DNA from: Melghirimyces profundicolus
Lineage (GTDB): Bacteria; Bacillota; Bacilli; Thermoactinomycetales; DSM-45169
Length of the DNA: 64,000 bases
Assembly (NCBI RefSeq): GCF_003054245.1
Contig: NZ_QBKR01000010.1
Coordinates: 1 to 64,000 of the forward strand
Direction of reading: 5' to 3'
In this document: one piece after another, positions 1-64,000 of the stretch
Position numbering within the stretch: position 1 is the first letter of the stretch
How the letters are laid out: each line of letters begins with the position of its first letter
Translations under genes and position numbers: made by a program
Notes under the pieces: model-generated
The model's input: the letters and a program-made list of their open reading frames with translations, nothing else
Told to the model about the DNA's origin: nothing
Databases searched by the model: none

Positions 1-116
1 GCTTGGCGCTGGAGGTTGCAGCGGGTTCAGCGAATGGTGATCTTGGTCCTCACCTGTTCTTCCGACTTTCTTCGACAACTTTTTGCGACTTAGCTATAAA
101 TCTCAAAGCAGTACTA

Positions 117-478
117 GAAGCGTTGTGAAAAAGTGAGCGGCAGCATTTACCCAAAACCGCTCCGGCTGCATACACAGAGCACAAGACTCGCCTGGGTCGC
201 TTCGCTCCCCGGTTTCGCTATGCACTCACAGAGCACAAGTCTCGCCTGGGGTCGCTTCGCTCCCCGGTCTCGCTATGCTGTCCTGCTGAGATGGAGACAC
301 TGTCCGCTCCGAATCATCCTGCTGCGGGCAGGGGCAAATGCCTTCGGATGCAACACAGAGAAGCTTTTGCCCCTGAACGCCCTTGCGGGCTGATTCTCCG
401 CCGGGCAGAACAGCAAAGTCGCTATTTTGGGTAAACGCTTCCCCATTTCTCGAAACGAACATTCAATCACAACGCTTC
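117..478 (+). repeat. Dispersed palindromic repeat element, copy 1 (362 bp)
   Basis: First of three related copies in this window. The ends are GAAGCGTTGTGA (117-128) and its exact complement TCACAACGCTTC (467-478). Inside these lie TTTACCCAAA (146-155) facing TTTGGGTAAA (426-435), then GCTGTCCTGC facing a one-mismatch partner, then GGGGCAAA facing TTTGCCCC, so the whole element can fold into a long imperfect hairpin. It carries two 54-bp tandem units. TA lies on both sides, inside CTAG. No convincing protein is encoded. Mobile origin is inference from ends and flanks. Confidence 0.85.
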
Positions 479-500
479 TAGTCTTGCCTGGGTCGCTCCG

Positions 501-540
501 CTCCCGGTCTCTCGTTCGCCGCCGGGGGTTTTTCTTTTTG
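501..540 (+). terminator. Possible terminator upstream of rluB
   Basis: CTCCCGG (501-507) can pair with CCGGGGG (522-528), with one G-U pair, and is followed by a T-rich run to 540. The left arm lies in a stray partial copy of the dispersed repeat's 54-bp unit (about 480-513). It would end transcription of an operon left of the window. Bases 1-110 hold no gene I can support; a short open frame ending near 93 is not recognisable. Confidence 0.4.
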
Positions 541-607
541 GTGAAGAATCGGGTCCGCTGCTTGTATCGCCAGCGCCGGATGGATAAGATGTCAATGAGG
601 TGAAAAC

Positions 608-1324
608 ATGGAACGGTTGCAAAAAGTGATGGCCCGGGCGGGTGTGGCCTCCCGACGCAAATGCGAGGATCTGATCCGGACAGGAAAGGTTCGCGTGAAC
701 GGGGAGACCGTGACGGAGCTGGGTTTCAAGGTGGATCCGGATTGGGACCGGATCGAGGTGGAAGGCCGCTCTGTGCATCCCGAGCGAAAACGGTATTTCC
801 TTTTCCATAAACCCCAAGGGGTGATCACCAGCATGTCCGACCCCCAAGGAAGGCCCACGGTGGCGGATTATTTCCGGGAAGTAAAGGAGCGGGTTTATCC
901 GGTGGGGCGTCTCGATTACGACACCGGGGGGGTGTTGCTTTTGACCAATGACGGGGACATGGCCAACCGTCTGGCCCATCCCCGGCATGAGGTGGATAAA
1001 GTGTACCGGGCCCGGGTGAAAGGGGTTCCCGGGTCCGAAGCCTTGGAACAGTTGAGGAAAGGCGTCATGCTCTCCGACGGCCGGACCGCTCCCGCCAAGG
1101 CGAGGCTCGTCCGGATTTTCCGTGGACAGGCCCTCCTGGAATTGATCCTTCATGAAGGGCGCAACCGCCAGGTCCGACGCATGTGCGAGGCGGTGGGTCA
1201 TCCGGTGATCCAGCTCACCCGAATCCGGCTGGCCTTTCTGACGTTGGAACGATTGAAACCGGGACAATACCGGGAGTTGACCGCGGAGGAAGTCGTCCGG
1301 CTGAAGAAGCTTTTCCCACGCTGA
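608..1324 (+). CDS. rluB: 23S rRNA pseudouridine synthase B
   Basis: 238 residues, RsuA/RluB family, which isomerises a uridine in the peptidyl-transferase region of 23S rRNA. An N-terminal S4 RNA-binding domain (about 1-60) is followed by the catalytic domain with the GRLDYDTGG motif, in which D103 is the expected catalytic aspartate; the later RNRQVRRM stretch is typical of the family. The ATG at 608 has a GAGGTG site at 598-603. In B. subtilis the gene (ypuL/rluB) sits just before resA, and here it directly precedes resB. The intervening 140 bp contain a promoter, so it is probably transcribed apart from the res genes. Confidence 0.93.
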   Translation: MERLQKVMARAGVASRRKCEDLIRTGKVRVNGETVTELGFKVDPDWDRIEVEGRSVHPERKRYFLFHKPQGVITSMSDPQGRPTVADYFREVKERVYPVGRLDYDTGGVLLLTNDGDMANRLAHPRHEVDKVYRARVKGVPGSEALEQLRKGVMLSDGRTAPAKARLVRIFRGQALLELILHEGRNRQVRRMCEAVGHPVIQLTRIRLAFLTLERLKPGQYRELTAEEVVRLKKLFPR

Positions 1325-1361
1325 TTCTCCCCACCTTTCAAACAATCTTCATACAGCGGCT

Positions 1362-1390
1362 CTGACGGGCGTGGACCGTGGCGTTATAAT
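1362..1390 (+). promoter_or_regulatory. Candidate sigma-A promoter for resBC
   Basis: CTGACG (1362-1367), a 17-bp spacer and a perfect TATAAT (1385-1390), 75 bp before the resB start. The resB site GGGGGTG is at 1454-1460. Confidence 0.6.
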
Positions 1391-1465
1391 AGAACGAAGA
1401 GATTGCGCCTCTTACAGCCAAGACGGAACCTTGCTGGAGTCGGTTACCGAGACGGGGGTGAAACG

Positions 1466-3049
1466 ATGGAAAATACCAAATGCGATTGCGGACACAATAA
1501 CCCCGTGGGTACGGTTTTATGCGAGTACTGCGGGAAGCCCCTGGACGAAAGCGGCCGCTCCGACCCACCTTTGGAGATGCGTTACGAGGGAAGGGCCCGG
1601 CGTTCCCAGACGCGGAACACCACCCTGTTTGACCGGGTATGGAATTTCTTTTCCTCGGTGAAAGTCGCCATATGGATGATCCTGATCACGCTGGTGATCT
1701 CCATTTTGGGCACGCTTCTTCCCCAGGAACAATCCATTCCTTCCAACCGGCCGGAAATTTATTATGCTCAGAAGTACGGTGTTTGGGGGGACTTATTTTA
1801 CCGTTTCGGTCTGTCAAACCTTTACGAGTCGCCGGTGTATATTGCGCTATTGGCTGCCATCGGCATTTCGCTGGTGGTTTGCAGTCTGGACCGGGTGGTT
1901 CCCCTGTACCATGCGTTGAAGAACCAAAAAGTAACCAAAAGCCCGGTCTTCATCACACGCCAGCGGGTGACCCGGACGGAACCGGTTTCCGTTGGAGAAA
2001 AGGAGGCCCTCCTGGATCGCCTGGCGGAGAATCTGAGTGCGAAGCAATACCGCATTCGCCGGGAAGGGGATTCCATCCTGGCGGAGAAAGGGCGTTTCAG
2101 CCGTTGGGGGCCTTACATCAATCATATCGGTCTGATCCTTTTTCTTTTCGGTGTGCTGATGCGTCACCTGATTCCGGGCTGGTATCTGGACGAATCGGTG
2201 TTCGTCCGGGAGGGGGAGACCGAAAAGCTTCCCGGATTGAACTACTACGTCAAAAACGAGAAGGCCTCCATGGAACTGTACGATCCCGGGGAAATGCCCC
2301 CGTCCTCGGAGAACCGTCAGCCTGTGGTGAAAAAGTACGAAACGCGGGCAGTACTCTATGAAAAGGACAGGGAAACCGGAACGTTGAAGGAGGTTACCCG
2401 GGGGTCCATCAGGGTCAACCACCCCCTGGAACACGAAGATCTCCAACTGTTTCAGGCCGACTTCAACACCGAAACCCGGGCCATCCTTCTCAACGTGAAG
2501 GACAAGAAGAAAGACCGGGTGGTGGACACGATCCGGGTGGATCTCTTCGACCCCAAACCGGAGTACAAACTGAACGGCGGGGTGAAGGTCAACATTTTGA
2601 ATTACTTTCCCGACTTTGTGATGGAAGGGAACCGGCCCGCGACCAAGTCCGAAAACCCCAACCGGCCCGCCTTCATCTTCTCGGTGGATGCCCCCGGACT
2701 CAAACAACCCGAAAAGTCGTGGTTGATCTCGGGAGCCAACCTGGATGACATCAACCGGGAAAACCGGTATGAGATGGAGCTGAAAAAACTGGAAACGGTC
2801 AATGTCTCCGGGTTGATGGTTCGCATCGACAAAAGCCTGCCGGTGATCTTTCTGGGCGGGATCATTTCCATGATCGGGCTCGTGATGGGCTTTTTCTGGC
2901 ACCATCGCAGGGTCTGGGTCCGCTGGAAGGAAGGAAACCTTTACATCGGTGCTCATACCAACAAGAACTGGTTCGGCTTGAGAAGAGAGCTGGAGCAGGC
3001 TGCCGAAAAGGCGGAGCTGCCACTTTCCTTCAGTCTGGAGAAACGTTAG
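1466..3049 (+). CDS. resB: Cytochrome c biogenesis protein ResB with N-terminal zinc-ribbon-like module
   Basis: 527 residues. ResB is the partner of ResC in the system II haem-export and haem-ligation complex that attaches haem to apocytochromes c outside the membrane. Three hydrophobic segments lie in the N-terminal half (about 60-80, 120-145, 210-235), a long extracytoplasmic domain follows, and a last membrane helix lies near the C-terminus. The ATG at 1466 has an upstream GGGGGTG; the reading frame extends further upstream but without a ribosome site. The first 25 residues carry a CxC...CxxC set (C6, C8, C19, C22) that could bind zinc. This is not part of the ResB core I know from B. subtilis. 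No resA thioredoxin gene precedes it. The resC ribosome site overlaps its stop codon. Confidence 0.92.
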   Translation: MENTKCDCGHNNPVGTVLCEYCGKPLDESGRSDPPLEMRYEGRARRSQTRNTTLFDRVWNFFSSVKVAIWMILITLVISILGTLLPQEQSIPSNRPEIYYAQKYGVWGDLFYRFGLSNLYESPVYIALLAAIGISLVVCSLDRVVPLYHALKNQKVTKSPVFITRQRVTRTEPVSVGEKEALLDRLAENLSAKQYRIRREGDSILAEKGRFSRWGPYINHIGLILFLFGVLMRHLIPGWYLDESVFVREGETEKLPGLNYYVKNEKASMELYDPGEMPPSSENRQPVVKKYETRAVLYEKDRETGTLKEVTRGSIRVNHPLEHEDLQLFQADFNTETRAILLNVKDKKKDRVVDTIRVDLFDPKPEYKLNGGVKVNILNYFPDFVMEGNRPATKSENPNRPAFIFSVDAPGLKQPEKSWLISGANLDDINRENRYEMELKKLETVNVSGLMVRIDKSLPVIFLGGIISMIGLVMGFFWHHRRVWVRWKEGNLYIGAHTNKNWFGLRRELEQAAEKAELPLSFSLEKR

Positions 3050-3059
3050 GAGGATCAAT

Positions 3060-4262
3060 ATGATCAAGGTCATGGAATATTCCCTCCTGGCCACCTTTTT
3101 CTTTTACCTCTTGTCCACTGTCGCCTTTGTGATGGCGGTGACCGGGAAGGGATCCCGTGCGGGTAAAGAAGTGCACACCCGTCTCTGGGGACGCCGGGGG
3201 ATCGCTCTGGCAATCGGAGGGGTGGCGCTTCACGTGCTGTTTATCGTGAGCCGGGTGCTGGTGGGAGGGCATTTCACCAGCAACCTGTTTGAGTTCACGG
3301 CATTTTTGTGCTTTGCGATCGTTTCCTCCTTCATCATCCTTTATTTGATCTACCGGACGATCACGCTGGGGGCCTTCGTCATGCCCCTGGGCGTGATCAT
3401 GCTGGCTTATGCTTCGGTTTTTCCCCGCGATGTGGAGCCATTGATTCCGGCCCTGCAAAGTTACTGGCTTCATATCCATGTCACCACCGTGGCGCTGGGG
3501 GAAGGGGCCCTTGCCGTCGGGTTTGTGGCCGGATTGATCTATCTGATCCGCTGGGTCGGGGAAAACCCGCATTCGGCCACCGCCACCTGGCTGGAAGTGA
3601 TCCTGGCCATCATCTTGATGGTGGTCGGTTTTGTCCTGAGCTCCTTCATCTTTGGAGCCATGGATTACCAGGCCGCCTTCCAGCATAATTTTGAAGGACG
3701 GATGGTGGTACAGGAATACCGGATGCCCGCGTTCGTGGGGCCTCATGAAGGAGTCACTCTGCAAGCGGATTCTTTTCTCGGGTGGAAAGAACCTCTCATG
3801 GAAGCCCCCTCCTGGATGAAAGGGGAGGAGGCGGCCAAGAAGCTGAACTCGGTCATTTGGTCCGTTTTATCCGGCCTTCTTCTGTATGGGCTCCTTCGGG
3901 GGATCCTCCGTAAACGGGTGTATGAAATCCTCCACCCGTTGGTGAAATCCCTCCATCTGGAAACGGTGGATGAGATCAGCTACCGGGCCATCGCCATCGG
4001 ATATCCCATTTTCACCCTGGGCGGGCTGATCTTTGCCATGATCTGGGCCCATGAAGCCTGGGGCCGTTTCTGGGGTTGGGACCCCAAAGAGACCTGGGCG
4101 CTCATCACCTGGCTGTTCTACAGCGCTTATCTCCATCTCAGGCTCTCCCGTGGATGGCACGGTCTGAAATCTTCCTGGATGGCGGTGGGCGGTTTCGTGG
4201 TGATCCTCATCAACCTGATCGCCATCAACCTCGTGATTGCGGGTCTGCATTCGTACGCGTGA
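3060..4262 (+). CDS. resC: Cytochrome c biogenesis protein ResC (CcsA/CcmC family)
   Basis: 400 residues, polytopic membrane protein. The haem-handling signature WGWDPKETW starts at residue 338 and is preceded by a Trp-rich stretch, which defines the CcsA/ResC/CcmF superfamily. About eight hydrophobic segments are visible. The ATG at 3060 has an AGGAGG site that overlaps the resB stop codon, so the two genes are translationally linked. With ResB it should deliver haem to apocytochromes such as the qcrC product encoded at 58.5 kb. Confidence 0.94.
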   Translation: MIKVMEYSLLATFFFYLLSTVAFVMAVTGKGSRAGKEVHTRLWGRRGIALAIGGVALHVLFIVSRVLVGGHFTSNLFEFTAFLCFAIVSSFIILYLIYRTITLGAFVMPLGVIMLAYASVFPRDVEPLIPALQSYWLHIHVTTVALGEGALAVGFVAGLIYLIRWVGENPHSATATWLEVILAIILMVVGFVLSSFIFGAMDYQAAFQHNFEGRMVVQEYRMPAFVGPHEGVTLQADSFLGWKEPLMEAPSWMKGEEAAKKLNSVIWSVLSGLLLYGLLRGILRKRVYEILHPLVKSLHLETVDEISYRAIAIGYPIFTLGGLIFAMIWAHEAWGRFWGWDPKETWALITWLFYSAYLHLRLSRGWHGLKSSWMAVGGFVVILINLIAINLVIAGLHSYA

Positions 4263-4292
4263 TGTACGCGTGATTAAGAACCATGCAGAATA

Positions 4293-4301
4293 TGGTATGA
4301 T
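4293..4301 (+). promoter_or_regulatory. Extended -10 promoter candidate for resDE
   Basis: TGG followed by TATGAT (4296-4301) forms an extended -10 element with only a weak -35 (ATTAAG). It lies 48 bp before the resD start. A separate resDE promoter also exists in B. subtilis. Confidence 0.45.
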
Positions 4302-4348
4302 ATAGGTAAGGACTACCCATCTTCGGTTTCGCCAGAGAGGTGAATCGC

Positions 4349-5065
4349 GTGGAAAAACAGGAACGAATCCTGGTTGTGGATGACGAAGCCCGGATTCGCC
4401 GCCTGCTCCGAATGTATCTGGAACGGGAAGGTTACGAGATCGACGAAGCGGAAGACGGCGATATCGCGTTGAGAAAAGCGATGGAAGAGGACTATGATCT
4501 CATTCTTTTGGATTTGATGCTTCCAGGCATGGACGGCTTGGATGTATGCCGGGAGATCCGCAACCACAAGGCCACTCCGGTGATTATGCTGACGGCCCGG
4601 GGGGAAGAAGGAAATCGGGTGGAAGGCTTTGAAGCCGGAACGGACGATTATGTCACCAAACCTTTCAGCCCCCGGGAACTGGTTCACCGGGTGAAGGCGG
4701 TTCTGAGGCGGGCGTCCGCCACGGCGTTTTTGTCGACGGAGACGGATACCCACAACGTGATTGTTTTTCCCGACCTCACCATCGATCACGATGCCCATGA
4801 AGTGAGGGCCGGAGGGGTGGAAGTGTCACTCACGCCCAAGGAATACGAACTCCTTTATTACTTGGCCTCTTCTCCGGATAAGGTGTTCACCCGGGAGCAA
4901 CTTCTGAAGGACGTATGGAACTACGAGTTCTTCGGGGATCTGCGCACGGTGGACACCCACATCAAACGGCTCCGGGAAAAACTGAACCGGGCTTCCCCGA
5001 AAGCGGCGGCGATGATCCATACCGTATGGGGAGTGGGTTACAAACTCGAGGTGCCGAAAGAGTGA
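4349..5065 (+). CDS. resD: Two-component response regulator ResD
   Basis: 238 residues, OmpR/PhoB class. Receiver domain at about 5-120 with acidic pocket D11/D12 and phospho-acceptor D55 (LILLDLMLPG), the conserved Lys in VTKPFSP, then a winged-helix DNA-binding domain ending in VWGVGYK. In Bacillus it activates respiration and anaerobic genes, including cytochrome c maturation and qcr genes. I chose GTG 4349 because AGAGAGGTGA (4335-4344) is well spaced for it; an in-frame GTG at 4340 would overlap that site. Its stop overlaps the resE start by four bases. Confidence 0.94.
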   Translation: MEKQERILVVDDEARIRRLLRMYLEREGYEIDEAEDGDIALRKAMEEDYDLILLDLMLPGMDGLDVCREIRNHKATPVIMLTARGEEGNRVEGFEAGTDDYVTKPFSPRELVHRVKAVLRRASATAFLSTETDTHNVIVFPDLTIDHDAHEVRAGGVEVSLTPKEYELLYYLASSPDKVFTREQLLKDVWNYEFFGDLRTVDTHIKRLREKLNRASPKAAAMIHTVWGVGYKLEVPKE

Positions 5066-6867
5066 TCTGGCGGAGTGTCGTCGGCAAGCTGTGGTTGACG
5101 ATCATCGGTTTGGTCACCCTCGTGTTGCTGGTGCTGAGCCTGTTTTTGATGGATCAGATCATCTCGGCCTATTATCAGGCGGAACTGGACAATATGAAAG
5201 AGCTGGCCGGCCAGGTCCGGGAAGTCCTGGAGCAGCCGGAAAGCAAGGACCGGGCGGAATACCTCCGCTCGGTTTTAAAGGTGGCGGAACTGTATGAAAC
5301 CTATACCATCGTGCTGGGACCCGACGGCTCGGTTAAGCCGATGGGGACTTCCCCCAACGTTCCCGATATTCCCTGGCAGGATATTCTGGAACAAACGGAG
5401 ATGAAACGGGTCTTCCAGGGCACCCCCCAGTCCCTCCGAACCCGGGTGATTGTGGAGGATGAGGGGAAAGCGTCCTTTCCCCTGTTCAAGGATGAAGTGA
5501 TGATGGTGGCCCTTCCCATCCAAAAAGGGGAAAAAGTCACCGGAGCGGTGGTGATGTATCGGACTCAGGGGCAGCTCTCCGAAAAGGAAATCAAAAAGCT
5601 GATCTTTTTCTCGGCCCTCATCGGTATCTTTCTGACGACGATTTTTGCTTTCTTCCTGTCGACACGGATTACCCAACCCCTGATCCAGATGAAACGGGCA
5701 GCCGAACGGATGGCGAAGGGTCAGTTTTCTGCACGGGTCCCCGTCCGCTCCCATGAACGGGATGAAATCGGTGATCTGTCCGCAGCCTTCAATCGGATGG
5801 CCGCCCAGTTGGAGGGGTCGGTCCACGCCCTTTCCCAGGAAAAAGAACAGCTGGCCAGCATCCTCCGGAGCATGGCCGACGGAGTGATCACCATGAACGC
5901 CGAAGGGCAGGTGATCGTCACCAACCCTCCCGCGGAAAAATTGCTGAAAGAGTGGCGGGAAGAAGAGGGCGACCCGGATCTCCCTCCCCAGCTGGACCGG
6001 TATCTCCCTCAAGTGTTGAAAGAGGAGAAAGAGGTGTTCGGTGACATCAACGTCCACGGTCGCACCTGGGCTCTGGTCATGGCTCCCCTTTACGCCCGGA
6101 ATCAGGTGCGGGGAGCGGTGGCCGTCCTCCGGGATGTGACCGAAGAACGCCGGATGGACAAACTGCGCAAGGACTTCGTGGCCAATGTTTCCCATGAACT
6201 GCGGACACCGCTGTCCATGCTGCAGGGATACTCGGAGGCCTTGGTGGATGATATCGCCTCCTCTCCGGAAGACCAGCGGGAATTGGCCCGGGTCATTCAT
6301 GATGAATCCCTCCGGATGGGCCGACTGGTCCGGGAACTGTTGGACCTGGCCCGGATGGAAGCAGGACACATCCGTCTCGAACCCGCGCGGGTGAACATTG
6401 CCGAACTGGTTCGCCGGGTGGGACGTAAATTTCATGCCATCGCCCGGGAACAGGGGGTGGAGATGGTTCTCGATATTTCCGACGACCTGGACAGCGCCTG
6501 GTGGGACGAAGACAAAGTGGAACAGGTGCTGACCAACCTGACGGACAACGCGATCCGGCACACCCCGGAAGGGGGTCGAGTGATGATCTCAGCAGCCCCG
6601 GGGGATCAATCGGTGCTGCTGACCGTGGAGGATACCGGCAGTGGGATTCCTGAAGAAGACCTTCCCTTCATCTTCGAGCGGTTCTACAAGGCGGACAAAG
6701 CCCGCACCCGGGGCCAGAGCGGAACCGGGCTGGGACTTGCGATTGTCCGCCACATTGTGGAAGCTCACAACGGTTCCGTCACCGCCAAAAGTAAAGAAGG
6801 GGAAGGCACCCGCTTCCTGGTGCAACTTCCCCTGGAAGGACCCGCCGACCGGCAGGAACCGGAATGA
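5062..6867 (+). CDS. resE: Sensor histidine kinase ResE
   Basis: 601 residues. A transmembrane helix near 12-35, an extracytoplasmic sensing region, a second helix near 180-200, a HAMP linker, a PAS-like domain, then HisKA with phospho-acceptor H378 (VANVSHELRTP) and a HATPase domain with N box (NLTDNAIRHT) and G boxes (GSGIPEEDL, GTGLGLAIV). It phosphorylates ResD in response to redox or oxygen status; the Bacillus PAS domain has been linked to this. GTG 5062 overlaps the resD stop, and GAGGTG at 5048-5053 is its ribosome site. A strong hairpin terminates the operon just downstream. Confidence 0.94.
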   Translation: MIWRSVVGKLWLTIIGLVTLVLLVLSLFLMDQIISAYYQAELDNMKELAGQVREVLEQPESKDRAEYLRSVLKVAELYETYTIVLGPDGSVKPMGTSPNVPDIPWQDILEQTEMKRVFQGTPQSLRTRVIVEDEGKASFPLFKDEVMMVALPIQKGEKVTGAVVMYRTQGQLSEKEIKKLIFFSALIGIFLTTIFAFFLSTRITQPLIQMKRAAERMAKGQFSARVPVRSHERDEIGDLSAAFNRMAAQLEGSVHALSQEKEQLASILRSMADGVITMNAEGQVIVTNPPAEKLLKEWREEEGDPDLPPQLDRYLPQVLKEEKEVFGDINVHGRTWALVMAPLYARNQVRGAVAVLRDVTEERRMDKLRKDFVANVSHELRTPLSMLQGYSEALVDDIASSPEDQRELARVIHDESLRMGRLVRELLDLARMEAGHIRLEPARVNIAELVRRVGRKFHAIAREQGVEMVLDISDDLDSAWWDEDKVEQVLTNLTDNAIRHTPEGGRVMISAAPGDQSVLLTVEDTGSGIPEEDLPFIFERFYKADKARTRGQSGTGLGLAIVRHIVEAHNGSVTAKSKEGEGTRFLVQLPLEGPADRQEPE

Positions 6868-6870
6868 AAT

Positions 6871-6904
6871 AAGCGTCTCCCGGGAGAGGGAGACGCTTTG
6901 TTAT
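6871..6904. terminator. Bidirectional terminator between resE and the SDR gene
   Basis: AAGCGTCTCCC (6871-6881) pairs perfectly with GGGAGACGCTT (6888-6898) around a 6-nt loop, with T-rich sequence on both sides. It serves the convergent resE and SDR genes. Confidence 0.85.
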
Positions 6905-7606
6905 TTATTTCTGCATCCCGGGCGGGACTTGGGGCCGGAGGATCACTTGGTTGTAGATGACACCTTCGGGGGCCGTGACCATGTTCCAGATGGCCTGGGT
7001 CACCTGTTCCGCGGTAAGGGCGTAGGATTTGGGATTCTCGAAGAATTCCGTTTGGATGGAGCCGGGACAGATGGTGTTCACCTTGACTTCATCTTTTTTC
7101 AACTCCTGGGTCAGAACGTCGGCCAGGGCCATCATTCCAAATTTGGAGGCGCAGTATCCACCTCCGCCGGGAAAAGTCACGGTTCCGGCGACACTGGAGA
7201 CGTTGACGATGTGCCCTTTGGTCTTTACCAAGTGGGGGATGGCGTATTTGGAGGCGAGGAAGGCGCCCCTCAGGTTGACGTCCATCATCCGGTCCCAGTC
7301 CTCCACCGACAGGTCCCGGACAGGGTCGAACCGCCCCACTCCGGCATTGTTCACCAAAATGTCCAGGCGTCCGAACCGGTCGACGGATCGATCCACCAGC
7401 TCTTTCACTTGATCGGCCTGGGTGATGTCACAGGGAACGGGGAGGATGTGACCGGGGTATTCTTTCGCCAACGCTTCCAGCTTATCCCCGCTTCGGGCCC
7501 CGATGGCCACCTTGGCTCCGCCCTCGGCAAAACGCCGGGCCACAGCGGCGCCCAGTCCTTTGCTGGCTCCGGTGACAATGGCCGTTTTTCCCTTCAGATC
7601 CGCCAT
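6905..7606 (-). CDS. Short-chain dehydrogenase/reductase (SDR family)
   Basis: 233 residues, classical SDR. The Rossmann motif TGASKGLG is at 12-19, NNAG at about 86-89, and the catalytic Ser-Tyr-Lys set is S137/S138, Y151 and K155 (YCASK). This makes it an NAD(P)-dependent oxidoreductase of a hydroxyl or keto substrate; the substrate cannot be told from sequence, and 3-oxoacyl-reductase-like or ketone-reductase roles are possible. ATG 7606 is chosen because AAAGGAGG is ideally spaced; the frame upstream is open but without a site. It stands alone, convergent with resE. Confidence 0.85.
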   Translation of the reverse strand: MADLKGKTAIVTGASKGLGAAVARRFAEGGAKVAIGARSGDKLEALAKEYPGHILPVPCDITQADQVKELVDRSVDRFGRLDILVNNAGVGRFDPVRDLSVEDWDRMMDVNLRGAFLASKYAIPHLVKTKGHIVNVSSVAGTVTFPGGGGYCASKFGMMALADVLTQELKKDEVKVNTICPGSIQTEFFENPKSYALTAEQVTQAIWNMVTAPEGVIYNQVILRPQVPPGMQK

Positions 7607-7718
7607 GAACCAACCTCCTTTGATATGCAAACTTCCCCTGTCACTTTACCCGAAAAGGCCGGGGGTCAACCTTCGGTCCCGTGATGAAAAATCCACCGGT
7701 GAGGCCGGCAGGCGGCGT

Positions 7719-9299
7719 TTACAGATCGATCGCCGTCACATTTTGGATTTCGTCCAGTTCCTCCAAGGTTTTCAGCAATTCCTCGGAGATCGGTTTGTCC
7801 ACATGGAGCATCATGATGGCCCGGCCGCCGATATCTTTCCGTCCCACCTGCATGGTGGCGATATTGACATCGTGGTTGCCCAGAATGGTGCCCACCCGGC
7901 CGATGGCGCCAGGGCGGTCGTGGTGATGGATCAGGAGCAGATGACCGTCGGGCTGGACATCCACCGAATATTGGTCGATTTTGACGATCCGGGGTCCCAG
8001 GCCGTTCAACAGAGTGCCGGAGACCAGGGTCTCTTTCGCGTCGGTCCGGATTCCCACATGGATCAGGTGGGTGAAGCCGTGACTGCGGGAGACTTTCTGT
8101 TCGGTCACTTTCACGCCCCGTTCCCGTGCCAGATAGGGGGCGCTGACATAGTTGACGTCGGACAGGTAGTGGGAAAGAGCGCCCTTGAGGATGATCCGGC
8201 TGAGGGGGGCGGTATCCATTTCGGTCAGCTCGCCGGAAACGGTGATTGTGATCTCTTCCAAAGCTCCCTCGGCCGTCTGAATGGCGAACCGGCCCAGTTT
8301 TTCCGCCAGTGTTTGATAGGGGCGCAGCTTTTCCTGGAGTTCCGCCGGAATGGACGGGAGATTGACCGCGTTTTTAAAGGGTTCATCTCTCAGGATATGA
8401 AGAATTTCTTCGGATACGTCCACGGCTACATTCTGCTGGGCTTCCCGGGTGGAAGCGCCCAGGTGAGGGGTGGCGATCACCTGGGGCAGCGAGAAGAGCG
8501 GGTGTTGACCCGGCGGTTCCGTCTCGAATACATCGAGGGCGGCCCCGGCGACTTTTCCGGTTTGGATGGCGTCATAGAGCGCCCTTTCGTCAATGATTCC
8601 TCCCCGGGCGCAGTTGAGCACGCGAACTCCGTCCTTCATTCGGGCGAAAGCGCCGGCATCGATCAGGTGCCGCGTTTCCTTGGTGAGCGGGGTATGGACC
8701 GTGATGAAGTCGGAGCTGCGGATCACTTCGTCCATGGTGGCTTTACGGACCCCGACCTTCTCCGCCCGTTCTTCGGTCAGGTAGGGATCAAAGGCCACCA
8801 CGTTCATGTGGAATGCCCGGGCCCGCTTGGCCAGCTCTGCCCCGATTCGGCCGAGACCGAGGATGCCCAGGGTTTTGTTGTTCAGCTCCACGCCGACGTA
8901 GTCTTTTCGTTTCCATTCTCCCCGGATGATCGACTGGTAGCTTTGAGGAATGTTCCGGGCGAGGGAGATCAGCATGGCAAAGGTATGCTCCGCGGTGGAG
9001 ATCGTGTTGCCGTCGGGGGCGTTGACCACGACGATCCCGCGGGCTGTGGCAGCGGGGACATCGATGTTGTCCACGCCGACTCCGGCCCGGCCGATCGCTT
9101 TCAGCTTGCGGGCCGCCTGGATCACATCCGCAGTCACCTGGGTCTGACTGCGGACGATCAAGGCATCGGCGTCGGCGACTTCAACCAGCAGTTCTTCTTT
9201 TTTCAGATCCGTTTTTTGGACCACTTCCACATCCGGGGCATTTAACAATTGTTCAGTTCCCTGTCTGCTTAACGGATCGGTGATCAGCACGCGAAACAC
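7719..9299 (-). CDS. serA: D-3-phosphoglycerate dehydrogenase
   Basis: 526 residues, close to the 525 of B. subtilis SerA. It oxidises 3-phosphoglycerate to 3-phosphohydroxypyruvate, the first step of serine synthesis. Substrate-binding and NAD domains (GLGRIGAELA, then CARGGIIDE and the HLGASTREAQ active-site stretch) are followed by an intervening domain and a C-terminal ACT domain (DRPGAIGRVGTIL) for serine feedback. The GTG at 9299 follows GGAGGAGG with about 9 nt spacing. Its first 47 bases overlap the end of the upstream aminotransferase gene, and both lie behind the T-box leader. Confidence 0.94.
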   Translation of the reverse strand: MFRVLITDPLSRQGTEQLLNAPDVEVVQKTDLKKEELLVEVADADALIVRSQTQVTADVIQAARKLKAIGRAGVGVDNIDVPAATARGIVVVNAPDGNTISTAEHTFAMLISLARNIPQSYQSIIRGEWKRKDYVGVELNNKTLGILGLGRIGAELAKRARAFHMNVVAFDPYLTEERAEKVGVRKATMDEVIRSSDFITVHTPLTKETRHLIDAGAFARMKDGVRVLNCARGGIIDERALYDAIQTGKVAGAALDVFETEPPGQHPLFSLPQVIATPHLGASTREAQQNVAVDVSEEILHILRDEPFKNAVNLPSIPAELQEKLRPYQTLAEKLGRFAIQTAEGALEEITITVSGELTEMDTAPLSRIILKGALSHYLSDVNYVSAPYLARERGVKVTEQKVSRSHGFTHLIHVGIRTDAKETLVSGTLLNGLGPRIVKIDQYSVDVQPDGHLLLIHHHDRPGAIGRVGTILGNHDVNIATMQVGRKDIGGRAIMMLHVDKPISEELLKTLEELDEIQNVTAIDL

Positions 9300-10440
9300 G
9301 AATCCATTCCTCCTCCGCTGCTTGGGTTCCGGCTCCGGTCTCCACCGGAGCACCGATGCGGGCCAGCGCCACTTCCAATGCCGACAGGGTGGTCAGCACA
9401 TCCAAGGGATCGGCGTAGCCCATGTGTCCGATCCGGAAGATCTTTCCCTTCAGGTGCTGTTGTCCGCCGGCGACCCGAAGACCCAGACGGCGCAATTCTT
9501 TCCGGAGGTCTTCGGAGGACCAGGTCTTTCCGCCCTTCACGGCGGTCACGGTGGGAGAGGCATCCCGGTCTTCGGTCAGGAGTTCCAGGTCGAGAGCCCG
9601 GATGCCGGCCCGGGTCATTTCCATCATCAGACGGTGACGGGAAAAGACGGTTTCCATCCCTTCTTCATCCAGCATGTCGAGAACTTCTTTCAGACCGAAC
9701 AACAGGGAAACCGCCGGCGTGTTGGGGGTGGTGTCCTTCTCCAGGCTCTTTCGATAGTTGGAAAGGTCCAGGTAGAAGCGGGGGTGCGGATTGGTTTCCA
9801 TCGCATTCCAGGCCCGGTCGCTCACCGCCGCGAAGGCGAGTCCGGGAGGGAGCATAAGGGCTTTTTGCGAGCCGGCTACGAGGATATCGATCCCCCATCT
9901 GTCGGCTTCGGCGGGGACGCCACCCACGCAACTGACCCCGTCCACGACGGTGAGCGCCTGTGTCCGTTCCCGCACCCGCCCGACCAATTCGCGGATGGGG
10001 TTGAGCACGCCGGTCGACGTTTCGCAAAACGTGAGGAAGACGGCTTTCACCCGGGGATGTTGTTCCAGAAATGCGTCCAGTTGCTCCGGATGGCAGGCCT
10101 TTCCCCATTCGACATCCAACCGGTGAACCTTCACCCGCATGGAATTCAAGATGTTGGCGAAGCGGTCGCCGAAGGCGCCGGTGACCACCACCGCTGCTTC
10201 TTCTCCCTCGGCAAGAAGATTGGCGGCGGCCGCTTCCAGGGCGGAGGTGCCGCTTCCCGTCAAGAGCAGAACGGGGTTTTGGGTGCCGAAGACGGGACCG
10301 AGGCGGCGGCTGACTTCCCGAACCAGTCGGGAACAGTCGGGATCACGGTGACCGATCATCGGGCGGGACATGGCGAGCTGCACCCGGGGCGGGATGGGGG
10401 TCGGCCCCGGGATCTGAAGACGGTATTTGTCTTTTAGCAT
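9253..10440 (-). CDS. Class V aminotransferase (alanine-glyoxylate/serine-pyruvate type), likely the serine-pathway transaminase
   Basis: 395 residues, PLP-dependent class V fold. GSQKALMLPPG contains the expected PLP lysine K193; the substrate-loop start PGPTPIPP and the SGTSALEA cofactor region match alanine-glyoxylate/serine-pyruvate-type enzymes rather than classical SerC. Because it lies in one operon with serA behind a T-box, it probably converts 3-phosphohydroxypyruvate to phosphoserine, as has been proposed for similar serA-linked enzymes; this is inference from context. A purine-catabolic or glyoxylate transaminase is the alternative. Its 3' end overlaps the serA start by 47 bases. 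ATG 10440 is preceded by AAAGGAGG. Confidence 0.85.
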   Translation of the reverse strand: MLKDKYRLQIPGPTPIPPRVQLAMSRPMIGHRDPDCSRLVREVSRRLGPVFGTQNPVLLLTGSGTSALEAAAANLLAEGEEAAVVVTGAFGDRFANILNSMRVKVHRLDVEWGKACHPEQLDAFLEQHPRVKAVFLTFCETSTGVLNPIRELVGRVRERTQALTVVDGVSCVGGVPAEADRWGIDILVAGSQKALMLPPGLAFAAVSDRAWNAMETNPHPRFYLDLSNYRKSLEKDTTPNTPAVSLLFGLKEVLDMLDEEGMETVFSRHRLMMEMTRAGIRALDLELLTEDRDASPTVTAVKGGKTWSSEDLRKELRRLGLRVAGGQQHLKGKIFRIGHMGYADPLDVLTTLSALEVALARIGAPVETGAGTQAAEEEWIRVSRADHRSVKQTGN

Positions 10441-10470
10441 GGTTTCTGTCCTCCTTTTCTCCTCTTCCTA

Positions 10471-10757
10471 TGAAGAAAGGCCTTTCATCCGCACACTGCC
10501 GCCAAGACAGCGAGGGACGAAAGGCCGTGTTGCCACCCTCATTTACCCCGACCTCACGGTTCGGGGCCTCAACGGGTCGAATCGACCCGGGGGATAACGG
10601 TCCGCCGATCCGGCCTACTTCAGGGTTCAGCCGGATGACTCGGGAGTGCTCCGTCACGGCAGGAACACCGATTCGCAGCGACCATCGGTTCTCTGCAGTT
10701 CCTTTTTTCCGCAACTTGGCTCCGTCATTGTCCGTGATTTAGGAGTATTTCCGCAAA
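10471..10757 (-). promoter_or_regulatory. T-box riboswitch (probably serine-specific) upstream of the aminotransferase-serA operon
   Basis: Read on the minus strand, the leader contains the T-box core GAGGGTGGCAACACGG (within 10522-10540), whose antiterminator competes with a terminator formed by GGCCTTTCGTCC (10526-10515) and GGATGAAAGGCC (10490-10479) followed by TTTCTT. A stem I region with AGAGAA and TGAAGTAGGCC elements lies upstream. A serine TCC codon at 10645-10643, in CACTCCCGAG, is the candidate specifier. Uncharged tRNA-Ser would stabilise the antiterminator. The core and terminator are clear; the specifier is inferred. Confidence 0.88.
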
Positions 10758-10767
10758 AGATGTAATT

Positions 10768-10796
10768 ACTCTAACACGGTGAAGCAAGAGTGTCAA
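10768..10796 (-). promoter_or_regulatory. Sigma-A promoter of the T-box/serA operon
   Basis: On the minus strand: TTGACA (10796-10791), 17-bp spacer, TAGAGT (10773-10768), immediately before the T-box leader. Confidence 0.75.
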
Positions 10797-10891
10797 CAGG
10801 TGGAATCCAAAAACAAGTCCAAAAGATCAACCGGTTGTGATACCATGGCCATGTGCCGAAACCGGGATCGAGGGGAGAAAGGAGGGTGTGG

Positions 10892-13015
10892 ATGCCAACG
10901 GTGAAGGACGTGGATTTATCCCGTCTCAACCGGGAGCAGCGGGAGGCGGTTACCGCGGAAGGGAAGGCCGTGGCGGTTTTCGCGGGCCCTGGAAGCGGGA
11001 AAACCACGGTGTTGACGAGCCGGGCGGCCTGGCTTCTTCAGCAGGGGGTGACAGGCGGGCGGATTCTGGTGGTGACCTTCACCCGGGCGGCGGCTCGGGA
11101 AATGAAAGAGAGACTGGCCTTTCATACCGCCGCGGCCCGCGACCTGACCATCGGAACATTTCACTCCGTCTTTCTCCGCCTCCTCCGTGAGTCAGGAATT
11201 CCGGTTCCCCGACTCATCGGGGAAGGGGAGCAGGCCGGCATGTTGCGGGAACTGTTGGCGGAAAAAAAGCGGCCGTGGGATGAAGATGCGGTTTCCGGCT
11301 TTCTCGGACAGATCGGATATTGCAAGAACCATCTGATGTTGCCGGAGCGGATGAACGTCCGGAAGGAGAAGAACATCGCGTTTCGGGACTTGTTCCATGC
11401 CTACGAGCGTCTGAAGGAAGATCGGCGGGTGTGGGATTACGACGATATTTTGATTCAGTTTTACCGACTTTTGCGGCGACCGGGATCCCATTCGTTCCGG
11501 AATCGATACTTACATATTTTGGTCGATGAATTCCAGGACATCAACCGGGTTCAGTGGGAATGCATCCGTCTTCTCCTCCCCCCGGAAGGCCGGCTTTTCG
11601 TGGTGGGAGACGATGATCAGTCCATTTACGGGTTTCGGGGGAGCGATCCCGGCTACATGCTGGAGCTGGTCCGTTCGTTTCCCGATGCCCGCCGGATCGT
11701 CCTGAAGACGAACTACCGGTCGACGGAGGAAATCATCCGGGCGGGACAGCACCTGATTGCCCACAACCGACATCGCCAACCGAAAGAGCTCACAGGGGTC
11801 GGGGTGCGGGGATCGGAGTCCCCCGTTTGGATGGAACCTGCCGACGAAGAAGAGGAGGCCCGCTGCATCCTGGAAGCGTTGCGGGACGGGAAGGAGACCG
11901 CGGTGCTGTATCGGACCTCCACTCAGGCACGCGCCATGATCGACGCCCTGGTACAGGAGAACGTCCCCTTCAGCGTAGCTGCCGGGGATGCCGCCTTTTA
12001 TCGGCGCTGGCAGGTGGTCGACGTGCTCAGTTACTTGAAGCTGGCGGAAAATCCCGATGACCTGGATGCCCTTGTCCGGGTGATCAACCGGCCGAAACGG
12101 TACCTGTTCGGGGATGAATGGATGGACGGTTTGTGGTTTCTCTCCCGGAAGACCGGCCGGTCCCTTCTGGAATGCCTGCCGGAACTGGAAGGACTGGAAG
12201 GGTATCAAAAAAAACACCTGTCACGGATGGTTCGGGAAGTCGCCATGCTTCGGGAACTTTCTTTGACCGAGGCGGTGGAGCGGATCCGGCGGAACATCGG
12301 GTACGACGATTTCCTCTCCTCCATGGCCCGGGATCTCGGCCAAGATCCGGCGAGCCTGAGGGAACCGGTGGAGGAACTTTCCGTGGCGGTTCGGAGGCAC
12401 CCCGACGCCGCCTCGCTTCTTTCCCATATTCAAACCGTGGAGCAGCGGGTTCGGGAAAAACCGGAACATCCGCAGGTCCGACTGATGACGTTTCATCGGT
12501 CCAAGGGGTTGGAATTCGACCGGGTCTTTCTGATCGGGCTCCATGCCATGGTGATCCCCCACCGCCGGAGCCTTCAGGTTCCGGAAAAATGGAAAAGCCG
12601 GGCATGGGAAGAGGAGAGGCGGCTTCTCTATGTCGGGATGACGAGGGCACGCCGGGAACTGCACCTGTCTGTCAGTCAGACTCGACAAGGCAGACGGGTT
12701 GGACCTTCCCCGTTCCTGAAGGAACTGGGTTACCGGGGAGGAGAACCGCCCCCCGAAAGAACGGAGCCTTCACAAATCCCCCGGAACCGCCCGAACCCGG
12801 AACAGCCTCAGTTGCGTCACCGAAAGGAGCCGGTCAGGATCGGCGACGAACTGATACACACCCGCTGGGGAGAAGGGCGGGTGACCGGGATCATCCCTCT
12901 CGATGGAACGGCTCCCGGTCGGAAGGTGGCTCTCCGCTTTGAAACGGAAACGCGCACACTCCATTACGAGCTGTCCCGCCATCTGGGCCTCCTCAAAAGG
13001 ACGGAGGAATCATGA
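10892..13015 (+). CDS. UvrD/PcrA-like superfamily 1 DNA helicase
   Basis: 707 residues. All SF1A helicase motifs are visible: Q motif near 14, Walker A AGPGSGKTT (31-39), Walker B in LVDEFQDIN (about 210-218), motif III DDDQSIYGFRGS, motif IV NYRSTEE, motif V MTFHRSKGLEFD and motif VI VGMTRARREL. A C-terminal tail after about 645 (GDELIHTRWGEGRV) resembles the Tudor-like RNA-polymerase-binding tail of PcrA. It is an ATP-driven 3'-5' DNA translocase. Whether it is the main PcrA or a UvrD paralogue is unknown, since pcrA usually sits beside ligA. ATG 10892 follows GAAAGGAGGG. It stands alone with its own terminator. Confidence 0.85.
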   Translation: MPTVKDVDLSRLNREQREAVTAEGKAVAVFAGPGSGKTTVLTSRAAWLLQQGVTGGRILVVTFTRAAAREMKERLAFHTAAARDLTIGTFHSVFLRLLRESGIPVPRLIGEGEQAGMLRELLAEKKRPWDEDAVSGFLGQIGYCKNHLMLPERMNVRKEKNIAFRDLFHAYERLKEDRRVWDYDDILIQFYRLLRRPGSHSFRNRYLHILVDEFQDINRVQWECIRLLLPPEGRLFVVGDDDQSIYGFRGSDPGYMLELVRSFPDARRIVLKTNYRSTEEIIRAGQHLIAHNRHRQPKELTGVGVRGSESPVWMEPADEEEEARCILEALRDGKETAVLYRTSTQARAMIDALVQENVPFSVAAGDAAFYRRWQVVDVLSYLKLAENPDDLDALVRVINRPKRYLFGDEWMDGLWFLSRKTGRSLLECLPELEGLEGYQKKHLSRMVREVAMLRELSLTEAVERIRRNIGYDDFLSSMARDLGQDPASLREPVEELSVAVRRHPDAASLLSHIQTVEQRVREKPEHPQVRLMTFHRSKGLEFDRVFLIGLHAMVIPHRRSLQVPEKWKSRAWEEERRLLYVGMTRARRELHLSVSQTRQGRRVGPSPFLKELGYRGGEPPPERTEPSQIPRNRPNPEQPQLRHRKEPVRIGDELIHTRWGEGRVTGIIPLDGTAPGRKVALRFETETRTLHYELSRHLGLLKRTEES

Positions 13016-13037
13016 GAAAAGCCCTTTCAGCACAACA

Positions 13038-13080
13038 AACAACCCCGGCCCAACCAGAGGGGATCCGGGGTTGTTTTTTT
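13038..13080 (+). terminator. Terminator after the helicase gene
   Basis: AACAACCCCGG (13038-13048) pairs with CCGGGGTTGTT (13065-13075), and the downstream run of T residues follows directly. Confidence 0.88.
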
Positions 13081-13114
13081 CGGTGGCGACCCGAAAGCGC
13101 GGCTGAATTTCCGT

Positions 13115-13606
13115 TCAGCCGTTGTAACGTTTCAAGCTGGCTTCATACAGTTCGCGAGCCACTTCAATGCCCTTCCAGCCTTCAATCCGGGTTTCTTTGT
13201 TTTCGAGGTCTTTGTAGACCTGGAAGAAGTGTTCGATTTCTTTCAGGGTGTGAGCCGGCACATCCTCCAAGGACTTCACGCCGTTCCAGCGGGGATCTTC
13301 CACAGGGACGCCCAGGAGTTTTTCATCTTTTCCTTTGTCGTCGGACATCAGAAGAACGCCGATGACACGGGTTTCGATGACGCAACCCGGAAAGGTGGGA
13401 AAGGTGGTCAGTACCAAGATATCAAGAGGGTCCCCGTCTTCCGCCAGGGTTTTTTCCAGGTAGCCGTATTCGGTGGGATAATGCATCGGGGAGTAAAGCA
13501 CCCGGTCCAGCCGAAATACCCCTTCTTTCTTGTCATACTCGTATTTGTTCTGGCTTCCGGTGGGAATTTCGATAAAGGCGTCCACAACCAGTTCGTTTTG
13601 CGCCAT
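13115..13606 (-). CDS. ppa: Inorganic pyrophosphatase, family I
   Basis: 163 residues, the usual length for soluble family I enzymes. It hydrolyses pyrophosphate to phosphate, pulling biosynthetic reactions forward. The metal-binding signature DGDPLDILV and the YPTEYGYLEKT and DDKGKDEK stretches are present. ATG 13606 has an AAGGAGG site close upstream. B. subtilis relies on a family II (PpaC) enzyme, so the family I enzyme is a lineage difference. It is transcribed alone on the minus strand. Confidence 0.94.
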   Translation of the reverse strand: MAQNELVVDAFIEIPTGSQNKYEYDKKEGVFRLDRVLYSPMHYPTEYGYLEKTLAEDGDPLDILVLTTFPTFPGCVIETRVIGVLLMSDDKGKDEKLLGVPVEDPRWNGVKSLEDVPAHTLKEIEHFFQVYKDLENKETRIEGWKGIEVARELYEASLKRYNG

Positions 13607-13743
13607 CTGTCACTACCTCCTTGGCTCTCCGATATATGTAATGACCTTTCAGGTTCCATTCTCCATTGTATTCTCTTTTTTTAGCGGAATCAATTCTGTG
13701 TTAAAATGGGGGAAGTCACACACGGAGAAACGGAGAGGGATTT

Positions 13744-14073
13744 ATGTCGGAAGAAGAATCGGAGCATCGGATCGGAGCCCGGGTCTTTGCGGAGCGGTAT
13801 CGCCGGAGAAAACTGGGTGACGCTCAGCTCGTGGATGTTCGGGAGCCGGAGGAATGGGAGGTGTACCACTTGGAGGGGGCCCGGCTGATCCCCCTTCAAA
13901 CCCTTCCCCGGGCGCTGGACCGGTTGGATCCAAAGCGGAAAATCTATGTGTTCTGTGCTCACGGGGTGCGCAGTGTCCACGCTGTGAATGTTTTGTACGG
14001 CCTCGGTTTCCGAAATGTCGTCCATGTGGACGGGGGGCTGGCGGAAGTCATGCTTCATCTGGAGGGAAAATAA
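13744..14073 (+). CDS. Rhodanese-like domain protein
   Basis: 109 residues, a single rhodanese domain with LVDVREPEEWEVYHLEGA and the active-site loop CAHGVRS, whose cysteine would carry a persulfide. Small stand-alone rhodaneses handle sulfane sulfur or act as sulfur carriers; the acceptor here is unknown. ATG 13744 follows an AGAGGGA site. It is monocistronic, with a strong hairpin directly after the stop codon. Confidence 0.85.
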   Translation: MSEEESEHRIGARVFAERYRRRKLGDAQLVDVREPEEWEVYHLEGARLIPLQTLPRALDRLDPKRKIYVFCAHGVRSVHAVNVLYGLGFRNVVHVDGGLAEVMLHLEGK

Positions 14074-14106
14074 AGAAGGCTGTCCGGTGTTCCGGCAGCC
14101 TTCTTT
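14073..14106. terminator. Terminator between the rhodanese gene and fer
   Basis: AAGAAGGCTG (14073-14082) pairs with CAGCCTTCTT (14096-14105). It overlaps the rhodanese stop and also faces the end of fer, so it can act in both directions. Confidence 0.85.
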
Positions 14107-14119
14107 TGGGAATCTATGA

Positions 14120-14994
<875 letters not shown>

Positions 14995-15040
14995 GCATGT
15001 GGACAAGGGGTGGGGGATATATTGTAATGAAAGGAGGGGG

Positions 15041-15448
15041 TTGGCTCTGACCGGGATCCTGATTCGGACGGCCTTCGGGTGGGTGGCGTCGGCTTTGGCT
15101 GTGCTGTCTTTTCCGGACCTCCCGATGGAGGCCCCCGCGATTTGGCGATATTTCAATCTGAACTTCCTGATTGCCCTGGGACTGTCGGTCGTGGCTGCGT
15201 GGCAGTCAGTCAAGGCGGGAAGGAAGGCGGTCTCGCGCTGGCTGTACCTTCCGTTGCCCCGGAAGTCCCTGTCCCGTCTGAAATTTTTGCTCCCCCTGCC
15301 CCTGGTTCTGTCGGCGGCCCTTTATCTTTCGGTGGAGCTTCCCCTGACGGGAGCGGCGACGGTGATGTTTTTTGCGTTCCGGGAGATCCGGGACTGGAGG
15401 AAAAAACAGAAGGCGATTGAACAACCCCGAAAAAGTCGGGCAGGCTGA
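15041..15448 (+). CDS. Small membrane protein of unknown function
   Basis: About 135 residues, not recognised. Three or four hydrophobic segments (residues roughly 1-20, 30-50, 85-105, 110-125) and a basic C-terminus (REIRDWRKKQK) suggest an integral membrane protein. The start is uncertain: AAAGGAGG at 15030-15037 is close to TTG 15041; an in-frame ATG at 14999 lies just after the CPBP stop but lacks a ribosome site. Its position is that of ypbE in B. subtilis, but I see no clear similarity to YpbE. Confidence 0.55.
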   Translation: MALTGILIRTAFGWVASALAVLSFPDLPMEAPAIWRYFNLNFLIALGLSVVAAWQSVKAGRKAVSRWLYLPLPRKSLSRLKFLLPLPLVLSAALYLSVELPLTGAATVMFFAFREIRDWRKKQKAIEQPRKSRAG

Positions 15449-15467
15449 CTGAAACCGAAGCCCCCCC

Positions 15468-15496
15468 TTGACAAGCCTGGGATTCTGTAATAAAAT
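15468..15496 (+). promoter_or_regulatory. Sigma-A promoter of the tRNA cluster
   Basis: TTGACA (15468-15473), 17-bp spacer, TAAAAT (15491-15496), about 20 bp before the first tRNA. Confidence 0.85.
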
Positions 15497-15515
15497 CCTA
15501 AAGTGTCTCTTCTGC

Positions 15516-15607
15516 GGAGAGGTGTCCGAGAGGCCGAAGGAGCACGATTGGAAATCGTGTAGGCGGTTACCACCGTCTCGAGGGTTCGAATCCCTCCCTC
15601 TCCGCCA
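15516..15607 (+). tRNA. tRNA-Ser (anticodon GGA)
   Basis: 92 nt including an encoded CCA. The acceptor GGAGAGG pairs with CCTCTCC; the long variable arm is typical of class II tRNA-Ser; the anticodon loop is ATTGGAA and TTCGAAT marks the T loop. It reads TCC/TCT, the same codon family as the proposed T-box specifier at 10.6 kb. Confidence 0.96.
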
Positions 15608-15621
15608 TGTTTTTGACAGAC

Positions 15622-15714
15622 GGAGAGATACCCAAGTGGCCGAAGGGGACGGTTTGCTAAACCGTTAGGGGGCCGTTTGGCCCCGCGCGGGTTCGAATCC
15701 CGCTCTCTCCGCCA
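15622..15714 (+). tRNA. tRNA-Ser (anticodon GCT)
   Basis: 93 nt including an encoded CCA. The acceptor GGAGAGA pairs with TCTCTCC; a long variable arm rich in GGCC is present; the anticodon GCT reads AGC/AGT. It is probably cotranscribed with the neighbouring tRNAs. Confidence 0.96.
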
Positions 15715-15725
15715 TCTATTTTTGT

Positions 15726-15802
15726 GGCGGCGTGGCTCAACTGGTTAGAGCGTACGGTTCATACCCGTAAGGTTGGGGGTTCGAGACCCTCCGCCGCCAC
15801 CA
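15726..15802 (+). tRNA. tRNA-Met (anticodon CAT, elongator type)
   Basis: 77 nt with an encoded CCA. GGCGGCG pairs with CGCCGCC; anticodon loop GGTTCATACC. The sequence resembles the B. subtilis elongator tRNA-Met rather than the initiator or the lysidine-modified tRNA-Ile. It is the last of the three-gene cluster. The 259 bp from here to the next gene show nothing clear. Confidence 0.93.
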
Positions 15803-16061
15803 TCTCCGTTACGGGAGGAAACCTGATGGGGATTTTGCCACTTTCACAGGGGGATGAATGAAACGGGAATCCGGCTGGAAAGCCCAGGGTTCTTTTTTTA
15901 TATAACCTCTGTGCCCCTGATGATGGAGAGATGCACGGAACGGGAAGTTTGTGTATGATGAAGTGGGAGAAGACAAAGAAAAGGGGACCTGACCGCGTAA
16001 CGATCGATGCCTCACCCTCATACGTTGTATTGTGCGGGTCTCCAGCGAGGGAGGGTAAACC

Positions 16062-16655
16062 ATGCGTGTCGAGCGACTCAGCCGAGACAAAATCCGCTTT
16101 TACTTATCCATGGACGATTTGATGGAGCGGGGAATCGAAAAAGAGGACATGTGGCGGGACATCCCGAAAGTACATGAGCTGTTTAACGATATGATGGATC
16201 AGGCTTATCAGGAGCTTGGTTTTGAAATTTCCGGCCCCGTGGCCGTGGAGGTCTTTGCTCTGCCGGCGCAGGGAATGGTGGTCGTTGTCACGCGGGGCAG
16301 AACGCCTTCCCCCAGCGACTTGGATGAGCTGGATGGGGATGATATGTACGAATTGGAAGTAACTTTGGAAGAGAGCGACCAAGTTATTTTTCAGTTTCAG
16401 GATTTCGAGTATCTGGTGCAGGCTGCAAGGGATGTACAGCCTCTGATGGGCAACGCCGGCAGGGTGTACGCCTATCGTGACCGGTACTTTCTGGTCCTCG
16501 ACACCGATATGGAAACCGAGACCTTGCAACAGGGGATCGCTGTTCTGTCCGAGTTCGGAGAAGCTTCCACTGTGACCGAACATGTCCTTCAAGAATACGG
16601 GAAAACCATTTGGGACCAGGAAGCAGTCGGCGAAATTATCCGCTATTTTTCCTGA
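16062..16655 (+). CDS. mecA: MecA/YpbH-family ClpC adaptor protein
   Basis: 197 residues. The N-terminal domain MRVERLSRDKIRFYLS with the following KEDMWRDIP region, an acidic middle linker (about 85-105) and a C-terminal ClpC-binding domain ending in LQEYGKTI match MecA. These adaptors hand substrates to the ClpCP protease, for example competence or sporulation factors. In B. subtilis the paralogue ypbH lies in this chromosomal neighbourhood, so YpbH is equally possible as a name. ATG 16062 follows a GGAGGG site. A hairpin terminator follows. Confidence 0.87.
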   Translation: MRVERLSRDKIRFYLSMDDLMERGIEKEDMWRDIPKVHELFNDMMDQAYQELGFEISGPVAVEVFALPAQGMVVVVTRGRTPSPSDLDELDGDDMYELEVTLEESDQVIFQFQDFEYLVQAARDVQPLMGNAGRVYAYRDRYFLVLDTDMETETLQQGIAVLSEFGEASTVTEHVLQEYGKTIWDQEAVGEIIRYFS

Positions 16656-16666
16656 TCCCGTTTGAG

Positions 16667-16698
16667 ACGATCGCGGCTGAAAACCCGCGATCGTTTTA
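16667..16698. terminator. Terminator between mecA and the deacetylase gene
   Basis: ACGATCGCGG (16667-16676) pairs with CCGCGATCGT (16685-16694), then TTT. It separates convergent genes. Confidence 0.82.
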
Positions 16699-16701
16699 TA
16701 T

Positions 16702-17406
16702 TTATATCAACTCCGTTGACGATATGACGTTTGCCTTTCCGGCGGACTGATAAAATTCCGTTGTCCGCAAAAGTTGCCAGTCTCCGTCCAAAACCCCGGG
16801 AAACACGCGCTCAACGGAGAGGTGTTGAGTCCGGTGACATCGCAGGGCTTCCATGATTTCCCGCCTCCAGGGAGCCACCGGGATGCGATGAGTGATCTCC
16901 CGGTCGGGGGTGGTGTGGGCGGCCCGGATGATTCCGGTGGATTGGGGGATGACAATATAGTACAGGAAGGGTTGGTGAACATTTCCCAACCGGGCGACCG
17001 CTTCCCGGGTGGCGTGTTGAATCACTTGATGATCGGGGTGTCCCGAAATGCCGTGAGGGGGAAATGTGACCACCGCATCGGGTTTTTCCCGACGGATGCG
17101 CGCTTCCACATCACCCACCAGTTGATCAAAAGGAGCTTCCCGAAGTCGTCCGTCCCCGTAATCACGCAGGATCACCCGGTCAATCCCCAATACGTCCGCC
17201 GCTTCCGCCAGCTCCTTTTCGCGAACCTCTCCGAGCTGTTCCTTCGGGCAGAGGGCCGGGGTGCCGGGGTGGCCCGCTTCCCCTCGTGTGGCGCAAAAGA
17301 GTACCGTTTCGCAGTCAGGCCGGCGGGCGTACCGGACGATGGTGCCGCCGGTTGCGAAGGTTTCGTCGTCAGGGTGGGCGAAGACGAACATCAGCTTTTT
17401 TGTCAT
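16702..17406 (-). CDS. bshB: PIG-L family deacetylase, BshB-type (bacillithiol synthesis)
   Basis: 234 residues, LmbE/PIG-L zinc deacetylase. The N-terminal zinc motif AHPDDE (10-15) and the later PHGISGHPDHQV with metal and catalytic histidines are intact. BshB removes acetyl from GlcNAc-malate to give GlcN-malate in bacillithiol synthesis. Length is nearer BshB2 (about 221) than BshB1. The bacillithiol-disulfide reductase gene ypdA lies 1.5 kb away, which supports the assignment; mycothiol-S-conjugate-amidase-like or other sugar deacetylation is the alternative. ATG 17406 has AAAGGAGG. Confidence 0.82.
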   Translation of the reverse strand: MTKKLMFVFAHPDDETFATGGTIVRYARRPDCETVLFCATRGEAGHPGTPALCPKEQLGEVREKELAEAADVLGIDRVILRDYGDGRLREAPFDQLVGDVEARIRREKPDAVVTFPPHGISGHPDHQVIQHATREAVARLGNVHQPFLYYIVIPQSTGIIRAAHTTPDREITHRIPVAPWRREIMEALRCHRTQHLSVERVFPGVLDGDWQLLRTTEFYQSAGKANVISSTELI

Positions 17407-17583
17407 GAGAAAACCTCCTTTTAATCCCATCCATTATACCGGATGGGAAGGCACTCCTCCAGTTTCCGAGAGCCGGCAAGAAAAAGAAAAAGTCCGACAG
17501 GAATTGGTGTTCTCTTCGCAGAGCCAACTGGTGTATACTTGATTATGAATTTATGGGAATCATTCTTTTTGAGGTGGTCAGGG

Positions 17584-18864
17584 ATGGAACAACAGTCGGA
17601 AGCTTCCAATCATGAACGGATGGAAGAGAATTTGGATGTCCTCATCTCCACGCAAACCGTGATTAAACGCGCCCTGGATAAGTTGGGTTATCCGGGTCAG
17701 GTCTTCGAACTCCTGAAAGAACCTCTCCGTGTCATGCACGTACGGATCCCCGTGCGGATGGATGACGGAACCGTTCAGGTCTTCACCGGTTACCGGGCCC
17801 AGCATAACGATGCGGTGGGGCCGACAAAAGGAGGGGTGCGGTTTCATCCGGATGTTACCGAAAGTGAAGTGAAGGCGCTTTCCATCTGGATGAGCCTGAA
17901 AGCCGGGATCGTGGACCTGCCCTACGGAGGCGGAAAAGGCGGGATCATCTGCGACCCCCGGAAGATGTCCTTCCGGGAACTGGAACGCCTTTCCCGGGGT
18001 TACGTCCGTGCCATCAGCCAGATCGTCGGACCCACGAAAGACATCCCGGCACCGGATGTTTTTACCAATTCCCAGATTATGGCCTGGATGATGGATGAGT
18101 ACAGCCGGATTCGTGAGTTTGATTCCCCGGGATTCATTACCGGAAAACCGTTGGTGCTGGGAGGGTCCCGTGGCCGGGAGACCGCCACCGCCAAGGGTGT
18201 GACGATCATGATCCGGGAAGCGGCCAAAAAGAGAAACCTGTCCATGAAGGATGCCCGGGTGGTTATCCAGGGGTTCGGAAACGCGGGAAGCTTTCTGGCG
18301 AAGTTCATGAGCGATTCCGGAGCCAAGGTGATCGCGATCTCTGACGCCTACGGTGCCTTGTACGATGAGAACGGGTTGGATATCGATTATCTGCTGGATC
18401 GCCGCGACTCTTTCGGCACGGTGACCAACCTGTTCAAGAATACGATCACCAATCAGGAGCTCTTGGAGCTCGATTGCGACATCTTGGTGCCCGCCGCGGT
18501 GGAAAACCAGATCACGGCGGCCAATGCCCACCGGATCAAGGCCGACATCGTGGTGGAGGCGGCCAATGGTCCGACCACCCTGGAGGCGACACGAATCCTC
18601 AGCGAACGGGGAATTCTGCTGGTCCCCGACGTCCTGGCCAGTGCAGGGGGAGTGACGGTCTCGTATTTTGAATGGGTGCAGAACAATCAGGGGTATTACT
18701 GGTCGGATCAAGAAGTGGAACAAAAGCTGGAAGAGATTATGGTGAAGGCTTTTGAAACCGTCTACCAAACGTCCCAAACGCGGAAAGTTGACATGCGGCT
18801 TGCCGCCTACATGGTGGGTGTACGCAAAATGGCGGAGGCGTCACGGTTCCGCGGTTGGGTATAA
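17584..18864 (+). CDS. gudB: NAD-specific glutamate dehydrogenase
   Basis: 426 residues. It oxidatively deaminates glutamate to 2-oxoglutarate and ammonia. Glutamate-binding residues lie in [11 protein letters not shown] and the catalytic lysine in the region before YGGGKGGI; the Rossmann domain has GFGNAGSF. Position before ypdA matches gudB of B. subtilis. The VKA stretch near residue 95 is single, so the active-site duplication that inactivates GudB in strain 168 is absent. ATG 17584 has GAGGTGG upstream, and TATACT at about 17535 is a possible -10. RocG is the alternative paralogue name. Confidence 0.93.
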
Positions 18865-18945
18865 ATATAAGAGTGAAAAAGGACAGAAAGGCACCGTTCA
18901 CAGAAGGTGTTTTTCTGTTTTCCTGTTCAGCGAGGAGGATGAGTC

Positions 18946-19929
18946 TTGAGAGATCTGATCGTGATCGGGGCGGGCCCTTGCGGATTGTCCGCCGCCACTG
19001 AAGCCAAAAAGCGGGGACTGGAACCCCTGGTGATCGAGAAGGGTTGCATCGTCAATTCGGTTTATCACTACCCCACCCACATGCAGTTTTTCAGCACTCC
19101 GGAACTGTTGGAGATCGGGGGTCTGCCGTTTGTGACGGCGGGGGAAAAACCGAGTCGGCAGGAAGCTCTCAAATACTACCGTGCGGTGGTGAAAGCTTAC
19201 GATCTGGACGTCCGCACCTATGAGAAAGTGACCGGGGTGGAGAAAGGAGACGGAACCTTCACCGTCCGAACGGAGAAGCAAGGGAAGGGGCGCACCTACA
19301 CTTCCCCTCATGTGGTCTTGGCCACCGGGTACTACGATTCGCCCAACAAGCTGAACATCCCCGGAGAGGAACTTCCCAAGGTTCATCACTACTATACGGA
19401 AGGTCATCCATACTCCGGCCTGAACGTGTTGGTGATCGGCGGGAAAAACTCCGCCGTTGACGCCGCCATGGATCTTTACCAGGCAGGGGCCAACGTGACG
19501 ATGGCCTACCGGCGCGAAGCTTTTACGGACAGTGTGAAAGCCTGGGTGAAACCGGTGATCGAGAGCGCGATCAGGAAGGGTTGGATCACCATGCACTGGA
19601 ACACCGTGGTGAAGGAGGTCCGGGAGCATGAAGCGGTTCTGGAAAAAGAAGGCGAAACCTTCACCATTCCCAACGATGTCGTTTTTGCCATGACCGGTTA
19701 TCATCCCAGAACGGAAATGCTGAAGAAACTCGGGGTGGGGTTTCATCCGGACAGCGGAGCCCCTGTCCATGATCCGGAGACGATGGAGACGACAGTACCC
19801 GGACTCTACATCGCCGGAGTGATCGCAGCCGGATTCGATGCCAATTCCATCTTCATCGAAAACGGGCGGTATCACGGCGAAAAAATCGCCGCCCACATCA
19901 GCCGGAAAAGGCAGGTGGCGGCGACCTGA
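18946..19929 (+). CDS. ypdA: YpdA family bacillithiol disulfide reductase
   Basis: 327 residues, FAD-dependent pyridine-nucleotide reductase. The FAD motif is GAGPCGLSAA (8-17) and the NADPH motif is VIGGKNSAVDAA. The single conserved cysteine in the first motif is the one implicated in YpdA/Bdr activity, which reduces bacillithiol disulfide; there is no CxxC as in thioredoxin reductase. The TTG at 18946 follows GAGGAGG. It follows gudB by 80 bp, as in B. subtilis, and a bshB-type gene is nearby. Confidence 0.9.
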   Translation: MRDLIVIGAGPCGLSAATEAKKRGLEPLVIEKGCIVNSVYHYPTHMQFFSTPELLEIGGLPFVTAGEKPSRQEALKYYRAVVKAYDLDVRTYEKVTGVEKGDGTFTVRTEKQGKGRTYTSPHVVLATGYYDSPNKLNIPGEELPKVHHYYTEGHPYSGLNVLVIGGKNSAVDAAMDLYQAGANVTMAYRREAFTDSVKAWVKPVIESAIRKGWITMHWNTVVKEVREHEAVLEKEGETFTIPNDVVFAMTGYHPRTEMLKKLGVGFHPDSGAPVHDPETMETTVPGLYIAGVIAAGFDANSIFIENGRYHGEKIAAHISRKRQVAAT

Positions 19930-19933
19930 TCCT

Positions 19934-20920
19934 CTATTGCTCATCGTAGTGCTCACTGAAAAAGGACTGGAGGACAGCCGGTTCCCGGCTGACATGAAGC
20001 GCGACCATCAATTGGATTCGCGCTTTTTGTCCGTTCAGCCCGTTGGAAAAAATCATGCCCCAATCCTTCAGCTGCTTGCCTCCTCCCTTATACCCGTAAC
20101 TGTCTTCCACGAATCCGTTGTAGCAGCGGGACACCAGCACAGCGGGAATGCCCCGGTCAAGGGCTTCCTTCAGGGCGGGAAGCATCGCCGGTGGCAGGTT
20201 GCCCTGTCCCAGTGCCTCCAGGACCAGGCCGTTGGTTCCCGAATCCAGTGCGGCGCGGATGAACAGGTCATCGGTGCCGGCTGCGGCCTTGATCAGATGG
20301 ATGCGGTCCGTGGGGGGAAGCTGGGGAAACAGCCGGCTTCGTTTCAGGGACTGGTGGAACACCAGGTCTTTTTTGGTCAGGCTCCCGATCGGTCCCTGGG
20401 CGGGGGAGCGGAATGTGGCCACATTGCTGGTGTGGGTTTTGGTGACTTGGCGGGCGGCGTGAATTTCATCGTTGAACACGACCAAGGTTCCTTTGCCCCA
20501 CGCTCCCGGGTGGGCGGCGGTACGGACCGCATTCACCAGGTTGAGGGGTCCGTCCGCTCCCAATTCATTCTGGCTCCGCATGGCTCCGGTCACCACCACG
20601 GGTTTTTCACCGGGGACGGTTAAATCCAGAAAAAAAGCGGTTTCTTCCAAGGTGTCGGTTCCATGGGTCACCACCACCCCGTCGATTTCGTCGCGCTGAA
20701 GATGGGAAGTGACCCGTTCCCCGATCCGATACATCCATTCGGGGGTGATATGGGGACTCGGCAAGTTGCAGAAATGGTCCATTTCCACTTGGGCGTGGCG
20801 GGAAACCACCGGAAGGACGGACTGCAACGCTTCCGATCCTTTGGGTTTAAGGCTGTGGGTTTTTTCGTCTTCTGCCATGGCGATGGTTCCGCCGGTGGTG
20901 ATGACTGCGATTCGTTTCAT
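19934..20920 (-). CDS. ansA: L-asparaginase
   Basis: 328 residues. It hydrolyses asparagine to aspartate and ammonia. Both catalytic threonine regions are present: TTGGTIAM (8-15) and VVTHGTDTLEET (about 82-93). No signal peptide is seen, so it is cytoplasmic type I-like. It is convergent with ypdA, four bases apart. ATG 20920 has GGAGAG upstream. Confidence 0.93.
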   Translation of the reverse strand: MKRIAVITTGGTIAMAEDEKTHSLKPKGSEALQSVLPVVSRHAQVEMDHFCNLPSPHITPEWMYRIGERVTSHLQRDEIDGVVVTHGTDTLEETAFFLDLTVPGEKPVVVTGAMRSQNELGADGPLNLVNAVRTAAHPGAWGKGTLVVFNDEIHAARQVTKTHTSNVATFRSPAQGPIGSLTKKDLVFHQSLKRSRLFPQLPPTDRIHLIKAAAGTDDLFIRAALDSGTNGLVLEALGQGNLPPAMLPALKEALDRGIPAVLVSRCYNGFVEDSYGYKGGGKQLKDWGMIFSNGLNGQKARIQLMVALHVSREPAVLQSFFSEHYDEQ

Positions 20921-21076
20921 GTCTCTCCTCCGGTTGGTTTTACGAAGTCCATTGTTTTTATCATATTACATACGGTGGCAAAACCCAAGAAGCGGTTAAT
21001 AGAGGCGGTTTCCGTCCATAATGGAGGGAAACGGCATCAACATATCTGGAAAACGGCCGGAAAACGGAGGGACACG

Positions 21077-21241
21077 ATGGGAGAACGTCGATATCTGGTC
21101 CGAATCCGTTGTAAACAATGCGGTGAACGTTTTGTTCTGAAAGGCAGCATGAAGAAGGGAAAATTGGATACGGGATTTAAACAGTGCCTCTGTGAGAACA
21201 ATGATCCCGCCGGGTTCGAAATTACATCAGAGAGGCTGTGA
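21077..21241 (+). CDS. Small cysteine-containing protein of unknown function
   Basis: 54 residues. It has one CxxC (CKQCGERF, near 13-16) and a CLC pair near 38-40, a possible zinc knuckle, with a basic central part (KGSMKKGKL). ATG 21077 has GGAGG at 21066-21070, and a strong terminator starts at its stop codon, which together support a real gene. Not recognised. Confidence 0.6.
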   Translation: MGERRYLVRIRCKQCGERFVLKGSMKKGKLDTGFKQCLCENNDPAGFEITSERL

Positions 21242-21270
21242 AGAGCCGACCGCCCAAGGTCGGCTCTTTT
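21242..21270 (+). terminator. Terminator after the 54-residue gene
   Basis: AGAGCCGACC (21242-21251) pairs with GGTCGGCTCT (21258-21267), followed by TTT. Confidence 0.85.
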
Positions 21271-21341
21271 GATTGCATAAAGGTGGGAATCGACGCTCAA
21301 ACTATCTTCGAAGAATCAAAGGGAAGGAGGTCGAACAACCA

Positions 21342-21572
21342 ATGGGCCAAGGTCCTGCAAGGATGTCTCATCATCTGCCTCCTACTGTACCTTCGCCGCG
21401 GTGGCGGACGCCAGATCTGGCTGTCTCCCGATCCCCCTCCGAGCGAATGCGGGATGCCATGAACGGCTGGGATCCGGCCCGCGGAAAGGTTGATGATTTC
21501 GACTCCGATACCGCCACTGCCGGATGGATGGAGTCTGTCCGCGAAACACATTTTTTTGAGAATAAGGAGTGA
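21342..21572 (+). CDS. Hypothetical 76-residue protein preceding ypeB
   Basis: 76 residues, soluble, without hydrophobic segments; Pro- and Ser-rich first half, acidic middle (KVDDFDSDTA). GGAGG at 21326-21330 precedes ATG 21342, with the stop only seven bases before the ypeB start. In B. subtilis ypeB follows the germination lytic enzyme gene sleB, so this small frame occupies the sleB position. It has no resemblance to SleB. Function unknown, and it could be a leader or a non-coding stretch. Confidence 0.45.
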   Translation: MGQGPARMSHHLPPTVPSPRWRTPDLAVSRSPSERMRDAMNGWDPARGKVDDFDSDTATAGWMESVRETHFFENKE

Positions 21573-21579
21573 TTCAGTC

Positions 21580-22926
21580 GTGTACAGACGAATCGCCGCC
21601 GTGCTCTTTCCTGTGACCGCGCTGGCTTTGATCGGGGCAGCGGTCTGGGGATACCAGGAAAACCAGGAAAAGAACAGCTTGTTAATCAAAGCGGAAAACC
21701 AATATCAACGGGCTTTTCACGACCTGAATTTCCATATGGACAAACTGCAGGATGAACTCGGGAAAGCCCTTGCGCTCAATACCCGAAAGCAGTTGTCCAA
21801 TTGCATGACCGATGTATGGCGGCTTTCATTCGCCGCACAAAACGATGTGGGTCAGTTGCCGCTTTCGATGATGCCTTTTGACAAAACCGAAGCGTTCCTT
21901 TCCCGGATCGGGAATTTCACCCACCGGGTAGGGGTTCGGGATTTGGATAAGAAGCCCCTCACCGATCGGGAGTACAATACGCTTCGCACCCTCTACAAGC
22001 GGGCGGGCGCCATTCAGAAGGATCTGCAAAACGTACAGTCCCAGGTATTGTCCAAAAATCTCCGCTGGATGGATGTCGAACTGGAGATGGCGGCCGAAGA
22101 CAAAGCAATGGACAACACCATCATCAACGGGTTCAAAAAGGTGGATAAACTGTCCGAAGGCTATGAAGAAGTGGACTGGGGCCCCAGCGTCAACAACTTG
22201 GAGTCCAATCAACGGAAAAAGACGGCCCGATTGAAAGGAAAGCCTGTAACCCCGGCGGAAGTGAAAGAAAAAATGGCAGACATCCTGGATCGTCCTGACA
22301 CCCGGGGGATGGAAGTGGTCCGGAATCGAAAAAACGACACGCCGACCTACAGTGTTCGGGTCAAAGCCAAGAACGGCCGGGAGGTATTCGCCGACGTGAC
22401 CCGAAAAGGGGGGCATGTTCTCTGGCTGAACTACGACCGGCCCGTCAAAAACCGAAAACTGAATTTGGAACAAGCTCAGGCCGAAGCCATCCGGTTCCTG
22501 GACCGGCTGGGTTATCCGGAGATGGAAGCGATCCACTATGACGAAACCGGGAACATGGCGGGGATCACATTCGTCCGAAAGCAGGGCAATGTCTTGATCT
22601 ATCCCGAATCGCTCGTGGTCAAAGTGGCTCTTGACAACGGAGAGATCACCGGTTATCAGGGGGATAACTACGTTTTCAATTACAAGGCGAACCGAAACCT
22701 GAAACCCAAATTGACCTTGGCGGAGGCCCGGAAGTCGGTCAACCCCAGGTTGAAGGTGAAGGAATCCAGGCTGGCCGTGATTTTCGGGGAAAACGGAAAG
22801 GAAACCCTTTGCTACGAATTCTTGGGCCAATTGGGGAAAAGTCGGTACCGTCTCTTCATTAACGCCCAAAACGGGGACGAAGAGGCCGTTGAGAAAATCA
22901 AGGACCAGAATCTGAATACCCTGTAG
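21580..22926 (+). CDS. ypeB: Germination protein YpeB
   Basis: 448 residues, about the length of B. subtilis YpeB (450). An N-terminal membrane anchor (about 6-25) is followed by a helical region and repeated PepSY-like domains (for example LNLEQAQAEAIRFLDRLGYP). YpeB stabilises and localises the cortex hydrolase SleB in spores. The GTG at 21580 has an AAGGAGTG site; the longer frame starting upstream is not supported. sleB itself is not adjacent here. Confidence 0.9.
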   Translation: MYRRIAAVLFPVTALALIGAAVWGYQENQEKNSLLIKAENQYQRAFHDLNFHMDKLQDELGKALALNTRKQLSNCMTDVWRLSFAAQNDVGQLPLSMMPFDKTEAFLSRIGNFTHRVGVRDLDKKPLTDREYNTLRTLYKRAGAIQKDLQNVQSQVLSKNLRWMDVELEMAAEDKAMDNTIINGFKKVDKLSEGYEEVDWGPSVNNLESNQRKKTARLKGKPVTPAEVKEKMADILDRPDTRGMEVVRNRKNDTPTYSVRVKAKNGREVFADVTRKGGHVLWLNYDRPVKNRKLNLEQAQAEAIRFLDRLGYPEMEAIHYDETGNMAGITFVRKQGNVLIYPESLVVKVALDNGEITGYQGDNYVFNYKANRNLKPKLTLAEARKSVNPRLKVKESRLAVIFGENGKETLCYEFLGQLGKSRYRLFINAQNGDEEAVEKIKDQNLNTL

Positions 22927-22936
22927 ATCAAAGAAA

Positions 22937-22966
22937 GGGGCCGGCCCGGGAGCCGGCCCCGGCCTT
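22937..22966 (+). terminator. Terminator after ypeB
   Basis: GGGGCCGGC (22937-22945) pairs with GCCGGCCCC (22952-22960); a short T run follows at 22964-22967. Confidence 0.7.
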
Positions 22967-23000
22967 TTGACAAAATCGCCTGAAAAAATGGTTTCAGTCG

Positions 23001-23029
23001 TTGCAAGCCTTTTACCTTTATGGTATCCT
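23001..23029 (+). promoter_or_regulatory. Candidate sigma-A promoter upstream of cmk
   Basis: TTGCAA (23001-23006), 17-bp spacer, TATCCT (23024-23029). This is the only promoter-like match in the 290-bp gap before cmk; the implied leader is about 180 nt. Confidence 0.4.
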
Positions 23030-23215
23030 AAAGAAGAACTCATACAAGGGAATACATAGCGAACCAACCATTCGCGTCGTCGCTGGCCTAATGGATTTCC
23101 AACAGGAAATTTACCATTCAATCGAGATGAATCAAATACCGTTCATCCGCTCTGAGCAGGCCATGTCCTGCTCTTTCTATTTTTTTATCCCTTCTGTTGT
23201 AGGAGGACCTGTCGC

Positions 23216-23896
23216 ATGAGTCGTCTGTCGATCGCGATCGACGGCCCCGCGGGAGCCGGAAAAAGCACGGTGGCCCGCCAGGTGGCCGGGAGACTGGGCT
23301 TGACCTATGTGGATACCGGCGCCATGTACCGCGCCATCACGTGGAAAGCCCTGAAAGAACAAGTGGACCTCAGAGATGAACAAACCGTCTCCCGCCTAGC
23401 ACGGGAGACTGAGATCCGGTTGACCCCGGGAAAGGATGGAATGGAGGTCTGGGTGGACGGGGAAAGGGTGACCCGGGCCATCCGGACTCCGGAAGTCACC
23501 TCCCATGTTTCCCTCATCGCCGGACAGCAGAGGGTCCGGGAAGTGCTGGTCGATAAGCAGCGGGAGATGGCCAGCCGCGGAGGCGTTGTGATGGACGGCC
23601 GGGACATCGGGACCCACGTTCTGCCCGATGCCGATGTGAAGGTATTTCTGACAGCCTCCATCGAGGAGAGGGCAAAACGGCGTTACCGCGAGCTGGTTCG
23701 CCGCGGTTACAAAGTGGACTGGGAAGAGTTGAAGGAAGAGATCCGGATCCGGGACGAAAAGGACCGGAACCGGGAACATTCACCCTTACGTCCGGCGGAG
23801 GATGCCGTTCACCTGGATACAACAGGGCTGTCGATTGAAGAAGTGATTCGGGCGATCCTGGATCTCTCCCGAAGCAAAGTGGGCGGTGTGGAGTAA
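23216..23896 (+). CDS. cmk: Cytidylate kinase
   Basis: 226 residues. It phosphorylates CMP and dCMP using ATP. The P-loop GPAGAGKST is at 9-17, VDTGAMYRA contributes to CMP binding, and DGRDIGT is the conserved acidic stretch. ATG 23216 follows GTAGGAGG. It heads a cluster cmk-plsC-small gene-ypfD in the order of B. subtilis cmk-ypfD, with plsC inserted. Confidence 0.95.
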   Translation: MSRLSIAIDGPAGAGKSTVARQVAGRLGLTYVDTGAMYRAITWKALKEQVDLRDEQTVSRLARETEIRLTPGKDGMEVWVDGERVTRAIRTPEVTSHVSLIAGQQRVREVLVDKQREMASRGGVVMDGRDIGTHVLPDADVKVFLTASIEERAKRRYRELVRRGYKVDWEELKEEIRIRDEKDRNREHSPLRPAEDAVHLDTTGLSIEEVIRAILDLSRSKVGGVE

Positions 23897-23899
23897 AAC

Positions 23900-24493
23900 A
23901 TGTGGTACCGATGCTTTCATTTTTTATTCCGGGTCCTGTTCTCCACCTTATACCGGGTGGAAATTCGGGGGGCGGAAAATATTCCTTCCTCGGGTCCCGT
24001 GGTTGTCTGTTGCAATCATATCAATACTCTGGATCCTCCCCTTCTCGGCTCGGCGATGGAGCGCCCTGTCCGTTTCATGGCCAAAAGGGAACTCTTCGAT
24101 ATTCCGGTCCTTTCTTTTCTCATCCGGCGTTTCGGTGCATTCCCCGTAAACCGGGGTGCCACGGATAAGCGGGCACTGAAGCAAGCCCTGGAGGTTTTGA
24201 AACAGGGGGAGGTTCTCGGGGTGTTTCCCGAGGGAACGCGATCCAAAAGTGGCAAACTGGGTAAGGCCCACACCGGCGCCGCGTTCATCGCTCTGAAAGG
24301 CGGGGCCCGGTTGGTTCCCGCCGCCATCATCGGCCCATACCGCCTTTTCCGCCCGATCCGGGTTCACTTCGGTTCTCCGATGGATCTGGAAGATTACCGG
24401 GGAGAACGGCTGACTTCAGAGACCCTTCGGAGGGTGACCGAAAAAATGATGGAAGAGATTCAGGACCTTCTTTCGGGGGCCTGTCGGAAATGA
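23900..24493 (+). CDS. plsC: 1-acyl-sn-glycerol-3-phosphate acyltransferase
   Basis: 197 residues. It adds the second acyl chain to lysophosphatidic acid. The catalytic NHxxxxD block (NHINTLD, near 39-45) and the substrate motif FPEGTRS are present, with a hydrophobic N-terminus for membrane association. It starts three bases after cmk with no clear ribosome site, so coupling is likely. Its stop overlaps the next gene. plsY and gpsA further along complete phosphatidic acid synthesis. Confidence 0.92.
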   Translation: MWYRCFHFLFRVLFSTLYRVEIRGAENIPSSGPVVVCCNHINTLDPPLLGSAMERPVRFMAKRELFDIPVLSFLIRRFGAFPVNRGATDKRALKQALEVLKQGEVLGVFPEGTRSKSGKLGKAHTGAAFIALKGGARLVPAAIIGPYRLFRPIRVHFGSPMDLEDYRGERLTSETLRRVTEKMMEEIQDLLSGACRK

Positions 24494-24771
24494 AGGCGTT
24501 GTTTCTTTGCCTTCCGGCTGTTGCTTTGGTGTTCTTCTACCGCAGCATCATCACCTCGAGCGGATTCCGCAGAGGAGTCGGGAGGTCGGAGGTTCGGCGG
24601 CGGTCCCGTCGCTTCACCTTTTGGGTCGTGAGCTTCGCGGCCGGTCTCACGCTTTTCGCCGCCGGGGTCAGGGTGGGATTGATCGGCGGGGCGGTTGCCT
24701 TGGGCGGCGGCTTAATTCTGGCCGGTGCACTGACCACAGGATTAATGAAATTAAGGGACTGGCTTTCTTAA
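24490..24771 (+). CDS. Small membrane protein of unknown function
   Basis: 93 residues with two or three hydrophobic segments (about 1-20, 45-65, 68-85) separated by an Arg-rich loop (RRGVGRSEVRRRSRR). The ATG overlaps the plsC stop (ATGA), which supports it as a real coupled gene. No family recognised. Confidence 0.6.
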   Translation: MKALFLCLPAVALVFFYRSIITSSGFRRGVGRSEVRRRSRRFTFWVVSFAAGLTLFAAGVRVGLIGGAVALGGGLILAGALTTGLMKLRDWLS

Positions 24772-24851
24772 TTTCATTGTTCATCTCTCCGTACCGGGGA
24801 GATCATAAATCTTCGTTGATTTTTTGTAGGTAAATGAGGAGGTTGTCGTTC

Positions 24852-26000
24852 ATGGTGGAAGAAATGAAATCCGAGATGGCGGAAGTGACTCCTTTGAACC
24901 GCGGGGACATTGTCAAGGGGAAAGTGACCAAGGTGGAAGACAATCAGGTGTTGGTGGATGTCAATTACAAGTTTGACGGCGTCATCCCGATCTCCGAACT
25001 CTCCAGTCTGCATGTGGATAAAGCTTCCGATGTGCTGTCCGAAGGAGATGAAGTGGAGGTAAAAGTGATCCGCATCAACGATGAAGAAGACAAACTGATC
25101 CTTTCCAAAAAAGCGGTGGATTCCGATCGCGCTTGGGAAGAACTGCAGCAAAAATACGAAAGCGGGGAAACCCTGGAAGCGGAAGTGGCCGACGTTGTGA
25201 AGGGCGGTCTGGTGGTGGACCTGGGTGTTCGCGGATTCATTCCGGCCTCCCTGGTGGAACGCCACTACGTCGAAGATTTCTCCGACTACAAAGGCCGGAC
25301 CCTCAGCCTGAAAGTGGTTGAAATCGATCCGGCCAAAAACAAGCTGATCCTTTCCCGGAAAGCGGTTCTTGACGAAGAAGCCGAGCGGAAAAAACAGGAG
25401 ACCCTGGACAGCCTGGAGCCGGGCCAGATTCTGGAAGGAACCGTCCAACGTCTGACCGATTTCGGTGCTTTTGTGGACATCGGGGGCGTGGACGGCTTGG
25501 TGCACGTTTCGGAGTTGGCCTGGACCCGTGTGGAGCATCCTTCCGAAGTGCTTTCCGAAGGTGACCGGGTGAAAGTGAAAGTGCTGAAAGTGGATAAGGA
25601 CAATGAACGAATCAGTCTCAGCATTAAAGAAACCCAACCGGGCCCCTGGGACAAAGTCTCCGATGCCATTCAGACAGGGGATGTCGTCAAAGGCACGGTG
25701 AAACGCCTCGTCTCCTTCGGCGCTTTCGTCGAGGTGTACGACGGGGTGGAGGGTCTGGTTCACATCTCCCAGATCTCCCGCCGCCATATTGCCTCTCCTT
25801 CCGAGGTTTTGGAAGAAGGACAGGAAGTCCGGGTGAAGGTACTGGATATGCAACCGGAACAAAAACGGATCAGCCTCAGCATCAAAGAGGTGGAACAGGA
25901 AGAAGCCCGGGAAGAGCTGAAGAACCTGGATCGCAACAACAACGGGATGAACGTCACCCTGGGCGACGTCTTCGGAGATCAGCTCCGTCGTCTGAAGTAA
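24852..26000 (+). CDS. ypfD: S1 RNA-binding domain protein (RpsA-like, YpfD)
   Basis: 382 residues, the same length as B. subtilis YpfD. Four S1 domains in tandem are readable by their repeated RGDIVKGKV / GAFVDIGG / GLVHVSEL / VKVKVLKVD patterns at roughly 15-80, 100-165, 185-255 and 270-340, followed by an acidic tail. It resembles a shortened ribosomal protein S1, but in Firmicutes it is not a stable 30S component. ATG 24852 is preceded by GAGGAGG; the ATG at 24834 contains that site and is unlikely. Confidence 0.9.
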   Translation: MVEEMKSEMAEVTPLNRGDIVKGKVTKVEDNQVLVDVNYKFDGVIPISELSSLHVDKASDVLSEGDEVEVKVIRINDEEDKLILSKKAVDSDRAWEELQQKYESGETLEAEVADVVKGGLVVDLGVRGFIPASLVERHYVEDFSDYKGRTLSLKVVEIDPAKNKLILSRKAVLDEEAERKKQETLDSLEPGQILEGTVQRLTDFGAFVDIGGVDGLVHVSELAWTRVEHPSEVLSEGDRVKVKVLKVDKDNERISLSIKETQPGPWDKVSDAIQTGDVVKGTVKRLVSFGAFVEVYDGVEGLVHISQISRRHIASPSEVLEEGQEVRVKVLDMQPEQKRISLSIKEVEQEEAREELKNLDRNNNGMNVTLGDVFGDQLRRLK

Positions 26001-26014
26001 GGAACTTACGGACG

Positions 26015-26045
26015 AACCTCCGGCCATATGCCGGGGGTTTTTTTA
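26015..26045 (+). terminator. Terminator after ypfD
   Basis: AACCTCCGGC (26015-26024) pairs with GCCGGGGGTT (26030-26039), then a T run. Confidence 0.85.
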
Positions 26046-26105
26046 TGGCTGAAACCGGTCAACAACAGACATACTAAGGGGGAAAACCTTGAGGAGGAAG
26101 GGAAG

Positions 26106-26711
26106 ATGGTCGCGGGAACCCTGACCGTACTGATCTGTCTGTCCATGGCCGTCCTGATTCAGACGGGCTGGTTTCCTTTTTTGGAAGAGGAGTGGGGCAC
26201 CAAAAAAGAATGGTTGGCCTTGGGTCTGTTCCTGGAAGCCTTATTTCTCCGGGTACTGATCCCGCCGGCCGGGCCGGTTCAGGTGCACGTTGGAATACTG
26301 ATGTTGCTCCCCTTGTTGAACCGGTGGTGGAAACGGAGAAAAGAGAACGGTCTGATGCTCACTTCATCCGCTTTTTTTGCCGGAGCGATTCTTTTTCTTC
26401 TTCGGGAGCTTTACTGGATCGAACCGGTTGCTCAATGGGGCGGTCCGCGGGGAGGTGGATTGCTGATCACTCTGGCGGTGGCCCTTCTTTCTTCCTCATC
26501 CTTGTCAGACCGGTTGATGGTGACCGTGGGGGGGATGTGGGCCGGGGAAGGCATGTTTTTGTCCTTCCACCGGAGAGAGCTGAACCCGGTCTCCTTCGGG
26601 GAAGCCGATTTTCTCGACTTTCTGTGGTCTGCAATGGTGCTCACTCTTCTCCTTCACGTGGGATTCAAGCACGCCCTGCATTGGGTTCGGAATGTGAAAG
26701 GACTGACATGA
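26106..26711 (+). CDS. yphA: YphA-like membrane protein
   Basis: 201 residues with five or six hydrophobic segments and charged ends. Length (199 in B. subtilis), topology and position before the YIEGIA gene and der match YphA, whose function is unknown. ATG 26106 follows GAGGAAGGG. The next gene starts 16 bases downstream, so they probably form an operon. Confidence 0.7.
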   Translation: MVAGTLTVLICLSMAVLIQTGWFPFLEEEWGTKKEWLALGLFLEALFLRVLIPPAGPVQVHVGILMLLPLLNRWWKRRKENGLMLTSSAFFAGAILFLLRELYWIEPVAQWGGPRGGGLLITLAVALLSSSSLSDRLMVTVGGMWAGEGMFLSFHRRELNPVSFGEADFLDFLWSAMVLTLLLHVGFKHALHWVRNVKGLT

Positions 26712-26727
26712 GAGAGGATGGAAATCG

Positions 26728-27618
26728 ATGACCCACAGCTATACGATGGCGGTCGTGTTCGGGTTGATAGCCGGTTTCCTGTGTCGGATCCGGATGCTTC
26801 GGACCGACTTCCGGCAATACCCCACATACCCGCACGGAAGGGTCATCCATCTCTCCTTGGGACTGATCGCCGCGGGACTCGGGGCCGTGGCTGTCCCGGC
26901 CCTGTTTGAAAAGAACTACACGGCAATCACGTTTCTGGCCCTTGCGGCCCAACAATTCCGGGAAGTCCGGAACATGGAAAGGGAAACGCTGTCCAAATTG
27001 GACGAGATGGAACTGGTAAAGCGGGGAGCGACCTATATCGAAGGGATCGCCATGGTATTCGAAGGAAGGAACTTCCTGGTGATCCTTTCCGCTTTTCTCA
27101 CCTCCCTGGCTGTAATGATCGGCCGTTGGCCCTGGGGGATCTTGGTCGGACTGGTTGTGGTGGGATTAACCGGGTGGCTTCGTTCGGGAAAATCCCTTGA
27201 TCAGATTGCGGATGTCCAAATTGCTTCCGTAAGGTTGAAAGGCCCCAACTTGTATGTGGATGACATTTACATCATGAACATCGGACTGGAAGACAACCGC
27301 CGGCGGATTCGGGAGCACGGAGTGGGGGTCGTGGTGGTTCCCAAGGATCGTCACAGCCGGTTTACGTTGGCCAACACGGGGCAGCGGCAGGCCATCCTTC
27401 ACGATGTTTCCGTGGTGCTCGGGGTATTCCGGGACACGGGTGAACCCTCCCTGGTTCCCCTGATCAAACGGGACCTGAATGACGGCCGGTTGGGAGTCTT
27501 TCTTTTGCCGGAAGAGAAGGATCCTGAAGCGGTCCTCGAAGTGGTCCGTCGTGTGCCGGTGTTGGAAAGTGCGGTCCGCATGCCGTTGACACCATCCCGG
27601 AATCAGCGATCAACCTGA
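26728..27618 (+). CDS. YIEGIA family membrane protein
   Basis: 296 residues. The name-giving YIEGIA motif is at 104-109 (GATYIEGIAMVFE). Hydrophobic segments in the first half (about 6-22, 45-65, 115-160) precede a soluble C-terminal domain of about 130 residues. This family is found in spore-forming Firmicutes (B. subtilis YphB) next to a small capping-complex partner; a spore membrane role is presumed but I cannot show it. The partner gene follows 16 bases downstream. Confidence 0.85.
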   Translation: MTHSYTMAVVFGLIAGFLCRIRMLRTDFRQYPTYPHGRVIHLSLGLIAAGLGAVAVPALFEKNYTAITFLALAAQQFREVRNMERETLSKLDEMELVKRGATYIEGIAMVFEGRNFLVILSAFLTSLAVMIGRWPWGILVGLVVVGLTGWLRSGKSLDQIADVQIASVRLKGPNLYVDDIYIMNIGLEDNRRRIREHGVGVVVVPKDRHSRFTLANTGQRQAILHDVSVVLGVFRDTGEPSLVPLIKRDLNDGRLGVFLLPEEKDPEAVLEVVRRVPVLESAVRMPLTPSRNQRST

Positions 27619-27634
27619 AAAGGAGGGTTGGGGA

Positions 27635-27832
27635 ATGGGTACCACCTTCGAAAAAACGATCTTGGCCGTCGTTTCCAGCAACCGGGAACAAGTGGCGGGG
27701 GGGGCTCCTCTTTTTTATGAGAAAGATCGGAAACAGGTTCAGGAAACCGCGTTTCTTCTGGAAAAAATCCTGGACGGGATGGCTCACGAACTGAACGACC
27801 ACACCATGATCATTGTGCGCCACGGATCGTGA
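27635..27832 (+). CDS. Small capping-complex partner of YIEGIA
   Basis: 65 residues, soluble, with a C-terminal HTMIIVRHG strand. Size and position immediately after the YIEGIA gene match the protein annotated elsewhere as capping complex subunit for YIEGIA. ATG 27635 has AAGGAGG upstream. Its biochemical role is unknown. Confidence 0.78.
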   Translation: MGTTFEKTILAVVSSNREQVAGGAPLFYEKDRKQVQETAFLLEKILDGMAHELNDHTMIIVRHGS

Positions 27833-28024
27833 CCGCGGGGAGAGAGAAGTGACTCCTTTACTCAGAAATGGGGGGATGAAAGACTCTCCTCCCTGAACAT
27901 CATGAAGGGGGAAGTGTGGGCTTTAAACCCCTTCTGTGATAGAATCATACTGGTCGGCCTGAAAAACCTGAGGGATCGGATTTTGCGGACGGCCCCTGAA
28001 AATGTCGAGGAGAGGAAATCACCC

Positions 28025-29344
28025 ATGAGTTTGCCTGTCGTTGCCATTGTCGGCCGCCCCAATGTAGGCAAGTCGACGCTGTTCAACCGAATTGCAGGAG
28101 AACGGATTGCCATCGTGGAAGATAAACCGGGGATCACCCGGGATCGGATATACAGCCGTGCCGAATGGAACGGCCGAGCCTTCCATCTGATCGATACCGG
28201 CGGCCTGGAGTTCGAGGAAAAAGATGAAGTGTTGGAGCATATCCGTCACCAAGCCGAACTGGCCATCGAAGAAGCGGATGTCATTCTGTTCGCGGTGGAT
28301 GGACGTGTGGGCGTGACCGCCACCGATGAGGAGGTGGCCCGCCTGCTCCGCCGGTCTGGAAAGCCCGTGGTGCTCGCTGTGAATAAACTGGACCATTTCA
28401 AGCACCAGGACCAGGCATATGAGTTTTATCAACTCGGCTTCGAGGAGGTAGTCGCCGTCTCCTCTCTTCACGGGATCGGGACGGGAGATCTTCTGGATGC
28501 GGTGGTGAGCCGTTTTCCGGAACGGGAAGAGGAAGAATACGACAAAGATACCATTCGCGTAGCCATCATCGGCCGCCCCAATGTGGGCAAATCGTCTTTG
28601 GTCAACCGGATTCTCGGGGAGGAACGGGTCATCGTGAGTCCCGTGGCGGGTACCACCCGGGATGCCGTCGACACCCCTTTCACCTATGAAGAACAGGACT
28701 ATGTCATCATTGACACCGCAGGAATGAGAAAACGGGGGAAGGTTTACGAATCAACGGAAAAGTACAGTGTCCTTCGGGCCGTCCGGGCGATTGAACGCTC
28801 CGATGTGGTGATCGTCGTGCTGGATGGAAGCGAAGGTGTGACGGAACAGGACAAACGGGTGGCCGGAATCGCTCATGAAGCAGGCCGGGGAGCCGTTTTG
28901 GTTGTCAATAAATGGGATGCGGTGGAAAAAGATCATCAAACGATGCAGCGTTTCACCCGGACCATCCGGGAGGAATTCGCCTTTATGGATTACGCGCCGA
29001 TTCTGTTTATCTCCGCCAAGACCGGACAACGCGTCACGCGGGTTCTCCCGGCGGTGAAGGAGGCCGCGGACCAACACGCGATGAGGATCCCCACCGCGGT
29101 GTTAAACCAGGTCCTTCGGGATGCCGCCATGTCCACCCCTCCATCCACGGTTCACGGGAGGAGGGCCCGTATTCAGTACGGGACTCAGGTATCCGTCAAA
29201 CCACCGGTGTTCGTGCTGTTTGTCAACGATCCCGAGCTGGTGCATTTCAGTTACATAAGGTATCTGGAGAACCAGCTCCGGGAAGCCTTCGGTTTTGTCG
29301 GAACGCCGATCCGGATCTTGTTGCGAAAGAAAAAGAAAGACTGA
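28025..29344 (+). CDS. der: Ribosome biogenesis GTPase Der (EngA)
   Basis: 439 residues, two consecutive GTPase domains and a C-terminal KH-like domain, which assists 50S subunit assembly. P-loops GRPNVGKST (10-18) and GRPNVGKSS (183-191), switch II DTGG and DTAG, and base-specificity NKLD and NKWD are all intact. ATG 28025 has GAGGAG 12 nt upstream; the frame is open to 27902 but that region looks like leader. TAGAAT with an upstream TG near 27940 may be its -10. Confidence 0.96.
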
Positions 29345-29370
29345 AAAACAACGGGAGAGGAGGGGTTCAC

Positions 29371-29976
29371 ATGGGTGTCTCCATCCTTGTGGTGGTACTC
29401 TCATACCTGATCGGCTCCATCAGTTTCAGCTACTGGATCACCCGCCTGCTCAAAGGAATCGATATCCGGATGCACGGAAGCGGCAACGCGGGCGCGACCA
29501 ACATGTTGCGAGTGGTCGGCAAAGGTCCGGCGATTGCGGTTTTCCTCTTGGATGCGCTGAAAGGGGTGGCCGCCGTCGGGCTGGCAGCCGGACTTTCGGA
29601 AAATGCCGCTCTCATGTTTTTGGCGGGCATCATGGCGATTATCGGCCATAATTGGCCCGTATTTCTCGGGTTTCGGGGCGGAAAAGGGATTGCGACCACG
29701 ATTGGGGTGACGGCGACTCTGACGTTTTTGGCTGCCTTGATCTCGGGGGCGGCGGCCATCCTGGCCATTATCCTTACCCGTTATGTCTCGTTGGGCTCCC
29801 TGATTTTCGCCGCTGGTCTGCCCCTGATGATCATGCTCTTAAATTATCCGGACTCTTATTTTTATCTCAGCCTGATCATCACGGTAATGGCTTTTATCCG
29901 CCATTTCGCCAACATCCGACGGTTGCTGAAGGGGACGGAAAGCAAACTGGGCGCAAGCGGGGGACAACAGAGATAG
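29371..29976 (+). CDS. plsY: Acyl-phosphate glycerol-3-phosphate acyltransferase PlsY
   Basis: 201 residues, about five hydrophobic segments. PlsY transfers an acyl group from acyl-phosphate to glycerol-3-phosphate. The signature stretches SGNAGATNMLR, GHNWPVFLGFRGGKG and a basic C-terminal cytoplasmic turn (HFANIRRLLKGTE) are present. ATG 29371 follows GAGAGGAGGGG. It sits between der and gpsA, whose product makes its glycerol-3-phosphate substrate. Confidence 0.95.
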   Translation: MGVSILVVVLSYLIGSISFSYWITRLLKGIDIRMHGSGNAGATNMLRVVGKGPAIAVFLLDALKGVAAVGLAAGLSENAALMFLAGIMAIIGHNWPVFLGFRGGKGIATTIGVTATLTFLAALISGAAAILAIILTRYVSLGSLIFAAGLPLMIMLLNYPDSYFYLSLIITVMAFIRHFANIRRLLKGTESKLGASGGQQR

Positions 29977-29995
29977 CAGACGGAGGGCAAAGGTC

Positions 29996-31030
29996 ATGAC
30001 CAAAAAGAAAGCGGCCGTCCTCGGGGCGGGCAGTTGGGGAACCGTCCTGGCGGCGGTATTGGAAGACAACGGACTGGATGTGACACTGTGGGCGCGCCGG
30101 AAGGAGCTTGCCGCCGAAATCAACCGGCAGCGGACGAACAGCCGGTATCTTCCGGATATCCACCTTCCGGAGGCCTTGAAAGCCGTGGATTCCATCGAAG
30201 AGGCCGTGGCGGGGAAAGATCTGGTTTTATTCGTGGTTCCCTCCCATTCGATGCGGGCGGTGGCCAAAATGGCCGCGCCTCATTTGGGGGAAGAGACTGC
30301 GGTGATTCATGCCGCCAAGGGGTTTGAGCTGGGTTCCCTCAAACGGATGTCCGAAGTATTGGAAGAAGAGCTCCCTGCTTCCAACTCGGAGCGGATCGCT
30401 GTTCTCTCCGGTCCGAGCCATGCCGAAGAGGTGATCCGGAAGTCCCCCACCGCCGTGGTGGTGGCCTCCAACCATCCGTCCGCCGCGGAAGAGGCTCAGT
30501 CTTATCTTATCAACTCGTATTTCCGGGTTTACACACATCCCGATGTGACGGGGGTGGAAGTCGGCGGCTCCCTGAAGAACATCATCGCCCTGGGGGCCGG
30601 ACTGACAGATGGACTGGGGTTTGGCGACAATGCCAAAGCGGCCCTGGTCACCCGGGGGTTGGCTGAAATGGCCCGCTTGGGGATGGCGATGGGAGCCAAG
30701 CCGATCACCTTTGCCGGCTTATCCGGCGTGGGGGATCTCGTGGTGACTTGCACCAGCCGTCACAGCAGGAATTGGCGGGCCGGACATCTTTTAAGCAAAG
30801 GCATCGGTCTGGAAGAAGTATTAAAGAGAATGGGAATGGTGGTCGAAGGGGTGAAGACCACACAGGCCGCGATCGGGCTGGCGGAGAAGAACCGGGTGGA
30901 GATGCCGATTGCCCGGGAGTTGTACGCGGTTCTCTTCGACGGGAAGCATCCCCGGCAGGCCGTGGAAGATTTGATGGCCCGGGGGAAGACGGATGAGATG
31001 GAGGAGATGATCCGGGGGGAGCGGGAATGA
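29996..31030 (+). CDS. gpsA: Glycerol-3-phosphate dehydrogenase [NAD(P)+]
   Basis: 344 residues. It reduces dihydroxyacetone phosphate to glycerol-3-phosphate for phospholipid synthesis. The N-terminal LGAGSWGT (9-16) binds NAD(P)H; the catalytic lysine lies in VEVGGSLKNIIALG and substrate residues in GLSGVGDLVVTC. ATG 29996 has GGAGGGCAAAGG upstream. It follows plsY by 19 bases. Confidence 0.96.
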   Translation: MTKKKAAVLGAGSWGTVLAAVLEDNGLDVTLWARRKELAAEINRQRTNSRYLPDIHLPEALKAVDSIEEAVAGKDLVLFVVPSHSMRAVAKMAAPHLGEETAVIHAAKGFELGSLKRMSEVLEEELPASNSERIAVLSGPSHAEEVIRKSPTAVVVASNHPSAAEEAQSYLINSYFRVYTHPDVTGVEVGGSLKNIIALGAGLTDGLGFGDNAKAALVTRGLAEMARLGMAMGAKPITFAGLSGVGDLVVTCTSRHSRNWRAGHLLSKGIGLEEVLKRMGMVVEGVKTTQAAIGLAEKNRVEMPIARELYAVLFDGKHPRQAVEDLMARGKTDEMEEMIRGERE

Positions 31031-31170
31031 GCCTATTATCCGCCGCATTGTTGCAAAGCGGGTCTTTTTCACATACGCTGTAGTACATCCGGTTTCATCC
31101 GCCAACGACAGCGCAGGCTCTTAGCTAAGGGGAACAGGGACCAGCAGGTGCTCGGGCGGAATCCGGAAAT

Positions 31171-31210
31171 AAAACAGGGGTAACGCCGAAAGCGTTACCC
31201 CTGTTTTCTT
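31171..31210. terminator. Strong bidirectional terminator after gpsA
   Basis: AAAACAGGGGTAACGC (31171-31186) pairs perfectly with GCGTTACCCCTGTTTT (31192-31207). The 16-bp stem overlaps the last codons of the minus-strand gene at 31195. The 140 bp before it (31031-31170) show nothing else clear. Confidence 0.9.
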
Positions 31211-31737
31211 TTTCGTCCCCGTTCGTCGGCCTCATATCCGGAGGTTTTTGCTTGCGTGAATTCGGTCATCATCTGCCTGAAAAAAGGAGATTGCAAAAAT
31301 TTCAGCATTTGGGGAATGTCGATATTCTGCAGGAGGGTGGAAAGAGAGCCTCCTTGGCCCGCTTCTTCATCGGGGCCCGGGAGGTTCAGGCGCGGAATCT
31401 CCTCTTCTTCGTGGCGGTTGGGTTTCACCAACCGGAGGGGCGGACGGAACCGCCGGCGCGGAAAGGCACGACCCTGCCCGACAAAATGGTTGGCGATTTC
31501 GAACATTTGATATGCATTGTCCATGATTTTTTCGATCCGTTGAAGGGATGAACTCAAGTCCTTCAAAGTGGAACGAAGGGTATAGAAACCGTTGATCATT
31601 TTGCTCAGGTCGATCGAGGACAGATCCAATGGTTTTTCCGGTGGCGGGGTCGACCGGGTCTGTCGTCGGGTCCGTCTCGGCTGGCGGCGTTTGGACGGCC
31701 TCGGGGACCGCTCTGTTCGCATTTTTTGATTCGGCAA
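31195..31737 (-). CDS. Hypothetical 180-residue basic protein
   Basis: 180 residues. A strongly basic N-terminus (Arg/Pro/Lys to about residue 35), a predicted amphipathic helix or coiled coil at about 40-85 (KDLSSSLQRIEKIMDNAYQ), an acidic linker and a helical segment near 130-160. TTG 31737 has GGAGGAG about 7 nt upstream. It is the only minus-strand gene between gpsA and spoIVA, a stretch otherwise filled with sporulation-linked genes; a coat or spore-associated role is possible but unproven. No family recognised. Confidence 0.6.
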   Translation of the reverse strand: MPNQKMRTERSPRPSKRRQPRRTRRQTRSTPPPEKPLDLSSIDLSKMINGFYTLRSTLKDLSSSLQRIEKIMDNAYQMFEIANHFVGQGRAFPRRRFRPPLRLVKPNRHEEEEIPRLNLPGPDEEAGQGGSLSTLLQNIDIPQMLKFLQSPFFRQMMTEFTQAKTSGYEADERGRKRKQG

Positions 31738-31872
31738 GGCTGATCTCCTCCACTTCGGGCTGTTGTCTCCCTATCCTATGCGTTTATCCCGGGCGGAGAT
31801 ATGGACAGGAGCCCGGAAGATTGGTGGGCGGGTGTGGATTTGCTATACTGGGTTTAGCATGAAAGAAGGAAG

Positions 31873-32040
31873 ATGATGCACTTGGATGCCATGATCAGTA
31901 TCATCCTGCTGTTGGTTGCCAATTTCATGATCGCTTGGACGCGTCAATTAAGCACCGGCTGGGTGCGTGTCGTATTGTCCATCATCGCCGTGCTGCTTTT
32001 GGTGCCCGCATTCCTGTTCGGGATCCGGGCCATTATCTGA
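31873..32040 (+). CDS. DUF2768-like small membrane protein (YphE position)
   Basis: 55 residues with two transmembrane segments (about 5-22 and 32-53). ATG 31873 is preceded by GAAGGA. Size, topology and location between gpsA and the yphF-like lipoprotein gene correspond to YphE (DUF2768) of B. subtilis. Similarity is by context and topology more than by identity. Confidence 0.65.
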   Translation: MMHLDAMISIILLLVANFMIAWTRQLSTGWVRVVLSIIAVLLLVPAFLFGIRAII

Positions 32041-32071
32041 AAAGCAAGGGACGAAAGCAGGAGGGACTCTG

Positions 32072-32785
32072 ATGAGCCGATGGAAGAAGGTGGCTGTATT
32101 TTTGACCGGCCTGCTGTTGTTGGCCGGCTGTGTCCGAACCGAGGAGTTTAACCGACAGGTTTCGGAGAAACTGCCCGAAGAGGTGCAGGAGGTCCAGACC
32201 GCTGTCGATTTATACAGGGCGGAGAATAACGACGTGCTTCCGCTTAAACCCCCGCAGGGACCGACTCTGTACCAGAAGTACATTGTCGATTTCTCCAAAC
32301 TGGAGCCCTATCTGGGGAGCGTACCCTCCAATTCCTTTCAGAAAGGCGGAAACTTCGTTTTTGTCGTCGTCGACCCCGGCAAGAAGCCGAAGGTGAAAGT
32401 GATGGACCTCCGGGTGACCGAGAAGCTTCGGGAACTTCAGGGGCGGGTGAATGTCTACCGCGAGGAACATGGAAATCCGCCAACGGGGAAGAAGGAAGGG
32501 GAAGGGCTTTACGCCCTCGACTTTGAAAAGCTGAAGACCGACCCCGTCACCATTCCCAGCCCGTACCATTCCCAGCTTTCTCTGCCGCTGCTGGTGGACC
32601 GGAAAGGCGTAGTCCACGTGGATTACCGCATGGATGTGGTGCGGATGATGGAGGAATCAGGGAAAGAGCCGGGTAAAGGGGAAGACCTGAGGCGGTTGTT
32701 GGTCCGCGATTCTCTCATTGTGCCCGCATACTCGCCCCGGATGGAACTGAAAAAGGGAGATCCGGTGCTGAAGATGGAAGAATAA
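32072..32785 (+). CDS. yphF: Lipoprotein, YphF-like
   Basis: 237 residues. A signal peptide ends in the lipobox LLLLAGC (cysteine near residue 21), so the protein should be lipidated and anchored outside the membrane. The rest is soluble, with two related halves (VDLYRAENNDVLP and VNVYREEHGNPPT). B. subtilis YphF is 244 residues in the same position before spoIVA. Function is not known. ATG 32072 follows CAGGAGGG. Confidence 0.75.
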   Translation: MSRWKKVAVFLTGLLLLAGCVRTEEFNRQVSEKLPEEVQEVQTAVDLYRAENNDVLPLKPPQGPTLYQKYIVDFSKLEPYLGSVPSNSFQKGGNFVFVVVDPGKKPKVKVMDLRVTEKLRELQGRVNVYREEHGNPPTGKKEGEGLYALDFEKLKTDPVTIPSPYHSQLSLPLLVDRKGVVHVDYRMDVVRMMEESGKEPGKGEDLRRLLVRDSLIVPAYSPRMELKKGDPVLKMEE

Positions 32786-32845
32786 ACCGCCGCGGCCGGT
32801 CATAAACAAGTAGACAAAGGATATGGAAAAGCGGGGAGATTGGTC

Positions 32846-33001
32846 GTGGGAACATTGGAAAATCTTTTGATCCACCTTATTGCCGTTCCGGCGATTTTCC
32901 TCCTGGGACGGTTGTCCGCTGTCAAAGTCACCGGGTTTCGCATCCGGAAGCATCGGGCCGGCGACCCCCCCGAATGGGGAAATGACCGGATCCCGCGTTG
33001 A
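32846..33001 (+). CDS. Possible small membrane protein
   Basis: 51 residues: one hydrophobic helix (about 6-22) and a basic tail. GTG 32846 has GGGGAG 7 nt upstream, and a perfect terminator begins at its stop codon, which favours a real gene. No similarity recognised. Confidence 0.4.
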   Translation: MGTLENLLIHLIAVPAIFLLGRLSAVKVTGFRIRKHRAGDPPEWGNDRIPR

Positions 33002-33032
33002 AAGACTGTCCGTTCTCGGACAGTCTTTTTGT
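33001..33032 (+). terminator. Terminator before spoIVA
   Basis: AAAGACTGTCCG (33001-33012) pairs with CGGACAGTCTTT (33017-33028), followed by T residues. Confidence 0.88.
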
Positions 33033-33177
33033 TTTTTGCCCGGGAACGTTCATAACCGGGAAACCCCTTCATATATTTATAGTGTCCAAATTCCATTGGA
33101 GCGTATAGAGGAGGCGGTTCTCCTTCGCACCGACGACACGAAGGTGGGAGCCGGAACACTTGAGGGAGGGGTTCTGA

Positions 33178-34656
33178 GTGAAGAGAGTCGATATCTTCAA
33201 AGATATTGCCGAACGAACGGGAGGAGATATTTATTTGGGTGTGGTCGGTGCGGTTCGCACCGGCAAGTCCACCTTTATCAAACGTTTCATGGAACAAGTG
33301 GTGATTCCCAATATCAGCGAGGAAGCCGACCGCGCCCGGGCCACGGACGAATTGCCCCAGAGCGGGGCGGGTAAAACCATCACCACCATCGAGCCGAAAT
33401 TCATTCCCAACCAGGCCGTGAAGATCCAGGTGAGCGAAGGCATCGACATCAATGTTCGGTTGGTTGATTGCGTCGGATACGCGATCAACGGGGCCAAAGG
33501 ATATGAGGATGAATCCGGGCCCCGGATGATCAACACCCCCTGGTACGAAGAGCCGATCCCGTTCCAAGAAGCAGCGGAGATCGGTACCCGGAAGGTGATT
33601 CAAGAGCATTCCACATTGGGGGTGGTGATGACCACCGATGGATCGATTACGGACATCCCCCGCGAGGATTATGAGGAAGCGGAGGAGCGGATTGTCGAAG
33701 AAATGAAGGAAGTCGGCAAGCCCTTCATCCTTGTCCTCAACTCCACCCGTCCCTACAATGAAGAAGTTCAGGCGTTAAGGGATGAACTCGCGGAAAAATA
33801 CGACATTCCCGTACTGGCCATCAGCGTGGCCACCATGGGGGAAGAGGAAGTATACAGTATATTGAAGGAAGTGCTGTTCGAATTCCCCGTGCACGAAGTG
33901 AACGTGAACCTTCCCAGCTGGGTGATGGTGCTGGACGAAGAGCACTGGCTGAGACAGGATTTTGAAACCTCCGTGCGGGAGACGGTGAAAGATATCCGGC
34001 GTCTCCGTGATGTGGACCAGGTGGTGGGCCACTTCTCCCAGTACGAATTCATCGATCGGGCCGCCCTTTCCGGAATGGATATGGGTCAGGGAGTGGCGGA
34101 AATTGATCTCTTTGCGCCGGATGAGCTGTATGACCGGATTCTCACGGAGGTTGTGGGTGTCTCCATTCGCGGAAAAGATCATCTTCTGCAGTTGATGCAG
34201 GAATTCTCCAAAGCAAAGCGGGAATACGACAAGGTTTCCGAAGCCATTCAGATGGTCCGGACCACCGGCTACGGGGTAGCGGCACCCACATTGGAGGAAA
34301 TGGAGTTGGATGAGCCGGAATTGATCAAACAGGGGTCCCGTTTCGGTGTGCGCATGAAGGCGACCGCCCCTTCGATTCATATGATCCGGGTGAGCGTTCA
34401 TTCGGAGTTCGCACCCATTATCGGCTCCGAGCGACAAAGTGAAGAACTGGTCAATTACCTGATGCGGGACTTCGAATCGGATCCTTTGAGCATCTGGGAA
34501 TCCGACATCTTCGGACGGTCCCTCCATTCCATCGTCCGGGAAGGGATCCAGGCCAAACTGTCGATGATGCCGGAGAATGCCCGTTACAAACTCCAGGAAA
34601 CGTTGGAGAGGATCATCAACGAAGGTTCCGGCGGATTGATCGCCATCATCCTATAA
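33178..34656 (+). CDS. spoIVA: Stage IV sporulation protein A (spore coat ATPase)
   Basis: 492 residues, exactly the length of B. subtilis SpoIVA. It polymerises on the forespore surface using ATP and forms the basement layer of the coat. The Walker A motif GAVRTGKST is at 24-32; the C-terminal region ending GSGGLIAIIL is the part needed for localisation in the homologue. GTG 33178 follows GGGAGGGG. A sigma-E promoter is expected upstream but I could not identify one with confidence. It stands between two terminators, so it is probably monocistronic. Confidence 0.97.
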   Translation: MKRVDIFKDIAERTGGDIYLGVVGAVRTGKSTFIKRFMEQVVIPNISEEADRARATDELPQSGAGKTITTIEPKFIPNQAVKIQVSEGIDINVRLVDCVGYAINGAKGYEDESGPRMINTPWYEEPIPFQEAAEIGTRKVIQEHSTLGVVMTTDGSITDIPREDYEEAEERIVEEMKEVGKPFILVLNSTRPYNEEVQALRDELAEKYDIPVLAISVATMGEEEVYSILKEVLFEFPVHEVNVNLPSWVMVLDEEHWLRQDFETSVRETVKDIRRLRDVDQVVGHFSQYEFIDRAALSGMDMGQGVAEIDLFAPDELYDRILTEVVGVSIRGKDHLLQLMQEFSKAKREYDKVSEAIQMVRTTGYGVAAPTLEEMELDEPELIKQGSRFGVRMKATAPSIHMIRVSVHSEFAPIIGSERQSEELVNYLMRDFESDPLSIWESDIFGRSLHSIVREGIQAKLSMMPENARYKLQETLERIINEGSGGLIAIIL

Positions 34657-34681
34657 CTCCTCCCCAATTCCAACTCCCTTG

Positions 34682-34711
34682 AAAAGCGCTCTGAAATGGA
34701 GTGCTTTTTTG
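34682..34711 (+). terminator. Terminator after spoIVA
   Basis: AAAGCGCTC pairs with GAGTGCTTT (one G-U pair) around a TGAAATG loop, followed by T residues. Confidence 0.8.
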
Positions 34712-34740
34712 CTTTTTTGGGCTGAAACCCGCGTAAACAC

Positions 34741-34770
34741 TTGATATCGCACGGTTGAGTGTATTACTAT
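34741..34770 (+). promoter_or_regulatory. Promoter candidate for hbs
   Basis: TTGATA (34741-34746), 18-bp spacer, TACTAT (34765-34770), 100 bp before the start. Confidence 0.6.
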
Positions 34771-34871
34771 AGGTTTGTCCCGCCCGGGAGACGGGCTTGG
34801 GATGTATAGGTTCGGCAGGAACGGTGAAACATGGGTTTAGAACCGAATCACCCGGAGGGGAGGTGAGGGTT

Positions 34872-35147
34872 TTGAACAAGACGGAACTGATTTCCCAAGT
34901 TGCTGAAAAAACCAACATGACCAAAAAAGACGCGACTCAGGCGGTGGATGCCGTGTTGGATGCGATCACCGAAGCGCTGAAAAACGGTGACAAGGTGCAG
35001 CTGATCGGGTTTGGTAACTTTGAAGTGCGTGAACGTGCCGCCCGCAAAGGCCGCAACCCGCAAACCGGCAAGGAAATCGATATCCCCGCCAGCAAGGTGC
35101 CCGCTTTCAAACCGGGTAAAGCGCTGAAAGACGACGTCAACAAGTAA
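34872..35147 (+). CDS. hbs: DNA-binding protein HU
   Basis: 91 residues. A histone-like dimer that bends DNA and compacts the nucleoid. The DNA-binding beta arm is in [15 protein letters not shown], and the typical core [17 protein letters not shown] is intact. The TTG at 34872 follows GGAGGGGAGGTGAGGG. It follows spoIVA as in B. subtilis, with its own promoter and terminator. Confidence 0.96.
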
Positions 35148-35211
35148 GCGGAAGGGATGGGTACATACTTCTCACCCGGGGGGGCGGTTGTGTGCCGCTC
35201 CCCCTGCACTG

Positions 35212-35282
35212 GGTACAGTCGGGTGTGGAAGGTGTTTCCTTTTCGCGGACTGTACCAGAAGGCCCCGCGGGGCCTTTATTTT
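35212..35282 (+). terminator. Structured 3' region and terminator of hbs
   Basis: GGTACAGTC (35212-35220) faces GACTGTACC (35248-35256) across 27 nt, directly followed by the terminator hairpin AAGGCCCCG/CGGGGCCTT (35259-35276) and a T-rich run. The terminator is clear; the first inverted repeat may protect the hbs message or mark a small RNA. Confidence 0.8.
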
Positions 35283-35351
35283 TTCACGGACCGGATTTGC
35301 CCGTCACTGCCGGGTGAGATAAAATAGGATCCCGTGGCAGACCATGCACTT

Positions 35352-35714
35352 GAAGCGTTGTGAAAAAGTGAGCGGCAGCATTTACCCAAAGCCGTTCCGG
35401 CTGCACTCACAGAGCACAAGTCTCGCCTGGGTCGCTTGCGCTCCTTGGTTTCGCTATGCACTCACAGAGCACAAGTCTCACCTGGGTCGCTTGCGCTCCC
35501 TGGTCTCGCTATGCTGTCCTGCAGAGATGGTTGCACTGTCCGCTCCGAATCATCCTGCTGCGGGCAGGGGCAAATGCCTTCGGATGCAACACAGAGAAGC
35601 TTTTGCCCCTGAACGCCCTTGCTGGCTGATTCTCTGCCGGGCAGGACAGCAAAGTCGCTATTTTGGGTAAACGCTTCCCCTTTTCTCGAAACGAACATGA
35701 AATCACAACGCTTC
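35352..35714 (+). repeat. Dispersed palindromic repeat element, copy 2 (363 bp)
   Basis: Same element as at 117-478, same orientation, perfect 12-bp terminal inverted repeats (35352-35363 and 35703-35714). Two 54-bp units. TT lies on both sides, within CTT...TTG, which would restore CTTG if removed. It lies in the otherwise gene-free 607 bp between hbs and folE. Confidence 0.88.
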
Positions 35715-35754
35715 TTGATAATACAGAAAGAGTTCCAGGATGGAGGCGAAGGGG

Positions 35755-36327
35755 ATGGAAGTCAACCACGAAAAGATTCAGAAGGCAGTCCGCATGATCC
35801 TGGAGGCGGTGGGGGAGGATCCCGACCGGGAGGGACTGAGAGATACACCTGCCCGCGTGGCACGGATGTATGAAGAGGTTTTTTCCGGTATGAATGAAAA
35901 GCCGGAGGAGTATTTCTCCACTCTGTTCAGTGAAGATCACGAGGAAATGGTATTGGTCAAAGACATTCCGTTTTTCTCGATGTGCGAGCATCACCTGGTT
36001 CCCTTTTACGGGAAAGCCCATGTGGGTTACATTCCCAAAAGGGGCAGGGTGACGGGCTTAAGCAAACTGGCCCGGGCGGTGGATGCGATTGCCCGTCGTC
36101 CCCAGCTTCAGGAGCGGATTACTTACACTGTCGCGGATTCAATCGAGAAAACCCTTCAACCCCATGGGGTGATCGTGGTGGTGGAAGCGGAGCATATGTG
36201 CATGACCATGCGCGGGGTGAAAAAACCGGGTTCCCAAACGGTCACCTCCGCCGTGCGCGGCGTTTTTGCAAAAGATCCGGCCGCCCGCGCGGAAGCGTTC
36301 AGTTTGATCGGCACCGGAAAAAAATGA
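35755..36327 (+). CDS. folE: GTP cyclohydrolase I
   Basis: 190 residues, identical in length to B. subtilis MtrA/FolE. It converts GTP to dihydroneopterin triphosphate, the first step of folate synthesis. Zinc and active-site residues lie in [14 protein letters not shown] and in [11 protein letters not shown] chose ATG 35755 because GGAGG at 35742-35746 is well placed and the resulting N-terminus aligns with the Bacillus protein; ATG 35740 is also in frame. In B. subtilis it is cotranscribed with mtrB, but here a tRNA gene with its own promoter and terminator intervenes. Confidence 0.95.
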
Positions 36328-36350
36328 TTCAAAAAACCCGACATAAACCC

Positions 36351-36379
36351 TTGACACTTATCCGGAACCGGGATATACT
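36351..36379 (+). promoter_or_regulatory. Sigma-A promoter of the tRNA-Pro gene
   Basis: TTGACA (36351-36356), 17-bp spacer, TATACT (36374-36379). Confidence 0.88.
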
Positions 36380-36432
36380 AATCAATGTCGCTTCGATGAA
36401 GCAAACATCGACAGGACATGACGGGAATATGT

Positions 36433-36509
36433 CGGGCTATGGCGCAGCTTGGTAGCGCGCTTGCATGGGGCGCAAGAGGTCGTCGGTTCAAATCCGGCTA
36501 GCCCGACCA
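36433..36509 (+). tRNA. tRNA-Pro (anticodon GGG)
   Basis: 77 nt with encoded CCA. The acceptor CGGGCTA pairs with TAGCCCG; the anticodon stem CTTGC/GCAAG encloses the loop ATGGGGC, giving anticodon GGG (codon CCC). It sits inside the folE-mtrB interval. Confidence 0.94.
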
Positions 36510-36514
36510 ATCAG

Positions 36515-36545
36515 AAAGCTCTCCAGGCAAGGAGAGCTTTTTTCT
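36515..36545 (+). terminator. Terminator after tRNA-Pro
   Basis: AAAGCTCTCC (36515-36524) pairs with GGAGAGCTTT (36531-36540), then TTT. Confidence 0.88.
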
Positions 36546-36581
36546 TTCTCCCGCATCACTCTTGCAAAGGAGGCTCTTTTC

Positions 36582-36809
36582 ATGGGTGGTCCAAATGGGG
36601 AATTTTTCCTCGTGAAGGCAAAAGAAAACGGCGTGAGCGTGATCGGTCTGACTCGCGGCAAAGACACCCGGTTTCATCATTCGGAGAAGTTGGATAAGGG
36701 GGAAGTGATGGTGGCCCAGTTCACCGAACACACTTCCGCTGTCAAAGTCCGGGGAAAGGCGCTGATCATGACCCCCTTCGGAACGATGGACACGGAAGAA
36801 GAGGATTGA
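36582..36809 (+). CDS. mtrB: Tryptophan RNA-binding attenuation protein (TRAP)
   Basis: 75 residues, exactly the length of B. subtilis TRAP. Eleven subunits form a ring that, with tryptophan bound, wraps RNA carrying spaced GAG/UAG triplets. K36, K55 and R57 correspond to the RNA-contacting K37, K56 and R58; the core [19 protein letters not shown] is strongly conserved. ATG 36582 follows AAAGGAGG. Its target is visible in the trp leader at 43411-43466. The terminator just upstream means it needs its own promoter or readthrough from the tRNA. Confidence 0.96.
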
Positions 36810-36875
36810 CCGGCTGAGGCATGTTCTCCCTCCCTCCCACCATACAATGGTAATGAGAGACAAGGAGGGGATCGG

Positions 36876-37373
36876 GTGGCGAACGTGGCCCAGAGGTTGT
36901 TTGCTTCGATCTTCATTTCCCTGATGGCCGCCGGTCTTTTGTCCCTGTTACCTGCATTGGACGGGCAGGATGGCCGAAGCGGGGGCATTCCGGTGTTTGG
37001 TTCGCATAAACCGCGGGTGCTCACGGAGGACACTTTGGTGGATGTTCTCCTGCATCAGCCGGCCGGGTTTCGGGTGGTTCATGCAGATTGGGACGGGAGC
37101 CGGCTTTTGTTGAAGCTTCGCCAGACCGAGGGCGCGGAGGAAACGCTGTACCGGACCATGGTGGAGTGGCTTCGCGGCACCTTGGTTTATACCTCCAACG
37201 TGAAAGCCGTCGTGATGGAGGTGTTCCCCACGGAAGGGGAGACCAAGGTCATTGTCCGTGCCCGGAGGGGAGATCTGGCCTCCGATCCGTCGATGGAAGG
37301 TGCGGAAAAAATGCCGGCCTCAAGATACCTGAAGCGGATGTTTCACCTTTCGAGGGAGCGGATCGACCGGTAG
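36876..37373 (+). CDS. Hypothetical membrane-anchored or secreted protein
   Basis: 165 residues. One hydrophobic N-terminal segment (about 8-28) acts as signal or anchor; the remainder is a soluble alpha/beta domain (VVHADWDGSRLLLKLR, VKAVVMEVFPTEGETKVIV). GTG 36876 has AAGGAGGGG upstream. It has no counterpart between mtrB and hepS in B. subtilis. No family recognised. Confidence 0.7.
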   Translation: MANVAQRLFASIFISLMAAGLLSLLPALDGQDGRSGGIPVFGSHKPRVLTEDTLVDVLLHQPAGFRVVHADWDGSRLLLKLRQTEGAEETLYRTMVEWLRGTLVYTSNVKAVVMEVFPTEGETKVIVRARRGDLASDPSMEGAEKMPASRYLKRMFHLSRERIDR

Positions 37374-37381
37374 AAAGTGCC

Positions 37382-37410
37382 GTGTCGCTCATGAGAAAGT
37401 GTGTTATACT
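37382..37410 (+). promoter_or_regulatory. Extended -10 promoter candidate for hepS-menG-hepT
   Basis: TGT followed by TATACT (37405-37410) with a poor -35. It lies 47 bp before hepS. Confidence 0.45.
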
Positions 37411-37456
37411 GAATGGGAATGTTCTCATTTGACTGCAGTTGAGCGGGGGGCTCATC

Positions 37457-38212
37457 ATGACCACGATCTCCGAGGAAGTGGACCGGATCGCGGCGGAAAT
37501 CGACCGTCAGGTCCGTCATCCTTTTTTGGAACGATATATTCACCGGCAGGAAGTGCCGGTCCCTTTTGTGAGAGTGCTGTATCTCATGATGCGTGCACGG
37601 GGGCTCCCCGAGGACCGGATCCGGCTGTACTGCGTCACGACGACGCTTCTCCAGATGGGCCTTTCGATCCATGAAACCGTCACCACGGAGAGGGAAACGG
37701 AGGCCGATCGCTTGCGTTCCCGTCAACTCACCGTGCTGGCCGGTGATTACATGAGCAGCCTGTTTTATAAAAATCTGTCCGAAGCGGGGGAAATCGAAGG
37801 GGTGGCCCGCCTGTCCAGAGCCATTTGCGACATCAACGAAGCCAAGATGGAGCTGTACGGTTTCAGGAATCAGTCCGAGATTTTTCCGTCCGTGTTCCTC
37901 CGTCTCGCCAAGAGGATCACCGGGGGCTTGGTGACGCATCTTTCCCATTTTTTTTGGGAGGATCCCGGAAGGGACAATCCGTGGGATCCGTTGGCGGAGA
38001 ATCTGCTCCTTCTCTCCGGATGGACCGGGCTGAAGGTGCCGGCGGCGGAGACAGCCGGCGGGGTTCCCGAAACCCTTCTGCGTTCGTTGGCGGCGGAGAC
38101 CGTCCGGCAGCTCCGGAAGGTACGCCCGCTGGAGATCCGCCATGAGCTGATGGACTGGTTCCGGGGGACGTTAACCCTTCGGTTGGGCGAATCCCTGGTC
38201 CGGGAGGGCTGA
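37457..38212 (+). CDS. hepS: Heptaprenyl diphosphate synthase component I
   Basis: 251 residues. The small regulatory subunit that pairs with HepT to make heptaprenyl diphosphate, the menaquinone side chain. The family is poorly conserved, but the VLYLMMRARGL and AGDYMSSLFYKNLSE regions and the location directly before menG and hepT support the call. ATG 37457 has a run of G residues upstream; an in-frame TTG at 37439 is possible. It is followed by menG after five bases. Confidence 0.87.
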   Translation: MTTISEEVDRIAAEIDRQVRHPFLERYIHRQEVPVPFVRVLYLMMRARGLPEDRIRLYCVTTTLLQMGLSIHETVTTERETEADRLRSRQLTVLAGDYMSSLFYKNLSEAGEIEGVARLSRAICDINEAKMELYGFRNQSEIFPSVFLRLAKRITGGLVTHLSHFFWEDPGRDNPWDPLAENLLLLSGWTGLKVPAAETAGGVPETLLRSLAAETVRQLRKVRPLEIRHELMDWFRGTLTLRLGESLVREG

Positions 38213-38217
38213 GACAC

Positions 38218-38934
38218 GTGCACAGAGAAGAAACAAAAACCCAGTTTGTTCACCGGGTGTTTGAGGACATTGCCAAGAATTACGACCGGATGAACACGTT
38301 ACTCAGCTTCCGCCGGCACAAAAGCTGGCGGAAATTTGCCATGAAAGAAATGGACGTTCAACCGGGGGATTCGGCGATCGACGTCTGTTGCGGGACTTGT
38401 GACTGGGCCATCTCCCTGGCCGTTTCCTCCGGGAGCGGAAAGGTTGTCGGCCTGGATTTCAGCCGGAATATGCTCCGGGTCGGGGAGGAGAAGCTGCGGA
38501 AGCGGGGATTGGACAAGCAGGTGGAGTTGGTTCATGGAGATGCGATGGAACTGCCTTTCCCCGACAACCATTTTGACCATGCCACCATCGGTTTTGCCCT
38601 GCGCAACGTCCCGGATTACCGTCATGTTCTCCGCGAGATGGCCCGGGTGGTCAAACCCGGGGGCCAAGTGGTCTCCCTGGAACTTTCCAAGCCCACCTGG
38701 CCCCCTTTCCGTTCGGTCTATTATCTTTATTTTCAACGGGTCCTTCCCTTTTTGGGGAAACTGTTCGCCAACCGTTACGAGCAGTATAAATGGCTTCCCG
38801 AGTCCCTCCTGGATTTTCCCGATTACAAGGAATTGGCCCGAATCATGGAAGAACAAGGGTGCTTTGACCGGGTCCAGGTGCATCCGTTGACCGGGGGAAT
38901 CGCCGCGCTTCACATCGGGACCGTGAAATCCTGA
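38218..38934 (+). CDS. menG: Demethylmenaquinone methyltransferase
   Basis: 238 residues, UbiE/MenG class I SAM-dependent methyltransferase; adds the final methyl group to demethylmenaquinone. The N-terminal VHRVFEDIAKNYDRMN signature, the SAM motif DVCCGTCDWAI and the GFALRNVPDY motif are intact. GTG 38218 overlaps the hepS end region, with GGGAGGG as its site. Flanked by both heptaprenyl synthase subunits. Confidence 0.95.
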   Translation: MHREETKTQFVHRVFEDIAKNYDRMNTLLSFRRHKSWRKFAMKEMDVQPGDSAIDVCCGTCDWAISLAVSSGSGKVVGLDFSRNMLRVGEEKLRKRGLDKQVELVHGDAMELPFPDNHFDHATIGFALRNVPDYRHVLREMARVVKPGGQVVSLELSKPTWPPFRSVYYLYFQRVLPFLGKLFANRYEQYKWLPESLLDFPDYKELARIMEEQGCFDRVQVHPLTGGIAALHIGTVKS

Positions 38935-38969
38935 AGGTGGGAAGCCGGGGAGGGATGGAGGTAAGTTTT

Positions 38970-39962
38970 GTGCAAACCAAGGTGAATAGTATGAAGCTGG
39001 CAGACATCTATAAAAATCTGAGAAGCGATTTACGGGAAATCGAGCGGGAGTTGGAATCCTCCATTCAAGCGGAGCACCCGGACCTGAACCGTTCCGCCAT
39101 CCATCTGTTGGAAGCCGGCGGGAAGCGGATGCGGCCGGTTTTCGTTTTGTTGGCGGGCAAGTTCGGCCACTACGAAGTGAGTCGGTTGAAACAGGTGGCC
39201 GTCCCTCTGGAACTGATCCATATGGCCACTCTGGTCCACGATGACGTGATCGATGATGCGGCGACCCGGCGGGGACGGGCCACCGTCAAGGCGAAGTGGG
39301 ACAACCGGGTGGCCATGTATGCCGGAGATTACCTTCTCGCACGGTCCCTCGACATTGTCAGTCGGGTCGGGGACCCCCGGGCCCACCGGGTGTTGTCCCG
39401 GGCGATCTTTCAAATGTGCAAAGGGGAGATTGAACAAATCCGGGACTTTTACAATCCCGACCAGTCTCTCATCCGCTATTTCCACCGTATCCGCAGGAAA
39501 ACAGCGTTGTTGATGGCCATCAGCTGCGAGCTGGGTGCTTTGGTCAGCGGGGCGGAATCCCCGACGGTCCGCCGGTTGCGCCTGTACGGATACTTTGTGG
39601 GGATGGCTTTCCAGATCACGGACGACGTGCTGGATCTGACGGGAGATGAAAAGACTCTGGGTAAGCCCGCCGGCAGCGACCTCCGGCAGGGGAACCTCAC
39701 CCTGCCCGTGATTTATGTTTTGAAGCGGGGGCCCAAGGCGGAGCGGGAACAAATCTTGGCGTATCTCCGTTCCCGGGGGACCGACGGATCCCTTCCCGTC
39801 ATCCTGGAAGGGATCCGTCGGTCGGAAGGGATCGATTGTGCCCACCGACTGGCCCGCCGTTATCTGGATAAGGCTTTGTCCATGCTGGAGGACTTGCCGG
39901 AAGGGGAGCCGAAGGAATCCCTCCGTCTCATCGCCGAATTTGTGGCCCGGCGTTCTTATTGA
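38970..39962 (+). CDS. hepT: Heptaprenyl diphosphate synthase component II
   Basis: 330 residues, trans-prenyltransferase catalytic subunit. The first aspartate-rich motif is HDDVIDD and the second is [10 protein letters not shown]; they bind magnesium and diphosphates. GGKRMRP binds isopentenyl diphosphate. GTG 38970 is chosen for the GGAGGT site 7 nt upstream; ATG 38955 and ATG 38991 are in-frame alternatives. Confidence 0.94.
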
Positions 39963-40080
39963 ACCTTCGGGTTTGATTCGGCTGTTTCTTTTTGTTAACA
40001 TTTTGATGGGTTTTTCCGGCTTCGGGATCGGCCCGTTTATGGTGTTATTTTACATCTTACATATTGGAGGATCAGCAAAC

Positions 40081-40527
40081 ATGGAAAAAACGTTTATCAT
40101 GGTGAAGCCTGACGGAGTCCAACGGGGTCTCGTCGGGGAGATCATCGCCCGTTTTGAACGGAAAGGATTCCGGATGGAAGGCGGCAAGCTGATGACGGTC
40201 CCCCGGGAACTGGCGGAAAAGCATTACGCCGAACATAAAGATAAGCCGTTCTTCGGAGAGCTGGTGGACTTTATCACCTCCGGTCCGGTATTTGCCATGG
40301 TGTGGTCCGGTGAAGACGTGATTGCCACCGCCCGACAAATGATGGGCAAGACGAAACCTTCGGAAGCGGCCCCGGGTACCATTCGCGGCGATTTCGGTCT
40401 CACGGTGGGCAAAAACATCATCCATGGTTCCGACTCGCCGGAGAGCGCCGAGCGGGAGATCGGGCTTTGGTTCAAGGAAGAAGAGATCTCTTCCTATGAA
40501 AAAACGATCGAGACTTGGGTCTATTAA
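40081..40527 (+). CDS. ndk: Nucleoside diphosphate kinase
   Basis: 148 residues. It transfers phosphate between nucleoside tri- and diphosphates through catalytic H115 in [11 protein letters not shown] 40081 follows TTGGAGG. It sits after hepT as in B. subtilis; the cheR gene that follows ndk there is absent. Confidence 0.96.
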
Positions 40528-40535
40528 GATTTTCC

Positions 40536-40565
40536 ACCCCCTCTTCACGGGAAGGGGGTTTTTCT
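40536..40565 (+). terminator. Terminator after ndk
   Basis: ACCCCC...TTC faces GAAGGGGGT with a small bulge, followed by a T-rich run. Confidence 0.8.
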
Positions 40566-40583
40566 TTTTCATGAAATAAATTT

Positions 40584-40605
40584 AAACTTGTTTGCACCAC
40601 AAACA
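40584..40605 (+). repeat. 22-bp intergenic palindromic motif, copy A
   Basis: Reads AAACTTGTTTGCACCACAAA plus CA. It matches two other intergenic sites in this window (54695-54716, 60074-60095) at 17 of 22 positions in the same orientation; GTTTG faces CAAAC. Role unknown: protein binding site or RNA hairpin. Confidence 0.5.
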
Positions 40606-40645
40606 AAACCCCGGGGAAAATCCCCTTTTTCCCCTTAAGGTCCTG

Positions 40646-40654
40646 TGTTATCAT
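40646..40654 (+). promoter_or_regulatory. Extended -10 candidate for the aro genes
   Basis: TGT followed by TATCAT (40649-40654) with no clear -35, 77 bp before the chorismate synthase gene. Confidence 0.35.
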
Positions 40655-40730
40655 ACTTCTAACTTTACCGAAATACAGTATGCACTGAACATTTGCACCA
40701 TCCAAACTGAGAGAGGACGGGAGTCACAGC

Positions 40731-41894
40731 ATGCGTTATCTGACGGCGGGGGAATCCCATGGACCCCAATTGACCTTGATCGTGGAAGGGCTGCCCAGCC
40801 GGTTGCCTTTTTCGAAGGAAAAAGTGGACGAACAGCTCGCCCGGCGGCAGAAAGGGTACGGACGCGGACGGCGGATGAAAATCGAATCCGATGAAATTCG
40901 AATCTTGTCCGGTGTCCGGTTCGGCAGGACAACGGGGGCGCCGGTGGCGCTTTCCATCGAAAACAAGGACTGGAACAAGTGGTCGGATGTGATGGGCGTT
41001 CATCCCGACAGGGAGAAAGCGGCGAAACGGCGGGTTTCCCGTCCCCGGCCCGGTCACGCGGACTTGAACGGGGCGATCAAATACCATCACCGGGACATGC
41101 GGGACGTGCTGGAGCGTTCCAGCGCCCGGGAGACGGCGGCCCGGACGGCCGCGGGAGCGGTGGCCCGGCAGCTTCTGGAGTATTGCGGGATCCGTGTGGC
41201 CGGTCACGTGGTCCGAATCGGTTCCGTCGGCACCCGCCGTCTGGAAGAGTGGAAGGCGGAGGAGATCGCGAAAAAGTCGGAGGAATCTCCGGTTCGTTGC
41301 CTGGATCCGGAAGCGGAGAAAGCCATGATCCAACGGATCGATGAAGCCAAGCAGGAAGGGGACAGCCTGGGCGGCGTGGTGGAAGTCATCGTGGAAAACG
41401 TCCCCGTCGGCCTTGGCAGCCATGTGCACTGGGACCGAAAGCTGGACGCCCGGATTGCCCAGGCCATCGTCAGCATTAACGCCTTCAAGGGGGCGGAAAT
41501 CGGAATCGGCTTCGAGGCGGGAGAGCGGAAGGGATCCGAGGTCCACGATGAAATTCTGTGGTCGGAGGAGAAGGGCTTTCACCGGGCCACCAACCGCCTC
41601 GGCGGCTTTGAAGGCGGGATGACCACCGGGGAGCCGATCGTGGTGCGCGGCGTCATGAAGCCGATTCCCACCCTTTACAAACCGCTGAAAAGCGTGGACA
41701 TCGACACCAAGGCTCCCTTTGAAGCCAGCATCGAGCGTTCGGATAACTGCGCGGTTCCAGCCGCCAGCGTGGTGGCGGAAAACGTGGTGGCCTGGGAGGT
41801 GGCCCGGGCCCTTCTGGAAACCTTCACCGCCGACACCGCGGAAAATCTCTTACGGGAAGTGAACCGGCGACGGGAGGAGGCACGGAATTTTTGA
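40731..41894 (+). CDS. aroC: Chorismate synthase
   Basis: 387 residues (called aroF in B. subtilis, 390 residues). It converts EPSP to chorismate, using reduced FMN. Signatures GESHGPQLT at the N-terminus, [15 protein letters not shown] and the RPGHADLNG stretch are all present. ATG 40731 follows GAGAGGACGGGAG. It is the first gene of the aromatic supraoperon and is separated by one base from aroB. Confidence 0.96.
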
Positions 41895-41895
41895 G

Positions 41896-42993
41896 ATGAA
41901 AACCCTGATGGTACGCACGAAGGAACGGGAGTATCCCATCCATATCGGCCCGGGTTTGCTTTCTTCCCTGCCCCGGTTCCTGGAAGACATCGGCTGGACC
42001 GTTGAGAAGCGCCTTATGCTGGTGACCGATGACCAGGTCGGACCTCTGTACGCGAATCGGGTCCGGACCACGCTTGCCTCAAAGGGTTACCGCGTCCACG
42101 TGGCCACAGTGGAAGCGGGGGAGGGGGCCAAAACCCTCCGCCGGTTGGAGGAGCTGACCACGGTGTGCCTCCGGGCCGGACTGGACCGGACCGGAGGGAT
42201 TCTGGCTCTGGGTGGCGGTGTGGTGGGGGACCTGGCGGGATTCCTTGCCGCCGCCTACATGCGGGGCATTCCTTTCGTTCAATTGCCGACCACGCTTCTC
42301 GCCCACGACAGCAGTGTGGGGGGGAAGGTGGGCGTCAATCATCCGTTGGGAAAAAACATGATCGGCGCTTTTCACCAACCTTCACTGGTGGTCTTTGACG
42401 TGGACACGCTGAAGACCCTGCCGCGCCGGGAAGTTTCCAACGGTTTTGCTGAAGTGGTGAAACACGCCTTGATCCGGGATCCGAAGTTTGTGCGTTGGCT
42501 GGAGGAGAACAGCGGTTCCCTGATGGAACTCCGACCGGAACCCCTTACGGAGGCGGTGCTGCGCGGGTGTTCCATCAAGGCGGAAGTTGTCTCAAAGGAT
42601 GAAAAGGAAGCGGGCTTGCGTGCGGTGCTGAACTATGGTCACACGCTGGGTCACGCACTGGAAGCGGCGGCCGGCTATGGAACTTGGTCCCACGGAGAAG
42701 CCGTGGCGGTCGGAATGGTCGGTGCGGCCATGCTCGGGGAAGAATTGGGACTCTGTCCTCCCCTGGCGGAACGAACCCGCCGGATCCTGAAGGCGTTCGG
42801 ACTTCCCACCCGCCTGGACGGGGATTTTGACGACGACGATCTGCTGGAACGGATGCGGCGGGACAAAAAAGCGGAACGAGGATCTTACACCTTTATCCTC
42901 CCTCGGGATCTCGGGCGGGTGGAGATCGTCCGGGGAGTGGAAGAGGAACCGGTCCGTCGGGTTTTGCGCCGGCTGAGAGGTGGAGAGCGATGA
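41896..42993 (+). CDS. aroB: 3-dehydroquinate synthase
   Basis: 365 residues. It cyclises DAHP to 3-dehydroquinate with NAD and a divalent metal. The NAD motif GGGVVGDLAGF, the PTTLLAHDSSVGGKV substrate loop and the metal histidines in YGHTLGHALE and SHGEAVAVGM are visible. It overlaps aroH by four bases. Confidence 0.96.
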   Translation: MKTLMVRTKEREYPIHIGPGLLSSLPRFLEDIGWTVEKRLMLVTDDQVGPLYANRVRTTLASKGYRVHVATVEAGEGAKTLRRLEELTTVCLRAGLDRTGGILALGGGVVGDLAGFLAAAYMRGIPFVQLPTTLLAHDSSVGGKVGVNHPLGKNMIGAFHQPSLVVFDVDTLKTLPRREVSNGFAEVVKHALIRDPKFVRWLEENSGSLMELRPEPLTEAVLRGCSIKAEVVSKDEKEAGLRAVLNYGHTLGHALEAAAGYGTWSHGEAVAVGMVGAAMLGEELGLCPPLAERTRRILKAFGLPTRLDGDFDDDDLLERMRRDKKAERGSYTFILPRDLGRVEIVRGVEEEPVRRVLRRLRGGER

Positions 42994-43373
42994 GTGTTCG
43001 CGGAATCCGTGGAGCGACGACCGTGTCCGCGAACGAGGAGCAATCGGTTTTGGACGCGACCCGGGAATTGTTGGAAGCCATCGTGGCCAAAAACCGGATC
43101 CAACCGGATGATATTGCCAGTGTCTTTATTACCATGAGCCCGGATCTGAACGCCACTTTTCCGGCACGGGCGATTCGGGCGATGACCGGGTGGGAGGCGG
43201 TTCCCCTGATGTGTGCCTCGGAGATCGATGTTCCCGGCGCTCTGAGCCGCTGCATCCGGCTGATGGTGCTGGTGAACACAGACCGGACCCCCTCCGAGAT
43301 CCGCCACGTCTATCTCGGGAAAGCGCGTCGGTTGCGTCCCGACCTGGCGGAAAAAGGGCCGGATGATTGTTGA
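42990..43373 (+). CDS. aroH: Chorismate mutase AroH
   Basis: 127 residues, the length of the trimeric AroH-class mutase of B. subtilis. It rearranges chorismate to prephenate, feeding tyrA. MSVRGIRGATTV with the arginine R7 and a later arginine in RAIRAMTGWEAV match the active site. The ATG overlaps the aroB stop; the trp promoter -35 overlaps its own stop codon. Confidence 0.94.
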   Translation: MSVRGIRGATTVSANEEQSVLDATRELLEAIVAKNRIQPDDIASVFITMSPDLNATFPARAIRAMTGWEAVPLMCASEIDVPGALSRCIRLMVLVNTDRTPSEIRHVYLGKARRLRPDLAEKGPDDC

Positions 43374-43398
43374 CAGAAAAATGGTTCTCCAGTAAAGT
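43370..43398 (+). promoter_or_regulatory. trp operon promoter
   Basis: TTGACA (43370-43375), 17-bp spacer, TAAAGT (43393-43398). It overlaps the aroH stop and gives the trp genes a second promoter inside the supraoperon, as in B. subtilis. Confidence 0.85.
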
Positions 43399-43410
43399 AT
43401 GGGTTAAGCC

Positions 43411-43466
43411 GAGAGCTGAGTGGAGACAAGAGATGAGCGGAGACAGTCGAGCAGAGGAGAGCGGAG
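43411..43466 (+). promoter_or_regulatory. TRAP-binding site in the trp leader
   Basis: Ten GAG triplets start at 43411, 43418, 43423, 43430, 43435, 43440, 43449, 43454, 43459 and 43464, mostly five bases apart (2-nt spacers). A CAG at 43444 fills the wide gap, giving eleven positions for the eleven-subunit TRAP ring. Overlap of the first triplet with GAG at 43413 would make the first spacing five as well. Confidence 0.95.
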
Positions 43467-43487
43467 TTGGAATCGTACGGATGATCC

Positions 43488-43517
43488 GACCAAAGCCTCT
43501 GTGCTTTGGTCTTTTTT
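43488..43517 (+). terminator. trp attenuator terminator
   Basis: GACCAAAGC (43488-43496) pairs with GCTTTGGTC (43503-43511), then a T run. CAGAGG inside the TRAP site (43452-43457) is complementary to CCTCTG (43496-43501), which overlaps the terminator arm and loop: a candidate antiterminator that TRAP binding would block. Confidence 0.9.
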
Positions 43518-43588
43518 ATTTCCCCCGCATGCCGTCCTCTGTCGCGGTCTCCCGTCTCCGAAGGGAATCACCTGAGGAGGGAGAACTC

Positions 43589-45103
43589 GTGTATACCCCC
43601 CCGTTTGACGAAGTGCGGGAATACGCCCGCCATTATACCACCATTCCCATCATGAAAACGCTGTTTGCCGATACGGAAACCCCGATCCGGTTGTATCAGC
43701 GACTGAAGAAAAAATCCGGCGCTTTTCTGTTGGAAAGTGCGGAAAGGCGGGGCCGGTGGGGAAGATATTCCTTTATCGGAACGGATCCCTTTTTGATCTT
43801 CCGGTGCACCGGAAACCGGGCAGAGATCATGGAAAGGGGGGGGATCCGAACCTTTCACACAGAGAACCCCTTCGATACCCTGGAGGGGTTGCTGGCTGAA
43901 TATCGGTCCCCCCGTTATGACGGAGCGCCGCCCTTCCTCGGGGGAGCCGTCGGCTATGTGGGCTTCGATGCCGTCACCCACTTGGAGCCGACCGTGCCCC
44001 GCGGCGGAAGCCCGTACTCCCGCGATCTTCATCTCATGTTTTGCGACCGCCTGGCCGTTGTGGACCACCTGAAACAGGAGTGGATGCTGGTGGCCAACCT
44101 CCATGTTCCGCCGGGTACCGGCGAAGAAGATCTCTCCCGGGCTTATGAGGCCGTCTTGCGGGAACTGGACCGCTGGACGGAGGAGCTCCTTACCGGGGAA
44201 CCTTCACCGGCGGTTTTTCCCCCGGTCCATTCCGACGAAGGGGAGGCCGATTTCGACCGGGCCGTCCCCAACATGACGAAAGAAGGGTACTTAAACCGGG
44301 TCAAGCAGGCGAAGGAGCACATCGCGAGAGGGGATGTGTTCCAAATCGTACCCTCCCAGCGGTGGGAATGGAAAGAGCCGCCTTCTCCGCTGGAGGTTTA
44401 CCGGGTTCTCCGGGTGATGAATCCTTCTCCCTACATGTACTGCCTCTCCATGGGGGACGAAGAGGTGGTCGGCGCATCGCCGGAGTTGTTGGTCCGGGTG
44501 GACGACGGAGAGATCGAAACCCGTCCCATCGCCGGGACCCGGCCCCGGGGGAAAAACGCCCGGGAAGATGCGGAGTTGGGCGAGGAGCTTTTGGCGGATG
44601 AAAAAGAGCGGGCGGAACATGTGATGTTGCTGGACCTGGGCCGGAACGACCTGGGGAGAGTCTCCCGGTACGGGACCGTTCGGGTGACGGAAGAGATGGA
44701 GGTGGAGCATTATTCCCACGTGATGCATCTGGTTTCCCACGTCAAAGGACAACTGGCAAAGGGGATATCCCCTTTGAAAGGCTTCACTTCCTGTTTTCCC
44801 GCCGGAACGGTTTCCGGAGCTCCCAAGGTGAGGGCGATGCAACTTTTGTCCGGGCTGGAACCGGAGAGCCGGGGGATCTACGCCGGAGCGATCGGTTACT
44901 TCAGTTTCACCGGCAACCTGGACACTTGCATTACGATCCGGACGATCCACTTCCGGGAAGGTTCCGCCTGGATTCAGGCCGGCGGAGGGGTGGTCGCCGA
45001 CTCCGACCCGGAACGGGAATACGAGGAATCGCGGAACAAAGCACGGGGGTTGATCCGGGCTTTGACACTCGCGGAACGGATGTTCAGCCCCGTCCTTCGA
45101 TGA
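43589..45103 (+). CDS. trpE: Anthranilate synthase component I
   Basis: 504 residues. It forms anthranilate from chorismate with ammonia supplied by a glutaminase subunit. The tryptophan feedback motif LLES is near residue 48, and the catalytic domain has the GDVFQIVPSQR, RPIAGTRPRG, LGRNDLGRVS and CFPAGTVSGAPKVRAM signatures. GTG 43589 has GAGGAGGGAG 7 nt upstream; the frame is open further upstream through the leader but that part is the attenuator. No trpG gene is present here; in Bacillus it lies in the folate operon. Confidence 0.95.
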   Translation: MYTPPFDEVREYARHYTTIPIMKTLFADTETPIRLYQRLKKKSGAFLLESAERRGRWGRYSFIGTDPFLIFRCTGNRAEIMERGGIRTFHTENPFDTLEGLLAEYRSPRYDGAPPFLGGAVGYVGFDAVTHLEPTVPRGGSPYSRDLHLMFCDRLAVVDHLKQEWMLVANLHVPPGTGEEDLSRAYEAVLRELDRWTEELLTGEPSPAVFPPVHSDEGEADFDRAVPNMTKEGYLNRVKQAKEHIARGDVFQIVPSQRWEWKEPPSPLEVYRVLRVMNPSPYMYCLSMGDEEVVGASPELLVRVDDGEIETRPIAGTRPRGKNAREDAELGEELLADEKERAEHVMLLDLGRNDLGRVSRYGTVRVTEEMEVEHYSHVMHLVSHVKGQLAKGISPLKGFTSCFPAGTVSGAPKVRAMQLLSGLEPESRGIYAGAIGYFSFTGNLDTCITIRTIHFREGSAWIQAGGGVVADSDPEREYEESRNKARGLIRALTLAERMFSPVLR

Positions 45104-45131
45104 CCGATCGAACCAGAAAGGAGAGCCGAGC

Positions 45132-46157
45132 ATGGTACAGCAGAGCATAGCCAAGTTGATCGAACGAAAGGATTTGAGTCGCCGGGAATCCGAAACGCTG
45201 ATGTCCGCAATGATGGAGGGACGGCTTTCCTCCGCCCAAGCCGCCGCGGCGCTGACCGCCCTCCGCATGAAGGGGGAGACCGTGGAGGAACTGGCCGGGC
45301 TGGCCTCGTCCATGCGTTCCCAGGCGCTCCGTTTTCCCCGTCCCTTGACGGATGCAGTGGATACTTGCGGAACCGGCGGCGATGGAGGGAAGACCTTCAA
45401 CATCTCCACCGCGGCAGCCATCGTTGCTGCCGCCGCCGGCGTTCCGGTGGCCAAGCACGGTAACCGGGCCGCTTCCGGCAAAAGCGGGAGCGCCGATGTG
45501 CTGGAGGCACTCGGGGTGGGAATCCAGCTGACCCCCGAGGAAGCGGAACGGGCCTTGGAACGAACCCGCATCTGCTTTCTCTTTGCCCCCCTGTTCCATC
45601 GGGCCATGAAAAACGTGATGCCCACCCGCAAGGAATTGGGATTCCGCACCTGCTTCAATCTGCTGGGCCCCCTGGCCAACCCGGCGGGGGTGAAAAAGCA
45701 GCTGGTGGGGGTGTTTGATCCAACCCTGACGGAGACCCTGGCCCGCGTACTTCTCTCCCTGGGAGCGGAACGGGCCATGGTGGTGGCGGGTCTGGACGGC
45801 ATCGACGAGATCACGCTGACGGGGGAGACCCAGATCAGTGAAGTCCGGGACGGGTCGGTTCGCACCTACCGCATCACACCGGAAGAGCTGGGGCTTCAAC
45901 GGGTTCCGCTGAAGGCGTTGGGCGGAGGGGATCCTTCGGAGAATGCCGGGATCATCCGTTCCGTTCTTCAGGGGGAAAAGGGTCCGAGAAGGGACGTGGT
46001 CTGTGCCAATGCCGGAGCGGTTCTCACCATTGCCGGCCACGCAAGCTGTCTGCAGGAAGGCATCCACCTGGTTTCCGAGGCGATCGACGACGGCCGGGCG
46101 GAGGCCAAACTGAAGGAGATGGCCCGGAGCGGGAAGGAGGTTTCCCATGTTTCTTGA
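45132..46157 (+). CDS. trpD: Anthranilate phosphoribosyltransferase
   Basis: 341 residues. It joins anthranilate to PRPP. The PRPP motif DTCGTGGDGGKTFNIST and the KHGNRAASGKSGSADVLE region are conserved. ATG 45132 follows AAAGGAGAG. It overlaps trpC by 11 bases. Confidence 0.96.
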   Translation: MVQQSIAKLIERKDLSRRESETLMSAMMEGRLSSAQAAAALTALRMKGETVEELAGLASSMRSQALRFPRPLTDAVDTCGTGGDGGKTFNISTAAAIVAAAAGVPVAKHGNRAASGKSGSADVLEALGVGIQLTPEEAERALERTRICFLFAPLFHRAMKNVMPTRKELGFRTCFNLLGPLANPAGVKKQLVGVFDPTLTETLARVLLSLGAERAMVVAGLDGIDEITLTGETQISEVRDGSVRTYRITPEELGLQRVPLKALGGGDPSENAGIIRSVLQGEKGPRRDVVCANAGAVLTIAGHASCLQEGIHLVSEAIDDGRAEAKLKEMARSGKEVSHVS

Positions 46158-46932
46158 GAAGATCGTGGAAACCAAACGGGAAGAGATCCGCCGATTGGAA
46201 ATCAGCCTGAGCCGGCAAGATCGGGAACGAGCCCGAGGTTTACCGCCTGTGCGCTCCCTGAAAGGCGCCCTGACGGACGGGAAGGCGAAACCCGGCTTGA
46301 TTGCAGAGGTGAAGCCCGCTTCTCCGTCCAAAGGGGAGATCCGCCCGGATACCGACCCCGTGGCTACCGCCCGGGGTTACGAGGAAGGAGGGGCGGCGGC
46401 GGTTTCGGTATTGACGGAAAAAACCTTCTTCAAAGGGCGGCTGGAATCGCTTCAAAAGGTGAAGGAAGCGGTTCGTCTGCCCGTATTGAGGAAGGATTTC
46501 ATCCTGGAGCCCATCCAGCTCTGGGAGAGCCGCCTGGCCGGCGCCGACGCCGTTCTGCTGATCGCTTCGCTCCTGGAGGAAGACCGCCTCCGCACCTTGG
46601 TGAGGGAAGCGAAGGCAACGGGGCTGGAGGTGCTGCTGGAGGTCCACGAAGAAGAGGAGCTGTCCAAGGCGCTGGCGGCGGAACCGGATGTGTTGGGAAT
46701 CAATAACCGGGACCTCCGAACGTTTGTGACGGACCTGGCGGTGACGGAACGGCTTCTGCCACGGATTCCCGGGGGAATTCCGGTGATCGGGGAAAGCGGG
46801 GTTCATTCCCGGAAGGACTTTGACCGCTTGGTCCGGGCCGGAGTGCACGGCGTCTTGATCGGGGAATACCTGATGCGTCAGGAGTCTCCGAGGAAGGCGG
46901 CGGAGAGCCTGACGGTGGGGGGTTCCTCATGA
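46147..46932 (+). CDS. trpC: Indole-3-glycerol phosphate synthase
   Basis: 261 residues, TIM barrel. It decarboxylates and closes the indole ring of CdRP. IAEVKPASPSKGEIR contains the catalytic lysine, LRKDFI and LGINNRDLRTF are conserved, and GESGV lies near the phosphate site. It overlaps both neighbours by a few bases, consistent with coupled translation. Confidence 0.96.
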   Translation: MFLEKIVETKREEIRRLEISLSRQDRERARGLPPVRSLKGALTDGKAKPGLIAEVKPASPSKGEIRPDTDPVATARGYEEGGAAAVSVLTEKTFFKGRLESLQKVKEAVRLPVLRKDFILEPIQLWESRLAGADAVLLIASLLEEDRLRTLVREAKATGLEVLLEVHEEEELSKALAAEPDVLGINNRDLRTFVTDLAVTERLLPRIPGGIPVIGESGVHSRKDFDRLVRAGVHGVLIGEYLMRQESPRKAAESLTVGGSS

Positions 46933-47585
46933 GAACCTTTGTCAAGCTCTGCGGCCTTCAAACCCCGGAAGATGCGGAAAAACTGGAGGGGATCGATGCG
47001 GATGCCGCCGGCATGATTTTCGTTCCCGGACGGAAACGGACGGTAAGCCCGGAACGGGCGGCGTCGATCGTTTCCCGGCTGCCTGCCGGGATCCGGTCGG
47101 CAGGGGTGTTCCTGAATCCGACCCGCGACGAAGTTCTCCGAGTGTGGGACCGGGTGGAGCTGGATCTCATTCAGCTCCATGGATTGGAAGAGCCTGAGTT
47201 TTGTCGGTGGCTGAAAGAAAATCTGGGTGGGCGGATCGTGAAAGTTTTTTTCGCCGGCAAAAAATCGGCCTTCCCTCCCGAAGCTTACGCCCGCTGGATT
47301 GATGCGGTTCTGATCGATTCGGTTGCCGGGACGGACAGGGGGGGGACCGGGAAGACGTTTGCGTGGAATCTCCTCCCGGAAGAACAGAAACGGTGGGAGG
47401 CTTGGGGCATTCCTGTCTGGGTGGCCGGCGGGCTTCATCCGGACAATGTGAACCGCCTGCTGACGGAGCATCTCCCGCACGGGGTGGATACCTCGAGCGG
47501 GGTGGAGACGAACGGAGAAAAAGATCGGGACAAAATGAAGCGATTTGTGGAGAGGGTGAGACGGCATGACCGTAGAGTCCATTGA
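46929..47585 (+). CDS. trpF: Phosphoribosylanthranilate isomerase
   Basis: 218 residues, TIM barrel. Catalytic cysteine C8 in [11 protein letters not shown] and the acid of VLIDSVAGT are present, and the phosphate-binding GGLHPDNV and SSGVET loops are intact. Four-base overlap with trpC and 20-base overlap with trpB. Confidence 0.95.
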
Positions 47586-48789
47586 CCATCTTCAGGCCGG
47601 TGCCCCCGGTCGCTTCGGCAACTTCGGGGGTCGCTTCGTCCCCGAAACGCTGATGACGGCTCTGGACGAGCTGGAGGAAGCTTACCGGGAGGCCTGTTCG
47701 GACGGGGAATTTCAGGGAGAACTGAAGGCGCTTTTGAGCGAGTATTCCGGAAGGCCGACTCCCCTCAGCCTGGCGGAGAGGCTGACGAAACAGGTTGGCG
47801 GTTCCCGGATCTATCTGAAGCGGGAAGATCTCAATCATACCGGAGCCCATAAGATCAACAATACGCTGGGTCAGGGGTTGCTGGCCAAGCGGATGGGCAA
47901 GAGAAAACTGATCGCCGAGACCGGGGCCGGACAGCACGGCGTGGCCTCGGCGACGGTGGCCGCCCTTTTGGGGATGGAGTGCAAAGTCTTCATGGGGGAA
48001 GAGGACGTCCGAAGGCAGAAGCTGAACGTGTTTCGGATGGAGCTTCTCGGGGCGGATGTGATCCCGGTCACTTCGGGCAGCCGCACGTTAAAGGACGCCA
48101 CCAATGAAGCGATCCGCCACTGGGTCTCCCATGTGGAGGACACCTTTTATCTGATCGGTTCAGTGGTGGGTCCTCATCCCTATCCGGAGATGGTGCGCAA
48201 CTTCCAGCGTGTGATTGGGGATGAGACCCGGGCCCAGCTGCTGGAAAGGGAAGGGAGACTGCCTGACGACGTGGTGGCCTGCGTGGGGGGCGGTTCCAAC
48301 GCCATCGGGATGTTCACGGCCTTTCTCGGAGACTCCGGAGTTCGCCTTCACGGCGTGGAAGCGGCGGGGGAAGGGCTGGACACGGAAAAACACGCAGCGA
48401 CCCTGACGAAGGGGAGCCCCGGGGTCATCCACGGGTCGCTCACCTATCTCCTGCAGGACCCTCACGGCCAGGTGCTCCCCGCCCATTCGATCTCGGCGGG
48501 TTTGGATTATCCGGGGGTCGGTCCGGAACATTCCCACCTGAAAGAGACGGGACGGGTACGCTACACGACCGCAGAGGATCGGGAAGCACTGGAAGCCATC
48601 CGGCTGCTTTCCCGGACCGAAGGGATCTTGCCCGCGCTGGAATCGGCCCATGCGGTGGCGGAAGGGGTTAAAATCGCCGCAAAGGGAAAACCGGAGTCCA
48701 TCGTGGTCATCTGCCTCTCCGGTCGGGGAGACAAGGATGTGGAATCGATCCGCCAAGGATTGGAGGGAGAAGGCCATGCGGTTGGATGA
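47566..48789 (+). CDS. trpB: Tryptophan synthase beta chain
   Basis: 407 residues. It condenses indole with serine through PLP bound to K96 (HTGAHKINN). The [10 protein letters not shown] phosphate loop and [10 protein letters not shown] are conserved. A TrpB1-type sequence, adjacent to trpA, so a normal alpha2beta2 complex is expected. Overlaps trpA by 14 bases. Confidence 0.97.
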
Positions 48790-49597
48790 AGCGTTCCGGG
48801 CGGCCGGCCGGCGTCCCTTGATTCCTTTTATCACCGCGGGGGACCCGGATCTTGGCACGACCCTGGAGCTGATCCGAATTCTGGATGAAGAGAAGATGAC
48901 GGCGATCGAACTGGGGGTCCCCTACTCCGACCCCCTGGCCGACGGTCCCGTGATCCAGGCTGCATCCGGACGGGCTTTGGTCCACGGAGTCACCCTGTCC
49001 ACGGTGCTTGAGCTGGCCTGTGAAGCGAGGAGAAACGGGGTGAAGACGCCGCTGGTTCTGTTTTCCTATTACAATCCGATCCTGCAGTACGGACCGCAAG
49101 CCTTGATCACCACTGCTGCGGAGGCGGGGGTAAACGGGATGATTATCCCGGATCTCCCATGGGAAGAGGGGCGGGAAATCGCCGAGTCCGCCCGGGTCCA
49201 CGGGGTGGACCTGATCCCGCTGGTGGCTCCCACTTCCCGGGAGCGGATCCGCCGGATCGTCTCCGATGCTCAGGGGTTCGTCTACTGTGTCTCCAGCCTG
49301 GGGACCACCGGAGTTCGCAGCCGGTTTGACCTCGGAGTGGACGATTTTCTCGATACCGTGCGAGAGTGGAGTCCGGTGCCGACGGCGGTGGGATTCGGCA
49401 TATCCAAAGCGGAACATGTCCGCCGGTTTCTGAAACATGCTGATGCGGCTGTCGTGGGAAGTGCCCTGGTTCGGGAAGTGGAACGGGCGGGAGAGGCCTT
49501 TTTCGATCCCGCACGCCGGGAGGAAGCGTTGGAAGGAATCCGGCGCTTTGTCCGGGAGTTGGCAGAACCCCGATCCACCGTGGCCTCACGGACCTGA
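48776..49597 (+). CDS. trpA: Tryptophan synthase alpha chain
   Basis: 273 residues, TIM barrel. It cleaves indole-3-glycerol phosphate; catalytic E45 lies in [11 protein letters not shown] and the aspartate partner in [12 protein letters not shown] 48776 is inside trpB with TGGAGGGAG upstream. A GC-rich hairpin follows the stop. Confidence 0.96.
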
Positions 49598-49602
49598 GAC
49601 CC

Positions 49603-49636
49603 TGCCCGTCCTGTTGGACGGGCATCGACGTTTTTT
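49603..49636 (+). terminator. Hairpin after trpA
   Basis: TGCCCGTCC (49603-49611) pairs with GGACGGGCA (49616-49624); the T run at 49631-49636 is six bases away, so termination is probably partial, letting hisC-tyrA-aroA be read from trp transcripts. Confidence 0.55.
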
Positions 49637-49703
49637 CCGTTGGGCTTTTGGACGAACGTATTGTAAGATAGAGAGAAAATGAAGAGTGGGGAGGAACCGA
49701 TCG

Positions 49704-50798
49704 ATGAAACCGAAACGGACCTTGGTGGGATTGCCCGTCTATCAGCCGGGAAAACCGCTGGAAGAAGTGAAACGGGAACTGGGGCTTTCCGAAGTGATCA
49801 AGCTGGCTTCCAACGAGAACCCCTTCGGTTGTTCTCCGAAGGTTTGGGAGAGCCTCAAGGAAGAGGAATCTTTTACGGCGATGTATCCGGAAGGCCTGGC
49901 CCCGGAGCTTCGGGAGGAACTGGCCGGACATCTCGGGGTGGCTCCTTCGAAGCTGATTTTCGGCAACGGGTCCGACGAAGTGGTCCAGATGATCGCCCGG
50001 ACGTTTATGGAACCCGGTGATGAGGCGGTCATGGCGGATATCACGTTTCCCCGGTACAAAACCCAGACGGTGATTGAAGGGGGAACTCCCGTGGAGGTGC
50101 CTCTTAAAAACGGGGTTCACGACTTGAAGGGAATGGCCCGTGCGATCACGGAACGGACCCGGATCGTCTGGATCTGCAATCCGAACAACCCCACCGGCAC
50201 GATCATCCGCCGGGAGGAGCTGGAGTCTTTCCTGGCCGAGGTGCCGGAGGATGTCCTGGTGGTGATGGATGAAGCCTACCATGAATATGTGGACGATCCC
50301 TCTTATCCTGACACGGTGTCCCTTCTCGACCGGGATCCCCGGCTGATCGTGCTTCGCACGTTCTCCAAGATCTACGGCTTGGCCGCCTTCCGGATCGGTT
50401 ACGGGGTGGCCGCGGAAGCGGTGGTGACGGAGTTGAACAAAGTGCGGGAACCCTTTAACGCCAACCGGCTCGCCCAGCGGGCCGCCCTTGCCGCACTGGG
50501 GGATCAAGACTTTGTCCGTCGCTGTTTTGAGGCCAACCGGGATGGAATGAAACAAATCCAGTCCCAGCTGGACGAATGGGGGCTTCCCCACTTCCCCTCC
50601 CAAGGGAACTTCCTTCTGCTGGATACCGGCCGTCCGGCCGAAGAGGTCTTTCAATGCCTGCTCAGGAAAGGCGTGATCGTTCGGTCCGGAGCGGCCCTGG
50701 GTTACCCGACCCACCTTCGGGTGACGATCGGAAATGAGAAGCAGAATGAACGCTTCTTGGATGAGTTGGCCCAATGCCTGGGGAAACGGCGGGATTAA
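49704..50798 (+). CDS. hisC: Histidinol-phosphate/aromatic aminotransferase
   Basis: 364 residues, class I PLP enzyme. PLP lysine K222 in RTFSKIYGLA; ASNENPFGCSP and CNPNNPTGT are family hallmarks. Like the Bacillus enzyme in the same operon it probably serves histidine synthesis and phenylalanine/tyrosine transamination. ATG 49704 follows GGGGAGGAACC. tyrA begins one base after its stop. Confidence 0.94.
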   Translation: MKPKRTLVGLPVYQPGKPLEEVKRELGLSEVIKLASNENPFGCSPKVWESLKEEESFTAMYPEGLAPELREELAGHLGVAPSKLIFGNGSDEVVQMIARTFMEPGDEAVMADITFPRYKTQTVIEGGTPVEVPLKNGVHDLKGMARAITERTRIVWICNPNNPTGTIIRREELESFLAEVPEDVLVVMDEAYHEYVDDPSYPDTVSLLDRDPRLIVLRTFSKIYGLAAFRIGYGVAAEAVVTELNKVREPFNANRLAQRAALAALGDQDFVRRCFEANRDGMKQIQSQLDEWGLPHFPSQGNFLLLDTGRPAEEVFQCLLRKGVIVRSGAALGYPTHLRVTIGNEKQNERFLDELAQCLGKRRD

Positions 50799-50799
50799 G

Positions 50800-51903
50800 A
50801 TGAAAAAAGCAGCCGTATTGGGGACGGGTCTGATCGGCGGCTCCCTTGCCCTCTGCCTGAAGGAACGGACGGACATGGAAGTTCACGGTTATGATTCTTC
50901 GGCGGAGTCGGTTCGGTTGGCCGAAGCCTCCGGGGTGGTTCACCGGGGACACACAGAACTGGAGCCGGCCGTGGAGGGAGCGGACGTGATCTTTCTGGCG
51001 GTTCCCGTAGGGAGTGCCCCGGGGCTATTGGAATGGCTGGCGGGGCTTCCCCTGAAGCCTTCCTGCATTGTCAGCGATGTGGGGAGTACCAAGGGAAAAA
51101 TCGTGGAACACGCCGGCCGGCTTTCCCGTCTCGGGGCCACTTTCATCGGAGGGCATCCCATGGCCGGGTCCCATCGTTCCGGTGTGCAGGCGGCCAGTTC
51201 CCTCCTGTTTGAAAACGCCTATTATGTGCTCACCCCGATTCCAGCCACGCCGTTGTCCGAGGTTCAGAAACTGAGCCGCCTGCTGGAGAAGGCCACCCGT
51301 GCCCGACTGGTCATCATGGATCCGGCACATCATGACCGGGTGGTGGGAGCGATCAGTCACCTGCCCCATATTTTGGCGGCAGCCCTGGTCAATCAGGTGG
51401 CTGACTACAATGCTTCCAACGAATGGTTCCATCGCCTGGCGGCGGGAGGTTTCCGGGATCTGACCCGGGTGGCGGCAAGCGATCCGGTGATGTGGAGGGA
51501 TATCCTTCTCAGCAACCGGGAGGCGGTGCTGGACCTGTTGGAGGACTGGACCGAGGGGATGCGCCGGATCCGGGAAGCGGTTCACAACAGCGATGCCGGG
51601 CGGATCGAAGGGTTTTTCCGCCGGGCGAAGGAAGCCAGGGAAGGACTTCCGGAACGCCGGAAACCGGGAATGATCCCGCCCGCCCACGAAATTTACGTCG
51701 ACGTTCCCGACATTCCCGGAGAGATCGCCGGGGTGGCGCATCTTTTGGGGGAAGAGGGCATCAATCTGCGCAATATCGGGGTGATGGAAAATCGGGAGGA
51801 CCGGGCCGGTGTATTGCGGTTGGTTTTGAATACCGAAGAGGAGAGGGAAAAAGCGGAAAAACGGTTGAAAGCCGGAGGGTACCAGGTGTTCACCTCTGAA
51901 TGA
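50800..51903 (+). CDS. tyrA: Prephenate dehydrogenase with ACT domain
   Basis: 367 residues. It oxidatively decarboxylates prephenate to 4-hydroxyphenylpyruvate. Dinucleotide motif GTGLIGGS (8-15), the GGHPMAGSHRSG active-site loop and a C-terminal ACT domain from about 295 (EIYVDVPDIPGEIAGV) that probably senses tyrosine. The ribosome site is weak (GGCGGGA), so translation is probably coupled to hisC. Confidence 0.94.
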   Translation: MKKAAVLGTGLIGGSLALCLKERTDMEVHGYDSSAESVRLAEASGVVHRGHTELEPAVEGADVIFLAVPVGSAPGLLEWLAGLPLKPSCIVSDVGSTKGKIVEHAGRLSRLGATFIGGHPMAGSHRSGVQAASSLLFENAYYVLTPIPATPLSEVQKLSRLLEKATRARLVIMDPAHHDRVVGAISHLPHILAAALVNQVADYNASNEWFHRLAAGGFRDLTRVAASDPVMWRDILLSNREAVLDLLEDWTEGMRRIREAVHNSDAGRIEGFFRRAKEAREGLPERRKPGMIPPAHEIYVDVPDIPGEIAGVAHLLGEEGINLRNIGVMENREDRAGVLRLVLNTEEEREKAEKRLKAGGYQVFTSE

Positions 51904-51922
51904 TCCAATCGATTGAACCCAA

Positions 51923-52392
51923 GAAGCGTTGTGAAAAAGTGAGCGGCAGCAGTTACCCAAAGCCGCTCCGGCTGCACTCACAGAGCACAAGTCGCGCCTG
52001 GGGTCGCTGCACTCCCGGTCGCGCTATGCACTCACAGAGCACAAGTCGCGCCTGGGGTCGCTGCACTCCCGGTCGCGCTATGCACTCACAGAGCACAAGT
52101 CTCGCCTGGGTCGCTTGCACTCCCGGTCGCGCTATGCACTCACAGAGCACAAGTCTCGCCTGGGTCGCTTGCACTCCCCGGTCTCGCTATGCTGTCCTGC
52201 AGAGGTGGTTGCACTGTCCGCTCCGAATCATCCTGTTGCGGGCAGGGGCAAACGCCTTCGGATGCAACACAGAGAAGCTTTTATCCCTGAACGCCCATGC
52301 AGGCTGATTCTCCGCTGGGCAGGACAGCAAAGTCGCTATTTTGGGTAAACGCTTCCCCTTTTCTCGAAACGAACATGAAATCACATCACTTC
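51923..52392 (+). repeat. Dispersed palindromic repeat element, copy 3 (470 bp)
   Basis: Longest of the three copies, same orientation; left end GAAGCGTTGTGA (51923-51934), right end decayed to TCACATCACTTC (52381-52392). AA lies on both sides within CAA...AAG. It is 108 bp longer than copy 1, exactly two extra 54-bp units. It sits in the tyrA-aroA intergenic region; removing it with one AA would leave a short spacer carrying the aroA site AAGGGAGG. Confidence 0.9.
51977..52192 (+). repeat. Tandem array of four 54-bp units inside copy 3
   Basis: Units start at 51977, 52031, 52085 and 52139. Each begins CTCACAGAGCACAAGTC and ends with GCTATGC(A). Units 1 and 2 are identical; 3 and 4 diverge slightly. 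Because 54 is a multiple of three, false open frames run through the array. Confidence 0.93.
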
Positions 52393-52407
52393 AAGGGAGG
52401 ACCGGGA

Positions 52408-53691
52408 ATGGGCTTGTTGCGGATGAAAGAGAGAAGCAGGTTGTCCGGGACGATCAGTGTCCCGGGGGACAAATCGATATCCCACCGCGCCGTCATGTTC
52501 GGTTCCGTCGCCCGGGGGACGACCCGGGTCGACGGATTTCTTCCCGGTGCGGATTGTTTAAGCACGATGGAATGTTTCCGAAAGATGGGGGTGGAGATCC
52601 GACAGGAGGGCCCCACTTCCCTGGTGATCACGGGAAAAGGCTGGGAAGGGCTGAAGGAGCCCCGCGAGGTGCTGGATGTGGGAAATTCCGGAACCACGAT
52701 TCGCCTGATGCTCGGGATCCTGGCCGGTCGCCCCTTTCACGCCGCAGTGACGGGGGACGAGTCGATTGCCCGTCGTCCGATGGACCGGGTGGTGCGGCCG
52801 CTCCGTTTGATGGGTGCGAGGGTGGAGGGACGTGCCGAAGGCTCCTTCACCCCTCTTTCGGTACGGGGGGGAGGGTTGAAGGGAATCCACCATCAAAGCC
52901 CCGTCGCCAGCGCTCAGGTCAAGTCCTGTCTCCTTCTGGCCGGATTGCAGGCGGAAGGGATCACCCGGGTGGAAGAGCCTGCCCTTTCCCGGGATCATAC
53001 CGAACGGATGCTGACCGCCTTCGGCGTGAAGGTGAAGCGGGATGAGAAGGGAGTTGCCGTGGAAGGGAGGCAAACCCTCTTCGCCCGGGACGTCCGGGTG
53101 CCGGGGGACATCTCGTCGGCTGCTTTCCCCATTGCAGCGGCGTTGATCACACCGGACAGCCGCCTCAGGATCCGGAACGTGGGCCTCAATCCGACACGGA
53201 CGGGGATCCTGGATGTGTTTCGTCAGATGGGCGGTGAGATTGAGATCCGTCACTCGGGGGAATGGTGCGGGGAACCCGTAGGCGATATTATCGTCTCCCA
53301 CAGCTCTTTGAAAGGGATGGAGGTGGGGGGAGAGATGATTCCCCGGCTCATCGACGAGATCCCGGTTCTCGCGGTGGTTGCGACCCAGGCTCAAGGAGAG
53401 ACGGTCATCCGGGATGCGGCTGAGCTGAAGGTAAAGGAAACCGATCGGATTGCGGTGACGGCTGCTTTGCTTCGAAATCTGGGGGCCCGGGTGGAAGAGA
53501 CCGATGACGGGATGATCATCCGGGGAGGGACCCGACTGAAGGGGAACCGATGCGACAGCCACGGAGATCACCGGATCGGCATGGCCGCGGCGGTGGCCGG
53601 TCTGGTGGCCGAAGGAGGCGTTACCGTCGAACGGGCGGAGGCGATCAATGTCTCGTTCCCCGGATTTGAAGAATTGTTTTCGCGACTGTGA
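52408..53691 (+). CDS. aroA: 3-phosphoshikimate 1-carboxyvinyltransferase (EPSP synthase)
   Basis: 427 residues (aroE in B. subtilis). It joins PEP to shikimate-3-phosphate. [36 protein letters not shown], the catalytic aspartate in [10 protein letters not shown] and [10 protein letters not shown] are intact. ATG 52408 follows AAGGGAGG, whose first bases touch the edge of repeat copy 3; the open frame upstream only runs through the repeat. Last gene of the aromatic supraoperon. Confidence 0.95.
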
Positions 53692-53728
53692 AAGAAGACA
53701 GTTGAATCAGAATATTGTAAATATGCTG

Positions 53729-53757
53729 TTGACACCAGCGGTTTGCTTGCTTATACT
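53729..53757 (+). promoter_or_regulatory. Strong sigma-A promoter after aroA
   Basis: TTGACA (53729-53734), 17-bp spacer, TATACT (53752-53757). Transcription would start near 53764. Confidence 0.85.
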
Positions 53758-53763
53758 AAATGC

Positions 53764-53837
53764 ATAGTATGGTTTCTCTCCACTCCTATCCATTATGGCA
53801 CATTGGTGCAACCGCCCGGAACGGGCGGTTCTTTTTT
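53764..53837 (+). ncRNA. Possible short transcript or attenuator leader
   Basis: About 70 nt between a consensus promoter and a terminator AACCGCCCG/CGGGCGGTT (53810-53818, 53822-53830) with a run of T residues. GCACATTGGTGC just before it can form a small hairpin. No convincing peptide. It could be an independent small RNA, or a leader that attenuates the gene at 53878. Confidence 0.5.
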
Positions 53838-53877
53838 TGTCCAACCTGTCATAAGCGTAACAACAGGGGGGAGGATT

Positions 53878-54420
53878 ATGAGGGGAAGAGCCGCAAGATT
53901 GGCCATGGAGATGGGTTTCGTGTTGGCGTCGGTCGCCGCACTGAAAGAGTGGGTGTTTCCCTTCTTCATCTGGCAGTGGTTTCCCGCTGCAGATACCGCT
54001 TCTGCGATGTTGGAGTGGATCCTGATCGTGGTGGGAGTGATCACCTGTTTTCTGTATCTCGGCTTGGGGTCTTCCTCCAAATACATATACGGGCTTGCGC
54101 CGGTGTCTTCACTGGGGGTGTTTTTGGCTGTCCATCTTCCCCTGCTTCTGCCGCTTCTTCTGAGGGAGAATTCCCATGCCTGGTGGTGGCATCGAATCCC
54201 GGCCGCCTGGGGAGCGTTGATCGGGGACGGGGTGGAGCTGTTCACCCCCGACCGGTGGGAAATGGATCCTCTGTCCGTCTCCGCTTTTTCCTGCCTGTTG
54301 TTCCTGATGGGAAGGTGGGTCAAGGTGGAGGGGGAAGAACGGGTCCGAAGAATCGGAACGCCCCGGGGCGGTTGGCCGGATCCGGACCGGAAAACCTTTG
54401 GGAAGGATTCGGCCCCGTGA
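53878..54420 (+). CDS. Hypothetical membrane protein
   Basis: 180 residues with three or four hydrophobic segments (about 10-25, 45-65, 70-95, 130-150) and a basic C-terminal tail. ATG 53878 has GGGGGGAGG upstream. It lies behind the promoter and terminator at 53729-53837. Not recognised, and no counterpart at this position in B. subtilis. Confidence 0.65.
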   Translation: MRGRAARLAMEMGFVLASVAALKEWVFPFFIWQWFPAADTASAMLEWILIVVGVITCFLYLGLGSSSKYIYGLAPVSSLGVFLAVHLPLLLPLLLRENSHAWWWHRIPAAWGALIGDGVELFTPDRWEMDPLSVSAFSCLLFLMGRWVKVEGEERVRRIGTPRGGWPDPDRKTFGKDSAP

Positions 54421-54649
54421 TTGTCCGGCGGGGTTCCCGGCGATCAAGCACTTCAATCGAACCGGTCAACCCGCTCTGGGAATGGATTACGGTTCATCAG
54501 CGGGTCACGTGGCGACTCAGGCCTTTGTCGAATCTTTTATTCCAAATTCCGAATATCAGGGACATGCCGGGATGACCCGGGGTTGACGATTCCGTCGAAA
54601 TGGTCGGAAGTGAGCCGGGAACACCGCTTCAAAATGGATAAGGCTAAGG

Positions 54650-54670
54650 CTCCGCGAAGGAGTTTTTTTT
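54650..54670 (+). terminator. Weak terminator in the 384-bp gap
   Basis: Short stem CTCC/GGAG (54650-54653, 54659-54662) followed by a long T run. Otherwise the gap 54421-54804 shows only a small open frame without support and the 22-bp motif at 54695. Confidence 0.4.
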
Positions 54671-54694
54671 TGGTTAAAACCCAACGTAAATTGT

Positions 54695-54716
54695 AAACAA
54701 GTTTGCAAAGCAAACA
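54695..54716 (+). repeat. 22-bp intergenic palindromic motif, copy B
   Basis: AAACAAGTTTGCAAAGCAAA plus CA: GTTTGC faces GCAAAC. It matches the site at 60074 in 20 of 22 positions. It lies 89 bp before the unknown gene at 54805. Confidence 0.55.
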
Positions 54717-54804
54717 TAGTGCGATTGCATGTATGCAAAGCTTACCAATCAGCCATGCTAAGGACAGGAAAAGGTTTGGAGCGGAAAATGAGGGGCTTTT
54801 CGAA

Positions 54805-55935
54805 ATGAATTTTGCCGATCTGCTTACCTATGCGGACATTGATCATTTAAAACGAATGGCGTTTCATTACGGATGCGGGGGAGATGATCACTCCAAGAAC
54901 GGGCTGATCACCTCGCTCCTGTATCACCTGGGAGGCTCTTCCCGGCTGAAAGGGGAGATGGAATGCCTTGACTCCGCCGAATTTCGATTCCTTCAGCAGC
55001 TCTTTTTCGATTCCCGCAGCGTATTCAGCCGGGAAGAGTTGCTGGGCAAAGGGCGGGTATCCTTGACCTGCGACGATGAAGAGTCTCCCCGGGACCTGGT
55101 GATTCTCGGTCTCCGGAAGGGTTGGCTTTTTCCCGGGGTTTCCGGGAAAAACAAAACGTTTTTCGAGATTCCCGATGATCTCCGGCGCCGATTCCTGAAG
55201 CTTTTCGCCGAGAAATACGGCGGCGGATCGGAAGAGCCGGTGCCCGCCGCCTATCGGAACGAAGAAGGCCTGTTGGCAGAAGACTTGGGTCTTTTTCTCC
55301 GTTTTCTTGCCCGGCAGGATGTATCCTTGACCATGGACGGGGCCATTTACCGTCAGCAGCAAAAACAGATCCTCAAGTGTTTTCACGTGTCGGAGGAACC
55401 CGTTTCCGGCAAGGGGTGGCGTTTCGGCTTTGGGAGACGCTACCATCAGTACCCCGACCGGTTTTCACTGTTGTATGACTATGCCTTTTACCAGGGGTAC
55501 ATCGTGGAAGACCAAATGGAGGGGTCTTTGCGTTTAAGCGAGGCGGGAGCGGGGAAAGTGGGTGAGCAAAAGCGGGAAAAGGAGGGAGAAATCTATCGTT
55601 TCTGGCTCCGGTTGTACCGCCGGCCGATCCCCCATCTCACCATCATTGTCAAGTGGATCGATCTCTTGTGCCATCAGCGGTGGCAACGGGCAGAAACCGT
55701 GGAAAAAGTGGTGCGTCACTGGATCCAACCTTTTTACTATGAATCCGGGGCAGACCTCTTCCGTCGCATCCTCCGCATGCTGATGCATCTGGGTTTTTTG
55801 TGCATCGGAGAAACGGAATCCAGGGACGTTCTCATCCGGATGAACCCGTCGGGGCATGCCCGGATTGCCGGCATTTCCGGTTTCACCGAGGACAACCTCT
55901 CTTCCGAGTACACGGATGTTTACGGGGTTCAATAA
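54805..55935 (+). CDS. Hypothetical 376-residue protein
   Basis: 376 residues, soluble, charged. The N-terminal 45 residues (ADIDHLKRMAFHYGC, then KNGLITSLLYHLG) have the look of a helix-bundle or SAP-like DNA-binding module, and several winged-helix-like segments may follow, but I recognise no family with confidence. ATG 54805 has GAGGGG about 10 nt upstream; an in-frame ATG at 54733 has no site. It takes the position of the TPR gene ypiA of B. subtilis but does not resemble it. Confidence 0.7.
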   Translation: MNFADLLTYADIDHLKRMAFHYGCGGDDHSKNGLITSLLYHLGGSSRLKGEMECLDSAEFRFLQQLFFDSRSVFSREELLGKGRVSLTCDDEESPRDLVILGLRKGWLFPGVSGKNKTFFEIPDDLRRRFLKLFAEKYGGGSEEPVPAAYRNEEGLLAEDLGLFLRFLARQDVSLTMDGAIYRQQQKQILKCFHVSEEPVSGKGWRFGFGRRYHQYPDRFSLLYDYAFYQGYIVEDQMEGSLRLSEAGAGKVGEQKREKEGEIYRFWLRLYRRPIPHLTIIVKWIDLLCHQRWQRAETVEKVVRHWIQPFYYESGADLFRRILRMLMHLGFLCIGETESRDVLIRMNPSGHARIAGISGFTEDNLSSEYTDVYGVQ

Positions 55936-56081
55936 ATTTGTCCCACAGGCAGGAAAAGCCCCCGATTCTGTGGAATAAAAATAAAAACCGCAAACATAGT
56001 TATTAGATACGATAACATCCACCGAATCACACTCATCGCACAAAGTTCAAAATATTCTCTATCCGGGATGGGGGGATGAGG

Positions 56082-56633
56082 ATGGGCGAATGTGTCACGG
56101 TCTCGGAAAAAAAAGAGTTCATTCAGTGGTTTTTGAATCGATATGAGCTCGCGAGGCGTGAGGCAGCTTGGCTTCTGAATTACCTTTGTTCCGATGATCA
56201 ACTGCTCAAACGAACCCATTTTGTGGATAGTTTGCGCCATTTGTCGAAAACGCTTCTGATTTCCACCCGTTGCGTACGGATGACGCCCTTTCGGTTCACC
56301 AAAAACAAGCGGGTCAGTGCCGACGTCGAAACGGCTTTCTACGATCTCCGATCCAACAAGAAAGAGGATCTTTATATCAGCCTCAGTTTCAAAGATAAGT
56401 CAACGTGTCCCGAATATGCCGCCGTATTGGAGGTTAATCCCATGGAAAGACAAGATCTTGTTCAGGACACCCTGCTTGGTTTGCTGGCGGAGATGATCCT
56501 CGATGAATCGGTTCGCGACTTCAGGAAGAAGGAACTGTATCGGCGCATTGACGCGGCGTTGGAAAACGGGGACGAGGAGCAATTCTTACAATTAACCGAA
56601 CAATGGTTGGAGATTGTGGAAAACAGGTATTAA
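56082..56633 (+). CDS. ypiB: YpiB family protein (UPF0302)
   Basis: 183 residues. The N-terminus VSEKKEFIQWFLNRYELARREAA is cut here to VSEKKEFIQWFLNRY as the recognisable stretch; together with HFVDSLRHL, PFRFTKNK and YAAVLEVNP it matches YpiB. The Bacillus protein has been tied to control of qcrABC expression or assembly context, but its activity is unclear. ATG 56082 aligns with the Bacillus start; ATG 56076 is in frame. A terminator follows. Confidence 0.82.
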   Translation: MGECVTVSEKKEFIQWFLNRYELARREAAWLLNYLCSDDQLLKRTHFVDSLRHLSKTLLISTRCVRMTPFRFTKNKRVSADVETAFYDLRSNKKEDLYISLSFKDKSTCPEYAAVLEVNPMERQDLVQDTLLGLLAEMILDESVRDFRKKELYRRIDAALENGDEEQFLQLTEQWLEIVENRY

Positions 56634-56645
56634 ATCCGATATAAT

Positions 56646-56670
56646 GTCCGGCAGGCGCCGGGCTTTTTTT
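56646..56670 (+). terminator. Terminator after ypiB
   Basis: GTCCGGC (56646-56652) pairs with GCCGGGC (56657-56663) with one G-U pair, then seven T residues. Confidence 0.7.
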
Positions 56671-56692
56671 CATTTTTCGGGGAGGGATGCAG

Positions 56693-57160
56693 ATGCGGCT
56701 TTCCAGCCTGAACCAAGCGGATTGGTACCGATGGGCTCCCTATGTGGATTCCCTTTTGATCCCTCTGTACAGCGTGCGGATTCCCGGCAAACAACCGGAC
56801 TTGGGGGAAGCCGAGCAAATCCGGGAAGTGGCCGACCGGACGGAACGGTCACTGACCGGGCGACTGCTCCTGCTGCCGGCGATTCCCTACGGGGTGGAGG
56901 ATATCGGACTTCTTCGCAGATATGTGGAAGCGATCATGCAGGACTTGCACAAGAGCGGTTTCCATCATCTCTTTCTGCTCGCGCCGGATTTTTACCGCGA
57001 TGGGTTAAAGGCCGAAAGGGAAGATCCGTGGGAGCTTCTCACTCTTCCGCCGGAAGGTCGGATCCCGGCGGAAGAGCTGGCCGAGTCGGTTGTCCAACAG
57101 ATCGTCACTCATTGGGAACAAAACTCGCGGAATGAAGAAAGGGATTTCAGGAAAAAGTAG
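56693..57160 (+). CDS. ypiF: YpiF-like protein (DUF2487)
   Basis: 155 residues, soluble alpha/beta. Position between ypiB and qcrA and length near that of B. subtilis YpiF (149) support the call; the function is unknown. ATG 56693 has GGGGAGGG at a good distance; ATG 56687 is too close to that site. Confidence 0.75.
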   Translation: MRLSSLNQADWYRWAPYVDSLLIPLYSVRIPGKQPDLGEAEQIREVADRTERSLTGRLLLLPAIPYGVEDIGLLRRYVEAIMQDLHKSGFHHLFLLAPDFYRDGLKAEREDPWELLTLPPEGRIPAEELAESVVQQIVTHWEQNSRNEERDFRKK

Positions 57161-57193
57161 TACCGATCGCGCAAGAGGAGTTCCGGCCCGTTC

Positions 57194-57223
57194 TTGACAT
57201 TGCTTTGACGGGTTGGCTATCAT
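57194..57223 (+). promoter_or_regulatory. Promoter candidate for qcrABC
   Basis: TTGACA (57194-57199), 18-bp spacer, TATCAT (57218-57223), 75 bp before qcrA. Confidence 0.65.
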
Positions 57224-57297
57224 GAGTATGTCCTAGTAATCCTTATGGTTCCGGTCCGGTTGGACGTTATGTCGCATAGAGGGAGGTCGGAAGAGTC

Positions 57298-57822
57298 TTG
57301 AGCGAAAAAGAAAGCCAGCGGAAGCCGGGGATGTCACGCCGTCGGTTTTTGACTTACACCATCGCGAGTACCGGCGGTTTTCTCGCGTCCGGCGTGCTGT
57401 ACCCGATGATCCGCTTTGCTGTCGACCCGCTCCTGCAAAAGGGAACAGAAACCGAGTTTGAAGACGTCGGACCGGTGGAGGAATTCGGGAAAGAACCGAA
57501 GAAAGTCGAATTCTTCATTAAACGGAAAGACGGCTGGTACCAGAAAGAAGGCGGGGAAAAGGCGACAGCCTGGGTCCTGAAAATCGGTGGAGAGATCCTG
57601 GCGCTTTCCCCCATCTGCAAGCACCTCGGGTGCACCGTCAAATGGGAGGGGGGCGGCTTTCAAAATCAGTTTTACTGCCCCTGCCACGGAGGTCTTTACA
57701 CCAAAGACGGGATCAATGTTCCCGGTACCCCGCCCAACGCTCCGCTCGATACTTACGAAACCAAAGTGGAAGGCGGGAGACTCCTTTTGGGTCCCATTAA
57801 GCAACGCGGGGGAGGTGCCTGA
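57298..57822 (+). CDS. qcrA: Menaquinol:cytochrome c reductase iron-sulfur subunit (Rieske)
   Basis: 174 residues. A twin-arginine signal (SRRRFLTY, 13-20) and one membrane anchor are followed by the Rieske domain: C107 and H109 (CKHLGC) with C127 and H130 (CPCHGG) bind the [2Fe-2S] cluster, while C112 and C129 form the stabilising disulfide. It takes electrons from menaquinol. TTG 57298 has GGGAGG upstream. First gene of qcrABC. Confidence 0.96.
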   Translation: MSEKESQRKPGMSRRRFLTYTIASTGGFLASGVLYPMIRFAVDPLLQKGTETEFEDVGPVEEFGKEPKKVEFFIKRKDGWYQKEGGEKATAWVLKIGGEILALSPICKHLGCTVKWEGGGFQNQFYCPCHGGLYTKDGINVPGTPPNAPLDTYETKVEGGRLLLGPIKQRGGGA

Positions 57823-57824
57823 TC

Positions 57825-58496
57825 ATGTTGAAAGCGGCTTACGAGTGGTTGGACAAACGATTGGACATCACCCCCATGTGGCGTGACATTGCCGACCATG
57901 AAGTTCCGGAACACGTCAACCCGGCTCACCATTTCTCGGCATTCATTTACTGCTTTGGTGGGTTAACCTTTTTTATTGTGGTCATCCAGATCCTGTCCGG
58001 CATGTTTCTGACGATGTATTACGTTCCGGACATCGAAAATGCGTGGAAGAGCGTCGATTACCTTCAAAATGAAATCGCGTTCGGCCAAATCGTCCGGGGG
58101 ATGCACCACTGGGGGGCCAGCGTATCGATCGTGATGCTGTTCCTGCATACCCTTCGGGTTTTTTTCACGGGGTCATACAAACATCCCCGCGAGTTCAACT
58201 GGGTGATCGGGATGCTTCTCTTCTTCACCATGTTGGGGCTGGGCTTTACGGGGTATCTGTTGCCCTGGGACAACAAAGCCTATTTCGCCACCAAGGTGGG
58301 CATTGAGATTGCGGCCAGCGTCCCGGTGATCGGCAGCGCCCTCGCCACGTTTCTTCAGGGGGGAGAGGTCGTCGGGGCGCAGACGCTGGCGCGGTTCTTT
58401 GCCTTGCACGTCTTTTTCCTCCCCGCCGCCCTGTTGGGATTGATGGGCGCCCACTTCTTCCTGATTCGGAAGCAAGGGATTTCGGGGCCGTTATAA
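57825..58496 (+). CDS. qcrB: Menaquinol:cytochrome c reductase cytochrome b subunit
   Basis: 223 residues, cytochrome b6 type with four hydrophobic helices. Haem-ligand histidines are in GMHHWGASVSIVMLFLH and in RFFALHVFFLP / GAHFFLIRKQG. It holds the two b haems and the quinol sites. ATG 57825 follows GGGGGAGG, two bases after qcrA. Confidence 0.96.
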   Translation: MLKAAYEWLDKRLDITPMWRDIADHEVPEHVNPAHHFSAFIYCFGGLTFFIVVIQILSGMFLTMYYVPDIENAWKSVDYLQNEIAFGQIVRGMHHWGASVSIVMLFLHTLRVFFTGSYKHPREFNWVIGMLLFFTMLGLGFTGYLLPWDNKAYFATKVGIEIAASVPVIGSALATFLQGGEVVGAQTLARFFALHVFFLPAALLGLMGAHFFLIRKQGISGPL

Positions 58497-58523
58497 GCCG
58501 AGGTTAGGGGGGAAAACAAACAG

Positions 58524-59333
58524 ATGGCACACAATCATGACGGCAAGGATAAACAGGTCCACTTTGTCGGTGACTCCCGGGTGGCCAGACGGAACGAAAA
58601 GATGGTCCCCAAGGATTATTCCGAGTTTCCCGGTAAGACGGAAGCTTTCTTTCCGAATTTCCTCCTGAAGGAATGGATGGTGGCCGTCGTCGTTCTCGTC
58701 GGTTTCATGGCGCTGGTGATGGCCCATGAACCGCCGCTGGGGGAACAGGCCGATCCGACCAATACCGGCTTCCTTCCGGTTCCGGACTGGTACTTTCTGT
58801 TCCTGTATGAACTGCTGAAGTTTAAGTGGGCTTCCGGTCCCTTTGTGGTCATAGGGACGGTGGTGGTTCCCGGTCTCCTGTTCGGCGGATTGCTCCTCGC
58901 TCCCTGGTTGGACCGCGGGAAAGAGCGCCGTCCGGTCAAACGGCCGGTGAGCACCGGGATTGCGCTGTTGTCCCTTTTGGCGATCGTCGTGCTGACCTGG
59001 GTTGCCTGGGATGAGCACGAAAAGCAATTGGCTTCCCAACCGAAAGGGGACAGTGAAGACGCGAAAATCGTCCATCCAGAGGATCCCGCTTATGAGATCT
59101 ACAAGAACAACGCCTGCGTCAACTGTCACGGTCAAAAGCTGGAAGGCCTGCAGGGCCCTTCGCTCCGCGGAATCGGCGATGCCTACACCACGGAAGATAT
59201 CCTCAAGATCATAAACGAAGGGAAAGGGCAGATGCCCGCGGGCATGTTCCAGGGGACCGAAGAAGAAAAACGACAGCTGGCGGAGTGGTTGGCCAACCAG
59301 GATCCGCCGGAGGAAAAGGAATCGCAACAGTAA
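58524..59333 (+). CDS. qcrC: Menaquinol:cytochrome c reductase subunit IV/cytochrome c fusion
   Basis: 269 residues. The N-terminal two thirds resemble subunit IV of b6f (three helices, with PDWYFLFLYELLKF), and a C-terminal cytochrome c domain carries CVNCH at 198-202 with a methionine ligand probably in GQMPAGMF. This fusion is typical of Bacillus-type bc complexes. Haem attachment depends on ResBC encoded at 1.5-4.3 kb. ATG 58524 follows AGGGGGG. Confidence 0.96.
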   Translation: MAHNHDGKDKQVHFVGDSRVARRNEKMVPKDYSEFPGKTEAFFPNFLLKEWMVAVVVLVGFMALVMAHEPPLGEQADPTNTGFLPVPDWYFLFLYELLKFKWASGPFVVIGTVVVPGLLFGGLLLAPWLDRGKERRPVKRPVSTGIALLSLLAIVVLTWVAWDEHEKQLASQPKGDSEDAKIVHPEDPAYEIYKNNACVNCHGQKLEGLQGPSLRGIGDAYTTEDILKIINEGKGQMPAGMFQGTEEEKRQLAEWLANQDPPEEKESQQ

Positions 59334-59351
59334 AGGCGAAAATCTCCCGGG

Positions 59352-59380
59352 CCCGGTCCCTTTCGGGATCGGGTCTTTTT
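59352..59380 (+). terminator. Terminator after qcrC
   Basis: CCCGGTCCC (59352-59360) pairs with GGGATCGGG (59365-59373) with one G-U pair, then a T run. Confidence 0.85.
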
Positions 59381-59409
59381 TACATCGAGCAAAAGAGAGG
59401 GGGGAGTCC

Positions 59410-60075
59410 ATGCCCATCCCCTGGTGGTGGAACCGTCTGACGGGGGAACTGGACCGCAAACGATTCCTGTGGCTTTTGCTGATGGCCAACTTTCTGGGAA
59501 GCATCTACGGTTTCTACTGGTACAAGAATCAATTGGCGGCCACGCCCGGTTGGTGGAAATGTTTCGTTCCGGACAGCCCCACGGCGAGTGCGGTGTTCAC
59601 GGTGGTGCTCCTTTTGTATGTGTTCCGGAGACGAAGCCCGTTTTGGGAAGCCTTCGGTGCGGTCACCCTGTTCAAGTACGGGATTTGGGCGGTCGTGATG
59701 ATCCTGGCGGGTGCTCTTCGTTCTCCGGATCCTTTCCTCGAATCCCTGACCTGGACGGACTGGATGCTGATGGGCTCCCATCTGGGAATGGCTTTTGAAG
59801 GGATTCTTTACAGCCGCTTTTTCACCTTTGGCGCCAGGGAGCTTTTTCTGGTCGGCGCTTGGACGCTGCTGAATGACGCGGTGGACTACGGCCTGGACCT
59901 CCATCCCTGGCTTCCCGCGTCCCTGGCGGGGACGGAAGCCGTTGTCGCCGTTTTCACGGTGGGGATGAGCCTGACCAGTCTCCTCCTTTTCGCCGCTTTG
60001 GTCCTGCCGGACCGGGAAGAGCGGAAACGGGAATATCCGTATTGGTTGGGAGTAAGAAGGAAGCGAAATATATAA
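59410..60075 (+). CDS. ypjA: YpjA-like membrane protein (DUF1405)
   Basis: 221 residues, six or so hydrophobic segments, Trp-rich (FLGSIYGFYWYKNQL; DLHPWLPAS). The DUF1405 family sits after qcrC in Bacillus too; function unknown. ATG 59410 has GAGGGGGGAG upstream. The 22-bp motif starts at its stop codon. Confidence 0.85.
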   Translation: MPIPWWWNRLTGELDRKRFLWLLLMANFLGSIYGFYWYKNQLAATPGWWKCFVPDSPTASAVFTVVLLLYVFRRRSPFWEAFGAVTLFKYGIWAVVMILAGALRSPDPFLESLTWTDWMLMGSHLGMAFEGILYSRFFTFGARELFLVGAWTLLNDAVDYGLDLHPWLPASLAGTEAVVAVFTVGMSLTSLLLFAALVLPDREERKREYPYWLGVRRKRNI

Positions 60076-60095
60076 ACAAGTTTGCATCGCAAACA
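60074..60095 (+). repeat. 22-bp intergenic palindromic motif, copy C
   Basis: AAACAAGTTTGCATCGCAAA plus CA; GTTTGC faces GCAAAC. It overlaps the ypjA stop and precedes a terminator. Confidence 0.55.
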
Positions 60096-60106
60096 GAAGT
60101 CCGGGA

Positions 60107-60145
60107 AACAGAAACGGACCCGCAAGGGTCCGTTTCTGTTTCAAC
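60107..60145 (+). terminator. Terminator between ypjA and ypjB
   Basis: AACAGAAACGGACCC (60107-60121) pairs perfectly with GGGTCCGTTTCTGTT (60126-60140). Few T residues follow, so partial readthrough is possible. Confidence 0.75.
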
Positions 60146-60231
60146 GGGGGAAAGATCGGCTCTTTCTCATGTTTGTACAGGCCCTGCATAGGATCTATAT
60201 AAACGGGTTCTGTCCGGAGGGAGGGGATGTT

Positions 60232-61038
60232 GTGTCTCGGATTCTGTTGGCCGGTGTCGTCCTGGTGCATTTCATTCTTTTCACACCGGCGGCGGTCTTG
60301 GGCAAAGAAGAAAGTCCGGTGCAGCATTGGGCGGATGAGGCGGTGGAAATTCACCGTCTTGTGGAAAAGGGGGAGCTGGAACGGGCGAAGGGGAAACTCG
60401 AAAATTTGGCGGATCGCTTTTCCAACGGCGATTTCTCCCGTATCCGTCTGTCGGTGGAGGGAATGGAGGCGCTGTCGGATACATTGGTGGAGCTGGACCG
60501 GGAACTGGTGAGGGTGATGCCCCGCCCCGACCGGCTTTTGGTCGCCTCGAAACGGATGATGCTGGCATTCGATGCCCTGGCCCACCCCCGTCAACCGCTG
60601 TGGCACCAATACGAGTCGGTGTGGAAGGATGATGTGACGTCGGTGAAACAAAGGATGAAAAAAAACCGCCCGGAGACGGTTCGTTCCGCGGTCGGAACAT
60701 TGGTGCGTCATTACCGGACGGTGGAACCGGCCCTGTATGTTTCCAGAAACCCCGAAACGGTGGGTGCGGTGAGCACCCTTGTTCATTCCCTTGAACGTCA
60801 GGCCGGCCGAAAACCGATGAAACCGGCCCTCCTGACGTCCACCCTGAAACAGTGGGAGCGGATGATCCGTCCGCTGATTGACGGGAAGGAACAGGATGTG
60901 TTGGCTTTGGCCCATACGGGAATGCCCGCCTGGCCCAAGGCAGCGTTGACTCTCGGAGGGATCATCGCCTGTGCTCTGACCTATGTCAGCTGGCAAAAAT
61001 ACCGGCAGTCACGGGTTTTTGTTCACCGAAGGAGCTAA
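60232..61038 (+). CDS. ypjB: Sporulation protein YpjB
   Basis: 268 residues. An N-terminal signal peptide (about 1-20), a helical extracytoplasmic domain and a C-terminal membrane helix (about 240-258) fit YpjB, a sporulation-associated protein of unknown mechanism. GTG 60232 has GGAGGGAGGGG just upstream. Its last four bases overlap the end of the convergent YitT gene. Confidence 0.83.
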   Translation: MSRILLAGVVLVHFILFTPAAVLGKEESPVQHWADEAVEIHRLVEKGELERAKGKLENLADRFSNGDFSRIRLSVEGMEALSDTLVELDRELVRVMPRPDRLLVASKRMMLAFDALAHPRQPLWHQYESVWKDDVTSVKQRMKKNRPETVRSAVGTLVRHYRTVEPALYVSRNPETVGAVSTLVHSLERQAGRKPMKPALLTSTLKQWERMIRPLIDGKEQDVLALAHTGMPAWPKAALTLGGIIACALTYVSWQKYRQSRVFVHRRS

Positions 61039-61871
61039 CTTTTGTCGAAGGTGAATCCTTCTCCCAGCACATCCCGGACATCATGGACCACAACAAAGGC
61101 GTAAGGGTCGACGGAATGGACGAGTTGTTTCATCCGTGTCAATTCGTTCCGGCCGACCACCACATAAAGGACCTCTTTGTCGGAACCGGTGTAGCCTCCC
61201 CTTCCTTTCAACAGAGTCACCCCGCGATCCATCTCCCGGGTGATTTTGTCGGAGATGGAGACGGCGGAGTTGGAGATGATGGTGGCGGCTTTGGCCGTGT
61301 CCAATCCTTCCACCACAAAGTCGATCACCCGGGCCCCCACAAAAACGGCCACCACGGTGTACATCGCTTTTTCCCGACCGATAAAGAAAGCAGAGACGGA
61401 GATCACCACCAGGTCAAACAGGAACATGGTCCGGCCGATACTCCAGTCGAGGTATTTGTTTCCGAGGCGGGCAATGATATCGACGCCGCCGGTGGTGCCC
61501 CCCGTTCGGAAGATGAGGCCGAGCCCACTTCCGACCAACACGCCGGTGTAGAGAGCGGCGAGCAACGGGTCGTTTACGGGTTTATAGTTCCCTTCGGTCA
61601 GCCAGAGAGTGAGAGAGACGGCGACCGTACCGAAGATCGTATAAATGAGCGTCCGTTTGCCGAACACTTTGTACCCCACGACGAAGAGGGGGATGTTAAG
61701 AACGAGAATCACGGCCCCGGGAGAGAATCCGAACAAATAATACAGAATGAGAGAGATTCCGGTGAAGCCGCCTTCGGAGAGTTTGTTGGGGATGGCGAAG
61801 TAATTCACCCCCAGAGCGAATATGAAGGATCCGAGGATGATCAACAGGACGGGTTTGACGTGTTTCTCCAT
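61035..61871 (-). CDS. ypjC: YitT family membrane protein (YpjC)
   Basis: 278 residues. Five or six transmembrane helices (about 5-25, 45-65, 75-95, 105-125, 150-170) followed by a soluble DUF2179 domain (GRGGYTGSDKEVLYVVV). The transported or sensed substrate is unknown. ATG 61871 follows AAGGAGG; TATAAT at 61944-61939 is a probable -10 with a weak -35. Same place and orientation logic as ypjC in Bacillus except for strand. Confidence 0.87.
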   Translation of the reverse strand: MEKHVKPVLLIILGSFIFALGVNYFAIPNKLSEGGFTGISLILYYLFGFSPGAVILVLNIPLFVVGYKVFGKRTLIYTIFGTVAVSLTLWLTEGNYKPVNDPLLAALYTGVLVGSGLGLIFRTGGTTGGVDIIARLGNKYLDWSIGRTMFLFDLVVISVSAFFIGREKAMYTVVAVFVGARVIDFVVEGLDTAKAATIISNSAVSISDKITREMDRGVTLLKGRGGYTGSDKEVLYVVVGRNELTRMKQLVHSVDPYAFVVVHDVRDVLGEGFTFDKS

Positions 61872-61952
61872 CTCTGAACCTCCTTAGTGTACGGGAGCGA
61901 TTCTTATGTAAATCAATCACACCTCTGAATTCCCGCTTTATTATAACACCCT

Positions 61953-61994
61953 CCGGGGTTCCGGCGATGAGTCGCGTTGAACCCCGGCTTTTTT
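61953..61994 (+). terminator. Plus-strand terminator upstream of the YitT gene
   Basis: CCGGGGTTC (61953-61961) pairs with GAACCCCGG (61979-61987), then a T run on the plus strand. The only plus-strand gene it could serve is ypjB, 900 bp away. Confidence 0.75.
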
Positions 61995-62093
61995 ATTATC
62001 GGTCAAGGGAGCACATGTCACCCGTCCTCTTGATAAGTTTGTCTTCCCCGACCGGATCGGTTACCATGGAGGGGGATTGAGAGGGGGGGGAAG

Positions 62094-62435
62094 ATGGACG
62101 ATACAACGATGAAAGAGATGCAGCGGCAAGTGGATCGCTATATATCCCAGTTCAAAGAAGGGTATTTTCATCCTCTGTCCATGCTCGCACGGATGACAGA
62201 AGAAGTGGGGGAACTGGCCCGTGAAGTGAACCACCGCTTCGGGGAGAAACCCAAAAAGGCGACGGAGCCGGATCGCAGCATGGAGATGGAGTTGGGAGAT
62301 CTGCTGTTCATCCTCATCTGTTTCGCCAACTCACTGGAGATCGACCTGGATGAATCTTTCCGGTTGGTCATGGAAAAGTATCAAACCCGGGATGCCGACC
62401 GTTGGACCCCGGTTGATCCGGAGGACGCTACATAA
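62094..62435 (+). CDS. ypjD: MazG-like nucleotide pyrophosphohydrolase (YpjD)
   Basis: 113 residues, all-alpha NTP-PPase fold. The metal motif EEVGELAREVN (EExxE) and the downstream ELGDLLFIL (ExxD) are intact. Such enzymes hydrolyse non-canonical or excess dNTPs. ATG 62094 follows a run of G residues. B. subtilis ypjD lies in the same place before dapB. Confidence 0.9.
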   Translation: MDDTTMKEMQRQVDRYISQFKEGYFHPLSMLARMTEEVGELAREVNHRFGEKPKKATEPDRSMEMELGDLLFILICFANSLEIDLDESFRLVMEKYQTRDADRWTPVDPEDAT

Positions 62436-62452
62436 ACCATATCATGGCATAA

Positions 62453-62487
62453 GGGAGGGAGGTGCATTCGGCGGACATTCCGCCGGA
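62453..62487 (+). promoter_or_regulatory. dapB ribosome site separated from its start by a hairpin
   Basis: GGGAGGGAGG (62453-62462) lies 24 nt before ATG 62487. Between them CGGCGGA (62469-62475) pairs with TCCGCCG (62479-62485). Folding would shorten the effective spacing to about 7 nt. Confidence 0.55.
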
Positions 62488-63302
62488 TGCGCGGCAAGAT
62501 GAATCCAATTCACATCGTCGTCGCCGGTGCCACCGGCCGGATGGGCCGGGAGACGGTCAAGATGATCACGCGGGAAAAACATCTGAAGTTGACGGGAGCC
62601 GTCGCCCGCAGCCGGAAAGGAGAAGATGTGGGCACGGTGATCGGTCTGGGCGAACTGGGGGTGACACTGACGGACTCCCTGGAAAGCGCCCTGGAAGCGG
62701 GACAGCCCCATGTGCTGATTGACCTGACCACTCCGGAAACGGTAAAACGCCACATGGAACTGGCGATCGATGCCGGAGTCCGGCCCGTGGTCGGCACCAC
62801 GGGCCTGACCGAAGAGGAAATCAAGGACTTGGACCGAAAATGCCGTGAGCGGGACTTGGGCGGGATCATTGCCCCCAATTTTGCCGTGGGAGCCGTCCTG
62901 ATGATGGCTTTCGCCTCCAAAGCGGCCAAGTACCTGCCCGATGTGGAAATCATTGAAATGCATCACGATCAAAAGCTGGATGCCCCCTCCGGCACGGCGA
63001 TGAAAACGGCGGAATTGATCTCCCGGGAACGGGAGGAGAAAAAGCAGGGGCATCCCGAAGAGAAAGAAATTCTGGATGGGGCCCGGGGCGGATACCGACA
63101 GGGTTTCCGCATTCACAGTGTGCGGCTTCCGGGACTGGTGGCTCACCAGGAAGTCTTGTTCGGGGGTCCGGGGCAGCTCTTGACCCTCCGCCACGACTCG
63201 ATGAACCGGGAATCCTTCATGCCGGGGGTCAAGCTGGCCGTAGAAGAAGTGATGAACCGGACCGGTCTCATCTATGGTCTGGAAAACCTCATGGAGCTTT
63301 AG
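62487..63302 (+). CDS. dapB: 4-hydroxy-tetrahydrodipicolinate reductase
   Basis: 271 residues (267 if ATG 62499 is used, as in B. subtilis). It makes tetrahydrodipicolinate for lysine, diaminopimelate and spore dipicolinate. NAD(P)H motif AGATGRMGRE, VGTTGLTEEE, and the catalytic EMHHDQKLDAPSGTAMK stretch are present. I favour ATG 62487 because a hairpin would bring the GGAGGGAGG site next to it. The next gene starts 12 bases downstream, in place of the mgsA gene of Bacillus. Confidence 0.95.
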   Translation: MRGKMNPIHIVVAGATGRMGRETVKMITREKHLKLTGAVARSRKGEDVGTVIGLGELGVTLTDSLESALEAGQPHVLIDLTTPETVKRHMELAIDAGVRPVVGTTGLTEEEIKDLDRKCRERDLGGIIAPNFAVGAVLMMAFASKAAKYLPDVEIIEMHHDQKLDAPSGTAMKTAELISREREEKKQGHPEEKEILDGARGGYRQGFRIHSVRLPGLVAHQEVLFGGPGQLLTLRHDSMNRESFMPGVKLAVEEVMNRTGLIYGLENLMEL

Positions 63303-63313
63303 GATGACAGCCG

Positions 63314-64000
63314 ATGGGTAATTCCATTCCCCGCTTTCCCCTGCTGTGGGGAGAGACGCCCCTGGAGCCTCTCCCGAGGTTGGCCGCCCGGATCGGGGTG
63401 AAAGCGCTCTGGATCAAGCGGGATGATCTGACCGGCGTGGCCCTCGGCGGGAACAAACTGCGGAAGTTGGAATATCTCCTCGGGGAAGCGAAATCCGGAG
63501 ACTGCGATCTGATCATAACCGGGGGAAGCCCCCAGTCCAACCACGCCCGTTTAACCGCCGGCGCGGCAAGAAAAGCTGGTCTGGAGACTTGGTTGTGTTT
63601 TGCGGGCCGGCACCGGGGAAAAGAACAGGGAAATCTCTTCCTGGACCGGTTGTTCGGTGCGACCACGTTTCTCACCGGGGTTTACGGCTCCCGAAACCTG
63701 CTGGTCGAGATGGAAAAAAAGGCGGCCATTGCCCGTGACCGTGGCCGAAAGCCTTACGTGATCCCTGTGGGAGGATCCACTCCGACAGGAGATTACGGGT
63801 ACGTGGAAGCCTGGAGAGAATGGCGCTCTCAAGTCTCTCGCCGGAACCTGCCTTCCATCGACACGGTGGTGTTGGCGGCGGGCAGCGGCGGCACCCTGGC
63901 AGGCCTTCTCGCCGGAAAAACGATTCTCCCCGCTCCCGTTCACCTGATCGGGGTCAGTGTCTGGCAAAAGGAGCCGGTGCTCCGGGAGGAAGTGATCGGA
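63314..64000 (+). CDS. D-cysteine desulfhydrase / ACC deaminase family protein (truncated by window end)
   Basis: At least 229 residues, open at the window edge. PLP-dependent fold type II: GVALGGNKLRKLEYL contains the PLP lysine, GGSPQSNHARLTA is the typical substrate loop, and PVGGSTPTGDYGYV and AAGSGGTLAGLLAG bind phosphate. The family splits D-cysteine to pyruvate, H2S and ammonia, or ACC to oxobutanoate; the two are not separable here. No good ribosome site is seen before ATG 63314, so coupling to dapB is likely. Confidence 0.87.
   Translation, partial: MGNSIPRFPLLWGETPLEPLPRLAARIGVKALWIKRDDLTGVALGGNKLRKLEYLLGEAKSGDCDLIITGGSPQSNHARLTAGAARKAGLETWLCFAGRHRGKEQGNLFLDRLFGATTFLTGVYGSRNLLVEMEKKAAIARDRGRKPYVIPVGGSTPTGDYGYVEAWREWRSQVSRRNLPSIDTVVLAAGSGGTLAGLLAGKTILPAPVHLIGVSVWQKEPVLREEVIG

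Follow-up and report, generated by a model that had tools for sequence, protein, structure and literature searches.

A conserved, probable small RNA gene beside aroA in the Bacilli, predicted to pair with ribosome-binding sites

Bacterial small RNAs (sRNAs) usually drift fast. RsaI (RsaOG) of Staphylococcus aureus, one of the described sRNAs with which the present locus can be compared, is repressed by CcpA, carries unpaired C/U-rich regions and is ∼144 nt long. According to PMC8464778, RsaI has been proposed to act as a sponge of RsaE. In the same source, RsaE/RoxS (RF01820) is a short stand-alone sRNA of the Bacilli that uses C-rich unpaired regions on its target mRNAs; Rex/ResD control is recorded for RoxS, and acsA figures among the RoxS targets of Bacillus subtilis. 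The B. subtilis RNA FsrA is described there as 84 nt long, with a C-rich region for which pairing with ribosome-binding sites has been proposed, and two further sRNAs of that species, SR1 and RosA, are tied to carbon control by CcpA, SR1 also to CcpN (PMC8464778). Here we describe a locus downstream of aroA which, judged by sequence comparison, most likely represents a new sRNA family of the trans-acting kind that pairs with ribosome-binding sites; the family is absent from Rfam 15, and is notable for the depth of its conservation and its mostly fixed place. We put the probability of the whole proposal, that is, a stand-alone trans-acting sRNA of ∼75 nt that would pair with ribosome-binding sites and have an aminotransferase–serA operon and a MecA-family gene as its best targets, at roughly 0.7.

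A preliminary description of the window (the whole stretch of 64,000 nt from Melghirimyces profundicolus that was analysed) had drawn attention to a consensus promoter with 17-bp spacing, a strong terminator shortly after it and then a gene of an unidentified family. All three are borne out (Table 1). The promoter agrees with the consensus at 11 of 12 bases (−35 box TTGACA at 53729–53734, 17-bp spacer, −10 box TATACT at 53752–53757), 52 nt lie between the end of the −10 box and the terminator stem, and the membrane-type gene that follows has no Pfam match. By itself, the promoter–terminator pattern is weak proof, because the counts in a 6-kb scan of both strands were not clearly above chance: three promoter-like matches were found against 2.1 expected, and ten terminator-like matches against 7.8. 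When both strands of the whole window were scanned with stricter thresholds, four promoters scored at least 11/12, and the only one with a strong terminator within 120 nt was that at 53729–53838. The decisive evidence for a promoter–terminator unit is comparative, namely the retention of promoter, core and terminator in relatives. RNA polymerase would start at this promoter and stop at the terminator, as judged from the sequence and its conservation. In the predicted RNA (fold z −2.4), a 5′ part with little structure precedes a hairpin of 4 bp and the terminator. A covariance model matched it with an E value of 5.1e-18, the window copy itself being in the training set, and a search of Rfam 15 at the locus returned no family at its gathering score, the best weak match having an E value of 0.095.

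Table 1. Features of the sRNA locus and predicted target sites (positions in the window)
Feature	Position	Strand	Basis
Sigma-A type promoter, TTGACA-17-TATACT	53729..53757	+	Sequence scans; promoter of at least 9/12 in 128/132 fetched copies
Small RNA gene, predicted 75-nt transcript	53764..53838	+	Start inferred near 53764; covariance model, fold z −2.4
Near-invariant CU-rich core AUAGUAUGGUUUCUCUCCACUCCUAUCCA, mostly unpaired, presumed seed	53764..53792	+	Conservation and folds
Small hairpin GCAC..GUGC, sequence variable	53798..53809	+	Predicted folds
Intrinsic terminator AACCGCCCGGAACGGGCGGTT-CTTTTTTT	53810..53838	+	9 pairs, 7 of them G-C; stem covaries between families
A-rich UP-like element, AATCAGAAAATTT-type, upstream of −35	53705..53722	+	Conservation, 30 order-level copies
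Membrane-type gene downstream, separate from the RNA	53878..54420	+	Homolog in 10/10 family genomes
Predicted target: class V aminotransferase gene (9253-10440; upstream of serA, 7719-9299), at its ribosome-binding site and start codon	10434..10469	−	Duplex −32.9 kcal/mol
Second predicted target: ribosome-binding site of MecA-family gene (16062-16652)	16035..16066	+	Duplex −30.0

The 53764–53809 stretch, whose conservation had been named as a check, is near letter-identical across relatives in its core, while the sequence of the small hairpin varies. All ten genomes of the family (seven of seven genera) contain DNA that matches the 189-bp intergenic stretch, flanked by aroA on one side and a homolog of the membrane-type gene on the other. 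Eight of nine relatives share the 27-nt core without a change, and the ninth retains 26 of its 27 letters; third-codon positions of aroA are 35–47% identical in this comparison, which rests also on the whole-intergenic and synteny matches. Over 30 order-level copies, mean per-position identity is 99% in the core against 46% in the flanks. The UP-like element, 50–60 nt before the core, is 70–96% conserved (with a dip to 40–56%) against ∼46% for the flanks in the same copies. Of 42 genomes of the order, 31 hold a single copy of the core pattern when up to three mismatches are allowed, and none matches the reversed control pattern. One family member (G006, locus L098) keeps core and terminator with no recognisable promoter before the core; an inverted repeat, CCCACAGCGAAA...TTTCGCTGTGGG, stands directly before the core there and is perhaps an insertion.

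The same core pattern, again with up to three mismatches, occurs in 142 of 398 genomes of the class (58 of 146 genera), with two copies only in G262 and no match to the reversed pattern; we take the class to be Bacilli, and the order appears akin to Thermoactinomycetales. The covariance model, which was built from 65 copies, many of them from genomes also searched, detects the RNA in 208 of the 398 genomes and 93 of the 146 genera (193 genomes at E ≤ 1e-4). Alignment A1 holds 65 of 104 extracted copies, leaving out the changed-core loci L167 and L182, and the invariance of its core is partly a matter of selection, because the copies were found via the core. Both variants are included among the 132 fetched copies (31 families), of which 126 contain the 14-mer TTTCTCTCCACTCC exactly and six with one to three changes. 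Weaker model matches in further families lie downstream of aroA or tyrA, with TTTCTCTCCACTCC nearly unaltered. Scopulibacillus daqui is a carrier (L004), and no core was found at the loci fetched from Rossellomorea, Sporolactobacillus and Terrilactibacillus (L002, L005, L017, L029). The weak model matches L343–L345, L347 and L351 were rejected as true copies; they are without synteny and look like chance. In a sample of the phylum, a shorter pattern with up to two mismatches matched seven of 398 genomes, all among the 16 of the same class and none among the 382 others. A mobile origin was likewise rejected: the exact 20-mer core occurs in no viral contig, there was no phage match, and four plasmids match 29 nt, in the terminator part only. 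The literature searched, which most subscription papers lie outside, contains none of six core strings and no description of an aroA-adjacent sRNA. PMC5670726 reports 27 intergenic small RNAs in Paenibacillus riograndensis, three of them annotated, and this sRNA may be listed, unnamed, in the supplementary tables of that paper.

A promoter scoring at least 9/12 lies within 85 nt upstream of the core in 128 of the 132 copies; loci L109, L110 and L187 reach 8/12. The distance from the end of the −10 box to TTTCTC is 14–16 nt in 86 of the 128 promoter-bearing copies and mostly 21–29 nt in the rest. The promoter is followed by the core, which is mostly unpaired, in some copies by a small hairpin, and by the terminator; besides these two stems, the consensus folds have a single pairing, of 3 bp, within the core. 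The letters of the hairpin vary between copies and its pairing persists; in the terminator, all four predicted pairs in A1, and two of 13 pairs in the order-level alignment, have changed on both sides. The locus thus has what is looked for in a base-pairing sRNA, its own promoter and intrinsic terminator, and a conserved unpaired seed on a variable scaffold. In three copies from families f24 and f35 (L158 and L159, and in shorter form L162) the promoter spacer holds GGAGTGGAGAG, the reverse complement of CTCTCCACTCC in the core, so that a DNA inverted repeat surrounds the start site.

In most copies seen, an ATG, or a GTG or TTG, opens the core, as it would if the RNA were a very short, nearly leaderless coding RNA (ATG GTT TCT CTC CAC TCC TAT CC, MVSLHSYP) or encoded a leader peptide. 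Against this, the changes in variant cores are, by eye, mostly non-synonymous, the copies share no common stop codon, and the ATG is lost in the paralogs L191–L193. The MVSLHSYP peptide was rejected on these grounds, and we regard any coding function of this kind as very improbable. The 5′ end of the same three paralogs differs in that TTCAGG replaces TATGG.

The upstream neighbourhood is largely fixed. In 112 of the 132 copies a same-strand homolog of aroA (83 copies), tyrA (24) or hisC (5) ends no more than 700 nt upstream, and the other 20 include paralogs and loci with those genes on the other strand. Of the three genes in the window, aroA and hisC score above their NCBIfam cut-offs, and tyrA falls 1.2 bits short of one. 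Between tyrA and aroA, at 51900–52300, there are repeats, seen as an ORF with repeated HSQSTSRAWGRCTPGRAM.

Downstream, the picture bears on whether the RNA is a gene of its own, or the leader of the membrane-type gene, acting as an attenuator or protein-sensing element in which a terminator/antiterminator switch governs read-through. Consistent with a leader, a homolog of the membrane-type gene is found in all ten family genomes, and it lies within 250 nt after the core in 32 copies from the window's own order. The total for all 132 copies is only 33, however: outside the order a single fetched copy (family f25) has this gene so close, and in other families other genes follow. A homolog of the window ORF at 54703–55935 follows the core in 37 copies; its reading as a TPR protein was dropped, no Pfam or NCBIfam family passing its cut-off. 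Some copies have ReoY (ypiB) and qcr genes downstream (QcrB being a cytochrome b6 by profile match, QcrA putative), and further downstream the genes differ again, among them a sigma-70-family factor, an HTH-cupin protein, an amidohydrolase and a TPR protein. Family f32 has two paralogs, the tested loci lying beside an FGGY sugar kinase (L190) and between rpoN (sigma-54) and clpP (L193), and the latter position also argues against a leader, as does the terminator, whose letters vary while its stem covaries; in the consensus folds no antiterminator appeared. In addition, 27 of 30 order-level copies have a CATA motif 8–12 nt past the terminator (28 of the 30 within 45 nt; at 53850–53853 on the plus strand in the window), which suggests that the membrane-type gene has a separate promoter; we take the motif to be, possibly, the −10 element of a sporulation-type promoter.

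Of the two layouts that the preliminary description had offered, the small RNA gene thus gains strong support, because all three elements (core, promoter, terminator) are retained at loci with a different gene downstream, while the attenuated leader finds none in the consensus folds, the neighbours or the CATA motif and is, in our view, improbable. That 53764–53838 is a conserved RNA gene we regard as very probable.

Base pairing is the probable mode of action of this RNA. The 5′ core would be mostly single-stranded and would pair with the ribosome-binding sites of target mRNAs, chiefly by its GGUUUCUCUCC with GGAGAGAAACC next to the start codon, and, going by the complementarity, occupation of the site would block translation. 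The target scan of the window set the core against the ribosome-binding sites of 86 mechanical ORFs that are no shorter than 110 aa and have a Shine–Dalgarno sequence, and so covers genes near the sRNA only. The best duplex in the window was that with the class V aminotransferase, reached by none of 60 shuffled cores. Orthologs of this gene are present in nine of ten fetched relatives (none in the fetched stretch of G006). In eight of 11 aminotransferase start regions, the own genome and G094 included, no more than two of 200 shuffled cores pair as well; the pairing is weaker in G007 (seven of 200, middling), G005 (14) and G014 (23).

Ortholog groups were then compared in two separate sets. 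In the first set of relatives (own genome and G094 left out; 31 groups), the aminotransferase (z −5.0) and the MecA-family gene (z −4.6) led, with the next group at −2.8. In the second, of ten genomes from other families of the order (24 groups), they again led with z values of −4.1 and −4.4, followed by −2.6. None of 200 shuffled cores reached either group in either set. Low shuffle counts were also seen for +10886 (0/200, second set) and for +23900 and −20920 (1/200 each, first set). When 64 genomes were searched with the reverse complement of the core, 28 non-sRNA matches were obtained, against eight for the reversed pattern; these are heterogeneous and include acsA (G059), lysA and fabD by ORF reading, acsA being confirmed, as well as an aminotransferase ortholog in another family (G094). 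Among the matches listed (30 fetched), recurrence in the ten family genomes is confined to repeats within a genus, such as purE. The acsA (acetate–CoA ligase) start region in G059 (L201) differs from the reverse complement of the core by two mismatches in 20.

That the core does better than its shuffled versions on certain ortholog groups, whose ribosome-binding sites are complementary to it, also bears on a different use of the core, the binding of a protein (an RNA chaperone, or a ribosomal or RNA-polymerase factor) and not of mRNAs. More than 20 near-invariant nucleotides is long for seed pairing with several diverging targets, and would suit a protein-binding site; the core is mostly unstructured and CU-rich, however, and together with the ortholog groups this makes protein binding an unlikely alternative to pairing.

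A more serious doubt concerns the targets themselves. Since the core resembles the anti-Shine–Dalgarno sequence, some complementarity to ribosome-binding sites is expected, and core-complement patterns are enriched generally. The RNA may therefore be real and act by base pairing while the two predicted sites, in the serine operon and the MecA-family gene, arise as by-products of the purine richness of ribosome-binding sites, with the true targets elsewhere. The confinement of the target tests to genes near the sRNA leaves room for this, and the aminotransferase site is patchy in distant genomes, with strong pairing in three of nine genomes from other families of the order and weak pairing in six. 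The MecA-family start region (16017–16076, plus strand) is almost letter-identical across genera (GGGTCTCCAGCGAGGGAGGGTAAACCATGCGTGTCGAGCG), far past the pairing site, so something else may hold it too, and it may be a separate cis element. On the other hand, the two groups came first in each of two separate sets of genomes, tested against shuffled cores, and the aminotransferase recurred in the separate complement search. We consider the by-product explanation possible but the less convincing one. Even so, for the aminotransferase–serA operon and the MecA-family adaptor gene, the best predicted targets of the proposed sRNA, the sequence evidence leaves the odds about even.

Control of the sRNA itself may differ between families. 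A scan for the cre consensus of CcpA covered 98 copies, which are related to one another and do not represent 98 independent cases, with shuffles as controls. In the promoter zone, a perfect cre was found in 24 of the 98 copies (0.23% of shuffles) and a match at no fewer than nine of ten positions in 36 (2.7%). After the core, the corresponding numbers were 14 (0.10%) and 30 (4.4%). In a zone 300 nt downstream that served as control, no copy of the 98 had a match even at 9/10, and none of eight copies from the window's own family has a cre at nine or more of ten positions. The boxes stand at differing places in differing families. As the promoter-zone matches exceed the shuffles and are absent from the control zone, CcpA control of the sRNA is likely in the cre-bearing families, to which the window's family does not belong, and in those families the sRNA would accumulate once preferred sugars are exhausted. 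The paralogs L191–L193 all have a promoter-zone cre, at 10/10 positions in two and 9/10 in the third. Cre-like palindromes, e.g. TGTAAGCCCTTACA or TGAATGCGCTTACA, are also seen in the terminator loop of L154, L157–L159, L162 and many loci of family f27 (e.g. L138, L140, L144, L160, L163), where they could possibly be a roadblock or a second operator.

The enzyme encoded by serA draws 3-phosphoglycerate from glycolysis into serine. One can picture an ancestral carbon-status sRNA of the Bacilli, kept beside aroA across much of the class and replaced in other lineages by RsaE/RoxS, which on sugar shortage would shut the serA branch off 3-phosphoglycerate and trim a MecA-type protease adaptor. We offer this as a tentative scenario, and a doubtful one in its entirety; if it is true, serine synthesis and regulated proteolysis would both be tied to carbon supply. 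Both predicted targets, the serine operon and the MecA-family gene, are open to direct test.

The distribution of RsaE/RoxS is relevant here. Its model matches 117 of the 398 class genomes at E ≤ 0.01 (82 above cut-off), and none of the 193 carriers of the aroA-adjacent sRNA at E ≤ 1e-4, where 57 would be expected under independence; 88 genomes have neither. Both RNAs follow lineages, so that independent losses are few. Eight of 15 matches of our model at E values from 1e-4 to 0.01 sit in RsaE genomes, and the two inspected (L344, L345) look like chance. In the window's genome, which was covered in a 40-genome scan with stricter filters, the RsaE model had no match at E ≤ 0.01. The non-overlap offers a natural experiment in sRNA replacement. 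If the proposal is true, the aroA-adjacent sRNA, whose core keeps more than 20 nucleotides near-invariant across 31 groups of family rank, would rank with the most conserved base-pairing sRNAs of Gram-positive bacteria; this is our judgement and does not derive from a survey.

How, then, does this RNA compare with those described? SR1, at 205 nt, encodes a peptide, and RosA is a sponge with G-rich regions, whereas the aroA-adjacent sRNA is predicted to be ∼75 nt long and CU-rich, and no conserved ORF was seen in it. RsaI differs in structure and FsrA is Fur-controlled and iron-sparing, and our RNA has no Rfam match. The fetched RsaE copies hold CCCCTTTG-type motifs twice, which are absent from the aroA-adjacent sRNA, and homology of the core to RsaE finds no support in the alignment, which is no better than shuffles (the fraction of shuffles doing equally well was 0.08–0.24 for 11 of 12 copies and 0.84 for the remaining one). 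What the two have in common is the string TTTCTC-CCA-TCC in RsaE, as against TTTCTCTCCACTCC here, and a C-rich unpaired seed complementary to ribosome-binding sites, in our case by prediction.
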